A DNA stretch of 64,000 bases. Source: Nitrospirota bacterium (GTDB lineage Bacteria; Nitrospirota; JACRHL01). Positions 1 through 64,000 of this stretch are shown here, piece by piece. The translations under genes and the position numbers were made by a program. How positions within the stretch are numbered: position 1 is the stretch's first letter; each line of letters starts with the position of its first letter. The notes below the pieces were generated by a model. The model saw nothing but the letters and a program-made list of their open reading frames with translations. It had not been told where the DNA came from and made no database searches. The stretch covers positions 1-64,000 of the forward strand of contig JAOUMB010000012.1 in the NCBI GenBank assembly GCA_029881725.1. The letters are read 5' to 3'.

Positions 1-1
1 C

Positions 2-262
2 GTGCGCTGGACCGTGCAGGGCAAGCGCCGCTTCACCAAGGAAATGGTGATCGAAAAAACCGACCCGCGCGGCCGGAAATATTACTGGGTGGGCGGTTCC
101 GACCTGCAATGGGAGGGCAACCCGGACTCGGACCATGCGGCGGTCAGCGACGGCTATATCTCGGTGACCCCGGTCCATCTGGACCTGACCAACCACGACG
201 CCCTGGGCGTGCTTTCGGAATGGAGCCTGTCCGCCGGTGGCGGCGACCCTTCGGCACACTGA
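2..262 (+). CDS. surE: 5'/3'-nucleotidase SurE, C-terminal part (cut by window edge)
   Basis: Only the last 86 residues or so are present; the reading frame is open to the left edge, so the GTG at position 2 is not a real start. SurE removes phosphate from nucleoside monophosphates in the cytoplasm and is a stationary-phase survival protein. The visible part shows the family tail: DPRG followed by YW and G, then D-x-AAV-x-x-GY-[IV]-S-[VI]-TP, then HLDLT and a Trp close to the end. The catalytic DD/N residues lie upstream of the window. The stop overlaps the start of pcm by 26 bp if the upstream GTG start of pcm is used. surE-pcm adjacency is common in Pseudomonadota, often followed by a stationary-phase sigma factor as here. 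Confidence 0.93.
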   Translation: MRWTVQGKRRFTKEMVIEKTDPRGRKYYWVGGSDLQWEGNPDSDHAAVSDGYISVTPVHLDLTNHDALGVLSEWSLSAGGGDPSAH

Positions 263-908
263 CGTCCCCGGCGATGGATGGGACGACCTGCGCCGCCGAA
301 TGGTGGACGACCTGCGCCGCAAGGGCATCCGGGATCCCCGCGTGCTGGAAGCCTTCGCGCAGGTGCCCCGGGAGCGGTTTGTGCCGTCGGACCATCGCGG
401 TCTGGCCTATGTGGACGGGCCGCTGCCCATCGGGCTGGGGCAGACCATTTCCCAGCCGTACATGGTGGCGGCCATGACCGAGGCGCTGGCGTTGGAAGGC
501 GGCGAGCGGGTGCTGGAGATCGGCACCGGTTCCGGCTATCAGGCGGCCATCCTGTCGCGGCTGGCGCGGGAAGTGGTGACCATCGAGCGGCACGCGCCGC
601 TTTCCGGCCACGCGGCGCAGGTATTGAGGGAACTGGAATGCCACAACGTCACCTGCCTGGTGGGGGATGGCACCCTGGGGGCCGGATCGGGACCGTATGA
701 CGCCATTGTGGTCACCGCCGGGGCCCCCCTGGCGCCCCTGCCCCTGCTGGCCCAGTTGAACGCCGGCGGGCGGCTGGTGATTCCGGTGGGGGACCGGGGC
801 ATCCAGACCCTGGAGCGGTACCGCAGGGCCGGGGACGAGTTTTTGCGCGAGCGGCTGATGGACTGTATGTTCGTGCCGCTGATCGGCGAGCACGGCTGGA
901 AATCATGA
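237..908 (+). CDS. pcm: Protein-L-isoaspartate O-methyltransferase
   Basis: Cytoplasmic SAM-dependent enzyme that methylates L-isoaspartyl residues and so starts repair of aged proteins. With the GTG start at 237 the protein has 223 residues. Motifs: VPRERFVP (about 43-50), ISQPYMVA (71-78), the SAM-binding [11 protein letters not shown] (92-102), and VTAGAP in the second half, all typical of the family. An in-frame ATG at position 300 would give about 202 residues, closer to the normal family length, so the true start may be 300; both keep the whole catalytic domain. It sits between surE and a DedA-type membrane protein gene, 16 bp upstream of the latter. Confidence 0.93.
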
Positions 909-924
909 AGGGAACCTTTTTCAA

Positions 925-1515
925 GTGCACGAACTGATCGACGGGCTGGTCCAGTGGATGCTGGGGTGGGCCGACTCGCCCTATGGTGTGTGGGCGCTGT
1001 TCGCCATCGCGTTTGCCGAATCGTCGTTTTTTCCGATCCCGCCCGACGTGCTGCTGATCGCCATGGGGCTGGGTGCGCCGGAAAAATCCATGCTGTTTGC
1101 GGCCATCTGCACCGCTGGAAGCACCTTCGGGGGCATGTTCGGGTACGGCATCGGCCGGGTGGGTGGAAAGCCGCTGCTGGAGCGCTTCGTGGCCGAGCAG
1201 CGGGTGCGCAAGATCCATAACTGGTTCGAAAAATACGAGGCCTGGGCCATTGGCATTGCCGGGTTCACCCCGATCCCCTACAAGGTGTTCACCATCGCGG
1301 CGGGAGCCTTCTGGGTCAACTTCTGGCGATTCGTGGTGGTTTCCGCCCTGTCGCGGGGGGCGCGGTTTTTTCTTGTTTCCGGACTGATCGCCCTGTACGG
1401 CGAGGAGGTGAAGGTGCTGATCGAGAAGTATTTCAACATGGGCACCCTGGCGGTAATGGCCGCTGTGGGCATGTTGGCCTGGGGAGCGCACGCCATGCGC
1501 CGCAAATCCGCATGA
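925..1515 (+). CDS. DedA/YqaA-family (SNARE-associated) membrane protein
   Basis: A 196-residue integral membrane protein starting at GTG. It shows the YqaA subgroup pattern: an amphipathic N-terminus, [16 protein letters not shown] (about residues 27-42) with the re-entrant-loop proline motif, GxxxG-rich helices, then [15 protein letters not shown] (about 112-126) and an SRGARFF motif. DedA-superfamily proteins are linked to membrane lipid handling and envelope homeostasis; the substrate of this subgroup is not established. It is 16 bp after pcm and overlaps rlmB by 4 bp (ATGA), so it is probably translated together with it. Confidence 0.85.
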
Positions 1516-2486
1516 GCGGCCGCAAGGGAAGTGGCGATCGTTCCCGGCCGCCGGTGCAGCACAAATCCCGCCAGCAGGCACCCAAAGCGAAAGGCGCCCC
1601 ACGCCGGGACGCCCCGACCCAAGGGGTTCCACGCCGGGACCCGGTGGTGCGCGACACCCCGCGCCGCGAGGGGGTGAAACCCGCCCCGCACCGGGACGAG
1701 GGTGCCCGCCCCCGCAACGCGCCGTTGCCCCCGGCCGAAGTGTCGATCGAGGACGAACTGCCCATGGTGTGCGGGGTTCATCCGGTGGACACCCTGCTCA
1801 AAACCACCCCGGAGCGGATCAACCGCATCGCGTTTCTGGCCGAAGGGCGGGGCCTCGAAAAACTGGTGGCGGAAGCACGTAAACACCACATCCCGTTTGA
1901 TTTCCAGTCCCGCGCGCGGCTGGATCAACTGGCCGAAGGGGCGCGCCATCAGGGCGTGGTGGCGCGGGTGGCGCCGTTTGCCTATGCGGATCTGAGCGAT
2001 ATCCTCGCACGGGCCAAGGCGGATCCGCCGGGGCTGATCGTGGTGCTCGATGAGGTGGCCGACCCCCGCAATCTGGGCGCCGTGGTGCGCAGCGCGGAAG
2101 CGGCGGGCGCCCATGGGGTGATCGTGCCCCGGCGGCGGGCCGCCCCCCTCACCGCCTCGGCGGCCAAGGCCGCGGCAGGCGCCTTTGTGCACCTGCCGGT
2201 GGCGCGGGTGGACAATCTGGCCCGCACCCTGGAAAAACTGAAGGGTGAGGGATTCTGGATTTACGGGCTGGACGGCGCCGGAGAACCCCTGTATCAGGCG
2301 GACATGAATATCCCGGTGGTGCTGGTGGCCGGGGGCGAGGGAAGTGGCCTGCGCCCCCTTGTGGCAAAAGGGTGCGACCGCCTGCTGGCCATCCCCCTGA
2401 AGGGCAAAACCCCGTCCCTGAACGTCTCGGTGGCGACGGCGGTGGCGCTTTTTGCGGTTCAGGCGGGCCGCGACGGGCGTTCATAG
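1512..2486 (+). CDS. rlmB: 23S rRNA 2'-O-methyltransferase, RlmB/TrmH (SpoU) family
   Basis: 324 residues. The C-terminal part has the three SpoU motifs: [20 protein letters not shown] (motif 1), [11 protein letters not shown] (motif 2) and [21 protein letters not shown]-type motif 3, which form the SAM-binding trefoil knot. A substrate-binding L30e-like domain lies before it (about 80-155; [12 protein letters not shown]). RlmB methylates G2251 in E. coli 23S rRNA; the exact target here is inferred. The first 75 residues are basic, proline-rich and contain a 10-residue repeat (separate entry). Another SpoU protein lies at 44000. It starts at ATG in the stop of the preceding gene. Confidence 0.87.
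1596..1685 (+). repeat. 30-bp coding repeat, three units, in the RlmB N-terminal tail
   Basis: Three consecutive 10-residue units begin APRRD, VPRRD and TPRRE (residues 29, 39, 49), followed by a fourth degenerate APHRD at residue 58. The DNA repeats around the string cacgccgggac. The tail is likely disordered and positively charged. Confidence 0.75.
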
Positions 2487-2540
2487 AGCATTTCCGGTTA
2501 TACTGTTGGTCCACTGCGAATTGCCGTAGCTGTCATGGGT

Positions 2541-2546
2541 AGGAGG
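2541..2546 (+). promoter_or_regulatory. Ribosome binding site deciding a TTG start for the sigma factor
   Basis: AGGAGG lies 7 nt before the TTG at 2554. The nearby ATG at 2535 is out of frame, so this site supports TTG as the true start. A TATACT element at 2499-2504 may be a -10 box, but no convincing -35 was seen. Confidence 0.7.
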
Positions 2547-2553
2547 GCGTGCG

Positions 2554-3480
2554 TTGGCCGGAGTCGAAATCGATCTGCTGAAGGTGTTGGCCGACAGGGA
2601 ACATCAGGCCGAGGCCGAGGCGGAGGAGAAGCGCGACAAGAAGGCGGCTGCCAGCAACGACGTGGTGCGCAGCTACCTCAAGGACATCCGCCGCTCGCAA
2701 CTGCTTACCTTCGATCAGGAACAGGAACTGGGACGCCGCATCCAGGAGGGGGATGAGGAAGCCCGCCGCCAGATGATCGAATCCAACCTGCGTCTGGTGG
2801 TCTCCATCGGCAAGCGCTACGTGGGGCGCGGCCTGCCCTTCTCCGACATCATCGAAGAGGGCAACCTGGGCCTGATGCGCGCGGTCGAGAAATTCGACTA
2901 CACCAAGGGCTTCAAGCTCTCCACCTATGCCTCCTGGTGGATTCGCCAGTCCATCGAGCGCGCCATCATCAACCAGTCCAAGGTGATCCGCCTTCCGGTG
3001 CACGTGGTGGAGCGGGTCAACCAGTATTTCAAGGCGGTCGAGACCCTGTTGCAGGAACACGGCGAGGACCCCACCACCGAACAGGTGGCCGAGGCCCTGG
3101 ACAAGACCGTGGAAGAGGTGGAAACCATTCAGGGGTTGCTGCAGAACACCTATTCCCTCGACAGCCCGGTGGGCGACCAGGAAGACACCGCCCTGGGCGA
3201 CATGATTGAGGACACCCGCATTGCCGCGCCTTCCTCCAGCGCCGAGGGCATCATCCAGCGCGAGCGCATCATTCGCTGGCTGGACGTGCTCAAGGACAAG
3301 GAGCGGCAGGTGATCGTCTACCGCTTTGGCCTGGAGGGCGAGGAGCCGAAAACCCTGGAGCAGATCGGCAAGATCTTCGGCCTCACCCGTGAGCGGGTGC
3401 GCCAGATCGAATCCGCCGCCCTCACCAAACTGCGTGCCCTGGTGGCGGAACAGACCCTGTCCGCCTCCGAATTTCTGTAA
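2554..3480 (+). CDS. rpoS: RNA polymerase sigma factor, RpoS-like group 2 sigma-70
   Basis: 308 residues, TTG start with a perfect Shine-Dalgarno. Region 1.2 begins near residue 36 ([15 protein letters not shown]); region 2 includes [34 protein letters not shown] and the -10-binding [14 protein letters not shown] (about 125-138); region 3 follows; region 4.2 ends with [11 protein letters not shown] and a helix for -35 recognition. There is no region 1.1 and the protein is short, which fits RpoS rather than the housekeeping factor. Its position downstream of surE-pcm matches the usual rpoS neighbourhood, although nlpD is missing. A housekeeping-like paralogue cannot be fully excluded from this window. 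apt follows after 12 bp. Confidence 0.85.
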
Positions 3481-3492
3481 ATCCATTGTTGT

Positions 3493-4020
3493 GTGAGCAT
3501 GGACCTTAAGTCATACATTCGAACCGTCCCCGGGTTCCCCAAGCCGGGGATCAATTTTTTCGACATCACCACCCTGCTCAAGGAGCCGGAGGCGCTGGTG
3601 GAAGCGGTGGAGCAGATGGCCCGGCCGTTTATCGACCAAGGGATCCAGCGGGTGGTGGGCATGGAGGCGCGCGGATTCATTCTTGGCGCGCCCATCGCCA
3701 TGCGCATCGGAGCCGGTTTCGTGCCCGTGCGCAAGCCGGGCAAACTGCCCGCGGCCACCCATCAGGTGAGCTACTCCCTCGAATACGGCGAAGACACCCT
3801 GTGCATCCATCAGGACGCCATTCAGGCCGGTGAAAAGGTCCTCATCGTCGACGACCTGCTGGCCACCGGCGGCACTGTCGGCGCCACCATCGAACTGGTG
3901 CGCAAGCTGGGCGGGGAAGTGGCCGGCGTGGCGTTCCTCATCGACCTGCTGGAGCTCAAGGACCTGCCTCCCCGCAGAAAGCTGGACGGCGTGCATACCC
4001 ACGTGGTCCTGCCAATGTGA
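3493..4020 (+). CDS. apt: Adenine phosphoribosyltransferase
   Basis: Purine salvage enzyme that makes AMP from adenine and PRPP in the cytoplasm. 175 residues, the usual size. It shows the N-terminal IRTVPGFPKPGINFFDITTLL motif in two parts, MEARGFILGAPIA (about 57-69), KPGKLP (81-86) and the PRPP-binding loop VLIVDDLLATGGT (116-128). The GTG at 3493 and the ATG at 3499 are both possible starts and differ by two residues. It is 12 bp after the sigma factor gene and its stop overlaps the next start by 4 bp, so it probably belongs to the same transcript. Confidence 0.95.
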   Translation: MSMDLKSYIRTVPGFPKPGINFFDITTLLKEPEALVEAVEQMARPFIDQGIQRVVGMEARGFILGAPIAMRIGAGFVPVRKPGKLPAATHQVSYSLEYGEDTLCIHQDAIQAGEKVLIVDDLLATGGTVGATIELVRKLGGEVAGVAFLIDLLELKDLPPRRKLDGVHTHVVLPM

Positions 4021-4715
4021 GGGTACCGGTGCCGCCGGACCGTTTTATAAAAAAGACCCGCCGCCGCGCACGCCTGTTCGCGCTGCTCGCACTGCTGGCG
4101 GGCTGCACCACCTCGGTGGAAACCCAGCTCGAAACCGCCTCGCTGGAGATGCAGCAGGGGGCCTATGAACACGCCGTCGAAATCTATACCGAGGTGCTGC
4201 GCAAGGTTCCCGATGCGCCGCGCATTCACAACAACCTCGGTTTTGCCCTGATGCAACTGGGGCGCTACGAAGAGTCCCTGCCCCATTTCGCGGCCGCGGC
4301 CGAAAATCAGCATGGCGACCATCCGGACCCGGCCCTGCTGCACAACTGGGGCACCGCCCTGGAAAAGCTGGAACGGTTCGAGGAAGCGGCGGAAAAATAT
4401 GCCGCGGCCGCCGAGGCCGACCCCACCAGCGCCCCGGTGCAGGTGGGCTGGGGCAACGCCCTGTCCCATCTGGAAAAATACGAGGAGGCCGTGGAGCGGT
4501 ACAGCGAGGCCGTGGGCCTGGACCCGAACAGTTCCGTGGCCTGGTTCAACCTGGGCTACACCCAGGAGCAACTCGGCCGCCACGACGAGGCGGTAATCAG
4601 CTACCAGACCTTTCTCTCCATTGGCACCGAGGGCCCGTCCAACCTGCACGAACACGCCCGTAATTTCGTGGCCCAGGCCCAGGCGGCCGGGCGCACGGGA
4701 GGTCTGGGCCTGTGA
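4017..4715 (+). CDS. TPR-repeat lipoprotein
   Basis: 232 residues from a GTG that overlaps the apt stop. A basic N-terminus and hydrophobic stretch lead to the lipobox LLAGC (Cys near residue 29), so it is probably a lipoprotein. The rest is built of tetratricopeptide repeats, for example the units starting ASLEMQQGAYEHAVEIY, NNLGFALMQLGRYEESL, NWGTALEKLERFEEAAEKY, WGNALSHLEKYEEAVERY and NLGYTQEQLGRHDEAV. TPR proteins act as binding scaffolds; the partner is unknown. It overlaps the periplasmic binding protein gene downstream by 4 bp, suggesting a shared envelope or sensing role with the kinase that follows. Confidence 0.85.
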   Translation: MRVPVPPDRFIKKTRRRARLFALLALLAGCTTSVETQLETASLEMQQGAYEHAVEIYTEVLRKVPDAPRIHNNLGFALMQLGRYEESLPHFAAAAENQHGDHPDPALLHNWGTALEKLERFEEAAEKYAAAAEADPTSAPVQVGWGNALSHLEKYEEAVERYSEAVGLDPNSSVAWFNLGYTQEQLGRHDEAVISYQTFLSIGTEGPSNLHEHARNFVAQAQAAGRTGGLGL

Positions 4716-5614
4716 TCCGGGCGGCCCTGGTCGCCGCTCTGCTCATCTGGACAGGGGGGGGGGCAACACCCGCCCTGTCCGAGGAAATTCTGCTGATTTA
4801 CGGTGATCAGCCGCTGTATCAACAGGCCACCGACGGCGTGACCGACTCGTTTCGCGCCGACCTGGGCGAACGGGTCACCCGTCTCCCGCTTAACGACCTG
4901 CTCTCCGGCGCTGTTTCCATGGGGGAACTGCCCACCCCCGACGTGGTGATCGCTGTGGGTGCCGCCGCCACCCGCGCCGCCAGCCAACGCTATCCGGAGC
5001 GGCCCATCGTGTTCTGCATGGTCATCCGCCCGGAGCGCATCGACCTGTCCCCCTACGCGGTGGGCATCTCCATGTTCGTGCCGATTCAGGACCTGATCGC
5101 CACCCTGGCGCTGATCTCCCCCAATATCCGCCATCTGGGCGTGCTGCACGGCCCGGAGCACCGGGCCATGATCGAGGAGGAGAGCGCCCGCCTGACCGGG
5201 TTTGAAACCCGCCTGATCCCGGTGGAAATCAACGACGATCGCGACCTGCCCAAACTGGCGCGCAAGCTGGTGCTGCAATCGGACGCCCTGTGGATCGTGC
5301 CCGGCTCCCTGTCCGGCCCGGAGGCCTACCAGTTCCTGCTGCGCCTCTCCACCGAGCACCGGGTGCCGCTGATCGGCGACTCCCCTGCGCTGGTCAAGGC
5401 CGGTGCGTTCATGTCCATCACCCCCGACCCCACCGACATCGGACGGCAGGCCGGGCGGCTGGCGGGGTATCTGCTCAGTGGCGAGGGGCTGCCCCCGGAA
5501 CCGATGTTCCAGCCCGACATGGCCAACCTGTCCCTCAACCTGCGCACCGCGCGCGCCATGAACATCGAGATCCCGCCGCTGGTTCGGCAATTTGCCTCGA
5601 TTGCGGTAGAGTAG
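4712..5614 (+). CDS. ABC-type periplasmic substrate-binding protein (ABC_sub_bind/TrpX-like)
   Basis: 300 residues with a signal peptide (hydrophobic residues 3-15, cleavage probably after PALS near residue 23). The fold pattern matches the ABC_sub_bind family: an early beta-strand EILLIYGD, PDVVIAVGAAATRAA, a central PNIRHLGVLHGPEHR hinge segment, LVLQSDALWIVPG, VPLIGDSPALVKAGAFMSI and the terminal DIGRQAGRLAGYLLSGE. No permease or ATPase genes are nearby; instead a membrane histidine kinase starts 8 bp downstream. It is therefore more likely a ligand receptor for that kinase than part of a transporter (inference). The ligand is unknown. Confidence 0.8.
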   Translation: MIRAALVAALLIWTGGGATPALSEEILLIYGDQPLYQQATDGVTDSFRADLGERVTRLPLNDLLSGAVSMGELPTPDVVIAVGAAATRAASQRYPERPIVFCMVIRPERIDLSPYAVGISMFVPIQDLIATLALISPNIRHLGVLHGPEHRAMIEEESARLTGFETRLIPVEINDDRDLPKLARKLVLQSDALWIVPGSLSGPEAYQFLLRLSTEHRVPLIGDSPALVKAGAFMSITPDPTDIGRQAGRLAGYLLSGEGLPPEPMFQPDMANLSLNLRTARAMNIEIPPLVRQFASIAVE

Positions 5615-5622
5615 CCATCCCG

Positions 5623-7302
5623 ATGAAGCTGGCCGTATCCATCCATCGCAGCATTGCCACCAAGGCGCTGGCCATTCTGGTGCTGATTGTTGTGGCGGTC
5701 AGCCTCGCCAGCGGATACAACTCGCTCAAGGGCGCCCGGCAACTGCTTACCGGCGAGCTCACCGAGCGCGGCCTGGTACTGGCCCGCAACCTGGCCTTCA
5801 ACGCCGGATATGGCGTGTATACGGAAGACATCATCACCCTCAACCAGCTCCTGGACGGCGTGATGGAGGAACAGGACGTACTGTTCGCAATGGTTTCCGA
5901 CCCGTCCGGCCGGGTGCTCGTGCAGCGCTTTCGCCGCGGCAATGAAAGCGACATGGTGCGGGCGCGCGAACACCTGCCCGAGGGCCGCGTCGAGGTGGTG
6001 GACACCCGAACCGGCACCGGCGGCACGCCGTTTCTGCTCCTTTCCGCACCGGTGCTGACCCGCGAATTCGTCATCTCCGACGATGCGGAAACCGAGCTGA
6101 TCAATTTCCTGGACCTGGGCTTCTCCCCGGACCAGCGGCTGGAAATGGCCCGTGACGAGCGCCAGATCTTCCGGGGGCGTGTCCATCTGGGGCTGTCCCG
6201 CGCCGACATCGAAAGCGGCATGGCCCGTGTCACCGGCGAGGTGGCCATGCTCACCCTGGTTGTGATCCTGATCGGGTTCGGGATCTCCGCCGTGCTGGTG
6301 CGCCTGTTCATCGAGCCGCTGCACCGGCTGAATCAGGTGACCACCCAGGTGGCCGAAGGGGACCTGACCGCCAAGGTGGAAACCCGTGGCGGCGACGAGC
6401 TGGCGCTGCTGGGTGAGGCGTTCAACAAGATGACCGACGCCCTGCGCCTGCGCGACGACGAAATCCGCTTTACCCAGCGGGGCCTGAACGAGGCCAACCG
6501 GGAACTGGCCGACCTGAACGCCCACCTGGAAGAGCGCGTCGCCCAGCGCACACACGAGCTGGAGGTCACCAACAAGGAACTGATTGCCGCCACCCGCAGA
6601 AAGAGCGAGTTCATGGCCAACCTGGCCCACGAACTGCGCACGCCGCTGAACAGCGTGATCGGATTTTCCGAGGCCATGCGCGACGGCCTGCTGGGGGAGC
6701 TGACCGAAAAGCAGCTCAAATACGTGAACAACATCGTCACCAGCGGCCACCACATCCTGGAAATGAGCGGCGGCATTCTGGATCTGTCCAAGATCGAGGC
6801 CGGCACCATCGATGTGCGTCTGGAGCCGCTGGACGTGATCCAGGCGCTGGAGGAGATCATTACCATCACCGAGCCCCAGCGGGTGCCGCGCTCCCTGTCG
6901 GTGGACCTGGAGTCCGCCGGGCTGGACCTGTCGCACACCTATCTGGTGGATCGGGGCAAGTTCAAGCAGGTGCTCTACAACCTGGTCAGCAACGCCATAA
7001 AATTCTCCCCGGAAAACGGCAGGCTGGCCCTGATCTGCCGCACCGACGGTGATTATCTGGACCTGCGCGTGCAGGACCACGGCCCCGGCATTCCCGAGCC
7101 CATGCGCGATGAAATTTTCGAGGAATTTCGCCAGCTTCCCGAAGGCGAGGCCGCAGGAGGCTCCGGGCTGGGTTTGTCGATTACGCGGAAACTAGTAGAA
7201 TTGCACGGCGGGACCATTCGGGTGGAGGAAACCCCCGGCGGTGGCGCCACCTTTGTGGTCCATCTGCCGGAAAATCCCCCCCAGCCCGTCCAGAAGACCT
7301 GA
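5623..7302 (+). CDS. Membrane sensor histidine kinase (HAMP-HisKA-HATPase)
   Basis: 559 residues from ATG 5623; a longer frame to the left only reads through the preceding gene. TM1 is near residues 13-32, a periplasmic or PAS-like sensor domain covers about 35-205, TM2 about 207-229, HAMP 228-275, a coiled coil 275-325, and HisKA carries the phospho-acceptor His336 in NLAHELRTPLN. The ATPase domain has the N box (NLVSNAIKFSP), G1 (DHGPGI) and G2 (GSGLGLSI). It autophosphorylates and should pass phosphate to the regulator encoded 58 bp downstream. The gene follows the binding-protein gene after 8 bp, suggesting the three act as one signalling unit. Confidence 0.92.
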   Translation: MKLAVSIHRSIATKALAILVLIVVAVSLASGYNSLKGARQLLTGELTERGLVLARNLAFNAGYGVYTEDIITLNQLLDGVMEEQDVLFAMVSDPSGRVLVQRFRRGNESDMVRAREHLPEGRVEVVDTRTGTGGTPFLLLSAPVLTREFVISDDAETELINFLDLGFSPDQRLEMARDERQIFRGRVHLGLSRADIESGMARVTGEVAMLTLVVILIGFGISAVLVRLFIEPLHRLNQVTTQVAEGDLTAKVETRGGDELALLGEAFNKMTDALRLRDDEIRFTQRGLNEANRELADLNAHLEERVAQRTHELEVTNKELIAATRRKSEFMANLAHELRTPLNSVIGFSEAMRDGLLGELTEKQLKYVNNIVTSGHHILEMSGGILDLSKIEAGTIDVRLEPLDVIQALEEIITITEPQRVPRSLSVDLESAGLDLSHTYLVDRGKFKQVLYNLVSNAIKFSPENGRLALICRTDGDYLDLRVQDHGPGIPEPMRDEIFEEFRQLPEGEAAGGSGLGLSITRKLVELHGGTIRVEETPGGGATFVVHLPENPPQPVQKT

Positions 7303-7360
7303 ACCACCCATCCCCGCCCCGGAAACACCGGGCGCCTTGGGGAGCCTCCACGGAGCCCAC

Positions 7361-8692
7361 ATGGCCAAGATCCTGCTCGTCGACGACAATCCGCAGAACA
7401 TCGAACTGCTTTCCCTTCGTCTGGAGGCCGCCGGGCACAGCACCCTGGAGGCCCGCGACGGCGAACAGGCCCTCAAGCTGATCGCCGAGCAACTGCCCGA
7501 TCTGATGATCCTGGACATGCAGATGCCCAAGGTGGACGGCCTGCAGGTGCTGAAGGCTCTGCGCGAGGACCGCACCGACCTGCCGGTGGTGGTGATCTCC
7601 GCATTCGCCACCGTGGAGCGCGCGGTGGAGGCCATGAAGGCCGGGGCGCTGGACTTCATTACCAAGCCGTTTGACCCCACCCACCTGGAACTGGTGGTCG
7701 AGCGCGCCCTGGAACGCAACAACCTGGAAGCTCAGAACCGCTTTCTGACCGAGGAACTGAACGCCCGCTACCATTTTGTGATGGGGCAAAGCGCGGGCAT
7801 GGAAAAAGCCTATGAGCGCATGCTGCGCGCCAGCGCCAACGAGGCTCCGGTGCTCATTCAGGGCGAGTCCGGCACCGGCAAGGAAATCGCTGCCCGGGTG
7901 ATCCACCGGGAATCCGAACGCAGGGGCGGCCCGTTCGTGACCATCCGCTGCGGCGCACTGGCGCCGGACATGCAAGAGGCCGAACTGTTCGGCACCCCGG
8001 AACGCAAGGCCAAGGTGGAACTGGCCGCTGGCGGCGTCCTGTTCCTGGACGAGGTCGGGAAACTGGGCGCTCCCTGTCAGGCGCGGCTGGAAACCCTGCT
8101 GAGCACCCACGGATTCACCCGCACCGGCGGCAGCACCACCATCCCGGCGGATGTGCGGGTGATCGGAACCACCACCACCGACCTGGATTCACTGGTGGCC
8201 GCGGGCTCCTTCTCCGCTGCCCTCAACGAGCTGTTTTCCGCCGCCCACGTGGTCATTCCCCCACTGCGCGAGCGCAAGGACGACATTCCGGAACTGGTCT
8301 CCTATTTCGTGGAAAAGTACAACCGCGAGGTGGGCCGCCCCCTCACCGGCGTGTCCGATAGCGCCATGGACGCCCTGACCGCCTACCATTGGGCCGGAAA
8401 CGTACGCGAACTGGCCAACATCATCGAACGTGCGGTGACCACCGGCGCCGACGAACAGATCGAGATGGCCGACCTGGGCATCGCCGTGCGCGGCATGGTG
8501 GGCGCCTCCCCCTCCGGCATGGTTCCGTTGGTGGGAACCTATTCGGAGCAGCTCGTCGCCGCCCGCCGCAACATCATCATGGGTGCCCTGCGCGATGCGG
8601 AAGGCGACATGCAAAAAGCCGCCGTCGCCCTCGAACTCACCCCCGTCGACCTCAACGACATGCTCACCGAACTGGGTATCCGAAAAACCTAA
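7361..8692 (+). CDS. NtrC-like response regulator with degenerate AAA+ domain
   Basis: 443 residues from ATG 7361. Receiver domain 1-120 is intact: acidic pair D8/D9, phospho-acceptor D52, T/S switch near 80 and K102. The AAA+ domain (about 140-375) keeps Walker A GESGTGKE (168-175) and Walker B VLFLDE (226-231). The GAFTGA loop that contacts sigma-54 is absent: ELFG is followed directly by TPERKAKVELAAGG. The segment normally carrying FRxDLxxRL (sensor/arginine-finger residues) reads FSAALNELFSAAH (284-296). The C-terminal FIS-like helix keeps its spacing (GDMQKAAVALELT) but the recognition helix is acidic (PVDLNDMLTEL). It probably does not activate sigma-54 promoters; the output is unknown. 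Confidence 0.88.
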   Translation: MAKILLVDDNPQNIELLSLRLEAAGHSTLEARDGEQALKLIAEQLPDLMILDMQMPKVDGLQVLKALREDRTDLPVVVISAFATVERAVEAMKAGALDFITKPFDPTHLELVVERALERNNLEAQNRFLTEELNARYHFVMGQSAGMEKAYERMLRASANEAPVLIQGESGTGKEIAARVIHRESERRGGPFVTIRCGALAPDMQEAELFGTPERKAKVELAAGGVLFLDEVGKLGAPCQARLETLLSTHGFTRTGGSTTIPADVRVIGTTTTDLDSLVAAGSFSAALNELFSAAHVVIPPLRERKDDIPELVSYFVEKYNREVGRPLTGVSDSAMDALTAYHWAGNVRELANIIERAVTTGADEQIEMADLGIAVRGMVGASPSGMVPLVGTYSEQLVAARRNIIMGALRDAEGDMQKAAVALELTPVDLNDMLTELGIRKT

Positions 8693-8708
8693 GCGGGCAC
8701 GGCCCGCT
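8692..8708 (+). terminator. GC-rich hairpin directly after the response regulator stop
   Basis: AGCGGGC and GCCCGCT form a 7-bp stem with a 3-nt loop, starting in the stop codon. There is no T-run after it, so it may stall polymerase or protect the mRNA end rather than act as a full intrinsic terminator. Confidence 0.5.
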
Positions 8709-8711
8709 GCG

Positions 8712-8782
8712 GTATCCGAAGGGGTCAACCGCATTCGGATGAGCGGTGGGCCTCCACCCTGCGACATACGTGGAGGTTCCCG
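8712..8782 (+). repeat. 71-bp dispersed structured repeat, copy 1
   Basis: It aligns without gaps to the reverse complement of 24120-24190, about 51 of 71 positions identical by hand count. The identical blocks are GTATCCGAAGGG at the start and GGCCTCCACCCTGCGA followed by ACGTGG and TTCCCG at the end. Within it CCTCCAC (8751-8757) and GTGGAGG (8770-8776) form a perfect 7-bp stem with a 12-nt loop beginning CCTGCGA, and TCCGAA/TTCGGA form a second stem. Confidence 0.7.
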
Positions 8783-8866
8783 TTCCGGTAGACGCCCGCT
8801 CCCCCGCAAAACCGGGCATGCGACCGGCCTCCCCGACTCACCTCCCCTGCTCCCCGTTCGAAGTGG

Positions 8867-8884
8867 CCTGCCCCATGGGGCAGG
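8867..8884. repeat. 18-bp perfect palindrome
   Basis: CCTGCCCCATGGGGCAGG reads the same on both strands. It lies in the non-coding gap between the response regulator and tRNA-Pro. It could be a hairpin with a minimal loop or a protein-binding site; nothing decides between these. Confidence 0.6.
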
Positions 8885-8945
8885 GGGTTGACCTGAAGGG
8901 TGCCCCGCCTTCCGACCGCCGATACCGGATTCCCCCTTCGGCCTA

Positions 8946-8992
8946 AAAACAAAAAACCGGAGGCCCGTGGGGTAACACGGGGCCTCCGGTTT
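8946..8992 (-). terminator. Intrinsic terminator for the merR/tRNA-Pro transcript
   Basis: On the minus strand AAACCGGAGGCCCCGTG pairs with CACGGGCCTCCGGTTT across a short loop, followed by TTTTTTGTTTTT. The T-rich tail follows the stem only on the minus strand, so it stops leftward transcription from ihfA-merR-tRNA-Pro. One base in the stem is unpaired. Confidence 0.85.
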
Positions 8993-9180
8993 GAAGGGGG
9001 AGCCCTTGTGGGGTCCCAAACTCAAGTTGTGACGGCCCGGTGGCGGCCTCCCCTGCCGGGGATTTCTTTCCGGGCGTCCCCTCCCCGTTTAAAGAGAGGG
9101 TTCGCAACCCGCATCCGCCTCACCGTAGCGTGGACCGGGATACGAGATCGTCTCCGGAAACCGCTTCGGAGCCAAAAAAA

Positions 9181-9257
9181 TGGTCGGGGCGACTGGATTT
9201 GAACCAGCGACCTCACCCACCCCAAGGGTGTGCGCTACCAAACTGCGCTACGCCCCG
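9181..9257 (-). tRNA. tRNA-Pro, anticodon GGG
   Basis: 77 nt including an encoded CCA (complement of TGG at 9181-9183). Acceptor stem CGGGGCG pairs with CGCCCCG, discriminator A. The anticodon arm CACCC-TTGGGGT-GGGTG gives GGG, which reads CCC/CCU proline codons. The T arm contains GGTTCAAATCC. A run of seven T follows the CCA on the minus strand (9174-9180). ihfA, a MerR-type gene and tRNA-Pro in this order is a known arrangement in Pseudomonadota. Confidence 0.97.
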
Positions 9258-9272
9258 ACAAGGTTCCGCCGG

Positions 9273-9776
9273 TCAGTCACGGGCGCCGGGATTCCGGCGA
9301 GACCGGATATCCGCACGGCGCGCGTCGGTATTTTCCATCATGCGCAGTAGTTCCCGCAACCCCTTCCGCACGTTTTGCACGGTCGGAAGCGCATTTTCTG
9401 CGGTAGTGGCCGAATTCGGCGCGGTTTCCGGTGCGGGTTCGGCTCTGGGAGTTGGTTCCTGGATCGGGGCGGCGCCCGCGGTGAGGGCTTTCAGGGAGCC
9501 GGAATCGGCCAGCTTGCGGCGGGCGCCGGCAATGGTGAAACCCTGCTTGTGGAGCATGTCACGAATGGTCAGAACCAGTTCCACATCCGCGCGCTCATAA
9601 CGGCGTTGGCCACCGGCGCCCTTGTGCGGGGCCAGTTCGGGAAATTCGGTTTCCCAGTAGCGCAGCACGTAGGGCTGCACACCGGCGAGTTTGGCGACTT
9701 CGCCGATGCGAAAAAAGAGTTTGTCGGGGATTCCCGCGGCGGCCTCAGCGGCTGACTTCGGTGGCGTCGAGGACAC
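9273..9776 (-). CDS. MerR-family transcriptional regulator
   Basis: 167 residues if the GTG at 9776 is used; the frame stays open further upstream but that part only overlaps ihfA. The DNA-binding helix-turn-helix starts [22 protein letters not shown], with the following wing R-R-Y and [27 protein letters not shown]. After about residue 105 the protein is alanine- and proline-rich with a basic C-terminal helix; no metal-binding cysteines are seen. This subgroup is found next to ihfA and tRNA-Pro in many Pseudomonadota and its regulon is unknown. The start overlaps ihfA by 32 bp, without a strong ribosome binding site, which suggests translational coupling. Confidence 0.85.
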
Positions 9777-10038
9777 TCTGCTTGAACACCGGGCTGGCGC
9801 GGAAGGTGACGACCCTGCGCGGAGTGATGCCGATTTCCTCACCGGTTTTCGGGTTGCGGCCCTTGCGCTCACGTTTGCTGCGCACGGTGAAGTTCCCGAA
9901 CCCGGCAATCTTGACCTCGTCGCCCTGGGCGAGGCTCTCCTTGATTTCCTCAAGGATCAGTTCAACCACGTTCACCGCCTCCCGCTTGGGGATACCGTGA
10001 CGGTCGTGGATGAGGCTGGCAATGTCCGCTTTCCTCAT
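9745..10038 (-). CDS. ihfA: Integration host factor subunit alpha
   Basis: 97-residue DNA-bending protein of the HU/IHF family that works as a heterodimer with IhfB in recombination, replication and transcription. It starts [11 protein letters not shown] and carries [17 protein letters not shown], then the arm motif [14 protein letters not shown] with the intercalating proline and the R-x-V-V-T-F-R-A strand, which favours IHF-alpha over HU. The ATG at 10038 has GGAG about 8 nt before it. The usual upstream partner pheT is not here; the next gene upstream on this strand is rseC, 110 bp away. Confidence 0.93.
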
Positions 10039-10148
10039 ATCACATACTCCGAGGCGTAACGAAGGCGTATAAAACCGCCTGCTGTGCCGTGTTTTTCATA
10101 CCGGGAGGGTGGAAGCATACAAATCGGCATACACAAAGTCAATCGAAT

Positions 10149-10637
10149 TCAACGGTTAACCTCTACCCGGCGGGGTAAAACGTCCATTGAACCACCTCCC
10201 GTCACCCGCACGATTTCCGGCTGAAGGGACGCACGCCGCTCGTACAGCGGACGCAGGATGCGTAACAGCAGAAAACCGGCCACCAAAAAGACACCCGCCG
10301 CCAGAGCCGAGGCCAGTTCCGCGCGGGACCCACCCGCACTGCCACCGGCCAGCGACCACCCCATAGCGGCGCCGGCGAAGAGCATGGCGAGCGGAAACCC
10401 ATACATCAAACCCAGGGCCAGCCAAATGCCGCCGTCCGGCAGATGCACCGCCACCTCCTGCCCGGAGTGGACCCCCAAGGGATCCCGTACGGTCAGGACG
10501 CGGGCGGATTCGGCATCGCCCGGATGGCACGCCCCGCTCTGGCTGCAACTGCCGCAGGCGGCATTTTTCACCAGACGCACCGTGGCGCTTCCGGGGCGGG
10601 TTTCAATTACGGTTCCGGTCTCTTCCATCCTCGTCAC
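10149..10637 (-). CDS. rseC: RseC/MucC-family positive regulator of sigma-E / SoxR-reducing system
   Basis: 162-residue inner-membrane protein. The N-terminal cytoplasmic part carries a cysteine cluster C-x2-C-x4-C (CGSCSQSGAC, residues 28-37), expected to bind an Fe-S centre or act in redox. Two hydrophobic segments follow (about 71-94 and 108-128), then a C-terminal tail. RseC homologues work with the Rsx/Rnf complex to reset SoxR or modulate sigma-E; neither set of genes is in this window, so the partner here is unknown. It lies 64 bp downstream of cimA on the same strand and may be read from the same transcript. Confidence 0.85.
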   Translation of the reverse strand: MTRMEETGTVIETRPGSATVRLVKNAACGSCSQSGACHPGDAESARVLTVRDPLGVHSGQEVAVHLPDGGIWLALGLMYGFPLAMLFAGAAMGWSLAGGSAGGSRAELASALAAGVFLVAGFLLLRILRPLYERRASLQPEIVRVTGGGSMDVLPRRVEVNR

Positions 10638-10701
10638 CGTTCACTATAGACGAAGGAGAGTGTTTCGACAAATCAGCATTTTAGGGCCGGACTCCGGCGG
10701 T

Positions 10702-12318
10702 TCAGGAAGCGGCCTCAACGGCGGGGCGGGCCTCGTCGTGCATCAGACGATATTCAATGGCATCCACCAGGGCCTGATAGCTGGCCTCGATGATGTTGGT
10801 GGACACGCCCACGGTGCCCCAGGTGCCCTGGGAGTTGCCCGACTCCACCAGCACCCGCACGCGGGAGGCGGTGCCGGCGCTGCCGGTGAGCACCCGCACC
10901 TTGTAGTCCAGCAGGCGGAATTCGTGGATCTGCGGATAGAAAGGCGCCAGCGCCTTGCGCAAGGCCAGGTCCAGCGAGTTCACCGGGCCGTCCCCCTCGG
11001 CTACTTCGTGGCGTTCCTCGCCACCCACCCGCAGGCGCACGATGGCCTCGGAAGACGATTTCCGGTCCGGGCCGCTGCGCCCGGCAATGACCCGGAATCC
11101 GGACAGGTCGAAAAACCGCCGGTGGGTGCCCATGGCCTTGCGGATCAGCAGTTCGAAGGAGGCCTCGGCCCCTTCGTACTGGAAGCCGCTGGCCTCCAGT
11201 TCCTTGAGCTGGCTGACGATATCGCCGGACAGGGCGGTCTGGTCGTCCAGATCGATGCCGAACTCCTTGGCCTTGGCCAGCACGTTGCTGCGCCCGGAAT
11301 AGTCGGAGATCAGCACCCGGCGGGTGTTGCCCACGGTTTCCGGGGCCACGTGCTCGTACGTGCTGGCGTTTTTCTGCACCGCTGAAACATGCACCCCGCC
11401 CTTGTGGGCAAACGCCGCCTCTCCCACAAACGGCATGTGCTTGTTGTGGGTCAGGTTGGCCAGCTCATACAGGCGGGCGCTGGTTTCCTTCAGGTGCTTT
11501 AAACGCCCCTCCGGCAGCACCTGCATGCCCAGTTTCAGTTCCAGGTTGGCAATCACGGAGATCAGGTTCACGTTGCCGCACCGCTCGCCAAAGCCGTTGA
11601 TGGTGCCCTGCACCTGGGCGGCGCCGCAACGCACGGCGGCCAGGGTATTGGCGACTGCCAGTTCGCTGTCGTTGTGGCAGTGAATGCCCAGATCCGTATC
11701 CACCCGCCCGCGCACGGCGGTCATGATGTCGTGGATCTCCCACGGCATGGTGCCGCCGTTGGTATCGCACAGCACCAGACAGTCCGCACCGCCCTCGGCG
11801 GCGGCCTGAAGGGTGGAGATGGCGTATTCCGGGTCGGCCTTGTACCCGTCAAAAAAATGTTCCGCGTCGTAGAACACCTTGGAACGATGAGCATTCAGGT
11901 AGTGCACCGTATCGCGGATGAGTTCCAGGTTCCGCTCCAGGGGGATGCCCAGCGCTTCGGTCACATGGAAATTCCAGCTTTTGCCGAAGATGGTGATCAC
12001 ATCCGCGCCGCTGGCCAGCAGTCCGGCCACGGTGGCGTCATCCTCCACCGCGTTGGCCGCCCGGTGGGTGGAGCCGAAGGCGGTGATGGTGGCGTTTTTC
12101 AGCTCCATGTCGCGCACGCGCTCGAAAAACTCGGTTTCCTTGGGGTTGGAGCCGGGCCAGCCGCCTTCAATGTAGCGCACCCCCAACTCGTCCAGAAAAC
12201 GCACCGCGCGCACCTTGTCGTGCACCGACAGGGCCACATCCTCCGCCTGACAGCCATCCCGCAGGGTGGTGTCGTAGATGGTGACGGGACGGTCCGGAGC
12301 CGCTTTTTTCCTGCTCAT
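10702..12318 (-). CDS. cimA: (R)-citramalate synthase, CimA family
   Basis: 538 residues. It condenses acetyl-CoA and pyruvate to citramalate, the first step of the threonine-independent route to 2-oxobutanoate and isoleucine. The N-terminal TIM barrel shows [13 protein letters not shown] (about 14-26), the [10 protein letters not shown] loop that separates citramalate synthase from isopropylmalate synthase, then [17 protein letters not shown] with the metal-binding H-x-H and GFGERCGN. The C-terminal LeuA-type dimer domain (from about 400) is expected to bind the feedback inhibitor. Its ATG overlaps the lysC stop by 4 bp. Having it beside the threonine genes gives two routes to isoleucine precursor in one operon. 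Confidence 0.93.
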
Positions 12319-13544
12319 GTCCCCTCCCCGCCCGGATTCCCCAAACTAAAGGCGTCGTGCAGCGCGCGCACGGCAAGTTCGGTGTAGCGCTCGTCGATCA
12401 CGCAGGAAATCTTGATTTCGCTGGTGGAGATCATCTTGATGTTGATCTTCTCCGCCGACAGGGCGGCGAACATCTGCGCCGCCACCCCGGAATGGGCCCG
12501 CATGCCGACGCCCACCACGCTGATCTTGGCGATGTCCTGCTCGGCCTCGACGCTCAGGGAGGTGTCCCCGACCGTGATGGTGGCCAGCGCCTCCTTCACC
12601 TTACGCAGGTCGACCTTGGGCACGGTGAACGAAATGTCGGTGGTGCCCTCGTGGCTGACGTTCTGGATGATCATGTCGATCAGGATACCGGCGGCGGACA
12701 CCTTCTCGAAGATGCTCGCGGCCACGCCCGGATGGTCCGGCACGCGCCCCAGGGTGATCTTGGCCTGATTGCGGTCGTAGGTGACCCCCGATACGGCGAC
12801 CTGTTCCATGTCCTTGTCTTCCTCCGTCACCAGCGTTCCTGGCTCATCCGTAAAACTCGACAGCACCTGCAACGGCACACTGTGGCGCATGGCAAACAGC
12901 ACCGAGCGGGTTTGCAGCACCTTGGCTCCCAGGCTGGCCAGTTCCAGCATCTCCTCGAAACAGATGCGGTCCAGCTTGCGGGCGCCGGATACGATGCGCG
13001 GATCGGCGGTGTACACCCCGTCCACGTCCGTATAGATGTCACACCGGTCCGCCTTCACTGCGGCGGCCACGGCCACGGCGGTCAAATCGGAGCCGCCCCG
13101 CCCCAGGGTGGTCACGTCGGAGTGCGGGCTGATGCCCTGAAATCCGGCCACCACCGCCACCTTGCCTTCCGAAAGCGCCGCCTTCAGGCGCTCGCCGGTG
13201 ATGCGCTCAATCCGCGCCCGGGTATGTTCAGCGTCGGTCTCGATCCCCGCCTGCCGCCCGGTAAACGCCATGGCCCCCACGCCCTCCGCTTCCAGCGCCA
13301 TGGCCAGCAGGGCGATGGTCACCCGCTCGCCAGAGGACAGCAGCAGATCCAGCTCCCGCTCCGACGGCGCTTCGTGCATCTCGTGGGCCATGCCCAGCAG
13401 GCGGTCGGTCTCGCCGCTCATGGCCGATACCACCACCGCCACGTCGTGACCTTCACGACGCACCTTGGCCACCCGGCGGGCCACGTTGCGGATCCGCTCC
13501 AGGTCGCCCACGGAGGTTCCGCCATATTTTTGTACGATCAGCAC
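12315..13544 (-). CDS. lysC: Aspartate kinase
   Basis: 409 residues from GTG 13544; the reading frame extends seven codons further but the protein family starts at [12 protein letters not shown]. It phosphorylates aspartate, the first step toward lysine, methionine and threonine. Visible motifs: [41 protein letters not shown] and [12 protein letters not shown]. Two ACT domains follow in the last 150 residues ([26 protein letters not shown]), consistent with feedback control by lysine or threonine. The start overlaps the end of the apgM-like gene by 7 bp and the stop overlaps cimA by 4 bp. Confidence 0.95.
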
Positions 13545-14626
13545 GCTACAGGGTCCATGATCCACAGGTCCCGGGGCGACAGGACCGGTGTCCCGATCGC
13601 CCCTTCAAAAAACCGGTTGTTCCCTCCCGTTCCGTCCGGGAGGTTTGATACGTACGGCACCGGGCCGTCCAGATGGCACCCGCTCACCGAACTGGTGCCG
13701 TGGTCACAGGTGACCACCAGCCGCCCGTTGCCGATTCCCGCCGCCAGCGGGCCGATCAGCTCCCGATCCACGGCGCGCAGAATGGCCGCCTTGGCCAGCG
13801 GGTCCCGCCGGTGGGCGGCCAGATCCGGCGCCTCCACATGCACCGCCACCGCCCGGTGCCGCCCCAGCAACGCCAGCGTGGCGTGCGCCTTGGCGGACAG
13901 GCAGGTGTCCGTGTTGCCGGTGGCGCCGGGAACGTCCGGCACTACCATGCCCAACATGCGGCCCAAGCCGCGCACCAGTTCCGCCCCGGCCACCAGCGCC
14001 GTAAACGGCGAGGTTCCGCGCGGCGCAAACGGGGCGCCACCGCCCCACGGCCACAGGGTGACCCCGCCCAGATGAACGCGCAGGGCCTCCAGCACCTTCC
14101 GGCACGGCCATTGCCCCGCCAGAGACACCGGCAGGCCGCGCAACGGATGCGGCGGCGTCAGAGCCTCGGTGGTGACCGGAGTTACCATGATATTCCGTCC
14201 GGCGGTACCGGGATAGAGGGACACCCCGGTGCCGTCCAAAAACCTTGCCGCATTACGGGCCAGCCGGTCGCCCGCGTCCCCGTCCAGCAGTTCCACCAAC
14301 TTGGTGCCGGGATCGCCCAGCGGACCGGAAACCCGCACCAGACTGGCGCGCAATGCCTGTTGCCCGTCAGCGGGTTGGATGCCGCGCCCCTCCGCTTCCA
14401 CCGCAGCGCGCCCATACGCGGTCGATTCAACGCCCAGCAGGGCCGGGATGCCCGCCTCGCTGCCGGGGGCCTGCCCCGCGGGGGTCGGATTCAGCCACCC
14501 CACCGCGCCGGTGGCGGCCATCCGGTCCAGATGCGGGGTCGGCGCGGCGTGCAGCGGGGTTTTCCCGCACAGCAGGGGCGACGGCTCATCGGCCGCTCCG
14601 TCGAGAATGACCAGAACGGTTTTCAC
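13538..14626 (-). CDS. ApgM-like metalloenzyme, probable homoserine kinase
   Basis: 362 residues from GTG 14626, which has GAGGAG about 13 nt upstream overlapping the thrC stop. The protein belongs to the cofactor-independent phosphoglycerate mutase (ApgM) branch of the alkaline-phosphatase superfamily: [20 protein letters not shown] at the start, [17 protein letters not shown] with the nucleophile/metal Ser, [11 protein letters not shown] and VTCDHGTSS with metal-binding Asp/His residues. ApgM homologues located in threonine operons without a thrB gene have been proposed to be homoserine kinases (TIGR02535-type), and this gene lies between thrC and lysC with hom upstream and no GHMP kinase in sight. 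Phosphoglycerate mutase activity remains possible. Confidence 0.75.
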
Positions 14627-14643
14627 CGGATTGATTAAACTCC

Positions 14644-15705
14644 TCAGAATCCGAGGGCGCCCAGCACCGAATGCAGGTCCGCATCCACCGCCTCCGGCCG
14701 GTCGATTACCTTGAGGGCCACGTCCGGGTCCTTCAGACCGTGGCCGGTAAGGGTGCACACCACGCGGTCACCGGGCTGGAACGGATGCGTCTTGTTGAGC
14801 TTGATGAGGCCCGCCACGGAAGCCGCCGAAGCCGGTTCACAGAACACGCCCTCCAGGGAGGCGATCAGCTTGTACGCCTCCAGGATTTCCTCGTCGGAGA
14901 CCATGTCGATGTGGCCGCCGGACTCGTCGGCCGCGTTGGTGGCCCCCTTCCAACTGGCCGGGTTGCCGATGCGGATGGCGGTGGCGATGGTGGACGGTTT
15001 TTCCACCACGTGGCCGCGCACGATGGGCGCCGCCCCCTCCGCCTGCCAGCCCATCATTTTGGGCAGGCTCTTGCTGTGGCCCGCCTCCATGTATTCCTTG
15101 TAGCCCTTCCAGTAGGCGGTGATGTTGCCCGCGTTGCCCACCGGCAGAAAGTGGTAGTCCGGCGCGCCGCCGAGTTGGTCCACCACCTCGAAGGCGGCGG
15201 TCTTCTGCCCCTCGATGCGGAACGGGTTGATGGAGTTCACCAGGGTGATGGGAAAACTGGCGGAAATCTCGCTGACGATCTGCAACGCCTCGTCAAAATT
15301 GCCGCGAATCTGGATCACATGGGCGCCGTAAGCCATGGCCTGGGCCAGCTTGCCGAGGGCGATCTTGCCGTCCGGAATGAGCACGAACACCTGCATGCCG
15401 GCGCTCGCCCCATAGGCGGCGGCAGCGGCCGAGGTGTTGCCGGTGGAGGCGCAGATGATGGACTTGGCGCCCTGCTCCTTGGCCTTGGTCACGGCCATGG
15501 TCATGCCCCGGTCCTTGAAGGAGCCGGTGGGGTTGGCGCCGTCGTACTTGAGATAGATTTCAATGTCCGGGTTGATGGCCATGTTCAGGCGCCGGGTGGG
15601 GATCAGGGGGGTATTGCCCTCCTGCAACGTCACCACCGGCGTCTTGTCGGTCACCGGAAGAAATTCACGATACTCGCGGATCAGCCCGCGCCACATTTTG
15701 GCCAT
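14644..15705 (-). CDS. thrC: Threonine synthase
   Basis: 353 residues from ATG 15705, preceded by AAAGGAGG at 7-nt spacing. PLP enzyme converting O-phosphohomoserine to threonine. Motifs: [13 protein letters not shown] (about 22-34), the PLP lysine in [11 protein letters not shown] (about 58-68), [16 protein letters not shown] and the phosphate-binding GNAGN in the middle. The length fits the short class (about 350 residues). It lies 29 bp after hom and 17 bp before the ApgM-like gene. Confidence 0.95.
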
Positions 15706-15734
15706 CAAACGGCCTCCTTTACTTCCGAAGGGAC

Positions 15735-17045
15735 TCAGTCGTCCTCGGCCTCCACGCGGATCAGCGTGGTGGGCTCGGATACACAATCCATTTTTGAAAT
15801 TTCCGCCAGGGCGTCCTGTACCGACTGCTCCACCGCCCGGTGGGTCATCACCACCAGACTGACGGTTTTGCCGGACGACTGGCTGTCCTGAATCACCCGT
15901 GCGATGCTGATGCCGTGGCGCCCGAAGGCACCGGCGATGTCGGCCAGCACGCCGGGCCGGTCCACCACCCGCAGGTGCAGGTAATAAATCGATTCGATGC
16001 GCGCCATGGGGCGAATGGTGAGCGGTTTCCGCTCCGCCTGCTGGAACGCCATGGGCGGAACGCCGGTGCTACCCGCGGCCACCTGCCGGGCCAGATCCAC
16101 CACGTCGCCCACCACCGCACTGCCGGTGGCCTCGGCCCCGGCGCCCTGGCCGTAGAAGAGGGTCTCCCCCACCCGGTCGCCGATCACCGCCACCGCGTTG
16201 AACACGCCGTCCACCCGGGCCAGCAGGTGGGATTCCGGCACCATGGTCGGGTGCACCCGCGCCTCGATCTCACCGTCCACATCCTTGGCGATGGCCAGCA
16301 GCTTCAGCTTGCAGCCGAACATCTCCGCATAGGCCAGATCCACGGGGCGGATGCCGGTGATGCCCTCGGTATAGATGTCGTCCAGGCTGACCTGCCCGCC
16401 GAAGGCCATGCCGATCAGGATGGCCAGCTTGTGGGCGGTGTCGTTGCCCTCCACGTCGTAGGTGGGGTCGGCCTCCGCATAACCCAGTTCCTGGGCCTCG
16501 GCCAGCACGTCGGCAAAGTCGGTGCCGTTTTCGGCCATCTCGGTCAGGATGTAGTTGGCGGTGCCGTTGATGATGCCGAACAGTCCCTGGATACGGTCTC
16601 CGGTAAAGCTCTCGCGCACCGCGCGCAGGATCGGGATGCCGCCACCCACGGCGGCCTCGAACCGGTATTGCACACCCGCCCTGGCGGCGGCGGCGAACAG
16701 TTCCTCGCCGTGAGCGGCCACCAGCGCCTTGTTGGCGGTCACCACGTGCTTTCCGTTGGCGAACGCCTGAAGGGTGAAATCCCTGGCGATCCCGGTACCG
16801 CCCACCAGTTCCACCACGATGTCCACCTTCGGGTCCGCCAGCAGTTGGGCCGCATCGGTGGTGCCCACCCCTTCCGGCAGATCGAGGCTCTTCAGACGCG
16901 CCTCGTCGCGCTCCGCCACCCGCGCAAGGGTGACCGGAAAACCGGTGCGGCGGGTGATTTCACCGGCGTTCTCCAACAGGATGGATGCGGTTCCCCCCCC
17001 AACGGTGCCCGCCCCGATGATGCCGATGTTGACTGCCTTGGTCAT
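15735..17045 (-). CDS. hom: Homoserine dehydrogenase
   Basis: 436 residues from ATG 17045. Reduces aspartate semialdehyde to homoserine. The Rossmann motif [12 protein letters not shown] lies at residues 7-18, followed by [17 protein letters not shown], the catalytic-domain signature [20 protein letters not shown], and a C-terminal ACT domain ([20 protein letters not shown]) that should sense threonine. It follows the aminotransferase gene after 40 bp and precedes thrC by 29 bp. Aspartate semialdehyde dehydrogenase is not in the window. Confidence 0.95.
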
Positions 17046-17085
17046 GGTTTTGTCTTCGTCTTCGTCTTTAGTCTGATCAGCGTGT

Positions 17086-18297
17086 TTAGAGCACTTTGCG
17101 GATGGCCCGATAGGCTTGCCGGATGCGGTGCTCGTTTTCCACCAGGGCGATGCGCACGAATTCGTCGCCGTACTCACCGAAGCCGATGCCGGGACTGACC
17201 GCCACCTTGGCCTCCTTGAGCAGGAATTTCACAAACTCGAGGGAGCCCATCGGTTTGTACTTGTCGGGAATTTCCGCCCACACGAACATGGTGGCCTTGG
17301 GACGGTCCACTTCCCACCCGGCCCGTCCCAGTCCGTCCACCAGCACATCGCGGCGGGATTGGTACATCTCGCGGATTTCCCTCACACAGTCCTGCGGGCC
17401 GTTCAGTGCGTGGGTGGCGGCAATCTGGATCGGCTGGAAGGCGCCGTAGTCCAGATAGCTTTTGATCTTGGCAATGGCGCCGATGATCTCCGGGTTGCCC
17501 ACGCAGAATCCGATACGCCAGCCGGGCATGTTGTAGGTCTTGGACAGGGAGTAGAACTCCACCGCCACGTCCATGGCCCCCGGCACCTGCAAAATGGACG
17601 GCGCCTCGTAGTCGTCGAAGGTGATCTCCGCATAGGCCACGTCGGACACCACGATGATGCCGTGCTCGCGCGCGAAATCCACCACCTTCTCGTAAAACGA
17701 CAGGTCCACCACCTGGGCGGTGGGGTTGGACGGGAAGTTGACCAGCAGCACCTTGGGCTGCGGCCAGCAGTCGCGCACCGCCTTGGTGAGTTCCTCGAAG
17801 TAGTCCAGATCCTTGTGCACCGGCACGTGGCGGATGTCGGCCCCGGCGATGATGAACCCGTAGGGGTGGATCGGGTAGGCCGGGTTCGGGGTCAGGATCG
17901 CGTCACCCGGGTTGGTGATGGCGGTGGCCAGGCTGGCCAGCCCTTCCTTGGAGCCGATGGTGACCAGCGCCTCGGTTTCCGGGTCCAGGTCCACATTGAA
18001 CTTGCGCTTGTAGAACGCGCACACCGCCTTGCGCAGGCCGGGAATGCCCCGGGACTGGGAATAGCGGTGATTGCGCGGGTCCTGGGCGGCCTCGCACAAC
18101 TTGTCGATGATGTGCTGCGGGGTGCCCTGGTCCGGATTGCCCATTCCCAGGTCGATGATGTCCTCGCCCCGGCGGCGGGCCTCCATCTTCAGCGCATTGA
18201 CGGTGGCGAAGACGTAGGGGGGCAGCCGCTTGATGCGCTGGAAATCCGTGGAAAACAGGCTGTCGGAACTGCGACGGCGCTTCTCGGGCTCACTCAT
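17086..18297 (-). CDS. alaC: Class I/II aminotransferase, AlaC-like (glutamate-pyruvate type)
   Basis: 403 residues, PLP enzyme of fold type I. It shows [17 protein letters not shown] near the N-terminus, [29 protein letters not shown] with the cofactor-contacting Asn, VSDVAYAEI with the Asp, and the Schiff-base lysine in [15 protein letters not shown]. Proteins of this type in E. coli (AlaC/YfdZ) make alanine from pyruvate, and relatives are often placed beside hom, as here; the substrate is inferred. The ATG overlaps lipA by 4 bp, and the stop is 40 bp before hom. Confidence 0.88.
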
Positions 18298-19175
18298 TGC
18301 CGACCCTCCCGCCCGCGCAGGGCGGCCAGCAGGCCGCCCGCATTGAACGAACTGCGCACCCGCGGGCCTGCCGACACATGATGGAAACCCATTTTTAAAG
18401 CCTTCTCTTTTAAACCCGCGAACTCCGCCGGGGTGAGGTAGCGTGCCACCGGCCGGTGGGCCGCCGTAGGGCGCAGATACTGCCCCACGGTGAGCACGTC
18501 ACATCTTCCCGTTTCCCGAAGGTCGCGAAACAGATCGATCAACTCCGCATCGGTCTCCCCCAGTCCGGCCATCAGCCCCGACTTGGTGACCCCATGCGGA
18601 AACTTTTCCTTCACGGCCGCCAGCACCTCCAGCGAACCGCCGTAATCCGCTCCCGGACGAACATCCGGATACAGCCGGGAGACCGTCTCCAGGTTGTGGT
18701 TGAACACCTCCGGACCCGCTTCGGCAACCATCAGGGAGGCCTGGAGGTTGCCTTGGAAGTCGGGGGTGAGCACCTCCACCGTGGCCGCAGGCAGCGCTTT
18801 CCGAACCGCCCGGATGGCGGCAACGAACTGCCCGGCGCCGCCGTCCGGCAGGTCGTCCCGGTCCACCGAGGTGATGACCACGTGCGACAATCCCATGCGC
18901 GCCGCGGCCTGCGCCAGCCGCTCCGGTTCCGACCGGTCCGGCGGGGCCGGAGTGCCGGTGGCGACGGCGCAGAATGCGCAGGCCCGGGTGCAGGTGTCGC
19001 CCAGGATCATGAAAGTGGCCACCCCCCGCCCAAAGCATTCCGCCAGATTGGGGCAGCGGGCCTCTTCACACACGGTGACCAGCCCCGCACGCCGCAGTTC
19101 CGCTTTAAGCGGGTCCGCGGCGCCGATTGCATGTGGCCGCCCGGTCATCCAGGGAGGCAGTCTCACAACCGCCAT
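18294..19175 (-). CDS. lipA: Lipoyl synthase
   Basis: Radical-SAM enzyme that inserts two sulfurs into octanoyl groups on lipoyl domains. The start is placed at ATG 19175, which has an AGGGGGAAAAGG purine tract before it; an ATG 11 codons upstream (19208) lacks one. 293 residues. The auxiliary [4Fe-4S] motif is [12 protein letters not shown], the radical-SAM motif CTRACAFC, and the C-terminal serine ligand is in VRSSFNAG. Other marks are [16 protein letters not shown] and GLGET. lipB is not adjacent. It sits between mrcA and alaC in a long minus-strand series. Confidence 0.95.
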
Positions 19176-19220
19176 GCCCTTTTCCCCCTGACGTTCCGGA
19201 ACGGACATAAACAGGGAATT

Positions 19221-21839
19221 TTACTGCGCGGGCGCGCTGATGTCCAACTCCAGGAACTGCTCGAAGCTGTAATCCTCAGTGCTGGAACGCTTCGGCCGGG
19301 TTTTTCGGGTGAACACCTCCACCACGCCCTCGTCGCCGTTTTTGGCCAGCAGCCCGGTTTCCGGGTCGACGGCTGCATACACAATGCCCGGCGGAATGGC
19401 GAACGGCTCGTCCGGCACCACCTTGAGCGCCTCGCGCATAAAGTCGATCCAGATCGGCAATGCGGCCTTGGCGCCGGTTTCCTTGTTGCCCAAGGTGGTG
19501 TGGTCATCCATGCCCACCCACACGGCCAGGGTGATGTTGGGGCTGCTGCCCACAAACCAGGCGTCGGTGAAGTCGTTGGTGGTGCCGGTCTTGCCGCCCA
19601 GATGCGCCCGGAGCTGCTTGGCGCGCTGGCCGGTACCGTTCCGGATCACGTCTTCCAGAACATTGCTGATCATGTAGGCGGTTTCCTCGGAAATCACCCG
19701 TTCCGCATTCGGCTCGGCCAGTTCCAGGGTGGTGCCACCCCGGTCCACCACCCGGCGGATGAAGTATGGGTCCACGCGCATGCCGCCGGAAGCGAATACC
19801 CCGTAGGCCCGCGCCACCTCCAGCACCGTCACGCTGGACGAGCCGAGGGCCAGCGACAGATCACGGGCCAGTTCCGACTCGAAACCCAGCTTGTGGGCAA
19901 AGGCGATCACCGGCGCAATGCCCAGTTCCTGCAGCAATTTTACCGTGGAGATGTTCCGTGAATGCACCAGCGATTCGCGCAGGGACACGTTGCCCTTGAA
20001 ACGCCGCCCGTAGTTCTCCGGCTTCCACACGTGACCGCTTTCCTCGTCGCGGAACACGATGGGGGTGTCCATCAGCACCGAGGACGGCGCATACCCCCGG
20101 TCGAACGCGGTGGCATACACCACCGGCTTGAACGCCGAACCCGACTGGCGTTTGGCCGCCAGCGCCCGGTTGAACTGGCTCAGGTTGAAGTTGTAACCAC
20201 CCACCATGGCGCGGATTTCCCCGGTGTGCGGGTCCAGCGCCAGCAACGCCGCCTGGGCGCGCGGCACCTGGGTGAGGGTGAAGGAGAGCGGTTTCAGTGC
20301 CTTCACCCGCACATGCACCACGTCGCCCGGCTTCAATTGCTCGGTGGGCACGAAGTCCTTGAGGTCGGCCACATCCTTGATCAGATCCGGGCCGTACAGG
20401 CGGCGGCGGGCCCACTGCATGTCCTTGCGGTCGATGACCCCGGCGAAACCATCCACGTCCACCCTGGCGCCCTCGTCGGTCACCACGGTCACCACCGCCT
20501 CGTAGATACGTTCCGTATCCAGTTCGGTGCGCATGCGGCTGGTGCCTTCAGGCTTCTCCTGGCTTTCCCCGGCTTCCGGGTCCGGCGGCAGCAGTTTGGC
20601 CAATTCCTCTTCGGAAACCCGTCGCAGCGGACCGCGCCACCCCTGCCGCTTGTCCAGGTTGCGCAGGCCGTCCACCACCGCCTTCTCCGCCGCCTGCTGC
20701 ATGGTGGCATCCATGGTGGTAAACACATTCAGGCCGCCCTGATTGACCGCATCATCGCCATAGGTGGAGGCCAGGTGCTTGCGCACTTCCTCCAGAAAAT
20801 AGGGCGACTGTCGCTCGATGCGCTGGCGGCGCTGGAACAGCAGGTCGGCAGCGTAGGCCAGCCGGAATTCCTCCCGGTCGATCACCCCCTCCTCGTGCAT
20901 GCGGGAGAGCACGGTCCCCTGCCGCTTTTTGGCGGCCACCGGATCGGTATAGGGGGTGTAGTGGCTCGGAGCCCGGGGCAGACCCGCCAGGAAGGCCGCC
21001 TCCGGCAGGGTGACGTCCTCGATATTTTTGCCGAAATAGCCCCGTGCCGCCGCCTGCACACCGTAGGCGCCGTTACCCAGGTAAATTTCGTTCAGGTACA
21101 GCTCGAGAATTTCGTCCTTGGACAGCAGCCGCTCCATTTTGAGGGACAGCATTGCCTCGCGAATCTTGCGGATATAACTCTTTTCACGGCTCAGAAACAG
21201 GGTGCGCGCCAACTGCTGGGTGATGGTGCTGGCGCCCTGGGCTCGGCCACGGCTTTTGATGTTGGCCCAAATGGCCCCGCCAATGCGCACCATATCGATG
21301 CCGCCGTGCTCGTAAAAGCGGGTGTCCTCCACCGCCAGCAGGGCGTCGATCAGGTGGCGCGGCATGCGTTCCAGCGGCACATAAACCCGGCGCTCGGAAA
21401 AATATTCCCCCATCAGGTCGCCGTTGATGTCGTAGATGCGGGTGATGGTGCCCGGCGTGTAGTCGCGCAGGTTGCTGATGTCCGGCAGTTCCCGCGCCAG
21501 GAACGAAAGCCACACGGCGACACATCCGGCCAGCGCCAGCGCCAGCGCGCCGTTGACGATCAGAATCGGCTTTTTGTGCCTCCACACCCAGGCAAGGTAC
21601 GGGCGCAGCGCCGCCTTGAACCGCTGCCACGGGGTGGGCGGCGGATCGCCACCATCGCCCGGGGGACCCCCATCGCCCGGAGGGGGGCCGTCGTCCGGTG
21701 GACCGCCGTCACCCGGTGGGGTGTCTACCGATGGGGTCTCCGGGGCATCCGTGCCTGCGGAGATCCCGTTATCGTCTGGGTGTGGGCCATCGCTCACCGG
21801 ATCGTGATCCGGGTGCTGCGGCCGGGGTTCGTCAGCCAA
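19221..21839 (-). CDS. mrcA: Penicillin-binding protein 1A (bifunctional transglycosylase/transpeptidase)
   Basis: About 872 residues; class A PBP for peptidoglycan synthesis in the inner membrane. After a disordered Asp/Gly/Pro tail of about 70 residues come a basic stretch, one TM helix (about 92-113), the glycosyltransferase domain with EDTRFYEHGG, RGRAQGASTITQQLART, EILELYLNEIYLGNGAYGVQAAARGYFGK, and the transpeptidase domain with SxxK in RQSGSAFKP, SxN in HSRNIS and KTGT in GGKTGTTND. The start is uncertain: TTG 21839 and GTG 21797 both lack a clear ribosome binding site. It heads the minus-strand series and diverges from the yajQ transcript. Confidence 0.93.
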   Translation of the reverse strand: MADEPRPQHPDHDPVSDGPHPDDNGISAGTDAPETPSVDTPPGDGGPPDDGPPPGDGGPPGDGGDPPPTPWQRFKAALRPYLAWVWRHKKPILIVNGALALALAGCVAVWLSFLARELPDISNLRDYTPGTITRIYDINGDLMGEYFSERRVYVPLERMPRHLIDALLAVEDTRFYEHGGIDMVRIGGAIWANIKSRGRAQGASTITQQLARTLFLSREKSYIRKIREAMLSLKMERLLSKDEILELYLNEIYLGNGAYGVQAAARGYFGKNIEDVTLPEAAFLAGLPRAPSHYTPYTDPVAAKKRQGTVLSRMHEEGVIDREEFRLAYAADLLFQRRQRIERQSPYFLEEVRKHLASTYGDDAVNQGGLNVFTTMDATMQQAAEKAVVDGLRNLDKRQGWRGPLRRVSEEELAKLLPPDPEAGESQEKPEGTSRMRTELDTERIYEAVVTVVTDEGARVDVDGFAGVIDRKDMQWARRRLYGPDLIKDVADLKDFVPTEQLKPGDVVHVRVKALKPLSFTLTQVPRAQAALLALDPHTGEIRAMVGGYNFNLSQFNRALAAKRQSGSAFKPVVYATAFDRGYAPSSVLMDTPIVFRDEESGHVWKPENYGRRFKGNVSLRESLVHSRNISTVKLLQELGIAPVIAFAHKLGFESELARDLSLALGSSSVTVLEVARAYGVFASGGMRVDPYFIRRVVDRGGTTLELAEPNAERVISEETAYMISNVLEDVIRNGTGQRAKQLRAHLGGKTGTTNDFTDAWFVGSSPNITLAVWVGMDDHTTLGNKETGAKAALPIWIDFMREALKVVPDEPFAIPPGIVYAAVDPETGLLAKNGDEGVVEVFTRKTRPKRSSTEDYSFEQFLELDISAPAQ
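21636..21719 (-). repeat. Gly/Pro/Asp-rich coding repeat in the PBP1A tail
   Basis: Residues 41-68 are a run of imperfect units of the form PPGDGG / PPDDG / PPPGDGG, encoded by short repeats of the string ccatcgcccggggg and variants. It lies before the TM helix, so in the cytoplasm. Such runs tend to vary in copy number between strains. Confidence 0.65.
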
Positions 21840-21933
21840 TGCGCTGCATGCCCAATGTAAAGGTGATTCCGTTCATCCCGCCGAGTGAAAGCATACACGA
21901 TGATCGGAAATCCGTGCAGCACACTGTGGGCGC

Positions 21934-21962
21934 TTGCCCCGAAGGGCTTCCCTACCTATAAT
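21934..21962 (+). promoter_or_regulatory. Sigma-70-type promoter upstream of the 31-residue peptide and yajQ
   Basis: TTGCCC (21934-21939), 17-nt spacer, perfect TATAAT (21957-21962). A transcript would start near 21969, giving a leader of about 68 nt before the ATG at 22037. Confidence 0.7.
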
Positions 21963-22036
21963 TCGGGCACCCCCGTGGACCAACCTCGGGCGCGCTGGTT
22001 TGTCAGGCCGCGCCCGCCTCTTTCTGGGAGCTTTCA

Positions 22037-22132
22037 ATGAGCGAGAATATGGATCTGAAGCAGTGGACGATCGGTGTGCTGGTGATCAGCACCATTCTGG
22101 GCCTGGGCATCATCGGCGCGATGCTGTTTTAA
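22037..22132 (+). CDS. 31-residue single-span membrane peptide upstream of yajQ
   Basis: Too short for standard gene calls. ATG 22037 is preceded by TGGGAG at about 7-nt spacing. The peptide starts MSENMDLKQWTIGVLV, continues with a hydrophobic helix rich in Ile, Leu and Gly (residues 11-31) and ends in MLF. Its stop is 5 nt before the GTG start of yajQ, so the two are probably translated together. I recognise no family. The good ribosome binding site, membrane-helix pattern and promoter position support a real gene; lack of a homology search is the main doubt. Confidence 0.6.
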   Translation: MSENMDLKQWTIGVLVISTILGLGIIGAMLF

Positions 22133-22137
22133 TCCCC

Positions 22138-22632
22138 GTGGCCAGCGACAGTTCATTCGATATTGTCTCCGAGCTGAATCTGCCGGAGGTCACCAACGCC
22201 GTCGACCAGGCGATGAAGGAAATCACCCAGCGCTTCGACTTCAAGGGCAGCGTGAGCAAAATCACCCTGGAAAACGACAAGCTGCTGGTGCTGCACTCCG
22301 ATGACAAGGGCAAGCTGGAAAGCGTGGTCCGGGTGCTGGAAGAGCGTCTTGTAAAGCGCGGCGTGTCGCTCAAGTCGCTGGAGTACGGCAAGGTGGAGCC
22401 CGCCACCGGCGCCACCGTGCGCCAGACCGTCGCCCTCAAACAGGGCATCCCCGCCGACAAGGCCAAGAAGATCGTCAAGGCCATCAAGGACATGAAGATC
22501 AAGGTGCAGGCGGCGGTTCAGGGAGAGCAGGTGCGGGTGTCCGGCAAGAAGCGGGACGACCTGCAGGCGGTTATGCAGCACCTCAAGGAGCAGGATTTCG
22601 ACCTGCCATTGCAGTTTAATAATTTCCGCTGA
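22138..22632 (+). CDS. yajQ: YajQ-family nucleotide-binding protein
   Basis: 164 residues from GTG 22138, matching the normal family length of about 163; the longer upstream frame is an artefact. Family marks: SSFDIVSELNLPEVTNAVDQA at the N-terminus in two parts, RFDFKGS, GVSLKSLEYGKVEPATGATVRQTV, and the C-terminal VRVSGKKRDDLQAVMQ and DLPLQFNNFR. Members of the family bind RNA or nucleotides, and one has been reported to bind cyclic di-GMP; the role here is not known. It lies directly after the small membrane peptide and 38 bp before fructose-1,6-bisphosphatase. Confidence 0.93.
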   Translation: MASDSSFDIVSELNLPEVTNAVDQAMKEITQRFDFKGSVSKITLENDKLLVLHSDDKGKLESVVRVLEERLVKRGVSLKSLEYGKVEPATGATVRQTVALKQGIPADKAKKIVKAIKDMKIKVQAAVQGEQVRVSGKKRDDLQAVMQHLKEQDFDLPLQFNNFR

Positions 22633-22670
22633 ACCCGTTGATTTTATAAACCCACTGCCCCACGGGACCC

Positions 22671-23669
22671 ATGACCCTCACCACCATCGAACGGCACATC
22701 ATTGACGAGGAGCGGCGGCACGGGCCCACCTCGGGCACCCTTACCAACCTGTTGCACGACATCGCGGTGGCCGCCAAGGTGATCTCCCGCGAGGTGCGCC
22801 GTGCGGGCCTGAACGACATCATTGGCGCCACCGGTGACGTGAACGTGCAGGGCGAGGTGGTGCAGAAGCTGGATATCTACGCCAACGACCTGCTGTCCGG
22901 CTATCTGTCCCACAGCGGCCGGGTGTGCGCCATCGGCTCCGAGGAAGACCCGGAGCCCCTGCTGGTGGAGCCGTCCCGCGCCGGAAAATATGTGGTCAAC
23001 ATGGACCCGCTGGACGGCTCCGGCAACATCGCCGTCAACGCCAGCATCGGCACCATCTTTTCGATCCTGCCCAAAAAGAGCACCGGCAACGCCACCGCCG
23101 CCGACTGCATGCAGGCCGGTCGCCATCAGGTGGCCGCGGGCTACGTGATGTACGGCTCTTCCACGGTGCTGGTCTATTCCACCGGGCTGGGCGTATACGG
23201 ATTCACGCTGGACCCCACGGTGGGCGAGTTCGTCCTGTCCCACACCAAGATCCGCTATCCGCAGCGGTGCAAGTTCTACAGCGTGAACGAAGGCAACAGC
23301 GCCTACTGGGACACCAACACCCGCCGCTACGTGGACTGGTGCAAGCAGATCGACCCCGACACCCACCGGCCCTATGGCCACCGCTACATTGGCGCGATGG
23401 TGGCGGATTTTCATCGCAACATGCTGGAGGGCGGCGTGTTCCTGTATCCGAAGGACAACAAGGATGCCGGCATGAGCCATGGCAAGCTGCGCCTGCTGTT
23501 CGAGGCCAACCCCATGGCCTATCTGGCCGATCAGGCCGGCGGCGCCGCCACCACCGGCACCGAACGCATTCTGGAGATTGAGCCCACCGACCTGCACCAG
23601 CGCGTGCCGGTGGTGGTGGGCAACACCGCGGAAGTGGAGCGGTACGAGCGCTTCTCCCGCGAGAGCTAG
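22671..23669 (+). CDS. fbp: Fructose-1,6-bisphosphatase, class I
   Basis: 332 residues. Hydrolyses fructose-1,6-bisphosphate in gluconeogenesis or the Calvin cycle. The metal site is visible as VVNMDPLDGSGNIAVN (D-P-x-D-G-S motif, about 107-122) with the acidic EED upstream (SEEDPEP). The sugar-phosphate region includes YVMYGSSTVLVY, YSVNEGN, RYIGAMVADFHRN and KLRLLFEANPMAYLADQAGG. Presence of a class I enzyme does not by itself show carbon fixation. The next gene begins at the nucleotide following the stop. Confidence 0.95.
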   Translation: MTLTTIERHIIDEERRHGPTSGTLTNLLHDIAVAAKVISREVRRAGLNDIIGATGDVNVQGEVVQKLDIYANDLLSGYLSHSGRVCAIGSEEDPEPLLVEPSRAGKYVVNMDPLDGSGNIAVNASIGTIFSILPKKSTGNATAADCMQAGRHQVAAGYVMYGSSTVLVYSTGLGVYGFTLDPTVGEFVLSHTKIRYPQRCKFYSVNEGNSAYWDTNTRRYVDWCKQIDPDTHRPYGHRYIGAMVADFHRNMLEGGVFLYPKDNKDAGMSHGKLRLLFEANPMAYLADQAGGAATTGTERILEIEPTDLHQRVPVVVGNTAEVERYERFSRES

Positions 23670-24107
23670 GTGCTCCGCGCACGGCCGTATTTACTGGCGG
23701 CGCTGCTGCTTGCACTGCCCGCCCTTGCCAGCGCCGGGTCGTCCGGATGGATCACCCTGCCCGACGGCAAGCGGTTGGTTACCCGGGTTATGGCCACCAG
23801 CGACGAGCGTTCCCGGGGGCTGATGTTTCTGGAATCGTTTCCCGACGACGAACTGATGCTGTTCCACTACCCGGTTGATGGCGATCACCGGTTGTGGATG
23901 AAGAACTGCCACTTCCCCATCGACGCGGCATGGATCGACTCCGGCGGTACCGTGCTGGCGGTGGAGAAGAACATCCCCCCGTGCGAAAAGGAGCCGTGCC
24001 CCCTGTACGGCCCCGCGTATCCGACCCGCCATTTTGTGGAAGGCACCGCCGGCTGGCTGGAGCGGCACGGCGTGGCACCGGGACGGGTTATTTTTCTATC
24101 GCGCTAG
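23670..24107 (+). CDS. Secreted DUF192 protein
   Basis: 145 residues from a GTG immediately after the fbp stop. A signal peptide (about 1-22, ending ALASA) is followed by the DUF192 fold: RVMATSDERSRGLMFLESFPDDELMLF in two parts, LWMKNCHFPIDAAWIDSGG, and the conserved VLAVEKNIPPCEK with two cysteines four residues apart, then FVEGTAGWLERHGVAPG. DUF192 proteins are exported single-domain proteins of unknown function. The gene is coupled to fbp by position only; I see no functional link. Confidence 0.88.
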   Translation: MLRARPYLLAALLLALPALASAGSSGWITLPDGKRLVTRVMATSDERSRGLMFLESFPDDELMLFHYPVDGDHRLWMKNCHFPIDAAWIDSGGTVLAVEKNIPPCEKEPCPLYGPAYPTRHFVEGTAGWLERHGVAPGRVIFLSR

Positions 24108-24119
24108 GCTCGGCTGGCG

Positions 24120-24190
24120 CGGGAATCCCCACGTCCATCGCAGGGTGGAGGCCTGTCATCCAACCATGACCGGGTTATCCCTTCGGATAC
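24120..24190 (-). repeat. 71-bp dispersed structured repeat, copy 2
   Basis: Reverse complement of this stretch aligns without gaps to 8712-8782. The hairpin of copy 1 is kept as CCTCCAC with GTGGGGA, six pairs including one G-T wobble. It lies in the convergent gap between the DUF192 gene (+) and the aldolase/dehydrogenase gene (-), as copy 1 also lies between convergent transcripts. Confidence 0.7.
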
Positions 24191-24209
24191 GGAAGGGGCC
24201 CCGCCCCCC

Positions 24210-26243
24210 CTAGATGACGCGGTCGTTGCCGCCGTCCACGGGGACTTGGGCGCCGGTGGTGTTCTGGAACGCCGCGCCGCACATGTCGGCCACGAGTCGG
24301 CCTACCTGGCGGGAGGTGATTTCGGCCTTGAGCAGGTTTTTGCGCTTGTACTGATCGACGGTGAGGCCGTAGTGCTCGGCGCGGGCTTTCAGGGTTTCAT
24401 CGGTCCACACGCCGGTATCGAACACCGCGTCCGGGTGAACGGTGTTCACACGGATGCCGTATTGGGCCAACTCCAGCGCCGCCACGCGGCCCAACTGGGT
24501 GACCGCCGCCTTGGCGCAACTGTAGGCCGCCGCGCCGGGGCCTGGGGCGGGCACGTTCTTGGAGCCCATCAGCACCACGTCGGCGCGCCCACGGGCGCGC
24601 TTCAGGTAGGGAATTGCGGCTTTCAGGGTCCACACCTGGGCGGACAGATTGAGGTTCATACCGCCGTTCCAGATGGCCGGGTCCATTTCCTCGATGGTGC
24701 AGCTTTTGGAAAACGCCCCGGCATTGGCAAACAGGATGTCGATGCGCCCATAACGCCGCGCTCCGGCCTCGAAGGCACGGGCCATGGCCTCGGGATCGGT
24801 AATGTCGGCGGGGGCGGCGGTAAAGCCCTTGCCGAGCTCCCTTTCCAGCGCCTTGAGGGCGGCCTCGTTGATGTCGATGCCGATCACATGGGCCCCCTGG
24901 GCGGCCATCTCGCGCACGGCCCCCGCACCGATGCCGGACCCGGCGCCGGTGACCACCGCCACCCGCCCGGCCAGATTCGGTTTGGCGCCGCCGCTCTTTT
25001 TCAGCTTGGCCTGCTCCAGGTCCCAGTATTCCATGTTGAACAGGTCCTGGGGAGAGAGAACCGAGTACTCCCCGTGGGACGCGGCCCATTCGAACACGTC
25101 GATGGTGTGCCGGTAGATGTCGGCCACGATGCCCGCGTCCTTCACCGATCCGCCGGTGGAAATCATGCCCAGACCGGGGATCAGCAGCACGCGCGGGTTT
25201 GGATCGAGCAGAATCTTCTGCACCGGGCTCTTGGCGTTGTGGACCTCGAAATAGTCCTTGTAGGCGGCCTTGTAGCGCTCCACCTGGGCGCGGATGCCCT
25301 CCTCGAAGGCGTCCAGGGACGATAGATCGGGCGCATCCCAGTAGAGCGGCAGGGCCTTGGTGCGGATCACGTGGTCCGGCGTGGCGGGGCCGACCTGGGA
25401 CAGGGCCCTGGCCTCGGCGCTGTTCACGAAGCGCATCACCTCCGGGCTGTCGTCCAGGGTGGCCAGCTTGACGCTCCCCTCGGCGTTGAGGGCGGAGGTC
25501 ACGGCGGCCATCAGGTGGCCGACATCGACGGTGGGTCTGGAAATGTCCGCGCGGGCGCTGAAAATGACGCGGGAACCCTTCTTTTCGTTCAGGTAGTCCT
25601 CGGCCTCCTGCACCGCGTCGATCATGCGGTCGTAGCTTTCCTTTGCGGTATCGGCAAAGGTGAAGATGCCGTGCTTCATGAGGATCATGCCCTCGCTTTC
25701 CGGCGCCTTTTCAAATAGTTCTGCGCACACACGGGCCAGATCGAAGCCGGGCTGCACGTAGGGGACGATGCCGAAACGGTCGCCATACACCTCACGCACG
25801 GCGGCTTCGCCGTTTTTGACATCGGTGAGGGCCACCACCGCGTCGGAGTGGGTGTGATCGACGAATTTGAACGGCAGGAAGGCGTGCAACAGGGTTTCGA
25901 TGGACGGATTCGGCGACGACGCGTTCATCATGTGCGTCTTCTGGGTGTTGACCATGTCGGCGTCGGCCAGCACCTTCAGGTGGCGCAGTTTTAACAGGTG
26001 GTCCATCTTCACCGCGGGGAAGCCCTGCTCCTCGATGGTCTCCAGATCCCATCCGGAGCCCTTGATGTAGAGCACGTCCACGGATTCGCCCAGCAGATCG
26101 GTAACGGTGGATTTGACCGAGGTATTCCCGCCCCCGTGCAGCACCAGAGCCGGGTCGGCCCCCAGCAGGCGCGAGGTATACACGCGCAGGGGCAGGTCAC
26201 CCTTGTATTTGGCGGCCTCTAGATCGTTCCAGCGATTCAGCAT
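24210..26243 (-). CDS. Bifunctional class II aldolase / short-chain dehydrogenase (RhaD-like)
   Basis: 677 residues from ATG 26243; a longer upstream frame is not supported. The N-terminal domain (1-about 420) is class II aldolase/adducin-like: LHGGGNTSVKS (phosphate/zinc loop), IKGSGWDLETI, the zinc-binding H-x-H in FVDHTHSDAV, and LMKHGIFTF. The C-terminal domain is a short-chain dehydrogenase: AVVTGAGSGIGAGAVREMA, NAGAF and the catalytic Tyr-Lys in YSCAKAAVTQ. The architecture is that of rhamnulose-1-phosphate aldolase/alcohol dehydrogenase fusions, but no isomerase, kinase or transporter for a deoxy-sugar is nearby, so the substrate is open. Confidence 0.88.
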   Translation of the reverse strand: MLNRWNDLEAAKYKGDLPLRVYTSRLLGADPALVLHGGGNTSVKSTVTDLLGESVDVLYIKGSGWDLETIEEQGFPAVKMDHLLKLRHLKVLADADMVNTQKTHMMNASSPNPSIETLLHAFLPFKFVDHTHSDAVVALTDVKNGEAAVREVYGDRFGIVPYVQPGFDLARVCAELFEKAPESEGMILMKHGIFTFADTAKESYDRMIDAVQEAEDYLNEKKGSRVIFSARADISRPTVDVGHLMAAVTSALNAEGSVKLATLDDSPEVMRFVNSAEARALSQVGPATPDHVIRTKALPLYWDAPDLSSLDAFEEGIRAQVERYKAAYKDYFEVHNAKSPVQKILLDPNPRVLLIPGLGMISTGGSVKDAGIVADIYRHTIDVFEWAASHGEYSVLSPQDLFNMEYWDLEQAKLKKSGGAKPNLAGRVAVVTGAGSGIGAGAVREMAAQGAHVIGIDINEAALKALERELGKGFTAAPADITDPEAMARAFEAGARRYGRIDILFANAGAFSKSCTIEEMDPAIWNGGMNLNLSAQVWTLKAAIPYLKRARGRADVVLMGSKNVPAPGPGAAAYSCAKAAVTQLGRVAALELAQYGIRVNTVHPDAVFDTGVWTDETLKARAEHYGLTVDQYKRKNLLKAEITSRQVGRLVADMCGAAFQNTTGAQVPVDGGNDRVI

Positions 26244-26487
26244 CACAACACCTTGTGGAATATGGGGGCCCCGAACACACCGAGGACACGCGAATGGATT
26301 TTTGAACGATTGATTATACCAGACCTCCTGAGGTGCTACGCGCAGAACTGGGCTCAGTGTCATATTTGCTGATGGATAAGGTCCGGCCAGATTCACTGGA
26401 TTCGCAACGGCCAGAGAACTTGAAATACGTAGCCTTGGCAAGCGTACAGAAACTTATTTACTTGTGAGATTACTTAGGAGACTATTG

Positions 26488-26985
26488 ATGGGGAGAAGAA
26501 CGAACCTTTACAAAAATAAAGTTCCGCCATCCCAATCCCGAAAATCGATCTCGGAAATTCTTGACGGTATCGGAAGGAAGGTCTCATCGCCGCAGCCGCG
26601 GGCGCAGTTACAAGAAGCGCAGCCTAATGTTCCAACCGTATGGAAACCGAGACCACTGGCAGAAATCGTCTCGGGGGACCAGTCGGAAGTGGAAGTAAGC
26701 GGCACCGGTCATGGCAGTCACTATATGGGAAAAGACCCGTATGACATTATTCGAAAAATGCCGTCGGTGGGTCCGGGTGAGTGCAAAAGTCATTACCCTG
26801 AAGGCAGTGCTTACCTAGAAATATGCGAGGAGTTGGGAAGCGGAGTGTGGACTGACTGTGCACGTGCTTGCCTGATTAATAAACTACCCAAGGGACTGTC
26901 TCCTGAACACTGGGATGACCTGAGCGTTGAAAACATCCGTTGGCTGCTCATCTCGCACCCACACTGTTGGGTAAGTTGCATATAG
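26488..26985 (+). CDS. Hypothetical protein in a low-GC patch
   Basis: 165 residues from ATG 26488, which has TTAGGAG 7 nt upstream. I do not recognise it. The first 45 residues are basic and polar (MGRRTNLYKNK, QSRKSISEILDGIGRK), the middle is proline-rich, and the C-terminal half contains four Cys and three His (GPGECKSHYPEGSAYLEI, WTDCARACLIN, HPHCWVSCI). Base composition is clearly less GC-rich than the flanking genes, suggesting recent arrival. The stop overlaps the next possible start (TAGTG). Confidence 0.6.
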   Translation: MGRRTNLYKNKVPPSQSRKSISEILDGIGRKVSSPQPRAQLQEAQPNVPTVWKPRPLAEIVSGDQSEVEVSGTGHGSHYMGKDPYDIIRKMPSVGPGECKSHYPEGSAYLEICEELGSGVWTDCARACLINKLPKGLSPEHWDDLSVENIRWLLISHPHCWVSCI

Positions 26986-27515
26986 TGAAACCATCCATCG
27001 CCCGCATCATGCTTGCCATTAACCGCATCATGGCCATAACACTGGGCGTTTTTGCGCTGATGTATTTCGTCGGATCAATCGCTCCGGCGAAGCTGCCACT
27101 GATTTATGGCACCGCCACCATGCTGGGACCGTTTGCCATTGCCCTTGGGCTGCTGGCGGGGCTGGCCGCCGTGGTACTGCATCTGATGGGACGTGTTGAC
27201 TTCTGGAGTAGCTGGGCAGCCGCAAACACCGGACTGGTCCTTTGCGGGACCGGGCTGCTGTTTCAGATGACAGTTGTGCCCTTCGCACAACTGGCCGCCA
27301 TCGCCGGAGCGGGTGCGGCGGCTGGCGGCGCATTACTGGCCCTCGGCGTGGCACGGTTTCACTGGCTGGCCCCGGCCCTTATCGGTATGGGTCTGGGTGG
27401 CCTGTGGCTGGGCGGCACCAACCTGCAACATCACTCAGGCTTTGCCGCCCCTCTGGCCACCGGATGCGCCTGTATCGCCATCTGGATTGGCGAGAGACGA
27501 TGGCGTACCCGGTGA
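26985..27515 (+). CDS. Hypothetical polytopic membrane protein
   Basis: 176 residues if the GTG at 26985 is used (sharing one base with the preceding stop); ATG 27009 is an alternative. About five or six hydrophobic helices are visible: around IMAITLGVFALMYFVG, MLGPFAIALGLLAGLAAVV, AANTGLVLCGTGLLF, LAAIAGAGAAAGGALLALG, LIGMGLGGLWLGG and LATGCACIAIWIG. It ends in a basic GERRWRTR. No family recognised. Base composition is closer to the chromosome average than that of the gene before it. Confidence 0.6.
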   Translation: MKPSIARIMLAINRIMAITLGVFALMYFVGSIAPAKLPLIYGTATMLGPFAIALGLLAGLAAVVLHLMGRVDFWSSWAAANTGLVLCGTGLLFQMTVVPFAQLAAIAGAGAAAGGALLALGVARFHWLAPALIGMGLGGLWLGGTNLQHHSGFAAPLATGCACIAIWIGERRWRTR

Positions 27516-27571
27516 ACTCCGGCCTGCCACTATCAACCTAAACAAGCTGCTCCCCGGCAAGTGCCGAGTGG

Positions 27572-27862
27572 ATGGTCAGGGCGATCTACCACCGCATTAC
27601 CAAAGACGGCGTTCCGCCCCCTCAGGAGAGGACTGGCAGTTTGGTCTGGTTCAAGGAAACGGACAACCGGGTGCCGCCCTTCAGCATTGAGTGCATGGAA
27701 AGGGTATCCGCCGTACCGAACACGCCGGAAAAAACGCCGCATATCTCATGCCAGAAACCGTCGGGCGACTACGCCTTGGCGCGCACGAACACCCAACTGG
27801 TGGCCAACGTGATAGAGCGACAGTGGGAGATCAACGCCCCCCCGTCTCGACTGGACGAATAG
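27572..27862 (+). CDS. Possible hypothetical protein
   Basis: A 96-residue frame from ATG 27572 with no clear ribosome binding site. The composition looks protein-like (VWFKETDNRVPPFSIECME, LARTNTQLVANVIERQWEI) but other frames here are also open. No family recognised. It could be a remnant of an inserted gene. The gap 27863-27943 after it holds a run of seven T (about 27899-27906) and no clear gene. Confidence 0.3.
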   Translation: MVRAIYHRITKDGVPPPQERTGSLVWFKETDNRVPPFSIECMERVSAVPNTPEKTPHISCQKPSGDYALARTNTQLVANVIERQWEINAPPSRLDE

Positions 27863-27943
27863 CTCCCCCCCCAGCGGAGCAAGCCCAAAAAGCCAGCGTT
27901 TTTTTCTAACTGCGATGCGAACTGGAAAACGCTCGACCCGTGA

Positions 27944-30676
27944 TTAACGGTTCAACTCCCGGATGATTTCTTCCAGTTCCTTCAGGCGTTCGCCATAGGT
28001 GGCCCAATCGCCTTCCTGCTGGGCGGTTCTGGCCGCGTCAAAGGTCTTCTGGGCGCGCCGGGCCAGTTCTTCTCCGGTGAGCTTCACCTGGGGGATGGCC
28101 TCTTCTCCGGGCGCGGCCACACGCTGTTCGATGCCACGCAGGCCGCCGCCGAAGATTTTCTGCAATGCCATCTCCAGATTCGGCTCCATGGCCATCTGGT
28201 TGCCGTAGGAGACGATCACCCGCCGCAGTTCCGGCAGGGAGCCGCGTTCGGCGGCCAGATAGAGGGGCTCGATGTACAGCAGCGAATCCTCGATGGGGAT
28301 CACCAGCAACGTGCCGCGAATCACCTGGGAGCCGCGCTGGCTCCACAGGGTGAGCTGCTTGGATATCTCGGCGTCCTGATCGATGCGGGCCTCGATCTGG
28401 CGGGGGCCGTAGATCAGCTTCTGTTTGGGGAACAGGTAAACCACCTTCTGGCCATACACCTCCCCGTCCGAGCGCGCCGCCAGCCATGCGGTCATATTGT
28501 CGCGCCGGGAGGGGGTATAGGGCATCAGCAGGATGAACTCCTCCTTCTCCTGTCCCGGAAGCTTCATGATGGTGTAGTAGGGCTGGGCCGGCCGGTCGCC
28601 CTGACGGGGGATCTCCCACAGGTCCTCGTTGTTGTAGAAGATCTGCGGATCCTGCATGTGGTACTTCTGGAGCATCTGCGCCTGCACGCTGAACAGGTCC
28701 TGCGGATAGCGCAGGTGGGCGCGCAGGTCGGCGGGCATCTTCTCCAGCGGCTGGAGCGTGCCGGGAAAGATGGATGCGTAGGTCTGGATGATCGGGTCCG
28801 ACGCATCGGAGATGTACAGGGTGATGGAACCGTTATAGGCGTCCACCACGGCCTTCACCGAATTGCGGATGTAGTTCCACCCGCCTTCCATCGGCTCGGA
28901 ATACGGCAGGCGGCGGGTAACCGTGTAGCCGTCCAGAATCCAAGCCAGGGTGCCATCGGCGCGGATCACCATGTAGGGGTCCGAATCCCAGGCCAGATAG
29001 GGGGCCACCTTGGACACCCGGTCCTTGATGCCCCGGTAGTACATCATCCGGCTCTCCGGCACGATGTCGGAGGAGAACAGGATCTTGGTGGTGTGGAAGT
29101 GGTAGGCGAACAGCAGCTTCCTGAACGTCCCCGACACCGGCACGCCGCCGGTTCCGATGTAGGAGGCGTACTGGTTCTGGTCCCCCACCGGATAGTCGAA
29201 TTCCTTGGCGCGGGTGCGCACAAAGACGTATTCGTTGGCTTCCTCGCCGTAGTAGATCTCCGGACGGGAAACGTTCAGCGACGGGGTGGAGGACACCGGG
29301 GGAATGTCCTTTACAAAAAACTCCGGCAACCCTTCCGGGCTGATGCGGTTCACCGGCCCGACGGAAACACCGTAACCGTGGGTGTAGGTCAGGTGCTCGT
29401 TGATCCAGTTGGCGCCTCCCGGCAGGTTGCCGTAGGACAGCTCGCGGGGGGACAGCATCACCTGACGCGTTTCGCCATTCACCAGATAGCGGTCGTTATC
29501 CACGTCCACAAAATCGTAATAGGTGCGAATCTGCTGCAACTGGCGATAGGTGGCCAGCAGGGGCTTGTGGTCCCACAGGCGCACGTTTTCGATGGTGGCG
29601 TGGTTTTTTTCCAGGCTGGCGGCGGTGAGGGAATCGGCGGCGGGGAATTCCTCGGCGGCGATGTGGGTCAGGCCAAATCCGTCGCGGGTGGCGGCAATGT
29701 TGCGCTTGATGAATTCGGATTCCTTGACGATCTCGTTGGGAACCACCTGGTATTTCTGCAACATCCCCGGCAGCACCCCGGTGCCCAGGAACGACAGCAC
29801 CAGCACGCCACCCACCACGAACACCGGCAGCTTCCACTGCCCGTTCCAGCCCAGCCAGGCCACCGCCGCACCCGCCACCGCGGTGGCCATCGCAAGCAGC
29901 TTGTAGGCCGGAATGCGGGCGTAAACGTCCGCGTAGGTGGCGCCGGTGACCACCCCGTTCCGGGAAACCAGGGTGTCGAAAACATCCAGGTAAAACCCGA
30001 TGCCCATCAGCACCAGCACCACGCCGCCGAGCACGCCCAGATGGCGGCACACACGCGGATCGAGCACCGGACCCACCGGGGTGAGCAGAATGCCGCCCAG
30101 CAGGAAGTAAGCGGCGGCGCTCAGCACCAGGGCGAACATCAAGTTGCCCAGCAGCCACGACTGCACAAAGTGGACGAACGGCAGTTCAAACACATAGAAG
30201 GCCAGATCCCGGCCCAGTTGCGGATCGACCGTTCCGAACGGTACTCCATCGGTGAACAGCAGCATGCTTTGCCATTCGGAGGAGGCCTTCAGCCCGCTCA
30301 TGAGCGCGATCAGGGCACTGGCAACCACCACCGCGGGGCCCAGAAAGCGGTCGAGCATCTCCTTGACCGGAAGCACTTGCCCCTGGGCCTGCATCATGCG
30401 GATCAGGTGTTCCTTGGGAAAGCGTGCCGCATGCCGCAGATTGACGTAGAACAGGCCAAAGCAGATCGCCCCCGCCCCCGCCCCCAGCGCCAGTTTGCTG
30501 CCCAGAATGGTGTTGAACACCTGGGCGAATTGCACTTCGCGGAACCACAGCCAGTCCACATACAGGCCCACCAGGGCGGAACTGGACATCACGACCACAA
30601 AACCGGCCAGCAGCAACAATAGATTGCGCAGGGTGTGCTCGGAATCGGGCGCGTTGGGGTGTGGCATCTGGCTCAT
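27944..30676 (-). CDS. UPF0182 family large membrane protein
   Basis: About 910 residues; ATG 30676 or 30667 as start. The N-terminal third has roughly seven TM helices (beginning LLLLLAGFVVVMSSSALVGLYVDW), with FGTVDPQLGRDLAFYVFELPF between helices. The rest is a long extracytoplasmic region with the family patterns WDHKPLLATYRQLQQIRTYYDFVDVDNDRY (seen in pieces), MLSPRELSYGNLPGGANWIN, THGYGVSVGPVN, EIYYGEEANEYVFV, and near the end LLVIPIEDSLLYIEPLYL. The last 60 residues form a helical tail. The function of UPF0182 (COG1615) is unknown; it is patchy in Pseudomonadota. Confidence 0.9.
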   Translation of the reverse strand: MSQMPHPNAPDSEHTLRNLLLLLAGFVVVMSSSALVGLYVDWLWFREVQFAQVFNTILGSKLALGAGAGAICFGLFYVNLRHAARFPKEHLIRMMQAQGQVLPVKEMLDRFLGPAVVVASALIALMSGLKASSEWQSMLLFTDGVPFGTVDPQLGRDLAFYVFELPFVHFVQSWLLGNLMFALVLSAAAYFLLGGILLTPVGPVLDPRVCRHLGVLGGVVLVLMGIGFYLDVFDTLVSRNGVVTGATYADVYARIPAYKLLAMATAVAGAAVAWLGWNGQWKLPVFVVGGVLVLSFLGTGVLPGMLQKYQVVPNEIVKESEFIKRNIAATRDGFGLTHIAAEEFPAADSLTAASLEKNHATIENVRLWDHKPLLATYRQLQQIRTYYDFVDVDNDRYLVNGETRQVMLSPRELSYGNLPGGANWINEHLTYTHGYGVSVGPVNRISPEGLPEFFVKDIPPVSSTPSLNVSRPEIYYGEEANEYVFVRTRAKEFDYPVGDQNQYASYIGTGGVPVSGTFRKLLFAYHFHTTKILFSSDIVPESRMMYYRGIKDRVSKVAPYLAWDSDPYMVIRADGTLAWILDGYTVTRRLPYSEPMEGGWNYIRNSVKAVVDAYNGSITLYISDASDPIIQTYASIFPGTLQPLEKMPADLRAHLRYPQDLFSVQAQMLQKYHMQDPQIFYNNEDLWEIPRQGDRPAQPYYTIMKLPGQEKEEFILLMPYTPSRRDNMTAWLAARSDGEVYGQKVVYLFPKQKLIYGPRQIEARIDQDAEISKQLTLWSQRGSQVIRGTLLVIPIEDSLLYIEPLYLAAERGSLPELRRVIVSYGNQMAMEPNLEMALQKIFGGGLRGIEQRVAAPGEEAIPQVKLTGEELARRAQKTFDAARTAQQEGDWATYGERLKELEEIIRELNR

Positions 30677-30738
30677 GGGGGCAGGCTTCGCTTTCGGGGG
30701 GATGGAACACCGGGGCAAGCCGCGGAATTTGGATGCTC

Positions 30739-30768
30739 TTTGTACCACCGCCGGAAAAGCGGGGTCAA
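30739..30768 (-). promoter_or_regulatory. Probable promoter of the UPF0182 gene
   Basis: On the minus strand TTGACC (30768-30763), 18-nt spacer, TACAAA (30744-30739). The palindrome at 30776-30789 lies 7 bp upstream of the -35 box, where an activator would bind. Confidence 0.5.
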
Positions 30769-30775
30769 GTGGAAC

Positions 30776-30810
30776 AATATGTACATATTCGTACGGCGCG
30801 CACAATTGTG
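30776..30810. promoter_or_regulatory. Two adjacent palindromes, possible operators
   Basis: AATATGTACATATT (30776-30789) and CACAATTGTG (30801-30810) are both perfect palindromes with centres about 23 bp apart, roughly two helical turns. A further inverted pair GCGAAT/ATTCGC lies at 30814-30844. The stretch is unusually AT-rich for this chromosome and lies between the divergent UPF0182 and zinc-ribbon genes. The rest of the 327-bp gap holds a small CCGCT/AGCGG hairpin near 30946-30961 and no gene. Confidence 0.6.
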
Positions 30811-31003
30811 AACGCGAATCCGAGGCATTTCGTCGCGTATTCGCACATTTTTCAAAAAAACCGGAGATGGTGCTCAAGGCAACCGGGGGGGCGTACCGAA
30901 AATGTCTGTAACGCAGGCAAGATTTTCAACTCGTTGCCTTGGGCTCCGCTAAAACCAGCGGGAGTGACGGGAATTGTTAAAGCCCTTTATAGGGAGAGAT
31001 TAA

Positions 31004-32011
31004 ATGAAACTGGCATGTCCTTCCTGCCATCAGGCGCTGGATGTTCTCGCGGTGGACGAGCGCCTTTGCGCCGACGTCACCTGCGGGCAATGTGGTGCGG
31101 TTGTCGGTATATCGGTTACAGCCACCATCATCCGTGCCGGTGCCTCGGCCACTGCCGACGCCACCCCGAAAGTGGCCGTCGTCATGCAGGACCCGCAAAT
31201 GCGTGCCGCATATGCGGGGGCGTTGCAGGCCGCCGGGTATCAGGTGCTTGAAGGCGGCGACGCACGGCAGGCCCTCGAGGCCCTGGGGCAGAACGTGCCG
31301 AACCTGGCCGTGATCGACGGCGGCTTCGAGCCGGTATTCGGCATGGGCATGGGCGAGATCCTCAAAAAGAGCAACGTCACCCGCAACACGCTGGTACTGG
31401 GTCTGAACCCGGACCCGCAATCCTCGCTGCCAGTGCCGGGCGCGGACCATACCATGCCCGCCGTGGCCGGGGCCGAAGCGGTGGTGAACGCCGTTCAGAC
31501 CATGCTGGGAGGCGGTCAGCCCGCCCCCGCACAACCCGCTGCCCCGGAACCGGTCATGGAAATGGCTCCGCCCGAGCCGGTTACGGAGATGACTTCTCCG
31601 GAGCCCGTGATGGAAGTCGCTCCGCCCGAGCCGGTCATGGAACCGCCGGTGATGCAGGAGCCGCCCCTGGTGCAGCCGGCCGAGCCCGCGGCTCCGCTGG
31701 TGCAGGAACCGGCCGCCCCCGCGGCTCCGGTCACCGCCGCCATCAGCAAGCCCATGTCCGACGATCCGGAACATGCCAAGGCCCAGCGTCTGGCGCGCAC
31801 CATCATCTCCGACATCGCCCTGTACAACGAGGAGGCGGTGAAGGAAGGCATTCAGAACGGCAACCTGCGCGACGCGGTGGAGCCGTTCCTGGACGAAGGG
31901 CGCGAACATTACCGTGAAAAGGTCTCGGACGCGATTCAGAGTTCCACCAACTACTTCGACGAGGCGTTGGATGCCTGGATCGCGCGCAAGACAGGCGCCG
32001 CCCGGGTCTGA
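31004..32011 (+). CDS. Zinc-ribbon / receiver-like / proline-repeat protein
   Basis: 335 residues, AGGGAGAG ribosome binding site 6-7 nt before ATG. The N-terminus is a zinc ribbon with C5-x2-C8 and C27-x2-C30. Residues about 55-165 look like a response-regulator receiver fold (KVAVVMQDPQMRAAY, LAVIDGG), but the phosphorylation pocket is not convincing. A proline/glutamate linker with repeats follows (about 175-245), then a helical C-terminal domain from about 255 starting AKAQRLARTIISDIALYNEE and continuing REHYREKVSDAI. Similar C-terminal segments are found on zinc-ribbon and regulator proteins of other proteobacteria, to my knowledge without known function. Confidence 0.75.
   Translation: MKLACPSCHQALDVLAVDERLCADVTCGQCGAVVGISVTATIIRAGASATADATPKVAVVMQDPQMRAAYAGALQAAGYQVLEGGDARQALEALGQNVPNLAVIDGGFEPVFGMGMGEILKKSNVTRNTLVLGLNPDPQSSLPVPGADHTMPAVAGAEAVVNAVQTMLGGGQPAPAQPAAPEPVMEMAPPEPVTEMTSPEPVMEVAPPEPVMEPPVMQEPPLVQPAEPAAPLVQEPAAPAAPVTAAISKPMSDDPEHAKAQRLARTIISDIALYNEEAVKEGIQNGNLRDAVEPFLDEGREHYREKVSDAIQSSTNYFDEALDAWIARKTGAARV
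31544..31648 (+). repeat. 27-bp coding repeat, about four units
   Basis: Units PEPVMEMAP, PEPVTEMTS, PEPVMEVAP and PEPVMEPP follow each other without gaps in the linker of the zinc-ribbon protein. The DNA units share gagccggt and atggaa. Confidence 0.85.
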
Positions 32012-32059
32012 TCCGTTCCATAAGAAGGTAGGAGGCACCCAGGTTCCTCCCCCCTGTGC

Positions 32060-32100
32060 AAGGGGCGGTTTCTCCGGTTTAACCGGGGGGGCCGCCCCTT
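32060..32100 (+). terminator. Compound hairpin after the zinc-ribbon gene
   Basis: AAGGGGCGG (32060-32068) pairs with CCGCCCCTT (32092-32100), and CCGGT/ACCGG form an inner hairpin. No strong T-run follows, so termination strength is uncertain. Confidence 0.5.
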
Positions 32101-32114
32101 CGCCGTTTGGGGGT

Positions 32115-32123
32115 TGCTATAAT
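32115..32123 (+). promoter_or_regulatory. Extended -10 promoter, likely leaderless transcript
   Basis: TGC directly precedes a perfect TATAAT (32118-32123). The ATG of the next gene begins only 8 nt downstream, so the expected transcription start is at or beside the start codon. No -35 match is needed with an extended -10 and none is seen. Confidence 0.6.
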
Positions 32124-32131
32124 GCGGCCCT

Positions 32132-32971
32132 ATGAAAGCGTCAATCCTCCTCCCCGCCGTTCTGTGCCTGGTGGTTTCCGCCTGCGCCACCGCCCCGTCC
32201 ACCGCCCCGGAGCCGGGCATGGTGCGTATTCCCGGCGGGTCATTCTTCATGGGCACGCAGATGGTGGACGAGGAAATGGAGGGCATCAACCTCGGTCTGC
32301 CGGAACCGTTTTATACCGACGAGCACCCGTGGCATTCGGTACGGGTGAATGGCTTCCTGCTGGACCGCACCGAGGTGACCAATGCCGCCTATCAGCAGTT
32401 CATCGACGCCAACCCGCAGATTCACGCGCCGGACGACTGGTCACGCCGTCGTCACCCGGCGGGTCAGGGCAATTATCCGGTGGCCTACGTAACCTGGCAC
32501 CATGCACAGCATTACTGCCAGTGGCGCGGGGCACGCCTGCCAACGGAGGCCGAATGGGAGCACGCGGCGCGGGGCCCGGAGAACCACATCTATCCGTGGG
32601 GAAATTCCTTTGAGGCGTACCGCGCCAACCTGTCCACCGGCCCTTACGACCGGGGCCGCTCCCGCCCGGTGGGCACCACGCCGGGCGGGACCAGCCCCTA
32701 CGGCGCGGTGGATATGAGCGGCAACGTGTGGGAGTGGGTGGATGCCGACTACGCCCCCTACCCCGGCAGCACCGAAGGGGTGACCGCGTTTTCCGAAAAC
32801 CCGCCGTTCAAGGTGATGCGCGGCCTGTCGTTCGAGGCGCTGGGGCATTTTCACGGGGATACCTACCAGAAGGTGGTGGCGATCTCCGCCCGCTCCTCGT
32901 TCCGGGGCTACGACAGCCCCAACGCCCGCCTGCGCGACGTTGGCTTCCGCTGCGCGGCGGATCTAAAGTAA
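32132..32971 (+). CDS. SUMF1/FGE-fold lipoprotein, probably non-catalytic
   Basis: 279 residues with a signal sequence and lipobox VSAC (Cys near residue 18). The formylglycine-generating-enzyme fold is clear: MVRIPGGSFFMGT, GFLLDRTEVTNAAYQQFI, PVAYVTWHHAQHYCQWRGARLPTEAEWEHAARG (in pieces), YPWGN, GAVDMSGNVWEWV and the terminal DVGFRCA. The pair of catalytic cysteines that precede the last motif in true sulfatase-activating enzymes is absent (the segment reads ISARSSFRGYDSP), so a binding or structural role at the membrane is likelier. No sulfatase gene is near. The DUF309 gene follows after 6 bp. Confidence 0.85.
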   Translation: MKASILLPAVLCLVVSACATAPSTAPEPGMVRIPGGSFFMGTQMVDEEMEGINLGLPEPFYTDEHPWHSVRVNGFLLDRTEVTNAAYQQFIDANPQIHAPDDWSRRRHPAGQGNYPVAYVTWHHAQHYCQWRGARLPTEAEWEHAARGPENHIYPWGNSFEAYRANLSTGPYDRGRSRPVGTTPGGTSPYGAVDMSGNVWEWVDADYAPYPGSTEGVTAFSENPPFKVMRGLSFEALGHFHGDTYQKVVAISARSSFRGYDSPNARLRDVGFRCAADLK

Positions 32972-32977
32972 TCCCCC

Positions 32978-33373
32978 GTGCCCCCCAAAAAACGCGACCC
33001 GGAACGGCTGACCGGCCCGGTCGCGGAACCGCTGCAAAGCCCCGAACAGGCGGCGCACTTCGCGCGCGGCATCGACCTGTTCCATCAACAACACTACTGG
33101 CACGCCCATGAGGCATGGGAGTGTGCCTGGAAGCGGATGGGCAATGGCCCGGAGGACGACGCGGAGTTCGTGTTGCGCGGCCTGATCCAGCTTTGCGCCG
33201 CCCTGCACGCCCACAATCAGGGGCGGGAAACAGCGGCCCGGGCCAATCTGGACAAGGCGATCGAAAAGCTGGCGCGCTACCCGGGGGGCTTTTGGGGGGT
33301 GGATATTCCGGCGCTGGCGCAACGGATGGCCACGTCTGCACCGGGTGACCTGGCCGGGATGGCGCTCCCCTGA
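32978..33373 (+). CDS. DUF309 family protein
   Basis: 131 residues from GTG 32978. The DUF309 signature is visible: F-x-x-x-x-Y-W-x-A-H-E-x-W-E (GIDLFHQQHYWHAHEAWE), then FVLRGLIQLCAALHAHNQGR and a conserved YPGGFWGVD. It is a small helical protein of unknown function, found in many bacteria. It is likely co-transcribed with the SUMF1-like lipoprotein and ends 1 bp before the convergent hemN stop. Confidence 0.85.
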   Translation: MPPKKRDPERLTGPVAEPLQSPEQAAHFARGIDLFHQQHYWHAHEAWECAWKRMGNGPEDDAEFVLRGLIQLCAALHAHNQGRETAARANLDKAIEKLARYPGGFWGVDIPALAQRMATSAPGDLAGMALP

Positions 33374-33374
33374 C

Positions 33375-34787
33375 CTATACCGTGCGGCTGAACCGCTGCC
33401 CTGGTTTGGTGCCCAGGTATTCGTCAAAGGGCATGGCGATGTTGCGGATCAGCATGCGGCCCGCCGCCGTCACCTTGATGGTGCGGCCCTCCCGCACAAT
33501 CAGGCCGTCGGCCTCGAATTCGGCGAACGGCTTGAGCGCCTTTTCAAAATGCCGGTCGAAGTCGATGCCGTACTCGGCCTCGAAATCCGCCGGGTGCAGC
33601 TCGAAATTGCACATCAGGCGGGTGATCACGTCGCGCCGCAGCAGGTCTTCCTCGCTCAGGATGATGCCGCGTTCCACCGGCAGGCGGCCCGCGTCGATGG
33701 CGGCGTAGTAGTCGCTGATCTTCTTCACGTTCTGGAAATAGCTGCGCCGCATCTGGCCGATGGCGGTGATGCCAAAGGCATACAGGTCGCACCCGGCGTG
33801 GGTGGTGTAACCCTGGAAGTTGCGGTACAGGGTGCCCTCCCGCTGGGCGATGGCGATCTCGTCGTCCGGCTTGGCGAAGTGATCCATGCCGATGAACTCA
33901 TAGCCCGCCTCGTGGAAACGGTGGGAGATCATCTCGAAGATGTGCAGCTTCTCCTCCGGGGTCGGCAGGTCCTCCTCCCGGATCAGCACCTGATGCTTCT
34001 TGAGCCATGGCACATGGGCATAATTGAAGGTGGCGATGCGCTCCGGGTTCATGCGGATCACTTCCTCCACCGTGCGCACAAAGCGCTCGGTGGTCTGGAA
34101 CGGCAGGCCGTAGATCAGGTCCACGTTGACCGACTTGTAGCCCAGTTCATGGCACCAGTCGATCACTTTCCAGGTCAGGTCCTCGGGCTGAATGCGGTTG
34201 ACCGCCTTCTGCACCTCCGGGTCAAAATCCTGAATGCCCATGCTGGCGCGGTTGAAGCCGAACTCGTGCAAAGCCGCCAGCCGATCTCGGGTGCAATCGC
34301 GAGGGTCCAGCTCCACGCTGGCCTCCATGCTGTCCGAAATCTCGAAGCGGGAGTGCACGTGGCTCATGATGTCGCGGATCTGCTCCGCTTCCAGATAGGT
34401 GGGCGTGCCACCGCCCCAGTGCAACTGGGTGACCTTGCGCCCCTTGGCAATACGCTCCGCCACCATGTCCACCTCGCGCTTGAGGTAGTCCACGTAGGGC
34501 AGCGCCTTCTCCCGCTTCTGGGTGACCACCACGTTGCAGCCGCAATACCAGCACAGGGTGTCGCAGAACGGGATGTGGAAGTAAAGGGATAGGTCCCGGT
34601 CCGCCTCCTCCCGGTTGCTGCGGTCGATCTCGGCCAGATACTGGTCGGCGCCGAAGTCCTCGGAAAAGTGCGGCGCCGTGGGGTAGCTGGTGTAGCGCGG
34701 CCCCGGCTGGTCGTACTTGGCGATCAGTTCCCGGTTGATGACCACCGGGCCGCTGCCGCCACCGGGCAGGATCACCGGCGGCGTCAT
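33375..34787 (-). CDS. hemN: Oxygen-independent coproporphyrinogen III dehydrogenase
   Basis: 470 residues from ATG 34787, overlapping the hemE stop by 4 bp. Radical-SAM enzyme that converts coproporphyrinogen III to protoporphyrinogen IX without oxygen. Motifs: [14 protein letters not shown], the cluster loop [12 protein letters not shown] (C-x3-C-x2-C plus the extra Cys), [35 protein letters not shown] and the HemN C-terminal [23 protein letters not shown]. This is true HemN rather than the HemW type, since it keeps the CGCN cluster form and the N-terminal segment. Together with hemE it suggests haem synthesis under low oxygen. Confidence 0.95.
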
Positions 34788-35836
34788 CCGCCGATCTCCG
34801 CCTGGGCGGCCTGGATAAAGGCCTTGGCGTGTTCCACCGGAATGTCCGGCAGAATGCCGTGCCCCAGGTTGGCGATGTGGCCCGGATCGTCGCCAAAAGC
34901 GGTCAGCATGGCGCGGGTGCGCTGGGCGATAACCTCCGGCGGGGCATACAGCACGCACGGGTCCATGTTGCCCTGGAAGGCCACCCGGTCACCCACGCGG
35001 CGGCGGGCCTCGGTCGGGTCGGTGGTCCAGTCCAGCCCCATCACGTCGCAGCCGGTGTCGGCAATGTCTTCCAGCCACTGACCGCCGCCCTTTACGAACA
35101 CGATCACCGGCACCCGCTGGCCGTCCGGGCCCACTTTGGGCACGGCCTGCACGATGCGCTTGATGTAATTGAGCGAAAAGGCGCGGAAGTCCAGGGTGGA
35201 CAGAATGCCTCCCCAGGTGTCGAAAATCTGCACCGCCTGGGCACCAGCGGCCACCTGTGCGGTCAGATAGGCGATCACGCTTTCGGTCACCCGCTCCAGC
35301 AGTTTGTGGGCGGATACCGGGTCGGCGTAGATCATCTTCTTGATGGTGGAAAAATTCTTGGAGCCGCCCCCTTCCACCATATAGGTGGCCAGGGTCCACG
35401 GCGAACCGGTGAAGCCGATCAGCGGTACGCGGCCGTTCAGTTCCTTGCGGATCAGGCGCAGGGCATCCATCACGTAGCGCAGTTCCACTTCCGGGTCCGG
35501 ATCGGTCAGCTTGGCCACGTCGGCGGCGTTGCGGATCGGATTGGGGAAGTGCGGCCCCTCCCCTTCCAGAAACTGCAATTCCATGCCCATGGCCTCGGGA
35601 ATCACCAGAATGTCCGAGAACAGGATGGCAGCATCCACGCCCATCAGGTCAATGGGCTGGAGGGTGACCTCACAGGCCAGTTCCGGGGTTTTGCACAGGT
35701 TCAAAAATCCACCTGCCCGGGCGCGGGTCGCGCGGTATTCGGGAAGGTAACGGCCGGCCTGACGCATCATCCAGACCGGGCGGCGCGGCACCGCCTGGCG
35801 CAGGCAGGCGCGCAAAAAAAGATGTTCGGTGGTCAT
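34784..35836 (-). CDS. hemE: Uroporphyrinogen decarboxylase
   Basis: 350 residues from ATG 35836. Removes four carboxyl groups from uroporphyrinogen III in the cytoplasm. It shows [18 protein letters not shown] with the conserved arginines, the active-site Asp region [42 protein letters not shown] and [11 protein letters not shown]. hemN follows with a 4-bp overlap, giving two late steps of haem synthesis from one transcript. The upstream gap of 77 bp to the small membrane protein gene shows no clear promoter. Confidence 0.95.
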
Positions 35837-35913
35837 GTTCTCGCTGTTGTTGGCGCACCCGCGGGCGCGGCCCCTTTCATCGGGCAATGCCCGGGCCCCC
35901 CGGACCCGGTGGA

Positions 35914-36267
35914 TTAGAGGAAGTCCTCTTCTTCCTTAATGGTATCAAGAATCGTGTCGATGGTAATCAAAGCGACCGAAATCACGTTGGCCACCAGCGC
36001 CCCGATGGCCAGCCCCTTGGCCAGGGTGACTTCGCCGAAGCCGAAAAAGGCCACCATCGCCGGGATCAGGTGCAGGTCCGCCACCAGACTGGTGGCCATC
36101 AACTCCGCACCCAGGGTCTTGCGCGACCCCAGCTTGAGCAGCGTGGCGATCAGGCTCATGGCGACGGTGATTACCAGGTTGTACGGATCCCCGCCGTACA
36201 CAAAGCTGGCGTTGCTGGTCAGCGCCATCAGGATGAAAAATATGGAGGCGACCTTACCCCAGTCCAT
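35914..36267 (-). CDS. Small membrane protein next to a K+ channel (DUF6394-like, tentative)
   Basis: 117 residues with three or four hydrophobic helices: [61 protein letters not shown] and [19 protein letters not shown], then a charged KEEEDFL end. The ATLLKLG-SR[18 protein letters not shown] region resembles, from memory, the DUF6394 family often placed beside potassium channel genes. Its start is 12 bp after the channel gene, so it is likely a partner or accessory subunit (inference). Confidence 0.7.
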
Positions 36268-36279
36268 GTTGCGTGCTCC

Positions 36280-37371
36280 TTACGCTTTGGGGGTGGCGCC
36301 GGTGGCCACCGCCTTTTCCTGAAGGGTTTCCGCCATGCGGTCCAACTGCTTGGGCGTGCCGATCACCATCAACGTGTCGCCCGGGCGAATGCGCTCCTCG
36401 GGGGACGGGTTGATATGCACCTTGCGCCCCTCGCGCTTGATGGCCACCACGTAGGCGCCAGTCCGTTTGCGCAGGTCGGAATCGCGGATGGTCTTGCCGG
36501 TGATGGGCATCTCCGCTTCCACCGACACCTCGCGGATGTCCAGTTCGGTGTACTCGCCGAACGCCACCTGCTCCAGAATGCTGCGGGCGCCCAGGGTCGG
36601 CGGGCGCAGGGCCAGGGAGCCGATGCGGGTTCCGATCAGATTGTCCGGGCTGATCACGTAATCGGCCCCCACCCGCTCCAGACGCGCCTTGGATTCGGCA
36701 TCGGAGCAGGTGCTGACGATAAACAGGTCGCGCCCGGTGGCGTCTTCCACAATGCGGCCGGTCACCACCACGGTGATGTTGTCCGAATCGTTCTTGAACG
36801 TGGTGATGATGCCGCGCGCCTGCCCCACCGCCGCCTTGCGGTAGCTCTCGTGCTTGAAATAGTCGCCCTGGATGAAGAACTCGATGTTGTCCTGCTTCAG
36901 TTTGCGCAACCGGTTGGCCTCGGCCTCGATCACCACAAAATCCACCCCGCGCCGCTTGAACACCGAGGCCAGCTCCTGGGAGATGGCGGTGTAGCCAACG
37001 ATAATGTAGTGGTCGGTGAACTGTCTGATGCGTGCTTCCATGGTCTGGATCCGGAACAGGCCGAACATGTCGCGCCGGGTAATCACCTCGACGAACACAC
37101 CGACGGAGTAGGTGAACACCGCGAAGCCGCCGAAGATCAGCCCCATGGTGAAAATGCGCCCCGCGTTGGACAGCGGGTGTATCTCGCCGAAGCCGACGGT
37201 GGCCACCGAGATCACCGTCATGTACAGGGCGTCCACAAACGGGAAGCCGTCGATCGCCATAAATCCCATGGTGCCGACCAGCAGCAGCAGGATGGTGAGG
37301 ATTAATGGCGGCCGCAGACGCGCCAAGGCGTCAAAGAAGTCCCCCTGATTTTTCTCCGGAGAACTTCTCAC
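36280..37371 (-). CDS. Potassium channel with RCK (TrkA-N/TrkA-C) domains
   Basis: 363 residues from GTG 37371 with GGGAG about 7 nt upstream. Two TM helices (about 22-41 and 71-94) flank a pore helix and the selectivity filter TVGFGE (about 59-64). A cytoplasmic RCK domain begins DHYIIVGYTAISQELASVF near residue 119; the Rossmann glycine motif is partly changed, as in MthK-type RCK domains. A TrkA-C domain ends the protein (VSVEAEMPITGKTIRDSDLR, RPGDTLMVIGTPKQLDRM). It should be a gated K+ channel in the inner membrane. The small membrane protein downstream is probably translated with it. Confidence 0.9.
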   Translation of the reverse strand: MRSSPEKNQGDFFDALARLRPPLILTILLLLVGTMGFMAIDGFPFVDALYMTVISVATVGFGEIHPLSNAGRIFTMGLIFGGFAVFTYSVGVFVEVITRRDMFGLFRIQTMEARIRQFTDHYIIVGYTAISQELASVFKRRGVDFVVIEAEANRLRKLKQDNIEFFIQGDYFKHESYRKAAVGQARGIITTFKNDSDNITVVVTGRIVEDATGRDLFIVSTCSDAESKARLERVGADYVISPDNLIGTRIGSLALRPPTLGARSILEQVAFGEYTELDIREVSVEAEMPITGKTIRDSDLRKRTGAYVVAIKREGRKVHINPSPEERIRPGDTLMVIGTPKQLDRMAETLQEKAVATGATPKA

Positions 37372-37453
37372 TGGGCGGCTCCCATGTCAGGGTGCTCCCG
37401 TGTCATTGGTCGGGAATTCTACGCCCCCCGCGCCGCGTGTCAAGCGGCGCGGC

Positions 37454-37490
37454 AAAAAGCCCCCCGGGGGCCGACTTCCGGCCCCCGGGG
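37454..37490 (-). terminator. Strong intrinsic terminator after the ferredoxin-NADP reductase gene
   Basis: CCCCGGGGGCCG and CGGCCCCCGGGG form a perfect 12-bp stem (37462-37490) followed on the minus strand by GGCTTTTTG. It lies directly after the 37498 stop. Confidence 0.9.
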
Positions 37491-37497
37491 AACAGAG

Positions 37498-38568
37498 CTA
37501 CTTGGATCCGGCCGGCAGGCCACGCACACTGGTAAACACGTGCGAGGCCTTCTTGCCCGGGCGGATGTAGGGGATGCAGTTCTGCACCGCGATGGAAGCG
37601 TCCGCAAACCCGGTGAGGATCAGCTTGATCTTCTGCGGGTAGGAGGCGATATCGCCCACCGCGAACACGCCCGGAATGTTGGTCTGCATGTCGGCTTCCA
37701 CCTTGATGGCGGAGTCCTCGAAACGCAGGTCCCACTTCACGATCGGCCCCAGGTCATTCTTGAACCCGAGCAGGCACAGCAGACGGTCGCACTTGAGGTT
37801 GAGCTCCTCGCCGTCCTTGTTCTCCACCGTGACGCTGGTCACGTGGCCGTTGCCGTCCACGTCCATGGTCTTGAAGTTGTAAGGGGTGATGATGTTCACG
37901 GTCCCCTTCTCGGCCATGTCGCGCATGACGGAAACGCTGTGGCCGGCGGCGCGGAACTCGTTGCGGCGGTGCACCACGTGCAGGGATTTGGCGGCCTCGC
38001 CCAGGCCCATCACCCAGTCCACGGCCGAATCACCACCACCCAGGATGACCACGTCCTTGCCGGCAAACACCGACTTGTCGCGCACGGCGGTGTAGACGCC
38101 CTTGTCCTCGCCGTGTTTGGCGAACAGGTCCTCGTCCGGCACGCGCGGGGTGAAGGCGCCGATGCCGGCGGCAATGACCACCGAACGGGAGTAGAACACG
38201 TTGCCCGCGCTGGTGGTGACGGCCAGGATGCGGTTCTTCAGGCGCTGCACGTCGACCACGGTCTCGTTCAGGTGAATCTCCGGCTTGAACTGCTGGGCCT
38301 GCTCGTGCAGCCGGTCCACCAGTTCCTTGGCGGTAACCTTGGGGAAGCCGGGAACGTCGTAGATGACCTTTTCCGGATACAGGGCGGTGAGCTGGCCGCC
38401 CACCTGCGGCATGCTGTCGATCACCCGGCAGTTGGCCTCCTGGACACCGGCGGAAAACACGGTGAACAGGCCCGCGGGGCCAGCGCCAACCACGGTGATG
38501 TCTTTAATCTGGTCCGCGGTAAGAACCTCGCCGCTCTCCAGGGTCAGGTCGTCGTCGTGCTCGGACAT
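37498..38568 (-). CDS. Ferredoxin-NADP+ reductase, thioredoxin-reductase-like (YumC type)
   Basis: 356 residues from ATG 38568 with GAGGAAA before it; the frame upstream is not part of the protein. FAD-binding motif ITVVGAGPAGLFT near the N-terminus, then MPQVGGQLTALYPEK, the NADPH motif VVILGGGDSAVDW, and the C-terminal GVFAVGDIASYPQKIKLI. The redox CxxC of thioredoxin reductase is absent, which fits the dimeric ferredoxin-NADP reductase group. It exchanges electrons between NADPH and ferredoxin or flavodoxin; the ferredoxin is not encoded nearby. A strong terminator follows. Confidence 0.9.
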   Translation of the reverse strand: MSEHDDDLTLESGEVLTADQIKDITVVGAGPAGLFTVFSAGVQEANCRVIDSMPQVGGQLTALYPEKVIYDVPGFPKVTAKELVDRLHEQAQQFKPEIHLNETVVDVQRLKNRILAVTTSAGNVFYSRSVVIAAGIGAFTPRVPDEDLFAKHGEDKGVYTAVRDKSVFAGKDVVILGGGDSAVDWVMGLGEAAKSLHVVHRRNEFRAAGHSVSVMRDMAEKGTVNIITPYNFKTMDVDGNGHVTSVTVENKDGEELNLKCDRLLCLLGFKNDLGPIVKWDLRFEDSAIKVEADMQTNIPGVFAVGDIASYPQKIKLILTGFADASIAVQNCIPYIRPGKKASHVFTSVRGLPAGSK

Positions 38569-38728
38569 GGTTTCCTCGCTTTTTTTAACAGGTAAACAGG
38601 CCAGGGAATCAGTTTCCCCCGTAACGGTGCGGGCCGGGAACGGCGTTTTGTTTCTGCAAACCAAAAACACACGGATCGGTCGACGCAACTCGGTTGGGGT
38701 CGAAAATTAGACCAGTTTTGGGAGCCGC

Positions 38729-38758
38729 CTGTCAATGCCCTTCGGTTCGGCCTATAAT
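38729..38758 (+). promoter_or_regulatory. Promoter upstream of nadE
   Basis: CTGTCA (38729-38734), 18-nt spacer, perfect TATAAT (38753-38758). The leader before the GTG at 38809 would be about 45 nt. Confidence 0.6.
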
Positions 38759-38808
38759 CGGCCGGTTTTCAATCCTGTCGCCGTTACCTGCCGCGAGGAA
38801 GCCGCCCT

Positions 38809-40497
38809 GTGAGTTCGCCCGCCCCCATCCGCATCGCCCTGGCCCAGATCAACGCCACCGTGGGGGCCATGTCCGCCAATGCGGACCGCATCGTGGCGCG
38901 CATCGACGAGGCCAGGCGGGCCGGTGCCCACCTGGTGGCGTTTCCGGAACTGGCGGTGTGCGGGTATCCGCCGGAGGATCTGCTGTTCCACCCGCGCTTC
39001 GTGGACGAAAACCGCGCCGCGCTGGACCGGATCGCCGCCGCCTGTGACGGCATTCACGCGGTGGTGGGGTTCGTGGACCGGGCGGCCAACCACCTGTACA
39101 ACGCGGCGGCGGTGCTGGGAGGCGGCCGGGTGGCCCATGTCTATCACAAGGCGCACCTGCCCAACTACGGCGTATTCGACGAGCAGCGCTACTTCACACC
39201 CGGCGGCGAGGCCCCGGTGTTCCGTCTGGGGCAGGCCCTGTTCGGCATCAACGTATGCGAGGACATCTGGATTGCCGATGGGCCCGCCCGCGCGCAGGGG
39301 CGGGCGGGAGCGCGCCTGATCCTGAACATCAACGCCTCCCCCTACCACGCGGGAAGGCGGGAGGAACGGGAGCAGATGCTGCGGGAACGGGCCGGCGAGT
39401 GCGGCGCCACCATCTGTTACACCAATCTGGTGGGCGGTCAGGACGAACTGGTGTTCGACGGCCAGAGCCTGGTGGTCACCCCGGACGGCACGGTGCTCGC
39501 TCACGGCCCGGCGTTCGAGGAGGCCCTGCTGCTGATCGATCTGCCCGCCAGCGGGGGGGAATCCGCCCCCGCGGATGCGGTGGTGCTGTCCGATTCCCCC
39601 CTGCCCACATCCAAAACACCGGTGCAAACCGCCCACGACGCGCCCCTGTCGCGTCTGGAGGAAATCCGCCGCGCCCTGCTGCTGGGCATCCGCGACTACT
39701 TCGCCAAAAACGGTTTTGAAAAGGCGCTGATCGGCCTGTCGGGCGGTGTGGATTCCGCGCTGGTGGCGGTGTTGGCGGCGGAAGCCCTGGGGGCGGAGAA
39801 CGTCACCTGCGTGTTCATGCCGTCCCGCTATTCGGCGGACGAATCCCGCACCGATGCGATGCAACTGGCCCGTAATCTGGGGGTGACCTGCCACGAAATC
39901 GGCATCGAAGGGCTGTTTTCGGCCTACCTGGACACCCTGTCCCCCCTGTTCGGCGACCGGCCGCCCAACGAGGCGGAGGAGAACCTTCAGGCCCGCGTAC
40001 GCGGCAACCTGCTGATGGGGCTGTCCAACAAGTTCGGCTGGCTGGTGCTGACCACCGGCAACAAGAGCGAGATGGCGGTGGGATACGCCACCCTGTACGG
40101 CGACATGGCGGGCGGCTTTGCCGTGATCAAGGACCTGCCCAAGGTGCTGGTCTACGACCTGTCCCGCCACATCAACCAGACGGCGGACCGGCCGGTGATT
40201 CCCCAAAACATCCTTACCCGTGAACCGTCCGCCGAGCTGCGGGCCGACCAGAAGGACAGCGATTCCCTGCCCCCCTACGAGGTGCTGGACCCGATCCTGG
40301 AGGCGTACGTGGAGAAAAACCGCCCGGTGGACGAGATTGCCGCCCTCGGGTTCGACGCCACCACGGTGCGCCGGGTCATCGGGCTGGTGGACCGGGCGGA
40401 ATACAAGCGGCGGCAAGCCCCGCCGGGCATCCGCATCACCCCCCGCGCCTTCGGCCGCGACCGGCGCATGCCGATCACCAACCGGTTTCGGGAATAA
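38809..40497 (+). CDS. nadE: Glutamine-dependent NAD+ synthetase
   Basis: 562 residues from GTG 38809. Makes NAD+ from nicotinate adenine dinucleotide using glutamine nitrogen. The N-terminal nitrilase-type glutaminase domain has the Glu in FPELAVCGYPPEDLL, the Lys in YHKAHLPNYGVFDEQRYF and the nucleophile Cys in GINVCEDIW. The C-terminal synthetase domain has the PP-loop SGGVDSALV, GNLLMGLSNK, TTGNKSEMAVGY and FAVIKDLPKVLVY. Length and order match the two-domain enzyme, so no separate amidotransferase is needed. The ATP-grasp gene follows after 73 bp. Confidence 0.95.
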   Translation: MSSPAPIRIALAQINATVGAMSANADRIVARIDEARRAGAHLVAFPELAVCGYPPEDLLFHPRFVDENRAALDRIAAACDGIHAVVGFVDRAANHLYNAAAVLGGGRVAHVYHKAHLPNYGVFDEQRYFTPGGEAPVFRLGQALFGINVCEDIWIADGPARAQGRAGARLILNINASPYHAGRREEREQMLRERAGECGATICYTNLVGGQDELVFDGQSLVVTPDGTVLAHGPAFEEALLLIDLPASGGESAPADAVVLSDSPLPTSKTPVQTAHDAPLSRLEEIRRALLLGIRDYFAKNGFEKALIGLSGGVDSALVAVLAAEALGAENVTCVFMPSRYSADESRTDAMQLARNLGVTCHEIGIEGLFSAYLDTLSPLFGDRPPNEAEENLQARVRGNLLMGLSNKFGWLVLTTGNKSEMAVGYATLYGDMAGGFAVIKDLPKVLVYDLSRHINQTADRPVIPQNILTREPSAELRADQKDSDSLPPYEVLDPILEAYVEKNRPVDEIAALGFDATTVRRVIGLVDRAEYKRRQAPPGIRITPRAFGRDRRMPITNRFRE

Positions 40498-40570
40498 ACG
40501 GGCGCTTTCCTTCAGGTTCCGGTCCCTTGTGCCGATGGGGGATGTTAACGCCCCTGGCAACGGGGGTGCT

Positions 40571-41968
40571 ATGTTTGTCATAGCTTCGGGACGCACCCAG
40601 ATGCCGCCCAAACCCCATACCGCCCCCCTGCCCGTCACCACCCGCATCGGGCAACTTCCCCCCACCTGGGATCATTCCGCCGTGTTCTTTGCGGACCTGT
40701 ACGCCATCTTCTATGGCGAACCGGAAAAGACCCGCGAACTGCAACGCAGCGTTAGCGGATTTTTCGGCTACGGCGGGCGGCTGATCCCCATGCTCGACCT
40801 GCTCTATCGGGGCAGCGGCAACGTGCTGATCCTGCACCAGGAACCGGAACCCGCCACCCTGGACTATTTTCGCCGCCTGGGGTTATCGCTGCCGCAGATC
40901 GAAATCCTGGATCACACCCGCTTTCCCACTTTTCTGGACGGCATTCGCGGACGGCCCGATCTGGTCAAATCCCTCGGCGGCCACCCGGCGGAGGTGATCG
41001 ACGGCTACGTCACCGACCGGCACCTGGAATACATCGCCCTGGACCTGAACAAGCCATTGGTCAACAGCTACAGGCAGGGGCGCGACGCCAACAACAAGGT
41101 GCTCCTCCACCGCTTTCTGGCCCAGGCGGGCATGCCCATGTTCGACGGCGGCGAATTCTGCCCGGGCGACGGCTTTGACGACATCATCCGCATGCTTTCC
41201 GACATGGGCTACGGCCGCGCCGTGGTGCGCTCGTCACTGGGCGCCTCCGGCTTTGGCGTGGCCACCCTGGACCTGGACGTGGACTTCGACGCCGGGCTGC
41301 CCGGCCACCTGATGGACGAATCGTGCGTGCTGGTACAAGGTTGGGTGGAGCCGGGGCGGCTGGGCATCACCCGTGTTTCCTCCCCCAGCGTGCAGTTCTT
41401 CATCGGCGATCACGGCATCGAACTGTTCGACCTGACCGGGCAACTGCTCAAGGACGCCAGCGTGCACGAAGGCAACATCACCCCACCGGTGGACCTGCCC
41501 GGGGATCCCGGTGTGGTGGACGAGATTCTGGAGCAGTCGCGGCGGGTGGTGACCTGGGTGGCGGGCACCGGTTACCGGGGCACCGGCAGCATCGATTTCC
41601 TGGTCTATTCGCAAACGAAAAAGACCCGCGTGGTGGTGTGCGAGGTCAACGCCCGCGTTACCGGCGCCACCTACCCGTCGCTGCTGGCGCGCCATTTTCG
41701 TCCGGGACGGGCGTGGCTGATGCGCAACTTCGGCTTCGAGCCTGTATCCGCCGCCACCGGATTGCTGGAGCGGCTGGAGCGTTCCGGCCTGCTGTATCTG
41801 CCGGGCAACCGGGAAGGGGTGCTGCCGATCAACTGCATTCCGGACGAAAACGGGCGTATCATCAAGGCGCAATTGCTGTTTTTGGCCGACACACCGGAAC
41901 GCTGCCTGGACATGATCGACACCTGCCAACAAACCCTTCCCGACGCCCGTCACGATGAGCGAGATTGA
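40571..41968 (+). CDS. ATP-grasp ligase, PGM1/pre-ATP-grasp-like
   Basis: 465 residues from ATG 40571, preceded by GGGGGT. The first 160 residues are an unusual pre-ATP-grasp-like region (VSGFFGYGGRLIPM, NVLILHQEPEPATLDYFRRLGL). The ATP-grasp part starts near 174 (NNKVLLHRFLAQAGMPMFDG), with the nucleotide loop VVRSSLGASGFGV (218-230) and the metal-binding EVNAR-x-TGATYP (358-368). A C-terminal region of about 90 residues follows. Such enzymes join a carboxylate to an amine using ATP; PGM1-type members make peptide bonds. The substrate is unknown. Its end overlaps the following M20 hydrolase gene by 14 bp, so the two are very likely made together. Confidence 0.75.
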   Translation: MFVIASGRTQMPPKPHTAPLPVTTRIGQLPPTWDHSAVFFADLYAIFYGEPEKTRELQRSVSGFFGYGGRLIPMLDLLYRGSGNVLILHQEPEPATLDYFRRLGLSLPQIEILDHTRFPTFLDGIRGRPDLVKSLGGHPAEVIDGYVTDRHLEYIALDLNKPLVNSYRQGRDANNKVLLHRFLAQAGMPMFDGGEFCPGDGFDDIIRMLSDMGYGRAVVRSSLGASGFGVATLDLDVDFDAGLPGHLMDESCVLVQGWVEPGRLGITRVSSPSVQFFIGDHGIELFDLTGQLLKDASVHEGNITPPVDLPGDPGVVDEILEQSRRVVTWVAGTGYRGTGSIDFLVYSQTKKTRVVVCEVNARVTGATYPSLLARHFRPGRAWLMRNFGFEPVSAATGLLERLERSGLLYLPGNREGVLPINCIPDENGRIIKAQLLFLADTPERCLDMIDTCQQTLPDARHDERD

Positions 41969-43064
41969 GGCCCGCCTCGTCGATCTGCTGAAGGACCTGA
42001 TTCTGGTCCGCTCCACCGACGACAACCCGGAAGGGCTGCACCACGCCCTGCGGCTGATCCGCAGCCATATCGAGGACATTCCCGGCATCCGCGTGGAAAA
42101 CCACGAGTCGAACGGCCTGCCGTCCTTCGTGGCCCTGCCCGCCAGCGTGGCCCGGGCCGACGTGCTGCTGGTGGCCCACACGGACGTGGTGGAGGGTCCG
42201 TCGGAGCACTTTTATCCGGTGGTGGAGGAAGGCCGTCTGTACGGGCGCGGCGCGGGCGACATGAAGGGGCAGATCTCCATTCTGGTGGCCCTCATGCGCG
42301 ACATTCTCACCGCCAACCCGGACGCCCCGCTGGGGCTGATGATCACCACCGACGAGGAGTCCGGCGGTGAAAACGGCACCGGCTACCTGCTGGAAGAGGC
42401 CGGATACCGCTGCAACACGGCCATCATCCCCGACTCGGGCCGGTTGAACGAGATCGTGGTGGTGGAAAAGGGGCTGATCAACGGGCGCATCGTGTCCCGT
42501 GGCCGCTCCGGGCACAGTTCCCGCCCGTGGAATGCCGACAACGCGGTCCACCGGCTGATGGAAAACCTGTTCAACGTGCGCGCCCATTTTGAAAAGCTGG
42601 CGGCGGAAAACCACGAGGCCCACTGGCACCCCACCCTGTCCGCCAACATCCTGCACACGGACAACCACACCCACAACCTGATTCCCGACATGGCCAGCGC
42701 CACCGTGGACCTGCGCTACACGGAGCACTACACCTCCCAGGCAATGATCGACATGGTGCGCGGCCTGCTGGACGCGGACACCCGCTTCGAGGTGGACATC
42801 ACCGCCGAGCCGCTGCATACGGAAGCCGACCCGCGTTTTTTAAAGATCACCGAGGAGATCACCGGCCAACCGGCGGTCACCAAAAAGGAGCACGGCGGCT
42901 CCGACGGGCGCTACTTCACCCGCCACGGCATCCCGGTGCTCATGTCCCGCCCCGAGGTGGGAGGGTTGCACTCCAACCGGGAGTGGATCGACATTGAATC
43001 CATGGGCACGCACTACCGGATTCTGGACCGGTATCTGCGGGAACGATTTGGGATGGAGCCCTGA
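41955..43064 (+). CDS. M20-family metallohydrolase (ArgE/DapE-like)
   Basis: 369 residues. Two-zinc amidohydrolase with the ligands in VAHTDVV (H75, D77), GRGAGDMKGQ (D102), TTDEESGG (catalytic E134, ligand E135), IIPDSGR (D160) and GGLHSNREWI (H339). The dimerisation domain lies between about 175 and 285. Members of this group cut amide bonds of N-acyl amino acids or small peptides. It differs from classical DapE and ArgE enough that I would not assign either. The 14-bp overlap with the ATP-grasp ligase gene suggests a linked making and breaking, or trimming, of the same amide product (inference). Confidence 0.85.
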   Translation: MSEIEARLVDLLKDLILVRSTDDNPEGLHHALRLIRSHIEDIPGIRVENHESNGLPSFVALPASVARADVLLVAHTDVVEGPSEHFYPVVEEGRLYGRGAGDMKGQISILVALMRDILTANPDAPLGLMITTDEESGGENGTGYLLEEAGYRCNTAIIPDSGRLNEIVVVEKGLINGRIVSRGRSGHSSRPWNADNAVHRLMENLFNVRAHFEKLAAENHEAHWHPTLSANILHTDNHTHNLIPDMASATVDLRYTEHYTSQAMIDMVRGLLDADTRFEVDITAEPLHTEADPRFLKITEEITGQPAVTKKEHGGSDGRYFTRHGIPVLMSRPEVGGLHSNREWIDIESMGTHYRILDRYLRERFGMEP

Positions 43065-43142
43065 ACAAACCCTCTTGACCGGCCTCCCCATCCCCGCCAC
43101 CATACGGGCCTTCGATTCCCTGACCTCTCCACACGGCCCGCC

Positions 43143-44003
43143 ATGACCCCTTCCGACACCTATCAACTGATCGACTCCGGCGACGGCCGCAAGCTGGAAC
43201 AGGTGGGGCCGCATCTGCTGGTGCGCCCCGCCGCCCAGGCCGTGTGGCGGCCACGCCTGCCCAAGGGGCGGTGGAAGGCCGCCGATGCCGTGTTCGTGCG
43301 CGAGGGCGAGGGGGACATGTCGTGGACCGCCAGAAAGCCGCTGCCCGACCAGTGGGCCATCGAACTGGCCGGAGCCACCTTCCGCATCAAGACCACCGGC
43401 TTCGGGCATCTGGGGCTGTTCGCCGAACAGCAGGGCAACTGGGCATGGATCCGCGAGCAGGTCAAAACCCTCGCCGGTCGAACCCAACGACCGCCCTCGG
43501 TGCTGAACATGTTCGCCTACACCGGCGGCAGCACCCTGGCCGCCCTGGCCGCCGGGGCCGAGGTGACCCATCTGGACGCCAGCCGGGGCATTGTGGACTG
43601 GGCGCGGGAAAACGCCGCCCTTTCCGGCCTGGCCGACGCCCCGTGCCGCTGGATGGTGGACGACGTGCGCAAATTCGTGCAGCGGGAACTGCGCCGCGAG
43701 CGCGTGTATGACGGCATCATCCTCGATCCCCCCAGCTTCGGGCGCGGCAGCAAGGGGCAGGTGTGGAAGATCGAGGAGCATCTGGCTCCCCTGCTGGCCG
43801 ACTGCCGGGCGCTGATGGGCGCAGCGCCCGGATTCGTGCTGCTCAGCGCCCACACCCCCGGCTTTTCACCCATCGCCCTGCAAAACATGCTGGCGGACGC
43901 CATGCCCGAAGGGCGCATGACCTGCGGCGAAATGACCATCGCCGAAGCGGAAGGGGGCCGTCTGCTCCCCTCCGGCACCTGGGCGCGCTGGAGCGGCGCA
44001 TGA
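43143..44003 (+). CDS. SAM-dependent methyltransferase, RlmI-like catalytic domain
   Basis: 286 residues. The class I SAM fold shows VLNMFAYTGGSTLAALAAGA (SAM loop), THLDASRGIVDWARENA (acidic ribose contact) and the catalytic-type LDPPSFGRGSKG, as in RlmI/RlmK 23S rRNA methyltransferases. The N-terminal PUA domain of RlmI is replaced by a shorter unrelated segment, so the RNA target is not certain. It lies 78 bp after the M20 gene and overlaps the next methyltransferase gene by 4 bp; a pair of RNA methyltransferases made together is plausible. Confidence 0.82.
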   Translation: MTPSDTYQLIDSGDGRKLEQVGPHLLVRPAAQAVWRPRLPKGRWKAADAVFVREGEGDMSWTARKPLPDQWAIELAGATFRIKTTGFGHLGLFAEQQGNWAWIREQVKTLAGRTQRPPSVLNMFAYTGGSTLAALAAGAEVTHLDASRGIVDWARENAALSGLADAPCRWMVDDVRKFVQRELRRERVYDGIILDPPSFGRGSKGQVWKIEEHLAPLLADCRALMGAAPGFVLLSAHTPGFSPIALQNMLADAMPEGRMTCGEMTIAEAEGGRLLPSGTWARWSGA

Positions 44004-44800
44004 TCACCAGCGCCACCAATCCGAAGGTGAAGGCCGTGGTCAAACTGCGCACCGCGCGGGAACGGGCGCGCACCGGGCACATTCTGATCGACGGTGCCCG
44101 CGCCGTGGCCATGACCGAGGGCCGGGGCATGACCCTGATCGAGGCGTTCTGGTGCCCCCAGGAGGCCTCTCAGGAGGAACACGATCTGGCGCAGCGCCTG
44201 GCGGAGGCGGACATTCCGGTGCAGCCGGTGGCCCCCGGCGCGTTCAAGAAAATGGCCTACGGGGACGGGCCGGACCGGCTGCTGGTGGTGGCCGAGCGCC
44301 CCGCCACCGCGCTGGACGCCCTGTCCCCGCCGGACCCGGCCTTGGTGCTGGTGGTGGAGGGGGTCGAAAAGCCGGGCAACCTGGGCGCCCTGCTGCGCAC
44401 GGCGGACGCGGCGGGGGCGCATGGGGTGATCGTGTGCGATCCCGCCTGCGACCCCTACGGCCCCAACGTGGTGCGGGCCAGCCGGGGCACCGTGTTTTCG
44501 GTTCCCATGGCGGTGGCCGGTGCGGAGGAAATCGTACCGTGGCTGCACAAAAACGGTATTGTACTGATTGCCGCCACGCCGGACGGCACGGTGCCTTACA
44601 CCAAAGCGGCCCTGGATCAACCGTGCGCCATCGCCCTGGGCGCGGAGCACGCCGGGGTGTCGGAGGTGCTCCGGGCCGCCGCTGCCCAGCGGGTGAGCCT
44701 GCCCATGCGCGGCGCGGCCGACTCGCTGAATGTTTCCGTCACCGGGGCGGTGCTGCTCTACGAGGCGCTGCGCCGCCGAGATGAAAGGGATTCCCGATGA
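44000..44800 (+). CDS. TrmH/SpoU-family RNA methyltransferase
   Basis: 266 residues from ATG 44000 in the stop of the preceding gene. The N-terminal substrate-binding domain begins ITSATNPKVKAVVKLRTARERARTG in two parts, as in the TsnR/SpoU group. The knotted SAM domain has motif 1 VVEGVEKPGNLGALLRTADAAGA, motif 2 IALGAEHAGVSEVLR and motif 3 LPMRGAADSLNVSVTGAVLLYEA. It probably 2'-O-methylates rRNA or tRNA; the site is not predictable here. It is distinct from the RlmB-like gene at 1512. Confidence 0.87.
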   Translation: MITSATNPKVKAVVKLRTARERARTGHILIDGARAVAMTEGRGMTLIEAFWCPQEASQEEHDLAQRLAEADIPVQPVAPGAFKKMAYGDGPDRLLVVAERPATALDALSPPDPALVLVVEGVEKPGNLGALLRTADAAGAHGVIVCDPACDPYGPNVVRASRGTVFSVPMAVAGAEEIVPWLHKNGIVLIAATPDGTVPYTKAALDQPCAIALGAEHAGVSEVLRAAAAQRVSLPMRGAADSLNVSVTGAVLLYEALRRRDERDSR

Positions 44801-45504
44801 AACGCTCCACCGCCCTGCTCTCCCTGCTGCTGGTTACCGCCTGCGCTTCCTCCGACCCGTTCCAGATGGATCAGGCGGTGGTGGCGGAACAGTCCACCTG
44901 GATGGCGGCGGCGGTGGAGGCGGGAGACCCCAACGCGATCCGCGAAAAAATTCTGTTCGGGAACATGTTTCACCCGGAGGTCATGGCCGACGGCCTGATG
45001 CGGGCGGCGGAAAAGGGCGACGTGCCGGTGGCCGAGGCGCTGCTACAGTCCGGCGCCCCGCTGGAGGGGTGGAGCGAGGACGGCCTCACCCCGCTGATGG
45101 TGGCCGCCGCCGGAGGGCACGACAAGGCGGTGAGCTACCTGATCTCCCGTGGCGCCAACGCGCGCCTGTCGGACGTGGACGGCCTCACCCCGCTGCACTA
45201 TGTCTCCGGCGCCAAGGGGTACGACGCCGCGTCCGGCCCGGAGCCGCGCATGCGGGTGATCGCGCGCCTGATCAAGGCCGGGGGGCCCATCGACGCGGCG
45301 GACAAGAGCGGCCGCACGCCGCTGCACCATGCGGTGGCCACGGGGGATGTGGAACTGGTCCGGGCCCTGCTGGCCGCCGGTGCCTCGCCGCAGGCCGCCG
45401 ACAAGGAAAAAATCACCCCCGCCGCGCTGGCAGTGGAGAGCGGGGCCCCCGCCCTCATCGCCCTGTTCGCCTCCGCCCCGGAATCCGCGGCCGCCGCACC
45501 GTAG
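44797..45504 (+). CDS. Ankyrin-repeat lipoprotein
   Basis: 235 residues, ATG overlapping the previous stop by 4 bp. A signal sequence ends in the lipobox VTAC (Cys near residue 16). Ankyrin repeats follow: GLMRAAEKGDVPVAEALLQSGAPLE, DGLTPLMVAAAGGHDKAVSYLISRGA, DGLTPLHYVSGAKG with a longer insert, and SGRTPLHHAVATGDVELVRALLAAGA (each seen in full in the sequence). The N-terminal MDQAVVAEQSTWMAAAVEAGDP looks like a degenerate first repeat. Ankyrin proteins bind other proteins; the partner is unknown. A fresh promoter follows, so this gene ends the nadE-side transcript or nearly so. Confidence 0.88.
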   Translation: MKRSTALLSLLLVTACASSDPFQMDQAVVAEQSTWMAAAVEAGDPNAIREKILFGNMFHPEVMADGLMRAAEKGDVPVAEALLQSGAPLEGWSEDGLTPLMVAAAGGHDKAVSYLISRGANARLSDVDGLTPLHYVSGAKGYDAASGPEPRMRVIARLIKAGGPIDAADKSGRTPLHHAVATGDVELVRALLAAGASPQAADKEKITPAALAVESGAPALIALFASAPESAAAAP

Positions 45505-45511
45505 GCGCCGC

Positions 45512-45540
45512 TTGACACCTTCGCCCGGCGCTTTTATTGT
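45512..45540 (+). promoter_or_regulatory. Promoter of the phosphomannomutase gene
   Basis: Perfect TTGACA (45512-45517), 17-nt spacer, TATTGT (45535-45540). GGAG lies shortly before the ATG at 45577, giving a leader of about 30 nt. Confidence 0.75.
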
Positions 45541-45576
45541 CGCGGGTCTAACCCCTTCTTTTTCACCTGGAGCACC

Positions 45577-46938
45577 ATGGCTGGCATCTTCAAGGCTTAT
45601 GACATTCGCGGCACCGTCCCCGACCCCCTCAACCCGGAACTGGCCCACCTGATCGGCCGGGCGCTGGGCGAATGGCTCAAGACCGGCACCGTGCTGGTCA
45701 CCCACGACATGCGCACCCACTCGCCGGAAATGTCCGACCGGCTGATCCAGGGCCTGCGCGAGGCCGGGCGCGACGTGCTGTTCGTGGGCATGGGCGCCAC
45801 GCCCATGAACTACTGGGCCAACGTGCACTATGGCGCCGACGCCAGCGTGAGCGTCACCGCCTCCCACAACGCCGGACACTACAACGGGTTCAAAATCAGC
45901 CTGTCCCAGGCCCGCCCGGTGGGCTACGACACCGGCATCGGCGAGATCGAGAAACTGGTCCTCCAGTGGCAGAAGGACGGCGCCCCCGCCCCGCGCCAGA
46001 TGGGCTCGCTGACCGTGGAGGAAAACGCGCTGGATGCCTATATGGACGCCATGGACGCCCATCTGGCCCCCATCACCCGGCCGCTGAAAATTGCCGTGGA
46101 CTGCGCCAACGGCATGGGCGGCCACTTCATACACAAATTCTTCGAGCGCCATCCGGAACTGACCGCCGTGCCCCTGTACTGGGATCTGGACGGCACCTTC
46201 CCCAACCACGAGGCGGACCCGCTCAAGGCCGAGAACATGGAGGACGTGCAGGCCGCCGTGAAAAAACACGGCTGCGACGTGGGCGCGGCCTTCGACGGCG
46301 ACGCGGACCGCTGCATGTTCACCGACGAAAAGGGCGCCATCATCTCCAGTGACCTGCTCATCGGCCTGCTGGCGGAGGGGGTGCTGGGCAAGCACCCCGG
46401 CTGCCCGATCATTTACGACATCCGCAGTTCCCGCGCGGTGCCGGAGCGCATCCGCGAACTGGGCGGCGAGCCGGTGCGCGGGCGCGTGGGGCACGCCTTC
46501 ATGAAGGCGCTGATGCGTGAAAAGGGCGGAAAATTCGGCGGCGAGCTGTCCGGGCACTACTACTTTGCCGATCTGGCCAATACCGACTCGGGCCTGATGG
46601 CGCTGATTCAGGTAATCAACCGCATGCAGGCCCACGCGGCGCCGCTTTCGGCCCAGATGACCCCCCTGCACCGGTACCACGCCACCGGCGAGATCAACTT
46701 CCGGGTGCCCGCCGTGGGCCCGGTGCTGGCCGAGGTGGAATCCCGTTTCGCGGCTTCCGGCGGAACGCTGGACAAGCTGGACGGCCTGACGGTGGACTTT
46801 GACGACTGGTGGTTCAACCTGCGCCCCAGCAACACCGAGCCCCTGCTGCGCCTGAACCTGGAAGCGGACACCCCGCAAAACCGGGAGCAGCGCCTGGCCG
46901 AGGTGGCGGGCATGATCCGCGAACTCGGAGGGCAATAG
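45577..46938 (+). CDS. Phosphomannomutase/phosphoglucomutase
   Basis: 453 residues, alpha-D-phosphohexomutase family (AlgC/ManB-like). Interconverts hexose-6-phosphate and hexose-1-phosphate for surface polysaccharide precursors. Motifs: FKAYDIRGTVP at the N-terminus, the phosphoserine loop VTASHNAGHYNG, the metal-binding FDGDADRC, the sugar-specificity loop GGELSGHYYF (GEMSGH-like, favouring glucose/mannose) and the phosphate-binding RPSNTEPLLRL. The gene has its own good promoter and is 9 bp upstream of the antiporter gene. Either sugar, or both, may be the substrate. Confidence 0.92.
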   Translation: MAGIFKAYDIRGTVPDPLNPELAHLIGRALGEWLKTGTVLVTHDMRTHSPEMSDRLIQGLREAGRDVLFVGMGATPMNYWANVHYGADASVSVTASHNAGHYNGFKISLSQARPVGYDTGIGEIEKLVLQWQKDGAPAPRQMGSLTVEENALDAYMDAMDAHLAPITRPLKIAVDCANGMGGHFIHKFFERHPELTAVPLYWDLDGTFPNHEADPLKAENMEDVQAAVKKHGCDVGAAFDGDADRCMFTDEKGAIISSDLLIGLLAEGVLGKHPGCPIIYDIRSSRAVPERIRELGGEPVRGRVGHAFMKALMREKGGKFGGELSGHYYFADLANTDSGLMALIQVINRMQAHAAPLSAQMTPLHRYHATGEINFRVPAVGPVLAEVESRFAASGGTLDKLDGLTVDFDDWWFNLRPSNTEPLLRLNLEADTPQNREQRLAEVAGMIRELGGQ

Positions 46939-46947
46939 GCCGGCGCG

Positions 46948-48204
46948 ATGAGTGTCGTCGACCTTGCCGCCGTTCTGATCACCCTGTCGGCGCTGCTCGG
47001 GTATGTCAATTACCGTTTTTTAAAACTGCCATCCACCATCGGCCTGATGGTGACGGCGCTGGCCGCGTCCCTGCTGGTGGTGGCGGCGGACCGGGCCTTT
47101 CCCGCCCTGCACCTGGCGGCGGAGGTAGCCGGTTTCGTGGGCGAAATCGACTTCAACCGCGCCCTGATGGAGGGCATGCTCGGCGTGCTGCTGTTTGCCG
47201 GGGCCCTGCACGTGGACCTGGGCGATCTGCTGCACCGCAAACGCGCCATCGGCGTGCTGGCCACGCTGGGGGTGGTGATTTCCACCGTGGCCGTGGCGGG
47301 GCTGATCTATCCGGTGTTTCACCTGCTGGGGCTGGAGGTGCCGTTCCTGCACTGCCTGCTGTTCGGCGCGCTGATCTCCCCCACCGACCCCATCGCCGTG
47401 CTGGGCATTTTGAAAACCGCCGGGGCCTCCCGGGGGCTGACGGCCAAGATCACCGGCGAATCCCTGTTCAACGACGGCGTGGGGGTGGTGGTGTTCACCG
47501 CGCTGGTGGCCATCGCCTTTGGCGGCGGGCATGGCGAGATCGGCGCGGGGGGAATCACCCTCCTGTTTTTGGAGGAGGTGGCCGGGGGCGTCCTGCTCGG
47601 TCTGGCCGCCGGGTATGCCGCCTATCGGCTGATCAAGGGGGTGGACGACTATCCGCTGGAGGTGATCATCACCCTGGCGCTGGTGTTGGGAATTTCGTCC
47701 CTGGCCACCGCCATTCACGTTTCCGGGCCGCTGGCGGTGGTGGTGGCGGGGCTGTTCATCGGCAACCACGGCACCCGCTTTGCCATGAGCGAAAAGACCG
47801 CCCACCACGTGCACACCTTCTGGACCCTGAATGACGAGATTTTAAACGCGGTGCTGTTCCTGCTGATCGGGCTGGAGGTGTTTGCCGTGACCCTGTCCGG
47901 CCCGCACCTGCTGGCGGGGCTGCTGGCGATCCCGGTGTGCCTGCTGGCGCGTTTTGCCAGCGTGGGCATTCCGGTAACCGCCCTGCGTGCGGTGGGCACC
48001 GAGTTTTCCCACGGCGCGGTGCGGATCATGACCTGGGCGGGGCTGAAGGGGGGCGTGTCGGTGGCGCTGGTGCTGTCGCTGCCGCCGTTTCCCCACAAGG
48101 GGGTGCTGGTGGCGTGCACCTACATGGTGGTGCTGTTTTCCATCATCGTGCAGGGCCTCACCGTGGCCCGCGCCGTTCACCGCCTGACCCGGCAGGCCGC
48201 GTGA
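46948..48204 (+). CDS. Na+(K+)/H+ antiporter, CPA1 (NhaP) family
   Basis: 418-residue membrane protein with about 12 TM helices. The cation-binding region is visible as LISPTDPIAVLGILK and, a little later, ITGESLFNDGVGVVVF, both typical of the CPA1 family, with the conserved Asp in FNDG. LNDEILNAVLFLLIGLE in a later helix and TWAGLKGGVSVALVLSLP near the end also fit. There is only a short C-terminal tail and no RCK or USP domain. Ion preference cannot be read from sequence. Its stop overlaps the start of the next gene (GTGA). Confidence 0.9.
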   Translation: MSVVDLAAVLITLSALLGYVNYRFLKLPSTIGLMVTALAASLLVVAADRAFPALHLAAEVAGFVGEIDFNRALMEGMLGVLLFAGALHVDLGDLLHRKRAIGVLATLGVVISTVAVAGLIYPVFHLLGLEVPFLHCLLFGALISPTDPIAVLGILKTAGASRGLTAKITGESLFNDGVGVVVFTALVAIAFGGGHGEIGAGGITLLFLEEVAGGVLLGLAAGYAAYRLIKGVDDYPLEVIITLALVLGISSLATAIHVSGPLAVVVAGLFIGNHGTRFAMSEKTAHHVHTFWTLNDEILNAVLFLLIGLEVFAVTLSGPHLLAGLLAIPVCLLARFASVGIPVTALRAVGTEFSHGAVRIMTWAGLKGGVSVALVLSLPPFPHKGVLVACTYMVVLFSIIVQGLTVARAVHRLTRQAA

Positions 48205-48686
48205 GGCCCCCGGTCATCGGCGTGATGGGCCCCGGACAGGGAGCCGACGCCGCCACGCTGGAAAATGCCGGACAACTGGGAAGGCTGATCGCCGAAGCCG
48301 GCTGGGTATTGCTCACCGGCGGCCAGGCCGTGGGCGTGATGGACGCCGCCAGCCGTGCCGCGCGCGACGCGGGCGGGCTGGTGATCGGCGTGCTGCCGCA
48401 GGACCACGCGCAAAACGCCTCGGACGGCGTGACGGTCGCCATCGTGACCGGCATGGGCAGCGCCCGCAACAACATCAACGTGCTGTCCAGCGACGTGGTG
48501 ATCGCCTGCGGCATGGGGCCGGGCACCGCGTCGGAGGTGGCGCTGGCCATTAAGGCGGGCAAGCCGGTCATTTTGTTAGGGTGCGGGGCGGGGGCGGAGG
48601 GGTTGTTTAACAAAATGTCAGTGGATAAGGTGGAAGCAACAGAAACACCAGATAAAGCGCTGGAGATAGCAGGAGAGCTGCTGTGA
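48201..48686 (+). CDS. TIGR00725-type Rossmann-fold protein (LOG-like)
   Basis: 161 residues from GTG 48201, which overlaps the antiporter stop. VIGVMGPGQG at the N-terminus, GWVLLTGGQAVGVMDAASRAA, VIGVLPQ and a glycine-rich phosphate loop GPGTASEVALAIKAGKPVIL define the family, related to LOG/lysine-decarboxylase-like nucleotide-binding proteins. The PGGxGTxxE motif of cytokinin-type LOG enzymes appears only as MGPGTASE. The biological substrate is unknown. The base composition drops sharply in the last 80 bp of this gene, marking the left edge of a lower-GC insert. Confidence 0.83.
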   Translation: MRPPVIGVMGPGQGADAATLENAGQLGRLIAEAGWVLLTGGQAVGVMDAASRAARDAGGLVIGVLPQDHAQNASDGVTVAIVTGMGSARNNINVLSSDVVIACGMGPGTASEVALAIKAGKPVILLGCGAGAEGLFNKMSVDKVEATETPDKALEIAGELL

Positions 48687-48731
48687 GAGATTTGGAATAC
48701 AAGGTGACGTGCTCAACGTAAGGGGAAATTG

Positions 48732-49613
48732 ATGAGTTGGCTTCTTTTCATGGACGAAAGCGGGCACGATCACAAGACTATGCCCTACGAGGTGCGTGGA
48801 GGCATTGCACTGCACTCAGGAAAGCTGTGGCCTTTCGTTCAGGAGATGCAACGCTTGGAGTTAGACTCATTTGGTGCACAATTGACGCAGTACCGAAAGG
48901 AGCTAAAAGGCTGTAAATTACTGGATAAAGACCGGTTCAAGTGGGCAGGACAAGGACCAAACATGGAGCCAGAAACGCGCCGAAAACATTGCCGTGGATT
49001 TCTGACTAAAGGGTTGGAGAAGAAGACTCCTACCCGCAATGAATTCACCGCCTACGGCCAAGCCTGCGTTAATATGGCGACCGGAATATTTGAAACTCTT
49101 AAGACTCATGATGCGAAACTATTTGCTGCTGCCATTCCATGCAACGCAAGGAAGCCAGACAAACCGGAGTTAGATGAAATCCTACGCAAGGACCACGTTT
49201 TTCTATTGGAGCGCTTCTACTATTTTCTTGAAGCGAAACAGGAGCACGGCCTGCTCGTCATGGATGAAGTAGAAAAAGCAGAGGATAGACGCTTTGTCCG
49301 CCGGATGGAGAAGTACTTCATAGAAACCGCTACGGGACGCTATCGGGCCTCGTGGATTGTCCCGTCCCCCTTCTTTGTTTCATCTGACATGGCTTATCCG
49401 GTACAAGCTGCAGATCTGTGTATCTATTGCGTCAACTGGGGATTCAGAACGCCTAAGACAGGCATGGATGCCCCTGTCCGTAAAGAGATTGTCGAACGAT
49501 TTCGCCCGTGGATGAGCGATTTGCAATTTGTTGGAGAAGGTTATAAAGGAGGGCGCGTGTACCAGACCTATGGCGTGGTGTACATCCCAGACCCCTACAC
49601 ACCGAGGAAATAA
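48732..49613 (+). CDS. DUF3800 domain protein
   Basis: About 293 residues from ATG 48732 with AAGGGGAAA upstream. The N-terminal MSWLLFMDESGHD (acidic DES), a central VMDEVEKAEDRRFV and the late VQAADLCIYCVNW are the hallmarks of DUF3800, which has an RNase H-like/integrase-like layout of acidic residues and is predicted, not proven, to be a nuclease. Such genes are frequent in mobile and defence-rich regions. The codon use and base composition are clearly more AT-rich than those of the genes on both sides, indicating transfer. No partner gene is obvious. Confidence 0.82.
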   Translation: MSWLLFMDESGHDHKTMPYEVRGGIALHSGKLWPFVQEMQRLELDSFGAQLTQYRKELKGCKLLDKDRFKWAGQGPNMEPETRRKHCRGFLTKGLEKKTPTRNEFTAYGQACVNMATGIFETLKTHDAKLFAAAIPCNARKPDKPELDEILRKDHVFLLERFYYFLEAKQEHGLLVMDEVEKAEDRRFVRRMEKYFIETATGRYRASWIVPSPFFVSSDMAYPVQAADLCIYCVNWGFRTPKTGMDAPVRKEIVERFRPWMSDLQFVGEGYKGGRVYQTYGVVYIPDPYTPRK

Positions 49614-49777
49614 AAAAGGAGGCAATGCTGTCGAAGCCACCCAAAAGCAACCTCTAAGCCGAGCCTCCACCTATAATATCGGTGGGAAACCCGGGAGAGT
49701 CAAGGCAAATCAGGGGAAACAGGGGAAAATCCATTGAAACCGCCACTGAATAAAACATAGACATTCACCTGACACCC

Positions 49778-52700
49778 TCACCCCCACTCCCGCCACCCCC
49801 CCAGCACCGGAAAATACAGCCCCATCCGGATCGGCCTGTTAACCTCCCCCTCCATCTCCCCCACAATCCGCGCGTACTCCTCCAGCTGCGGCGAATAGCG
49901 GCGCTGCTCCTCATCTAAAAACGCCTCCACCTGCCCGCCCCCGTGGCCGCCGGTCTTGAAATCGACGATCCAGCGCACCCCGTCGGCGGGGTTTACAAAT
50001 ACGCGGTCGATCACCCGATGCACCACGCGGCCGTCCACCACCCCGGCCACGGCGTATTCGGAACGGGCCCCGGCGTGGTCGGTCAGCAGCCAGCGGCCCC
50101 GCTCGTCGGACAGGGTGCGGATCAGCACCCGTTCCACCCGCTCCGCCGCGTTATCCAGTTCATCCGGGGCCATGCCCAGGCCGCTTAGCGCCGCGCGCCA
50201 ACGGGGGCGGGAGTCGCGCACCCGCTCCGAATTCCAGCGGCCCAGCCCGTCGGCGGCGATCTTCTGCAACCCCCGGTGCGCCACCGTACCCACCGCACGG
50301 GCCTGTTCGCCCGCCCAGGTAAAGGACGGGGCGTATTCGTCCACCGCCGGAGCCGGGAGCATCTCCCCCACTGGCGGGGCCGGGTCCGGGGGGCGGTAGT
50401 CCACCGGCAGGCGGCGGATGGGCAACGGCTCCGGGCGGGCGGTTTCGGCCTCGGGTTCCGCCTCGGGCGGCTCCAGCGCGTAAAATGCGTTCGCCACCAC
50501 CGGCCACAGGCGCGAAAGCAGGGAGCGGGAATCGGCGGACCATTCCTCCTTTTTAAGGGTGGCGTGGCCGATCAGGTGCAGGCGGCGCACGGCGCGGGTG
50601 GCGGCCACGTACAGCAGCCGCCCGGTTTCGTGGTGGGCACGCTCCTTTTCGGTGCGCCGCACCCACTGGTACACCGCGTCCTTTTCGCCACTGGCCTCCC
50701 CCACCGGGGCCAGAATCAGGTCGCTCACCCCCTCCTGGCCACGCACCGGGCGCTCCATCCATCCCAGCAGGGCCGGTTTGTCGGACTGGGTTTGACGCCC
50801 CAGACCGGGCAGGATCACCGTGTCCCACTCCAGCCCCTTGGCCTTGTGCACGGTCATCACCTCCACCCGCGCCCCGGCGGGGGATTCCGCATACAGGTCC
50901 GCCGCGGCCTGCTCCAGTTCCGCCGCCGTGGGCGGGGGGCCGCCGTCGTCCAGCCCGTCCAGCAACGCCAGAAAACGGTCCGCGTGGCGCAGGCTGTCCG
51001 CGTCGTAACAGGCCGGTCCCCCCAGCCGCACCCAGGCGGTTTCCACCCGCCCGGACAGGCGTCCCGCCCCCCGCCGCTGCAACCCCTCGAGCAGCACCGG
51101 GGCCACCCGTTGCAGCCGCGTGCGCCCGTCGTCCGACACGCCATCGGGCAGGGTTTTCAGCCGTTCGCCGATGGTCCCCTCCCCGCCTCCCACCGCCAGC
51201 AGATCGGCCAGGGTCAGCCCACACCAGGGGGCCCGCAGCACCGCCAGCCAGGCAATGCGGTCCGCCGGATGCTCCAGGGCGCGGGTGAGGGCCACCAGAT
51301 CGCGCACCACGGGAGTGTCGGCCAGCGGGTCGATGTCCACCGCCCGATAGGCGATGCCCGCCTCGGTGAGGGCGGGCAAAATCTCCGTCAGATGGCTGCG
51401 CGCGCGCACCAGAATGGCCACCTTCCCCTGCTCCGTTTCGGCCAGCGCTTCGGCGGTGGCGGCGGCGGCGATGGCGGCCTCCGTTTGCGGGTCTTTTCCG
51501 GCCAGCGCGTGCACCTCCACCCCGGCGCCAGGGGCATCCCCGTGCACCGCGTGGGACGGCTCATAGGTGACCGCGCCCCGGGCAATGTCCTCCCGCTTCG
51601 GCATCACGTGGGGGAAGGCGGTGTTCACCCACGCCACCACCGGCGCGTGGGAGCGGAAATTGGTGGAAAGATACAGCGGCTCCAGCGGCACGCTCCCCAC
51701 CCCCCAGTTGCGCGCCCGCAGGTAAAGCCCCACCTGGGCATCGCGAAAGCGATAAATGGACTGCATGGGGTCGCCCACCAGGAACAGGGTGCGGCCGTCA
51801 AAGGGCTCCCACCCGGCGGTGAGGCGGGTGAGCAGGTCGAACTGCCCGTAAGAGGTGTCCTGAAACTCGTCCACCAGAATGTGGCGGATGGCCACATCCA
51901 GCGCCAGCGCCAGATCGGTGGGGGCGTCCTCCGGCCCCAGCGCCAACCGCGCCCCGGCGGCCACCTCGGCAAAGTCGCCCGTGCGCCGCTCCGAAAACAC
52001 CCCGCGCAACTCCCCGGCGGCGGTGAACAGCACCCGGCGCAAGTCCAGCAGGGACTCCCGGTGCGCCGCCACCGCCTGCGGGTCCGGCAGGGCGCGAATC
52101 TCGTCCAGCACCGCCACCAGCCCCGGCTCGGCGCCCAGTTCCTTCAGCAGGGCCACCATGCCGGCCTTTTGCTCCTTGCCCACTGGCCCGGCGGGAAAGC
52201 CGTCGGCCACGCTGACCGTCTTGCGCGGACTGCCGTTCTTGGTGAGCAGCATGTCCGCCAGCGCCCGCCAGCGGGGCAGGTCGTCCGGGTTCGCGGAAAA
52301 GCGGAACCCCGTGCCGATGGCCGCCGCCACCGACCCCTCCGGGGCGCCCCCGGCGGCGTAATCCAGAAGCGGCGCCAGGTCCCCGCTCCAGCGGGAAAAG
52401 GCGGTTTGCGCATCGGCCAGGGTGTCCGCCACCACCCGGCGGACGCCATCGGCCAGGGCCTCGATCAGGGTGTCGTCGTCCACGCTCAGGTGCAGGTGGC
52501 GCAGCCACTGGTCCCGGCGGGCGAGCATTTCGGCCAGCAGGTTCGCGGACTGATCGGCACTGCCGTCCAGAATGGCCAGCAGGGACGCCACCGGTGGGCC
52601 GTGATCCGGGTCCTCCAGCCGGTTCAGCAGGCGGAACGCCGCCTCCCGGTGCAGTTCACCGGCGTTTTCCGCCACGCCGATGCCGCCGCCCAACTCCGAA

Positions 52701-53107
52701 AGGAACGGCAGCCGCCGCACCAGCCCCAGGCAGAAGGCGTCGAAGGTCTGCACCTGCAGGCGGCCGGGATTGTCACGCAGGTTCCAGCCCATCTCCCCAT
52801 CCCGCGCCAGGGCGGCGCGGGCCAGTTCCCAGGTCTGCCGCTTATAGGACTCCGTTGGCGGCTCCCCGGCCGCCGCATTCAGTTCCGCCAGCAGGCGTTC
52901 GGCCATCTCCCCCGCCGCCTTGCGGGTGAAGGTGATGGCCACGATCTCCTCCGGCTGGCGGGCGGTGGCCAGCAGGGTCAGCACCCGCTGGATCAGCAGG
53001 CCGGTTTTGCCGGAACCCGCCGGGGCCTGCACGATGAACGAGCGCTCCGGGTCCAGCGCCGCTTCCCGCGCGTCGGCATCCGGCAGGTGGCTGTCAGTCA
53101 ACGGCAT
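49778..53107 (-). CDS. UvrD-type helicase/nuclease, AddA-like
   Basis: 1109 residues. Superfamily 1A helicase with Q-motif region and Walker A QAPAGSGKTGLLIQR (about 27-41), motif Ia ITFTRKAAGEMAERL, motif II ILVDEFQDTSYGQF, motif III LVGDPMQSIYRFR, motif IV NFRSH, motif V EVMTVHKAKGLEWDTV and motif VI LLYVAATRAVRRL. The C-terminal PD-(D/E)XK nuclease domain shows HRGLQ, VIDRVF, WIVDFKTG and a late YSPQLEEYARI. It should process double-strand DNA ends with the AddB-like protein, whose stop overlaps its start by 14 bp. The 164 bp after the previous (+) gene hold a small CCACC/GGTGG hairpin but no clear terminator. Confidence 0.92.
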   Translation of the reverse strand: MPLTDSHLPDADAREAALDPERSFIVQAPAGSGKTGLLIQRVLTLLATARQPEEIVAITFTRKAAGEMAERLLAELNAAAGEPPTESYKRQTWELARAALARDGEMGWNLRDNPGRLQVQTFDAFCLGLVRRLPFLSELGGGIGVAENAGELHREAAFRLLNRLEDPDHGPPVASLLAILDGSADQSANLLAEMLARRDQWLRHLHLSVDDDTLIEALADGVRRVVADTLADAQTAFSRWSGDLAPLLDYAAGGAPEGSVAAAIGTGFRFSANPDDLPRWRALADMLLTKNGSPRKTVSVADGFPAGPVGKEQKAGMVALLKELGAEPGLVAVLDEIRALPDPQAVAAHRESLLDLRRVLFTAAGELRGVFSERRTGDFAEVAAGARLALGPEDAPTDLALALDVAIRHILVDEFQDTSYGQFDLLTRLTAGWEPFDGRTLFLVGDPMQSIYRFRDAQVGLYLRARNWGVGSVPLEPLYLSTNFRSHAPVVAWVNTAFPHVMPKREDIARGAVTYEPSHAVHGDAPGAGVEVHALAGKDPQTEAAIAAAATAEALAETEQGKVAILVRARSHLTEILPALTEAGIAYRAVDIDPLADTPVVRDLVALTRALEHPADRIAWLAVLRAPWCGLTLADLLAVGGGEGTIGERLKTLPDGVSDDGRTRLQRVAPVLLEGLQRRGAGRLSGRVETAWVRLGGPACYDADSLRHADRFLALLDGLDDGGPPPTAAELEQAAADLYAESPAGARVEVMTVHKAKGLEWDTVILPGLGRQTQSDKPALLGWMERPVRGQEGVSDLILAPVGEASGEKDAVYQWVRRTEKERAHHETGRLLYVAATRAVRRLHLIGHATLKKEEWSADSRSLLSRLWPVVANAFYALEPPEAEPEAETARPEPLPIRRLPVDYRPPDPAPPVGEMLPAPAVDEYAPSFTWAGEQARAVGTVAHRGLQKIAADGLGRWNSERVRDSRPRWRAALSGLGMAPDELDNAAERVERVLIRTLSDERGRWLLTDHAGARSEYAVAGVVDGRVVHRVIDRVFVNPADGVRWIVDFKTGGHGGGQVEAFLDEEQRRYSPQLEEYARIVGEMEGEVNRPIRMGLYFPVLGGWREWG

Positions 53108-55769
53108 CGTCGCCTCCCCGCTCCTGATAGCGGCACAGGGGGGTCAGGCCGCAGTAGTTGCACGAGGTGTCGCCGTCCAGCGGGTCCACCGCCGCATCGC
53201 CCCTCACAAACGCCGTGGCCAATCCCTCCAGCGCACTCCGCCACTGCGCCAGCAGATCCCCAAATCCGTATTCGCCGGGCATGGCGTCTTTGGATTTGTT
53301 GGGGGGCAGAATGTCCGGGGCCGCCGCCACTCCGTCGTATCGCAGGTCGCCCCGTTTCAACCGCGCAAAGGCCACCGCCGCCGGGGCTCCCTCGGGGCGG
53401 GTGAGGGCATACAGGGGCAACTGCGGGGCGCGCGGGCGCTCGCCCTCCCAGTCCTTGCGACGGCCATTGGTGATGCCGGTCTTGTAGTCGATCAGCACCT
53501 CGCGCCCATCCGGCAGCCGGTCGATGCGGTCCAGCCGCATGTTCACCGGCACCCCGCCGATGGTGGCGAGGGTGTCCACCTCCGTCCCCAATACCTCGAA
53601 CGGCCCGCGCTTGCGCTCCACATCCAGCCACTCCCGCACCAGCCGGATCAGCCGCTCCCGCTCCACGCTCAAGAACCGCTCCCCCAGGCCGCGTTTTTCC
53701 AGCGACTGGGCCACCACCGGCTCCACCGCGTCCACGATGCGCGCCTCCAGCGCGTCGTCGGAAAACTCGTCCAGCGCCTGCCGTGATTTGAGCTGGTTCC
53801 ACAGCCGCTCCATCACCTGATGCACCAGATCGCCCCGGTCGGCGGCGCTGAGGCCCAGCCCCGGCTCCTCCGGCCCGCGCACCGCCAACCGGTGTTTTGC
53901 AAAGGCGCGGAACGGGCACGCGGCCTGATCGGCAAACAGGGCCACGCCACCGCGCACCCCTCCGCTGGCGATAACGTCGGCGGGCACCGGCGGGGCGGTG
54001 GCATCGACCAGGGATTCGGTGCCCCCGCTGGCGGCCATGCGCCGGGCGTGGCGCAGGTCCGGGGCGGATGCCAGGTGCTCCGGGGTCACCTCCGGCAGGT
54101 GGGCGATCAGGGGGCTGGGGCCGGTATCGCGCGACTCCATGCGCGCCGGATGGCTCACCACCACCTGCGGGGCCGCCGCCAGCAGCCGCCCGGTGACCAC
54201 GCGGGCATGCTCCAGCTGCACCTCCGGCGAGGCATGGGGCATGCCTTGTTCCCGTTGCAGGCGGTAGGGAATGAACGGGTTCGGATCCGGTGCGGCGGGC
54301 CACACGGTATCGGCCATGCCCATCACCCACAGGTGGGAGAACGCCAGCCCGCTGGCCTCCAGGGTGCCCAGCAGGGCCACCTGGGCGGGGCCGGTTTCCT
54401 GGGGCTGAAAGGCCAGTTCGCGGCACACGGCCTCCAGCCGCCGCACCGCCTCCCGGCGGGGAATCGGCGCCAGCACCGGGTCGAGGGCGGCAAACTGGTC
54501 CCGCGCCTCCTCCCACCGCTGGACCATCTGATACGCCTCGCTATCCAGCGCCCGTTCCCCCGGCCAGCCGATGGCGGTGAGCAGTTCCTGAAAGCGCACC
54601 GCCCACTGGCTGGGGCGGGCGCGGGCCGGAGAACGCTCCAGATGGGGAATCCATTCGGCCAGCAAGGCGGCCACGCCGGGGGCCTCGAACGGGTGTTCCC
54701 CCTCCGCCTGCGCCGCCAGCCACTCGCGCAGGCGGGGCGGCGACAGCACCCGTGGCCCCCGCCCCAGCAGGCGTTGGTGCAGGGCGCCGCGCACGCTGGC
54801 CTCGGACTCCGCGCCAACCAGAAACGGCGAACACAGCAGGCGGCCCCACCGGTCGGCCTCGGTGAGCCCACGGTCCACCCCCAGCAGGGCCAGGGCCGCC
54901 GCCACCGGCGGGGTGTGGGCCAGCGCCAGCCCCAGCGACACACTGACCGGACCGGACTGGCCCCACCCGGCCACCGCACCCGGCGCCAGTTGGTCGCGCA
55001 GGGCGCGCAGAAGGGAAAAGCGCACCGCCTCCGGGCTGGGCGCCACAATGGCCACCTGGGCCGCCCCGGCCTCCAGCCGCCCGCGCACCCAGCGGGCGCA
55101 CAGCTCCGCCTCGGCTTCCGGGTCGTCCGCCGTCACCCGCACCGCTTCCCCCGTGCCCGCGCTGGTGGCGGGCGTTTCCACGGCCACCCGGCATCCCTTT
55201 TCCCGCAGCACCGCCATCATCCGTTCCACCAGCGGCGGAATGGTGTCGAAGCCCACCAGCCGCAGGGCATCCGGCGCAGGCAGTTCTCCGCTGGCAAACA
55301 GATCGATCAAGCGCGCCTGCGCCCCGGCGGCGTCCACCCACCCGTGCCGGGCGCACTCGGCGCGAAAGGCGCGCCCCCAGCGCACGAACGCCTCCACCTC
55401 GGGCGAGGCCATGCCCCAGTCGGGCGCGCACTGCCATTCGCCGCAACGGGTCCACGCCTCCAGCGCGCGGCGGGCCAGCCGCCGCCGGTCCAGCAGGGGC
55501 CGTGCCGCCTCGTCCGCCTCCACAATGCGCTCCCACACGGCCAGCGCCTGATGCTCGGTGAGTACCGCCTCCGGGTGCAGCCCCGCCTCCCACTCGCGCC
55601 GCACCCACTCGGACAGGGGGACGATCTCCGGCCGCTCCCAGGCGGTTTCCCCCGCCGCCAGGCGGGCCGCGTCGTACTGTCGGATCAGGTGATTGGCCAG
55701 CCGCCGGTTGGCACACAGCACCGGGGAACGGCCGGACTCCAGGGATGAAAACAGATCAGCCTGATGCAT
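53094..55769 (-). CDS. AddB-like PD-(D/E)XK nuclease (TIGR03623-type DNA repair protein)
   Basis: 891 residues. It opens with VLCANRRLANHLIRQYD and WERPEIVPLSEW, typical of the proteins paired with AddA-like helicases in beta- and gammaproteobacteria. The helicase-like core has no Walker A, as expected for the inactive subunit. The C-terminal nuclease domain contains VPVNMRLDRIDRL, VLIDYKTG and LPLYAL, and four cysteines placed to hold an Fe-S cluster: one in QAACPFRAFAKHRL and three in CNYCGLTPLC. It overlaps the helicase gene by 14 bp and follows the histidine kinase gene after only 9 bp. Confidence 0.88.
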   Translation of the reverse strand: MHQADLFSSLESGRSPVLCANRRLANHLIRQYDAARLAAGETAWERPEIVPLSEWVRREWEAGLHPEAVLTEHQALAVWERIVEADEAARPLLDRRRLARRALEAWTRCGEWQCAPDWGMASPEVEAFVRWGRAFRAECARHGWVDAAGAQARLIDLFASGELPAPDALRLVGFDTIPPLVERMMAVLREKGCRVAVETPATSAGTGEAVRVTADDPEAEAELCARWVRGRLEAGAAQVAIVAPSPEAVRFSLLRALRDQLAPGAVAGWGQSGPVSVSLGLALAHTPPVAAALALLGVDRGLTEADRWGRLLCSPFLVGAESEASVRGALHQRLLGRGPRVLSPPRLREWLAAQAEGEHPFEAPGVAALLAEWIPHLERSPARARPSQWAVRFQELLTAIGWPGERALDSEAYQMVQRWEEARDQFAALDPVLAPIPRREAVRRLEAVCRELAFQPQETGPAQVALLGTLEASGLAFSHLWVMGMADTVWPAAPDPNPFIPYRLQREQGMPHASPEVQLEHARVVTGRLLAAAPQVVVSHPARMESRDTGPSPLIAHLPEVTPEHLASAPDLRHARRMAASGGTESLVDATAPPVPADVIASGGVRGGVALFADQAACPFRAFAKHRLAVRGPEEPGLGLSAADRGDLVHQVMERLWNQLKSRQALDEFSDDALEARIVDAVEPVVAQSLEKRGLGERFLSVERERLIRLVREWLDVERKRGPFEVLGTEVDTLATIGGVPVNMRLDRIDRLPDGREVLIDYKTGITNGRRKDWEGERPRAPQLPLYALTRPEGAPAAVAFARLKRGDLRYDGVAAAPDILPPNKSKDAMPGEYGFGDLLAQWRSALEGLATAFVRGDAAVDPLDGDTSCNYCGLTPLCRYQERGGDDAVD

Positions 55770-55778
55770 TCCGGCCCC

Positions 55779-57623
55779 TCAGGGGGTGTCCGGCATGTGG
55801 GGACGAACCGGCAGGATGACGGTAAAACAGGTGCCGACGCCATCCTTGCCCGACGTGGCGTGGATCTTGCCGCTGTGGCGGCGCACGATGCCGTAGGTGA
55901 TGGACAATCCCAGCCCCACCCCCTTGACCTCGGGCTTGGTGGAGAAGAACGGCTCGAAAATGCGCGGCAGGTCCGCGTCCCGGATGCCGCTACCGGTATC
56001 GGTAAAACGCACCACCACCACCCCCTTCTCCTGATGGGCGTCCACGGTCAGACGGCCGCCACCGGGCATGGCCTCCACCGCGTTGGTGACCAGATTGACG
56101 AACACCATCTGCAACTGGTCGCGGGTGCCGTGGACCAGCGGCAGATCGTGGGGCAGGTTGCGCATCAGTTCCACCCCGGCGTGTTGCAGGTACTTCTCGT
56201 TGAGCAGGAACACGTCGTCCAGGGTGTCCAGCAGCGACACTTCGGTCATGGTCTGATCGTGGGGGCGATGGTAGTCGCGCAGCCCCTGCACCAGACGGGC
56301 GATGCGGTGGCTTTCGCGCAGGGCCAGTTCCACCAGCCTGCGGTCCGGGTCGTCTTCGGGCAGCCGTTTCTGGATGCGCTGGAGGCACCCCTGGATCCCG
56401 AACAGCGGGTTGTTGATCTCGTGGGCGATGGAAGCGGACAGCTTGCCGGTGGCCGTGAGTTTTTCGCTTTGCACCAGCTGCACGTGGGCGTCGCGCAGTT
56501 GCACCACCATGCTGTTGAAGGCGTCCGCCAGCCGGCCGAACTCGTCGTCCTTCTCCAGCGAAATGATCGGACAATCGCCCCGCTCACCCAGTTCGTGGGC
56601 TGCGCCGGTGAGGATGTCCAGGCTGCCTGTGATGCGCCGGGTGAGCAGGAAGGCCAGTACCACCGACACCCCCACAACCATCAAGAACAGTCCCAGCAGG
56701 ATCAGCGAACTGGTATCCCGCGCCCGCTCCATGCGCCGCTCGCTGAGTTCCAGGGAACGCTGTTCCTCCTGCACGAACAGCCCCACAATCCGGTGCAGGG
56801 AGGAAACCGTTTCCGCCATGTTGGAGCGCTCGTCGGCAATCTGCGCGTCGATCAGCGCCACCGCCTGGAATTGCTCCATGAAGCGGTCCAGCCGGTTCAG
56901 GATCTGGCGTCGCTCGGAGGCCGAAAACGGCAGTCCGGACAGGACCGCCTCCAGTTCCGCCACGGCCAGGCGGGCGCGGGACAGCATCTGCCAGTCGTCG
57001 CGCAGGAAATAGTCCTTCTCCCAGCGACGCACCACCAGAAACCCCGCTGTCACCTGATGAATGGCGGAGCGCCGGCGCATGTCCCCGGCATCCGTGCTCG
57101 AGAGTTCCAGCTTATCGAGATACACGTCCAGTTCGTCGGCCACCTCCTCCATGCGGCCCACCCGCCCGGCCACCCCGCCTTCCCGGCCGGGAGATGAATA
57201 CCCCTTGAGCTGGGTAAGGCGCACCATGCGCTTCAGGTGGACCTCGAACAGGGCCAGGCCCGAATCAATCCGGCGGTGCAGCACCGGAGGCAATCCCCCC
57301 TCCTGGTGCTCCAGGGCGGCGATTGCGTCCAGCGCCTGGCGAGCCCTGTGGATCTTTTCGAAGGCCTGATCCATCCGGTTGCGGCTGTATTCGCTCCAGC
57401 CCGCCACCGGGAAGCTCAGGAAAAACGACTGCTGGGCGTTCACCGCGGCGGCCACGCCGTTTTCCACGTCGTCCAGATGCAGCAGCACCTGCATCTCCCG
57501 CTGCAGGTTGGCATAGGCTTCCTGATGAATCCGGTCGCGCAGCCACAGGCCCACCAGCCCCACGGCAAAGGCGATGCCGATGGAGACCGCGAGGGTCAGC
57601 CTGAGGTAGCGGGAAATGGTCAC
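55779..57623 (-). CDS. Sensor histidine kinase, NtrB-like, long periplasmic helical sensor
   Basis: About 614 residues from GTG 57623; the frame continues upstream without support. TM1 lies near 8-28, then about 250 residues of mostly helical periplasmic sensor (QREMQVLLHLDDVENGVAAA, RARQALDAIAAL, MEEVADELDVYLDKLEL), TM2 (LILLGLFLMVVGVSVVLAFLL), HAMP, and the kinase core with SIAHEINNPLFGIQG (phospho-acceptor His), NLVTNAVEAMPGGG (N box), DTGSGI, FFSTKPEVKGVGLGL. No response regulator is adjacent, so it is an orphan. It ends 9 bp before the AddB-like gene; the 174 bp upstream of the start are non-coding. Confidence 0.88.
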   Translation of the reverse strand: MTISRYLRLTLAVSIGIAFAVGLVGLWLRDRIHQEAYANLQREMQVLLHLDDVENGVAAAVNAQQSFFLSFPVAGWSEYSRNRMDQAFEKIHRARQALDAIAALEHQEGGLPPVLHRRIDSGLALFEVHLKRMVRLTQLKGYSSPGREGGVAGRVGRMEEVADELDVYLDKLELSSTDAGDMRRRSAIHQVTAGFLVVRRWEKDYFLRDDWQMLSRARLAVAELEAVLSGLPFSASERRQILNRLDRFMEQFQAVALIDAQIADERSNMAETVSSLHRIVGLFVQEEQRSLELSERRMERARDTSSLILLGLFLMVVGVSVVLAFLLTRRITGSLDILTGAAHELGERGDCPIISLEKDDEFGRLADAFNSMVVQLRDAHVQLVQSEKLTATGKLSASIAHEINNPLFGIQGCLQRIQKRLPEDDPDRRLVELALRESHRIARLVQGLRDYHRPHDQTMTEVSLLDTLDDVFLLNEKYLQHAGVELMRNLPHDLPLVHGTRDQLQMVFVNLVTNAVEAMPGGGRLTVDAHQEKGVVVVRFTDTGSGIRDADLPRIFEPFFSTKPEVKGVGLGLSITYGIVRRHSGKIHATSGKDGVGTCFTVILPVRPHMPDTP

Positions 57624-57797
57624 CGGACTGCGGCCCCTGCACCACCGGGAGGCCCAACGCCGACCGACCTCCGGCCAACGGCTCCACACCCCCGTAAACA
57701 AAAATGATGTTGGCCAAGAGTAGGCAAACGGGGGTACCGAAATCAAGCCGCACCGCCCCGGTTCCAACCGGGGAAACGGCTGTCTTTCAGGAAAAGG

Positions 57798-58874
57798 CTA
57801 GATGCGCACCGGGTCCAGATCGAGGGCGGCCACGGTGATGTTCAGCAATTCGCCCTGGGGCTGCTCCTGACAGGTGGGATCCCAAATCCGCACCGGCACC
57901 ACAGTGCCCTCCCGGGCGTCGGAATAGCGCGCGGTGATGGCCGCCGCCAGGGCGCGGTCGGCGGCATCGCCGTCGGTGACCACGGTCATCGGCCCCTTGT
58001 GGTCCTCGACCACGATCAGATTTCCCCCGGCGATGACCCCCCGCGTGACCAGGCTCTGGATCATGCTGTTTTCCCCGGCATCGCGCCCCACCACCACCTT
58101 CATGCCGCCGGGCAGGCGGAAGTGGCGGCCCACGGTGAGCATCATGATCTGGTCGTGGTCCAGTTGAATGTCGGGCTTGTGGGCAAACAGATCGCGGAAT
58201 TTCCGGGCAAAATTCTCGTCGGTCAAAAAGCAGCATCCGCCAGCGGGCTGCATGTAGTCCTCCACCCCCAGTTCCCTGGCCAAGGCCATCTGCGGCTTGC
58301 GGGTACGGCCGTTGAAGCCTTTCAGTTGCTCCCGGTCGATCAGGTTGTCCCGCTCCACCACAGTGGTGGGAAGGTTTTTGGCCGACAGCGGGCGCACCAG
58401 CCGCCCTTCCAGCTCCGCCTCGCCCTCGATCACGTCCATGGCGCGCCGGTTCTGGCTCATGGGGCGCTGCCCCAGCACCTCGCCGGTAATCACAAAATCG
58501 GCTCCCCGTTCGCGCATGACTTCGCCCGCCTTGCGGATCATCATGGAGCGGCAGTCGATGCACGGGTTCACGTTGGCGCCATAGCCGTGCTTGGGGTTGG
58601 TGACGATCTCCAGGTACTCCTTGGAGATGTCCACAATCTCCACCGGAATGCCCAGTTCGGACCCCGCGCGCAGGCCATCGTTGGGCTTGCCCTCGGCCTT
58701 CGGGTTGCCGGAACGGCGCTGTTGCTCGGTGATGCAGAAGCCGGTGTAGAAATGCAGCCCCTCCACCTCCACGCCTTGCTCCTGCATCAGACGCACCGCC
58801 AGGGTGCTGTCCAGGCCGCCGGAAACCAGGGCGATTGCCTTCGCCTTGCGGGATTCGTTATGTTCGGTCGTCAT
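57798..58874 (-). CDS. PP-loop ATPase with C-terminal NFACT-R/DUF814-like domain, tRNA-thiolation type
   Basis: 358 residues from ATG 58874. The N-terminal adenylation domain has the PP-loop ALVSGGLDSTLA (15-26) and a cysteine pair in NVNPCIDCR (C105, C108), as in ThiI/MnmA-type tRNA sulfur-transfer enzymes; ITGEVLGQRPMSQNR and PAGGCCFLTDENF follow. The last 110 residues resemble NFACT-R/DUF814 (LTVGRHFRLPGGMKVVVGRDAGENSMI in pieces). There is no THUMP domain and no rhodanese domain. It most likely modifies tRNA, but whether it makes 4-thiouridine, 2-thiouridine or another product is not decided by sequence alone. It diverges from the endonuclease V gene. Confidence 0.78.
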   Translation of the reverse strand: MTTEHNESRKAKAIALVSGGLDSTLAVRLMQEQGVEVEGLHFYTGFCITEQQRRSGNPKAEGKPNDGLRAGSELGIPVEIVDISKEYLEIVTNPKHGYGANVNPCIDCRSMMIRKAGEVMRERGADFVITGEVLGQRPMSQNRRAMDVIEGEAELEGRLVRPLSAKNLPTTVVERDNLIDREQLKGFNGRTRKPQMALARELGVEDYMQPAGGCCFLTDENFARKFRDLFAHKPDIQLDHDQIMMLTVGRHFRLPGGMKVVVGRDAGENSMIQSLVTRGVIAGGNLIVVEDHKGPMTVVTDGDAADRALAAAITARYSDAREGTVVPVRIWDPTCQEQPQGELLNITVAALDLDPVRI

Positions 58875-58997
58875 GTGGGTCTGCGCGATAGATCGGACGC
58901 CCGGAACACGGGGCGCACCATGGATAAATGGATAAACGGGATGAACCGGGTATTTTACGGCAGTCGCCCGCATGCGGGCAATCTCCGGTAGGCCCTC

Positions 58998-59711
58998 ATG
59001 CCGCTGCTTCCCGCCATCGACACCCGTTGGGACGTCACCCCGTCCCAGGCCCGGGCGGAGCAGGAGCGCCTTCTGCCACGGATTGACCTGCGCCCGCTGC
59101 CCGGGCCTCCCCACCTGATTCTGGGGGCCGACACCTCCTACAACCGGGGCAGCAACCGGGTGGCGGGCGCGGTGGTGCTGTGGGATGCGGTGGCGCGCTG
59201 CGTGGTGGAACAGCACACGGCGGTGGTGGAAACCCGCTTCCCCTATGTGCCGGGACGGCTGGCGTTCCGCGAGGCTCCCGCACTGATGCCCGCCCTGGCC
59301 GCCCTGACGCGCCGTCCCGACGTGCTGGTGTTCAACGGCCACGGCATCGCCCACCCGCTCGGCATTGGCCTTGCGGCCCATCTGGGGGTGGTGTTCGACC
59401 TGCCCGCCATGGGCGTGGCGCAAAAACGCCTGTGCGGCGAGCACGCGCCGGTGGGCCCCCGGGTGGGTGACCGGCAACCCCTTATATTGGATGGAAACAC
59501 GGTGGGAATGGTGCTGCGCACGCGCAAGGGGTGCAATCCGGTATACATCAGCCCCGGCCACCGCATGACCGTGGAGGATGCCCTGAAGGTGGCGAATTTG
59601 ACGAATTGCGGGTATAAATTATCGGAAGTGGTGCGTTTGGCCCACGAACTCTGTAATTCCGCGCGCCGCGCAGACGGCGCCCCAAAGGAATCGGCCTACA
59701 CATGTTTCTGA
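58998..59711 (+). CDS. nfi: Endonuclease V homologue with altered active site
   Basis: 237 residues. Endonuclease V nicks DNA or RNA near deaminated adenine (inosine). The family pattern is clear: GADTSYNRG with metal ligand D45, TRFPYVPGRLAFREAPAL with the strand-separating wedge PYVPG and ligand E92, then NGHGIAHPLGIGLAAHLG, GVAQKRLCG, RTRKGCNPVYISPGHRMTVEDAL. The third carboxylate, Asp110 in E. coli (VDGHG), is Asn113 here (FNGHG, bases 59334-59336 aac). Loss of that Asp is expected to weaken or abolish cleavage. The end of the gene overlaps the DegP gene by 10 bp. Confidence 0.9.
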   Translation: MPLLPAIDTRWDVTPSQARAEQERLLPRIDLRPLPGPPHLILGADTSYNRGSNRVAGAVVLWDAVARCVVEQHTAVVETRFPYVPGRLAFREAPALMPALAALTRRPDVLVFNGHGIAHPLGIGLAAHLGVVFDLPAMGVAQKRLCGEHAPVGPRVGDRQPLILDGNTVGMVLRTRKGCNPVYISPGHRMTVEDALKVANLTNCGYKLSEVVRLAHELCNSARRADGAPKESAYTCF

Positions 59712-61189
59712 ATTCCCTCTCCCCCCGGATCATCGCCGTGGCGGCGGTCTTTCTGTTGTCCACCACATCCGCCGAGGCGGCCCGCAAGGCTTCCGGGACC
59801 GAACTGCTCCAGGCCCTCGAGGGCGCCTTTGTGGAGATCACCGAACAAGTGCAGCCGGGGGTGGTGAGCATCACCCCCCTCGACCCGCCCCGCCTGGGCG
59901 GCATGCGCAACCCCCACCTGCCGGGACCGGACGGCCCGGGAGGCGGGCACGACACCCCGGCTCCGGGCCTGCCCCAGCATCCGGGCCAGTGGGACACTCC
60001 GGGCACGGACGAGGACGCTCCCGGCAGCGGCTCCGGCTTTATCCTCGATCAGGAGGGCAACCTGCTCACCAACGCCCACGTGATCGGCAGTGCCGACCGC
60101 ATGTCGGTGCGCCTGCCGGACGGCCGCCGTTACACGGCGGAACTGGTGGGGCGGGACACGGAAACCGACGTGGCGGTACTGCGTCTGGTCCGTCCAAAAG
60201 ATGATGCCACCCTCCCGGTGCTGCCCCTGGGCGACTCCGAAACCGTGCGCCCCGGCCAATGGACCATCGCCGTCGGCAATCCGTACGGGCTGGACCATTC
60301 GGTCACCGTGGGCATCGTCAGCGCGGTGGGCCGGGAAGGGGTCAACCTGACCCGCTACGAGAATTTCATCCAGACCGACGCGCCCATCAATCCCGGCAAC
60401 TCCGGCGGGCCGCTGTTCAACATCCACGGCCAGGTGATCGGCATCACCACCGCGATCATGAGCTACGCCCAGGGGATCGGCTTCGCCATTCCGGTCAACA
60501 TGGCGCGGGACGTGGTCAACCAGTTGGTGGCGGGCGGCAAGGTGGAGCGCGGCTGGCTGGGCATCGGCATCCAGGAAATCGGCCAGGAACTGGCCGAAAC
60601 CTTCGAAGTGCGCGAGGGCGAGGGGGTGCTGGTGAACGAGGTATTCCCCGGACAACCGGCGGAGCAGAGCGGCCTGCGCCCCGGCGACATCATCCTGTCC
60701 CTGAACGGCAACGACGTGGGTTCGCCCAACACCCTGGCGCGGCTGATTGCGGGCTTGCGCCCCAACAGCAACGCGCGCATCGACTACCTGCGTGATGGCG
60801 AAAAGAAGGCGGTGAACGTGGAGCTGGGCCGCCGTGAAACGGTCACCCCGGTGTCCGCCCCGCCGGTGGAGCCCCCCCGACCGCGCCTGACCCTGGGCAT
60901 GGACCTGCAAACCATCACCCCGGAACTGGCCGAGGAACTCGGCATCGAGGGCGGCGGCGTGGTGGTCACCCATGTGGACCCGGAAGGGGCCGCCTTCGGG
61001 CGCGGCATTCGCGAGGGGGACGTGATCCGCGAGATCAACCGGCTGGAGGTGGCGGACCTGGACGCAATCGAATCCGCGCTGGCGGCGCGCAAGCCGGGGG
61101 GACGGATCCTGCTGCGCATCACCCGCGCCAACGGCGGCCACTACTACGTGCTGCCCGCGCCGGACATGGAGCGGCCGAACTCGCCGTAG
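59702..61189 (+). CDS. Periplasmic DegP/HtrA-type serine protease (Do family)
   Basis: 495 residues with a signal peptide (about 1-27, ending SAEA). The trypsin-like domain holds the triad: His in LLTNAHVIGSADR, Asp in RDTETDVAVL, Ser in NPGNSGGPLFN. An extra proline/glycine-rich insert (PHLPGPDGPGGGHDTPAPG) lies in the N-terminal LA-loop region. Two PDZ domains follow, beginning RGWLGIGIQEIGQELAETF and PRLTLGMDLQTITPELAEEL, each with the carboxylate-binding loop and a GDIILSLNG or GDVIREINR motif. It degrades or refolds misfolded envelope proteins and is usually under envelope-stress control. Confidence 0.93.
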   Translation: MFLNSLSPRIIAVAAVFLLSTTSAEAARKASGTELLQALEGAFVEITEQVQPGVVSITPLDPPRLGGMRNPHLPGPDGPGGGHDTPAPGLPQHPGQWDTPGTDEDAPGSGSGFILDQEGNLLTNAHVIGSADRMSVRLPDGRRYTAELVGRDTETDVAVLRLVRPKDDATLPVLPLGDSETVRPGQWTIAVGNPYGLDHSVTVGIVSAVGREGVNLTRYENFIQTDAPINPGNSGGPLFNIHGQVIGITTAIMSYAQGIGFAIPVNMARDVVNQLVAGGKVERGWLGIGIQEIGQELAETFEVREGEGVLVNEVFPGQPAEQSGLRPGDIILSLNGNDVGSPNTLARLIAGLRPNSNARIDYLRDGEKKAVNVELGRRETVTPVSAPPVEPPRPRLTLGMDLQTITPELAEELGIEGGGVVVTHVDPEGAAFGRGIREGDVIREINRLEVADLDAIESALAARKPGGRILLRITRANGGHYYVLPAPDMERPNSP

Positions 61190-61279
61190 GGCGTGGTCCA
61201 ACACCCTCCCGGCATCATAAAGCTTCTCGTTATCTGACCAGATTTCCTTGCGGGTGCGCCGCGGGGGTGGGCTTTTCCG

Positions 61280-61699
61280 TCACCCCTTCCAGAATTGCGC
61301 GGCACCTTCGGGAAGCGTTGCCAGCAGCGTGTCGAATGCCTCGGCATCCACGTGCCGCCGCAGGGCGCTGGCCACGTCCCGGATGGCCGTTTCCGAGGCG
61401 AAGTTGTGATCCGGGCGCAACGCCTGAACCTCCCGGGTCATGGCCACGCGGTCTTCAAACGGCCTTGTCGGCTCGTCCACGTCCCAGTCGGTGACGAACA
61501 ACGCCCGCAGGCAGACCGGCAGCACGTTGGCGAAGGCAATGGCATCCTTGAACGCAAGGCGTCGCCGGAAGACCTGAAACACCCCCTGCGTCATTGTATA
61601 GGCCACATGGGTGCTCCACAGTCCCGCCGTGTCCCGGGCATCCACCAGATAGTCGTAGAAATGATCCGCAGCGCGCCCGTATTCCGACGGTACCGGCAT
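61280..61699 (-). CDS. DUF2267 family protein
   Basis: 139 residues, mainly helical. It begins with a variable helix and keeps the layout of DUF2267: a first helical bundle with RRRLAFKDAIAFANVLPVCLRALFV and a second with AIRDVASALRRHVDAEAFDTLLATLPEGAAQFW. The family is widespread, cytoplasmic and of unknown function. It is convergent with the protease gene (90-bp gap, no clear terminator) and 51 bp after the DUF3108 gene. Confidence 0.75.
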   Translation of the reverse strand: MPVPSEYGRAADHFYDYLVDARDTAGLWSTHVAYTMTQGVFQVFRRRLAFKDAIAFANVLPVCLRALFVTDWDVDEPTRPFEDRVAMTREVQALRPDHNFASETAIRDVASALRRHVDAEAFDTLLATLPEGAAQFWKG

Positions 61700-61750
61700 A
61701 CTTATCTCCCCTCAACACGGGCAGCAATTCCGCAGGGTCGGCCTTCGCTC

Positions 61751-62695
61751 CTACGGCCTCGGCACCTGCACCGTGCTCCCCGCCGGACCGCCGCCCGGGG
61801 GTACGGTATCCTCCACCGGCGGCAGGGTGACGCGCGTCAAATCGGAAATCACCGAGCCGATCTGGATCTTCACACGCACCTTGACCGGCACCCGGTTGGC
61901 GTCGTCGGTGAGCCACAGGTGCACGTCACCCCGGTCGTAAAACACCCCCCGGAAGCGAACCTCCGCGCGGATGCGCAGGGTGTCGTAGGCGCCCGCCGGA
62001 ACCTCCACCCGCTCCCGCTCCTCCACATGGATCAGCAGCCGCCAGTTCTTCTTCCCCTCGTGCACGTCGATAACCCGGGTCTGGCCCGGCTCCAGCCCCG
62101 GCAGGCTGCGAAAATAAAACAGGCAGGACAGGATATCGTGCACCCGTGGAGGCACCGCACTGGTGACCGGGTCTCGCCCCGCCTGAAAGGTGGTGGCACT
62201 CTGCCCCACCCGGTCGAACACGGTGGTGCGGACGCGCTTGCGCTTGCCGTGGCGCTGGTCGATCTCGATGCGGCGCGGCAGGTGGGTTTGCGGGTCGAGC
62301 TGGCTGACGATGTGGTCCCGGACCGGATAAAACACCGAGATAAAATCGCTGGATTCGGCGGTGGACACGATGTTCCACACGGGGGAGCCGTCCACCGCCG
62401 TACCCTCTGCAATGGAGATGGACGATTTCCCGGCGGTGACGCCGCCCCAGGAAAGCCGGTAGTGGAACGATTCTCCGGGCCGGTAGGCATACCGCTCCAG
62501 GGGCACGTTGAGCAGTTCCCCCACCTGCGGCGAGGCCACGGCGATGGTGCCGCCCGGTGCCTCGGCGGACTCCGGCGCTTCGGCGGCCTCCGCTGGCAGG
62601 GAGAACAGCGCCGCCAGCACCCAGGCAAGATACCCCGCCCGGTTCCAGATTGTGCGCGGGAAGGCCCCGTAGCGGTTATGGCACATAAGGCCCAT
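61751..62695 (-). CDS. DUF3108 family periplasmic protein
   Basis: 314 residues. A signal peptide covers about residues 18-38 (hydrophobic AGYLAWVLAALFSLPAEA). The mature part opens with ERYAYRPGESFHYRLSWGGVTAGKSSI, then STAESSDFISVFYPVRDHIVSQLDPQTHLPRRIEI, DILSCLFYFRSLPGLEPG, DVHEGKKNWRLLIHV and DVHLWLTDDANRVPVKVRVKIQIGSV, the DUF3108 beta-barrel-like pattern (shown in pieces). Members are exported and have been suggested to bind lipids or take part in envelope assembly; this is not established. The start could be ATG 62695 or the ATG three codons later. It diverges from the RNase J gene. Confidence 0.83.
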   Translation of the reverse strand: MGLMCHNRYGAFPRTIWNRAGYLAWVLAALFSLPAEAAEAPESAEAPGGTIAVASPQVGELLNVPLERYAYRPGESFHYRLSWGGVTAGKSSISIAEGTAVDGSPVWNIVSTAESSDFISVFYPVRDHIVSQLDPQTHLPRRIEIDQRHGKRKRVRTTVFDRVGQSATTFQAGRDPVTSAVPPRVHDILSCLFYFRSLPGLEPGQTRVIDVHEGKKNWRLLIHVEERERVEVPAGAYDTLRIRAEVRFRGVFYDRGDVHLWLTDDANRVPVKVRVKIQIGSVISDLTRVTLPPVEDTVPPGGGPAGSTVQVPRP

Positions 62696-62861
62696 CCCGG
62701 TAATCCTTTCGCCCCGAGGGGGTGCGCGTCAAGTGCCAATTCACCGGACAGGGGGGCGGTGGCGGTTTTTTCGGCACCCGCTGATCCGGTATGCTACTCT
62801 GGCGCGGTTACGGGCCGACGCGTCGCGTGGCGCAAACGGCCCCCGGGGGTGAATCCGGTTG

Positions 62862-64000
62862 ATGTCCGAAACGATCTCTGCAACCAATAAAACGCTCACC
62901 CTGACCCCGCTCGGCGGCCTGGGTGAAGTCGGCATGAACCTGATGGTGCTGGAGACCGAAGGCACCATGATCGTGGTGGACTGCGGCGTGCTGTTTCCAG
63001 ACGCCGACATGCCCGGCGTGGACCTGGTATTTCCCGACCTTACCTATCTGATTGAAAACCGCGAGCGGGTGGCCGCCGTGTTCCTCACTCACGGCCACGA
63101 GGACCACATCGGCGCCCTCCCCTTCCTGCTGCGCGAGATCGACGTGCCGGTGTACGGCACCCCCATGACCCTGGCCCTGGTGCGCAAGCGGCTGGAAGAA
63201 TTCAACATGGAGCAGCTGGCCCGCCTGAACACGGTGCGCGTGGGCGAATCCGCCTCCGCCGGGCCGTTCTCGGTGGAGTACATCCGCGTCACCCACAGCA
63301 TCATCGACGCCGCCGCGCTGGCCATCACCACACCGCTGGGGGTGGTGATCCACACGGGTGACTTCAAGATCGACCCCACTCCGGTGGATGGCGAAACCAC
63401 CAACTGGGAGCGGCTCAAGGAATTGGGCGACCAGGGGGTGCTGGCATTGCTTTCCGACTCCACCAACGCGGAAACCCCCGGCCACACCAAAAGCGAAACC
63501 GAGGTGGGCAAATCCCTGCGCAAGCTGTTCGCCGAAATTCCCGGCCGCATTCTGGTGGCCACCTTCTCCTCCAACATCCACCGGGTGCAGCAGGTGATCG
63601 ACGCCGCCCATCAGGCGGGAAAAAAGGCAGCGGTGGTGGGGCGCAGCATGGAGCAGAACGCCCACACCACCCGTGAAATGGGTTTTCTGAAATACCCCGA
63701 GGGGGCCGTGGTGCCCATCACCGATCTGGCCGACGATCCGCGTACCGAGGCGGTGATCGTGACCACCGGCAGCCAGGGAGAGCCCATGAGCGCCCTGTCG
63801 CGCATGGCCCTGGGGGAGCACCGTAACGTGTCGATCCAGAAGGGCGACACGGTGATGCTGTCGTCCCGCGTGATTCCCGGCAACGAGCTGTCCATCGGGC
63901 GGGTGATCAACATGCTGCACCGGCACGGCGCCGACGTGATCCACGCCCGCGTGTCGGAAATCCACGTGTCCGGTCACGCCGCCCGCGAGGAGCAGCAGAA
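62862..64000 (+). CDS. rnj: Ribonuclease J, N-terminal part (cut by window edge)
   Basis: The frame from ATG 62862 is open to the right edge: 379 complete codons of a protein normally about 550 residues long. It begins MSETISATNKTLTLTPLGG and continues GEVGMNLMVLE, the metallo-beta-lactamase motif VFLTHGHEDHIGALPFLL, VTHSIIDAAALAI, IHTGDFKID, LLSDSTNAETPGHT (beta-CASP region start), LVATFSSNIHRVQQ, VVGRSMEQN and TTGSQGEPMSALSRMA. RNase J has 5'-exo- and endonuclease activity on RNA and is found in alphaproteobacteria and some deep branches besides Gram-positives. A GGGGGTGA stretch lies about 11 nt before the start. Confidence 0.93.
   Translation, partial: MSETISATNKTLTLTPLGGLGEVGMNLMVLETEGTMIVVDCGVLFPDADMPGVDLVFPDLTYLIENRERVAAVFLTHGHEDHIGALPFLLREIDVPVYGTPMTLALVRKRLEEFNMEQLARLNTVRVGESASAGPFSVEYIRVTHSIIDAAALAITTPLGVVIHTGDFKIDPTPVDGETTNWERLKELGDQGVLALLSDSTNAETPGHTKSETEVGKSLRKLFAEIPGRILVATFSSNIHRVQQVIDAAHQAGKKAAVVGRSMEQNAHTTREMGFLKYPEGAVVPITDLADDPRTEAVIVTTGSQGEPMSALSRMALGEHRNVSIQKGDTVMLSSRVIPGNELSIGRVINMLHRHGADVIHARVSEIHVSGHAAREEQQ

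Follow-up and report, generated by a model that had tools for sequence, protein, structure and literature searches.

Loss of the GAFTGA loop is documented among the relatives of sigma-54 activators. In one survey, about 110 EBP homologues showed deviations in GAFTGA, with TyrR, DhaR, HupR, VpsR, and YplP named as defective; all five are sigma-54-type AAA+ proteins, several of them working with sigma-70 (PMC3162934). The NtrC proteins of Rhodobacter and Caulobacter, which also lack GAFTGA and act with sigma-70, consist of a receiver, an AAA+ domain, and a Fis domain, and have undergone independent in-frame deletions of the GAFTGA loop, of 8 residues in Caulobacter and larger in Rhodobacter (PMC10274813). 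These proteins are reported to act at promoters with a functional DNA-binding domain, and that of Caulobacter requires both ATP binding and ATP hydrolysis (PMC10274813). When its HTH is broken, the GAFTGA-less Caulobacter protein still raises some sigma-54 flagellar transcripts (PMC12421884), so a protein that has lost these parts may still influence sigma-54. Such precedents had been pointed out in the initial annotation of the locus described here, and the literature bears them out (PMC10274813, PMC3162934).

The window, a 64,000-nucleotide stretch of a Nitrospirota contig, encodes a 443-aa response regulator that shares a deleted GAFTGA with the sigma-70-associated class of NtrC-, TyrR-, and VpsR-like proteins in which this motif is deleted or defective. 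Pfam places Response_reg at residues 4 to 112, Sigma54_activat at residues 141 to 288, and an AAA lid at residues 303 to 374, and both sequence alignment and AlphaFold identify a three-helix, Fis-like segment at the C terminus. AlphaFold still predicts the fold of the regulator with its Fis helices intact, the relative placement of the three domains being unreliable (pTM, 0.53). The receiver, described as intact in the initial annotation, indeed carries the acidic pair D8/D9, the phosphoacceptor aspartate D52, S80 at the Ser/Thr position, and K102 at the lysine position, and with these residues kept and a kinase gene adjoining, the protein qualifies as a two-component response regulator. Two of the hallmarks of a bEBP, the Walker A and Walker B motifs (GESGTGKE and LFLDE), can be read directly, as was also claimed at the outset, and both persist in the orthologues. 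From these motifs, the regulator probably binds ATP.

Table 1. Features of the regulator gene and of the genes preceding it in the operon, with positions in the window.
Feature	Position	Strand	Evidence	Remarks
RpoS-like sigma factor	2554..3480	+		Best NCBIfam scores are to RpoS models, under cut-offs
apt, adenine phosphoribosyltransferase	3493..4020	+
TPR-repeat protein	4017..4715	+		4-base overlap with each neighbour
Periplasmic ABC_sub_bind protein	4712..5614	+		No adjoining permease; presumed signal-binding partner of the kinase
Membrane histidine kinase	5623..7302	+	Pfam	HAMP, HisKA, HATPase_c; presumed cognate kinase
Response regulator, 443 aa	7361..8692	+	ORF, Pfam	Receiver, degenerate sigma-54-type AAA+, and Fis-like domain
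Receiver domain (residues 1-118)	7361..7714	+		Phosphorylation residues intact; 83-91% identity between genera
Walker A, GESGTGKE	7862..7885	+	Kept in orthologues	Intact
Shortened L1 region, TPERKAKVELAA	7994..8029	+	Alignment	9 residues including GAFTGA deleted
Walker B, VLFLDE	8036..8053	+	Kept in orthologues	Intact
Sensor I region, RVIGTTTTDL	8156..8185	+		Thr instead of the usual Asn/His, shared by the three orthologues
Arginine-finger segment, FSAALNELF	8210..8236	+		Both Arg replaced (kept in G001 orthologue, FREDVLNRF)
Sensor II, GNVREL	8396..8413	+		Intact
Fis-like domain	8540..8683	+		Helices retained; acidic recognition helix at about 8636-8674 (LTPVDLNDMLTEL)

Three further bEBP features are missing. 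After ELFG (nt 7982 to 7993) the sequence runs TPERKAKVELAA-GG, where relatives read HEKGAFTGAxxxxxGxxExAx-GG. Alignment with 44 other sigma-54-type AAA+ proteins resolves this as a clean in-frame deletion of 9 residues that removes HEKGAFTGA from L1, in agreement with the earlier estimate that the stretch between ELFG and Walker B is about ten residues shorter and lacks GAFTGA; the conserved LLRVLQ stretch is also altered in this alignment. The arginine-finger segment, FREDLYYRLNV in relatives, is replaced by FSAALNELFSAAH at nt 8210 to 8248, exactly as first reported, and neither arginine of FRxDLxxRL is present here or in the G003 orthologue, which reads FSAELRDLF. Finally, the Fis-type recognition helix is not basic: its charge is -2 to -3 in the three orthologues versus +1 to +5 in 37 canonical relatives, and the net charge of the whole HTH is -3 here and -2 in each of the other two orthologues versus +2 to +7 (mean, +4.5), which upholds the initial description of an acidic FIS-like helix. 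Basic groups (AARR and IRK) are still present in the Fis domain, R402/R403 and the C-terminal R441 are conserved in the orthologues, and the domain could still bind DNA through such residues.

These absences are rare among the proteins we compared. A GAFTGA-like L1 was found in 80 of the 84 distinct sigma-54-type AAA+ domains that could be read in the retrieved loci and was absent from 3, namely, the regulator and its two orthologues, with 1 domain unparsed; both arginines were present in 81, the exceptions being the regulator, its G003 orthologue, and the unparsed domain. Because the L1 deletion is in frame and common to two other genomes, it is no artefact of assembly or frameshift, nor a chance event. 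On its sequence, the regulator can hardly be a sigma-54 activator.

The regulator scores below the cut-offs of the established families, with 321.5 bits for NtrX (NCBIfam NF051870; equivalog cut-off, 600), 285.3 bits for NtrC (TIGR01818; equivalog cut-off, 558.6), and subthreshold scores for every other NCBIfam equivalog. Among the nearest solved structures by both sequence and fold is NtrX of Brucella abortus (5m7n), in whose aligned sequence GAFTGA is likewise absent, but which keeps FREDLFHRL where the window regulator has lost both arginines. The acidic recognition helix and missing arginine fingers also set the regulator apart from the promoter-bound NtrC proteins of Caulobacter and Rhodobacter. 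VpsR, TyrR, DhaR, HupR, and YplP are described as defective in GAFTGA only, none of them with arginine fingers and basic helix gone as well (PMC3162934). In a literature search that was incomplete, and thus a weak negative, no natural regulator turned up in which GAFTGA, both arginine fingers, and the basic helix are all gone but the Fis fold is retained. GAFTGA-less relatives of NtrC are already known; the combined loss appears to be new.

With a size of 2.96 Mb and a completeness of 98%, the host genome (G000) is one of four (G000, G001, G002, and G003) that represent its class here; the records for two of these are the Nitrospirota MAGs JAOUFN010000014 and JACRHL010000018. Orthologues of the regulator were found in two of the other three, at 78% (G003) and 65% (G001) identity and in different genera; G002, whose contig ends about 100 bases past the TPR match, was left out. 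Both orthologues lie in the same operon, alignment of their AAA+ domains confirms the absence of GAFTGA, and across the three proteins the recognition helix ranges from neutral to acidic. The G001 orthologue retains both arginines (FREDVLNRF), from which it follows that the losses were stepwise rather than simultaneous: comparison of the three sequences places the loss of GAFTGA and the basic helix before the divergence of the three genera and that of the arginine fingers later, on the branch of G000 and G003 only. This contradicts the initial annotation, in which three functions were said to appear lost together.

In a maximum-likelihood tree, the three orthologues sit on a long stem (1.11 changes per site) as the sister group, with support of 99/97, of a clade of regulators that spans the Nitrospirota. 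The regulators of this clade have GAFTGA, the arginine fingers, and the basic helix all intact, and some are encoded beside a related binding protein and kinase. At one such locus (L148), the regulator, binding protein, and kinase occur together, and at two others (L202 and L203) the binding-protein/kinase pair faces the regulator. These three regulators, 39 to 41% identical to that of the window, have the same kinds of neighbours (an ABC_sub_bind protein and a kinase) but keep all three sigma-54 features and are not linked to rpoS. We therefore consider it most probable that the system began as an ordinary sigma-54 two-component system. It had been proposed that GAFTGA in orthologues with the same neighbours would mark the change as local decay; the distant regulators at L148, L202, and L203 do keep the motif, but the direct orthologues lack it, and we therefore regard the change as fixed and lineage specific. 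Genome-wide loss of sigma-54 is ruled out by the presence of rpoN, which the host genome keeps along with 12 strongly scoring sigma-54-type AAA+ proteins besides the regulator, so the loss is specific to this protein.

Two of the related loci show additional features. At L148 (4179-10380, minus strand), the canonical system of regulator, binding protein, and kinase precedes a gene resembling those for TonB-dependent outer-membrane receptors, which hints at the signal or target of the system. At L213 (G232:C8, 8704-12223), a related binding protein and kinase are followed by receiver-domain matches without a recognisable AAA+ domain, so the output of the module may vary between families.

The domains of the regulator differ in how well they have been kept. 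Between pairs of the three orthologues, identity is 83 to 91% in the receiver, 71 to 100% in the linker, 53 to 74% in the AAA+ core, and 58 to 62% in the Fis domain. For other sigma-54-type regulators in the same genome pairs, the AAA+ core (71 to 90%) equals or exceeds the receiver (63 to 86%), and the usual order of conservation is therefore inverted in these sequences. Pairwise dN/dS is also higher outside the receiver, although these values are noisy in GC-rich DNA and give a hint only. The AAA+ domain thus appears freed from the demands of sigma-54 remodelling. At the same time, the three orthologues share without change 46 AAA+ positions that are conserved among relatives, with the entire nucleotide site and GNVREL among them, and the regulator is therefore no pseudogene.

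The histidine kinase gene ends 58 bases upstream of the regulator gene, in the same operon, and the gene order is the same in all three genera: pcm, (dedA), rlmB, RpoS-like sigma, apt, TPR, ABC_sub_bind, histidine kinase, regulator. In many Proteobacteria rpoS follows pcm, and the RpoS-like (stress-type) sigma gene likewise comes after pcm here; its product scores best, at 341.5 and 338 bits, against the RpoS models (cut-offs, 394 and 378.7). Matches to this sigma factor at an E value of ≤1e-80 were found in 173 of the 396 Nitrospirota genomes searched. The 12 sister genomes examined all have apt after rpoS, and in none of them do the TPR, binding protein, kinase, or regulator genes come next. 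The rpoS-apt pair is widespread in Nitrospirota, and this two-component system was found behind it only in this class. Given these sister genomes and the GAFTGA-intact relatives, both the relocation behind rpoS-apt and the loss of sigma-54 features are derived within the class. The linkage to rpoS nevertheless represents one evolutionary event seen in three genomes, so its coincidence with the loss of sigma-54 features may be due to chance; a coincidence in one lineage suggests a link to rpoS but does not prove it.

Several other observations concern the operon and its surroundings. A search for a sigma-54 promoter near the operon gave no signal: allowing two mismatches, the window has 71 matches, where about 90 would be expected. 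The ABC_sub_bind protein (4712-5614) has neither a permease nor an ATPase adjoining it, and 174 of the 396 Nitrospirota genomes encode relatives (E ≤ 1e-15), which frequently lie beside a kinase. In a Nitrospirota genome of another family (L263; G362:C118, 3339-5415, minus strand), the gene after rpoS-like and apt encodes a stand-alone CheY-like receiver of 130 aa and is thus a different, second receiver gene sited behind rpoS-apt. The sole RNA-family match in the window is a tRNA-Pro (GGG) at 9181-9257 on the minus strand, downstream of the operon.

What the regulator now does can be read from this pattern in several ways. We lean, by a modest degree, towards a protein that no longer drives sigma-54 and acts through protein contact. 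The initial annotation had suggested protein contact or sigma-70; protein contact, or action with a factor of the sigma-70 family, is the best remaining reading, with an RpoS-like sigma encoded in the operon of all three genera, but the route taken by TyrR and rhodobacterial NtrC assumes a working DNA-binding domain, which is apparently lost here. That route, in which a dimer binds DNA and controls promoters of the sigma-70 family (RpoS included) without ATP hydrolysis, as for rhodobacterial and Caulobacter NtrC, TyrR, and VpsR, has documented GAFTGA-less precedents (PMC10274813; PMC3162934) and is consistent with the predicted Fis helices and the conserved R402/R403 and R441. We nonetheless think it doubtful for a Fis domain that has diverged to 58 to 62% identity and whose recognition helix ranges from neutral to acidic across the three orthologues. 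It is also conceivable that only the receiver is still in use, for instance as a phosphate sink or a kinase-tuning receiver, while the remainder drifts. The superior conservation of receiver and linker and the higher, noisy dN/dS outside the receiver fit such decay, but pure drift would not have kept the 46 AAA+ positions, with the nucleotide site and GNVREL among them, nor is it easily squared with a full-length open frame in three genera at 65 to 78% identity, and we judge it improbable. Quite unlikely, too, is a role in modifying other sigma-54 activators, which the regulator would join or compete with in mixed rings via its surviving AAA+ surface, dampening or altering them. We retain this idea because Caulobacter NtrC mutants without DNA binding, and GAFTGA-less like the regulator, raise some sigma-54 flagellar transcripts (PMC12421884), and the predicted AAA+ fold, its nucleotide pocket, and the at least 12 other sigma-54-type AAA+ proteins in the genome would allow it. 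However, measured against canonical paralogues, no part changes faster than the AAA+ core, and the arginine fingers, which are part of the subunit interface, differ between orthologues.

The sequences show the ancestry of the regulator and the order of its losses. A canonical Nitrospirota sigma-54 activator moved behind rpoS-apt; the sigma-54-engaging L1 loop and the basic helix for DNA recognition disappeared on the stem of the class, and on the branch of G000 and G003 also the arginine fingers needed for ATP hydrolysis across subunits. The receiver and linker are well preserved, and a pocket for nucleotide remains, as do helices that would favour dimerisation. If the regulator acts through protein contact, these parts would operate in a system of periplasmic binding protein, histidine kinase, and regulator, in which the kinase would phosphorylate D52. 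Phosphorylation, and perhaps ATP binding too, may shift the dimer or oligomer state, with dimerisation through the receiver and the Fis helices and, in G000 and G003, nucleotide bound without trans-hydrolysis. The regulator would then contact a partner protein rather than DNA or the sigma-54 polymerase. The co-encoded RpoS-like sigma is the leading candidate for this partner, although we name it only tentatively, and the regulator may raise or lower its activity or stability. The full proposal, of a former sigma-54 activator rebuilt as a phosphorylation-controlled, non-DNA-binding regulator of the RpoS-like sigma encoded near the head of the operon, is one we hold to be speculative and, taken whole, rather unlikely.

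There is a parallel for such an arrangement. RssB-type response regulators act on RpoS through protein contact, and if the preferred reading of protein contact is right, the regulator would resemble RssB as a receiver protein acting on an RpoS sigma without DNA binding, a likeness suggested by the operon linkage. The output domain of RssB is PP2C-like, which differs from the AAA+ and Fis domains of the regulator, and homology is expected in the receiver only.

Taken together, these proteins form an ordered dismantling series, from canonical relatives, through an orthologue in which GAFTGA and the basic helix are gone and the arginine fingers remain, to orthologues that have none of the three, with the receiver kept throughout. 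Automated annotation would label such proteins as sigma-54-dependent regulators, and their targets would thus be misassigned. If the proposal is true, a single lineage of regulators has exchanged one sigma-factor partner for another, and the intermediate stage, with its arginine fingers still in place, survives in a living relative. Should the link to rpoS prove functional, it would give extracellular solute signals a new path to an RpoS-like sigma factor in Nitrospirota.
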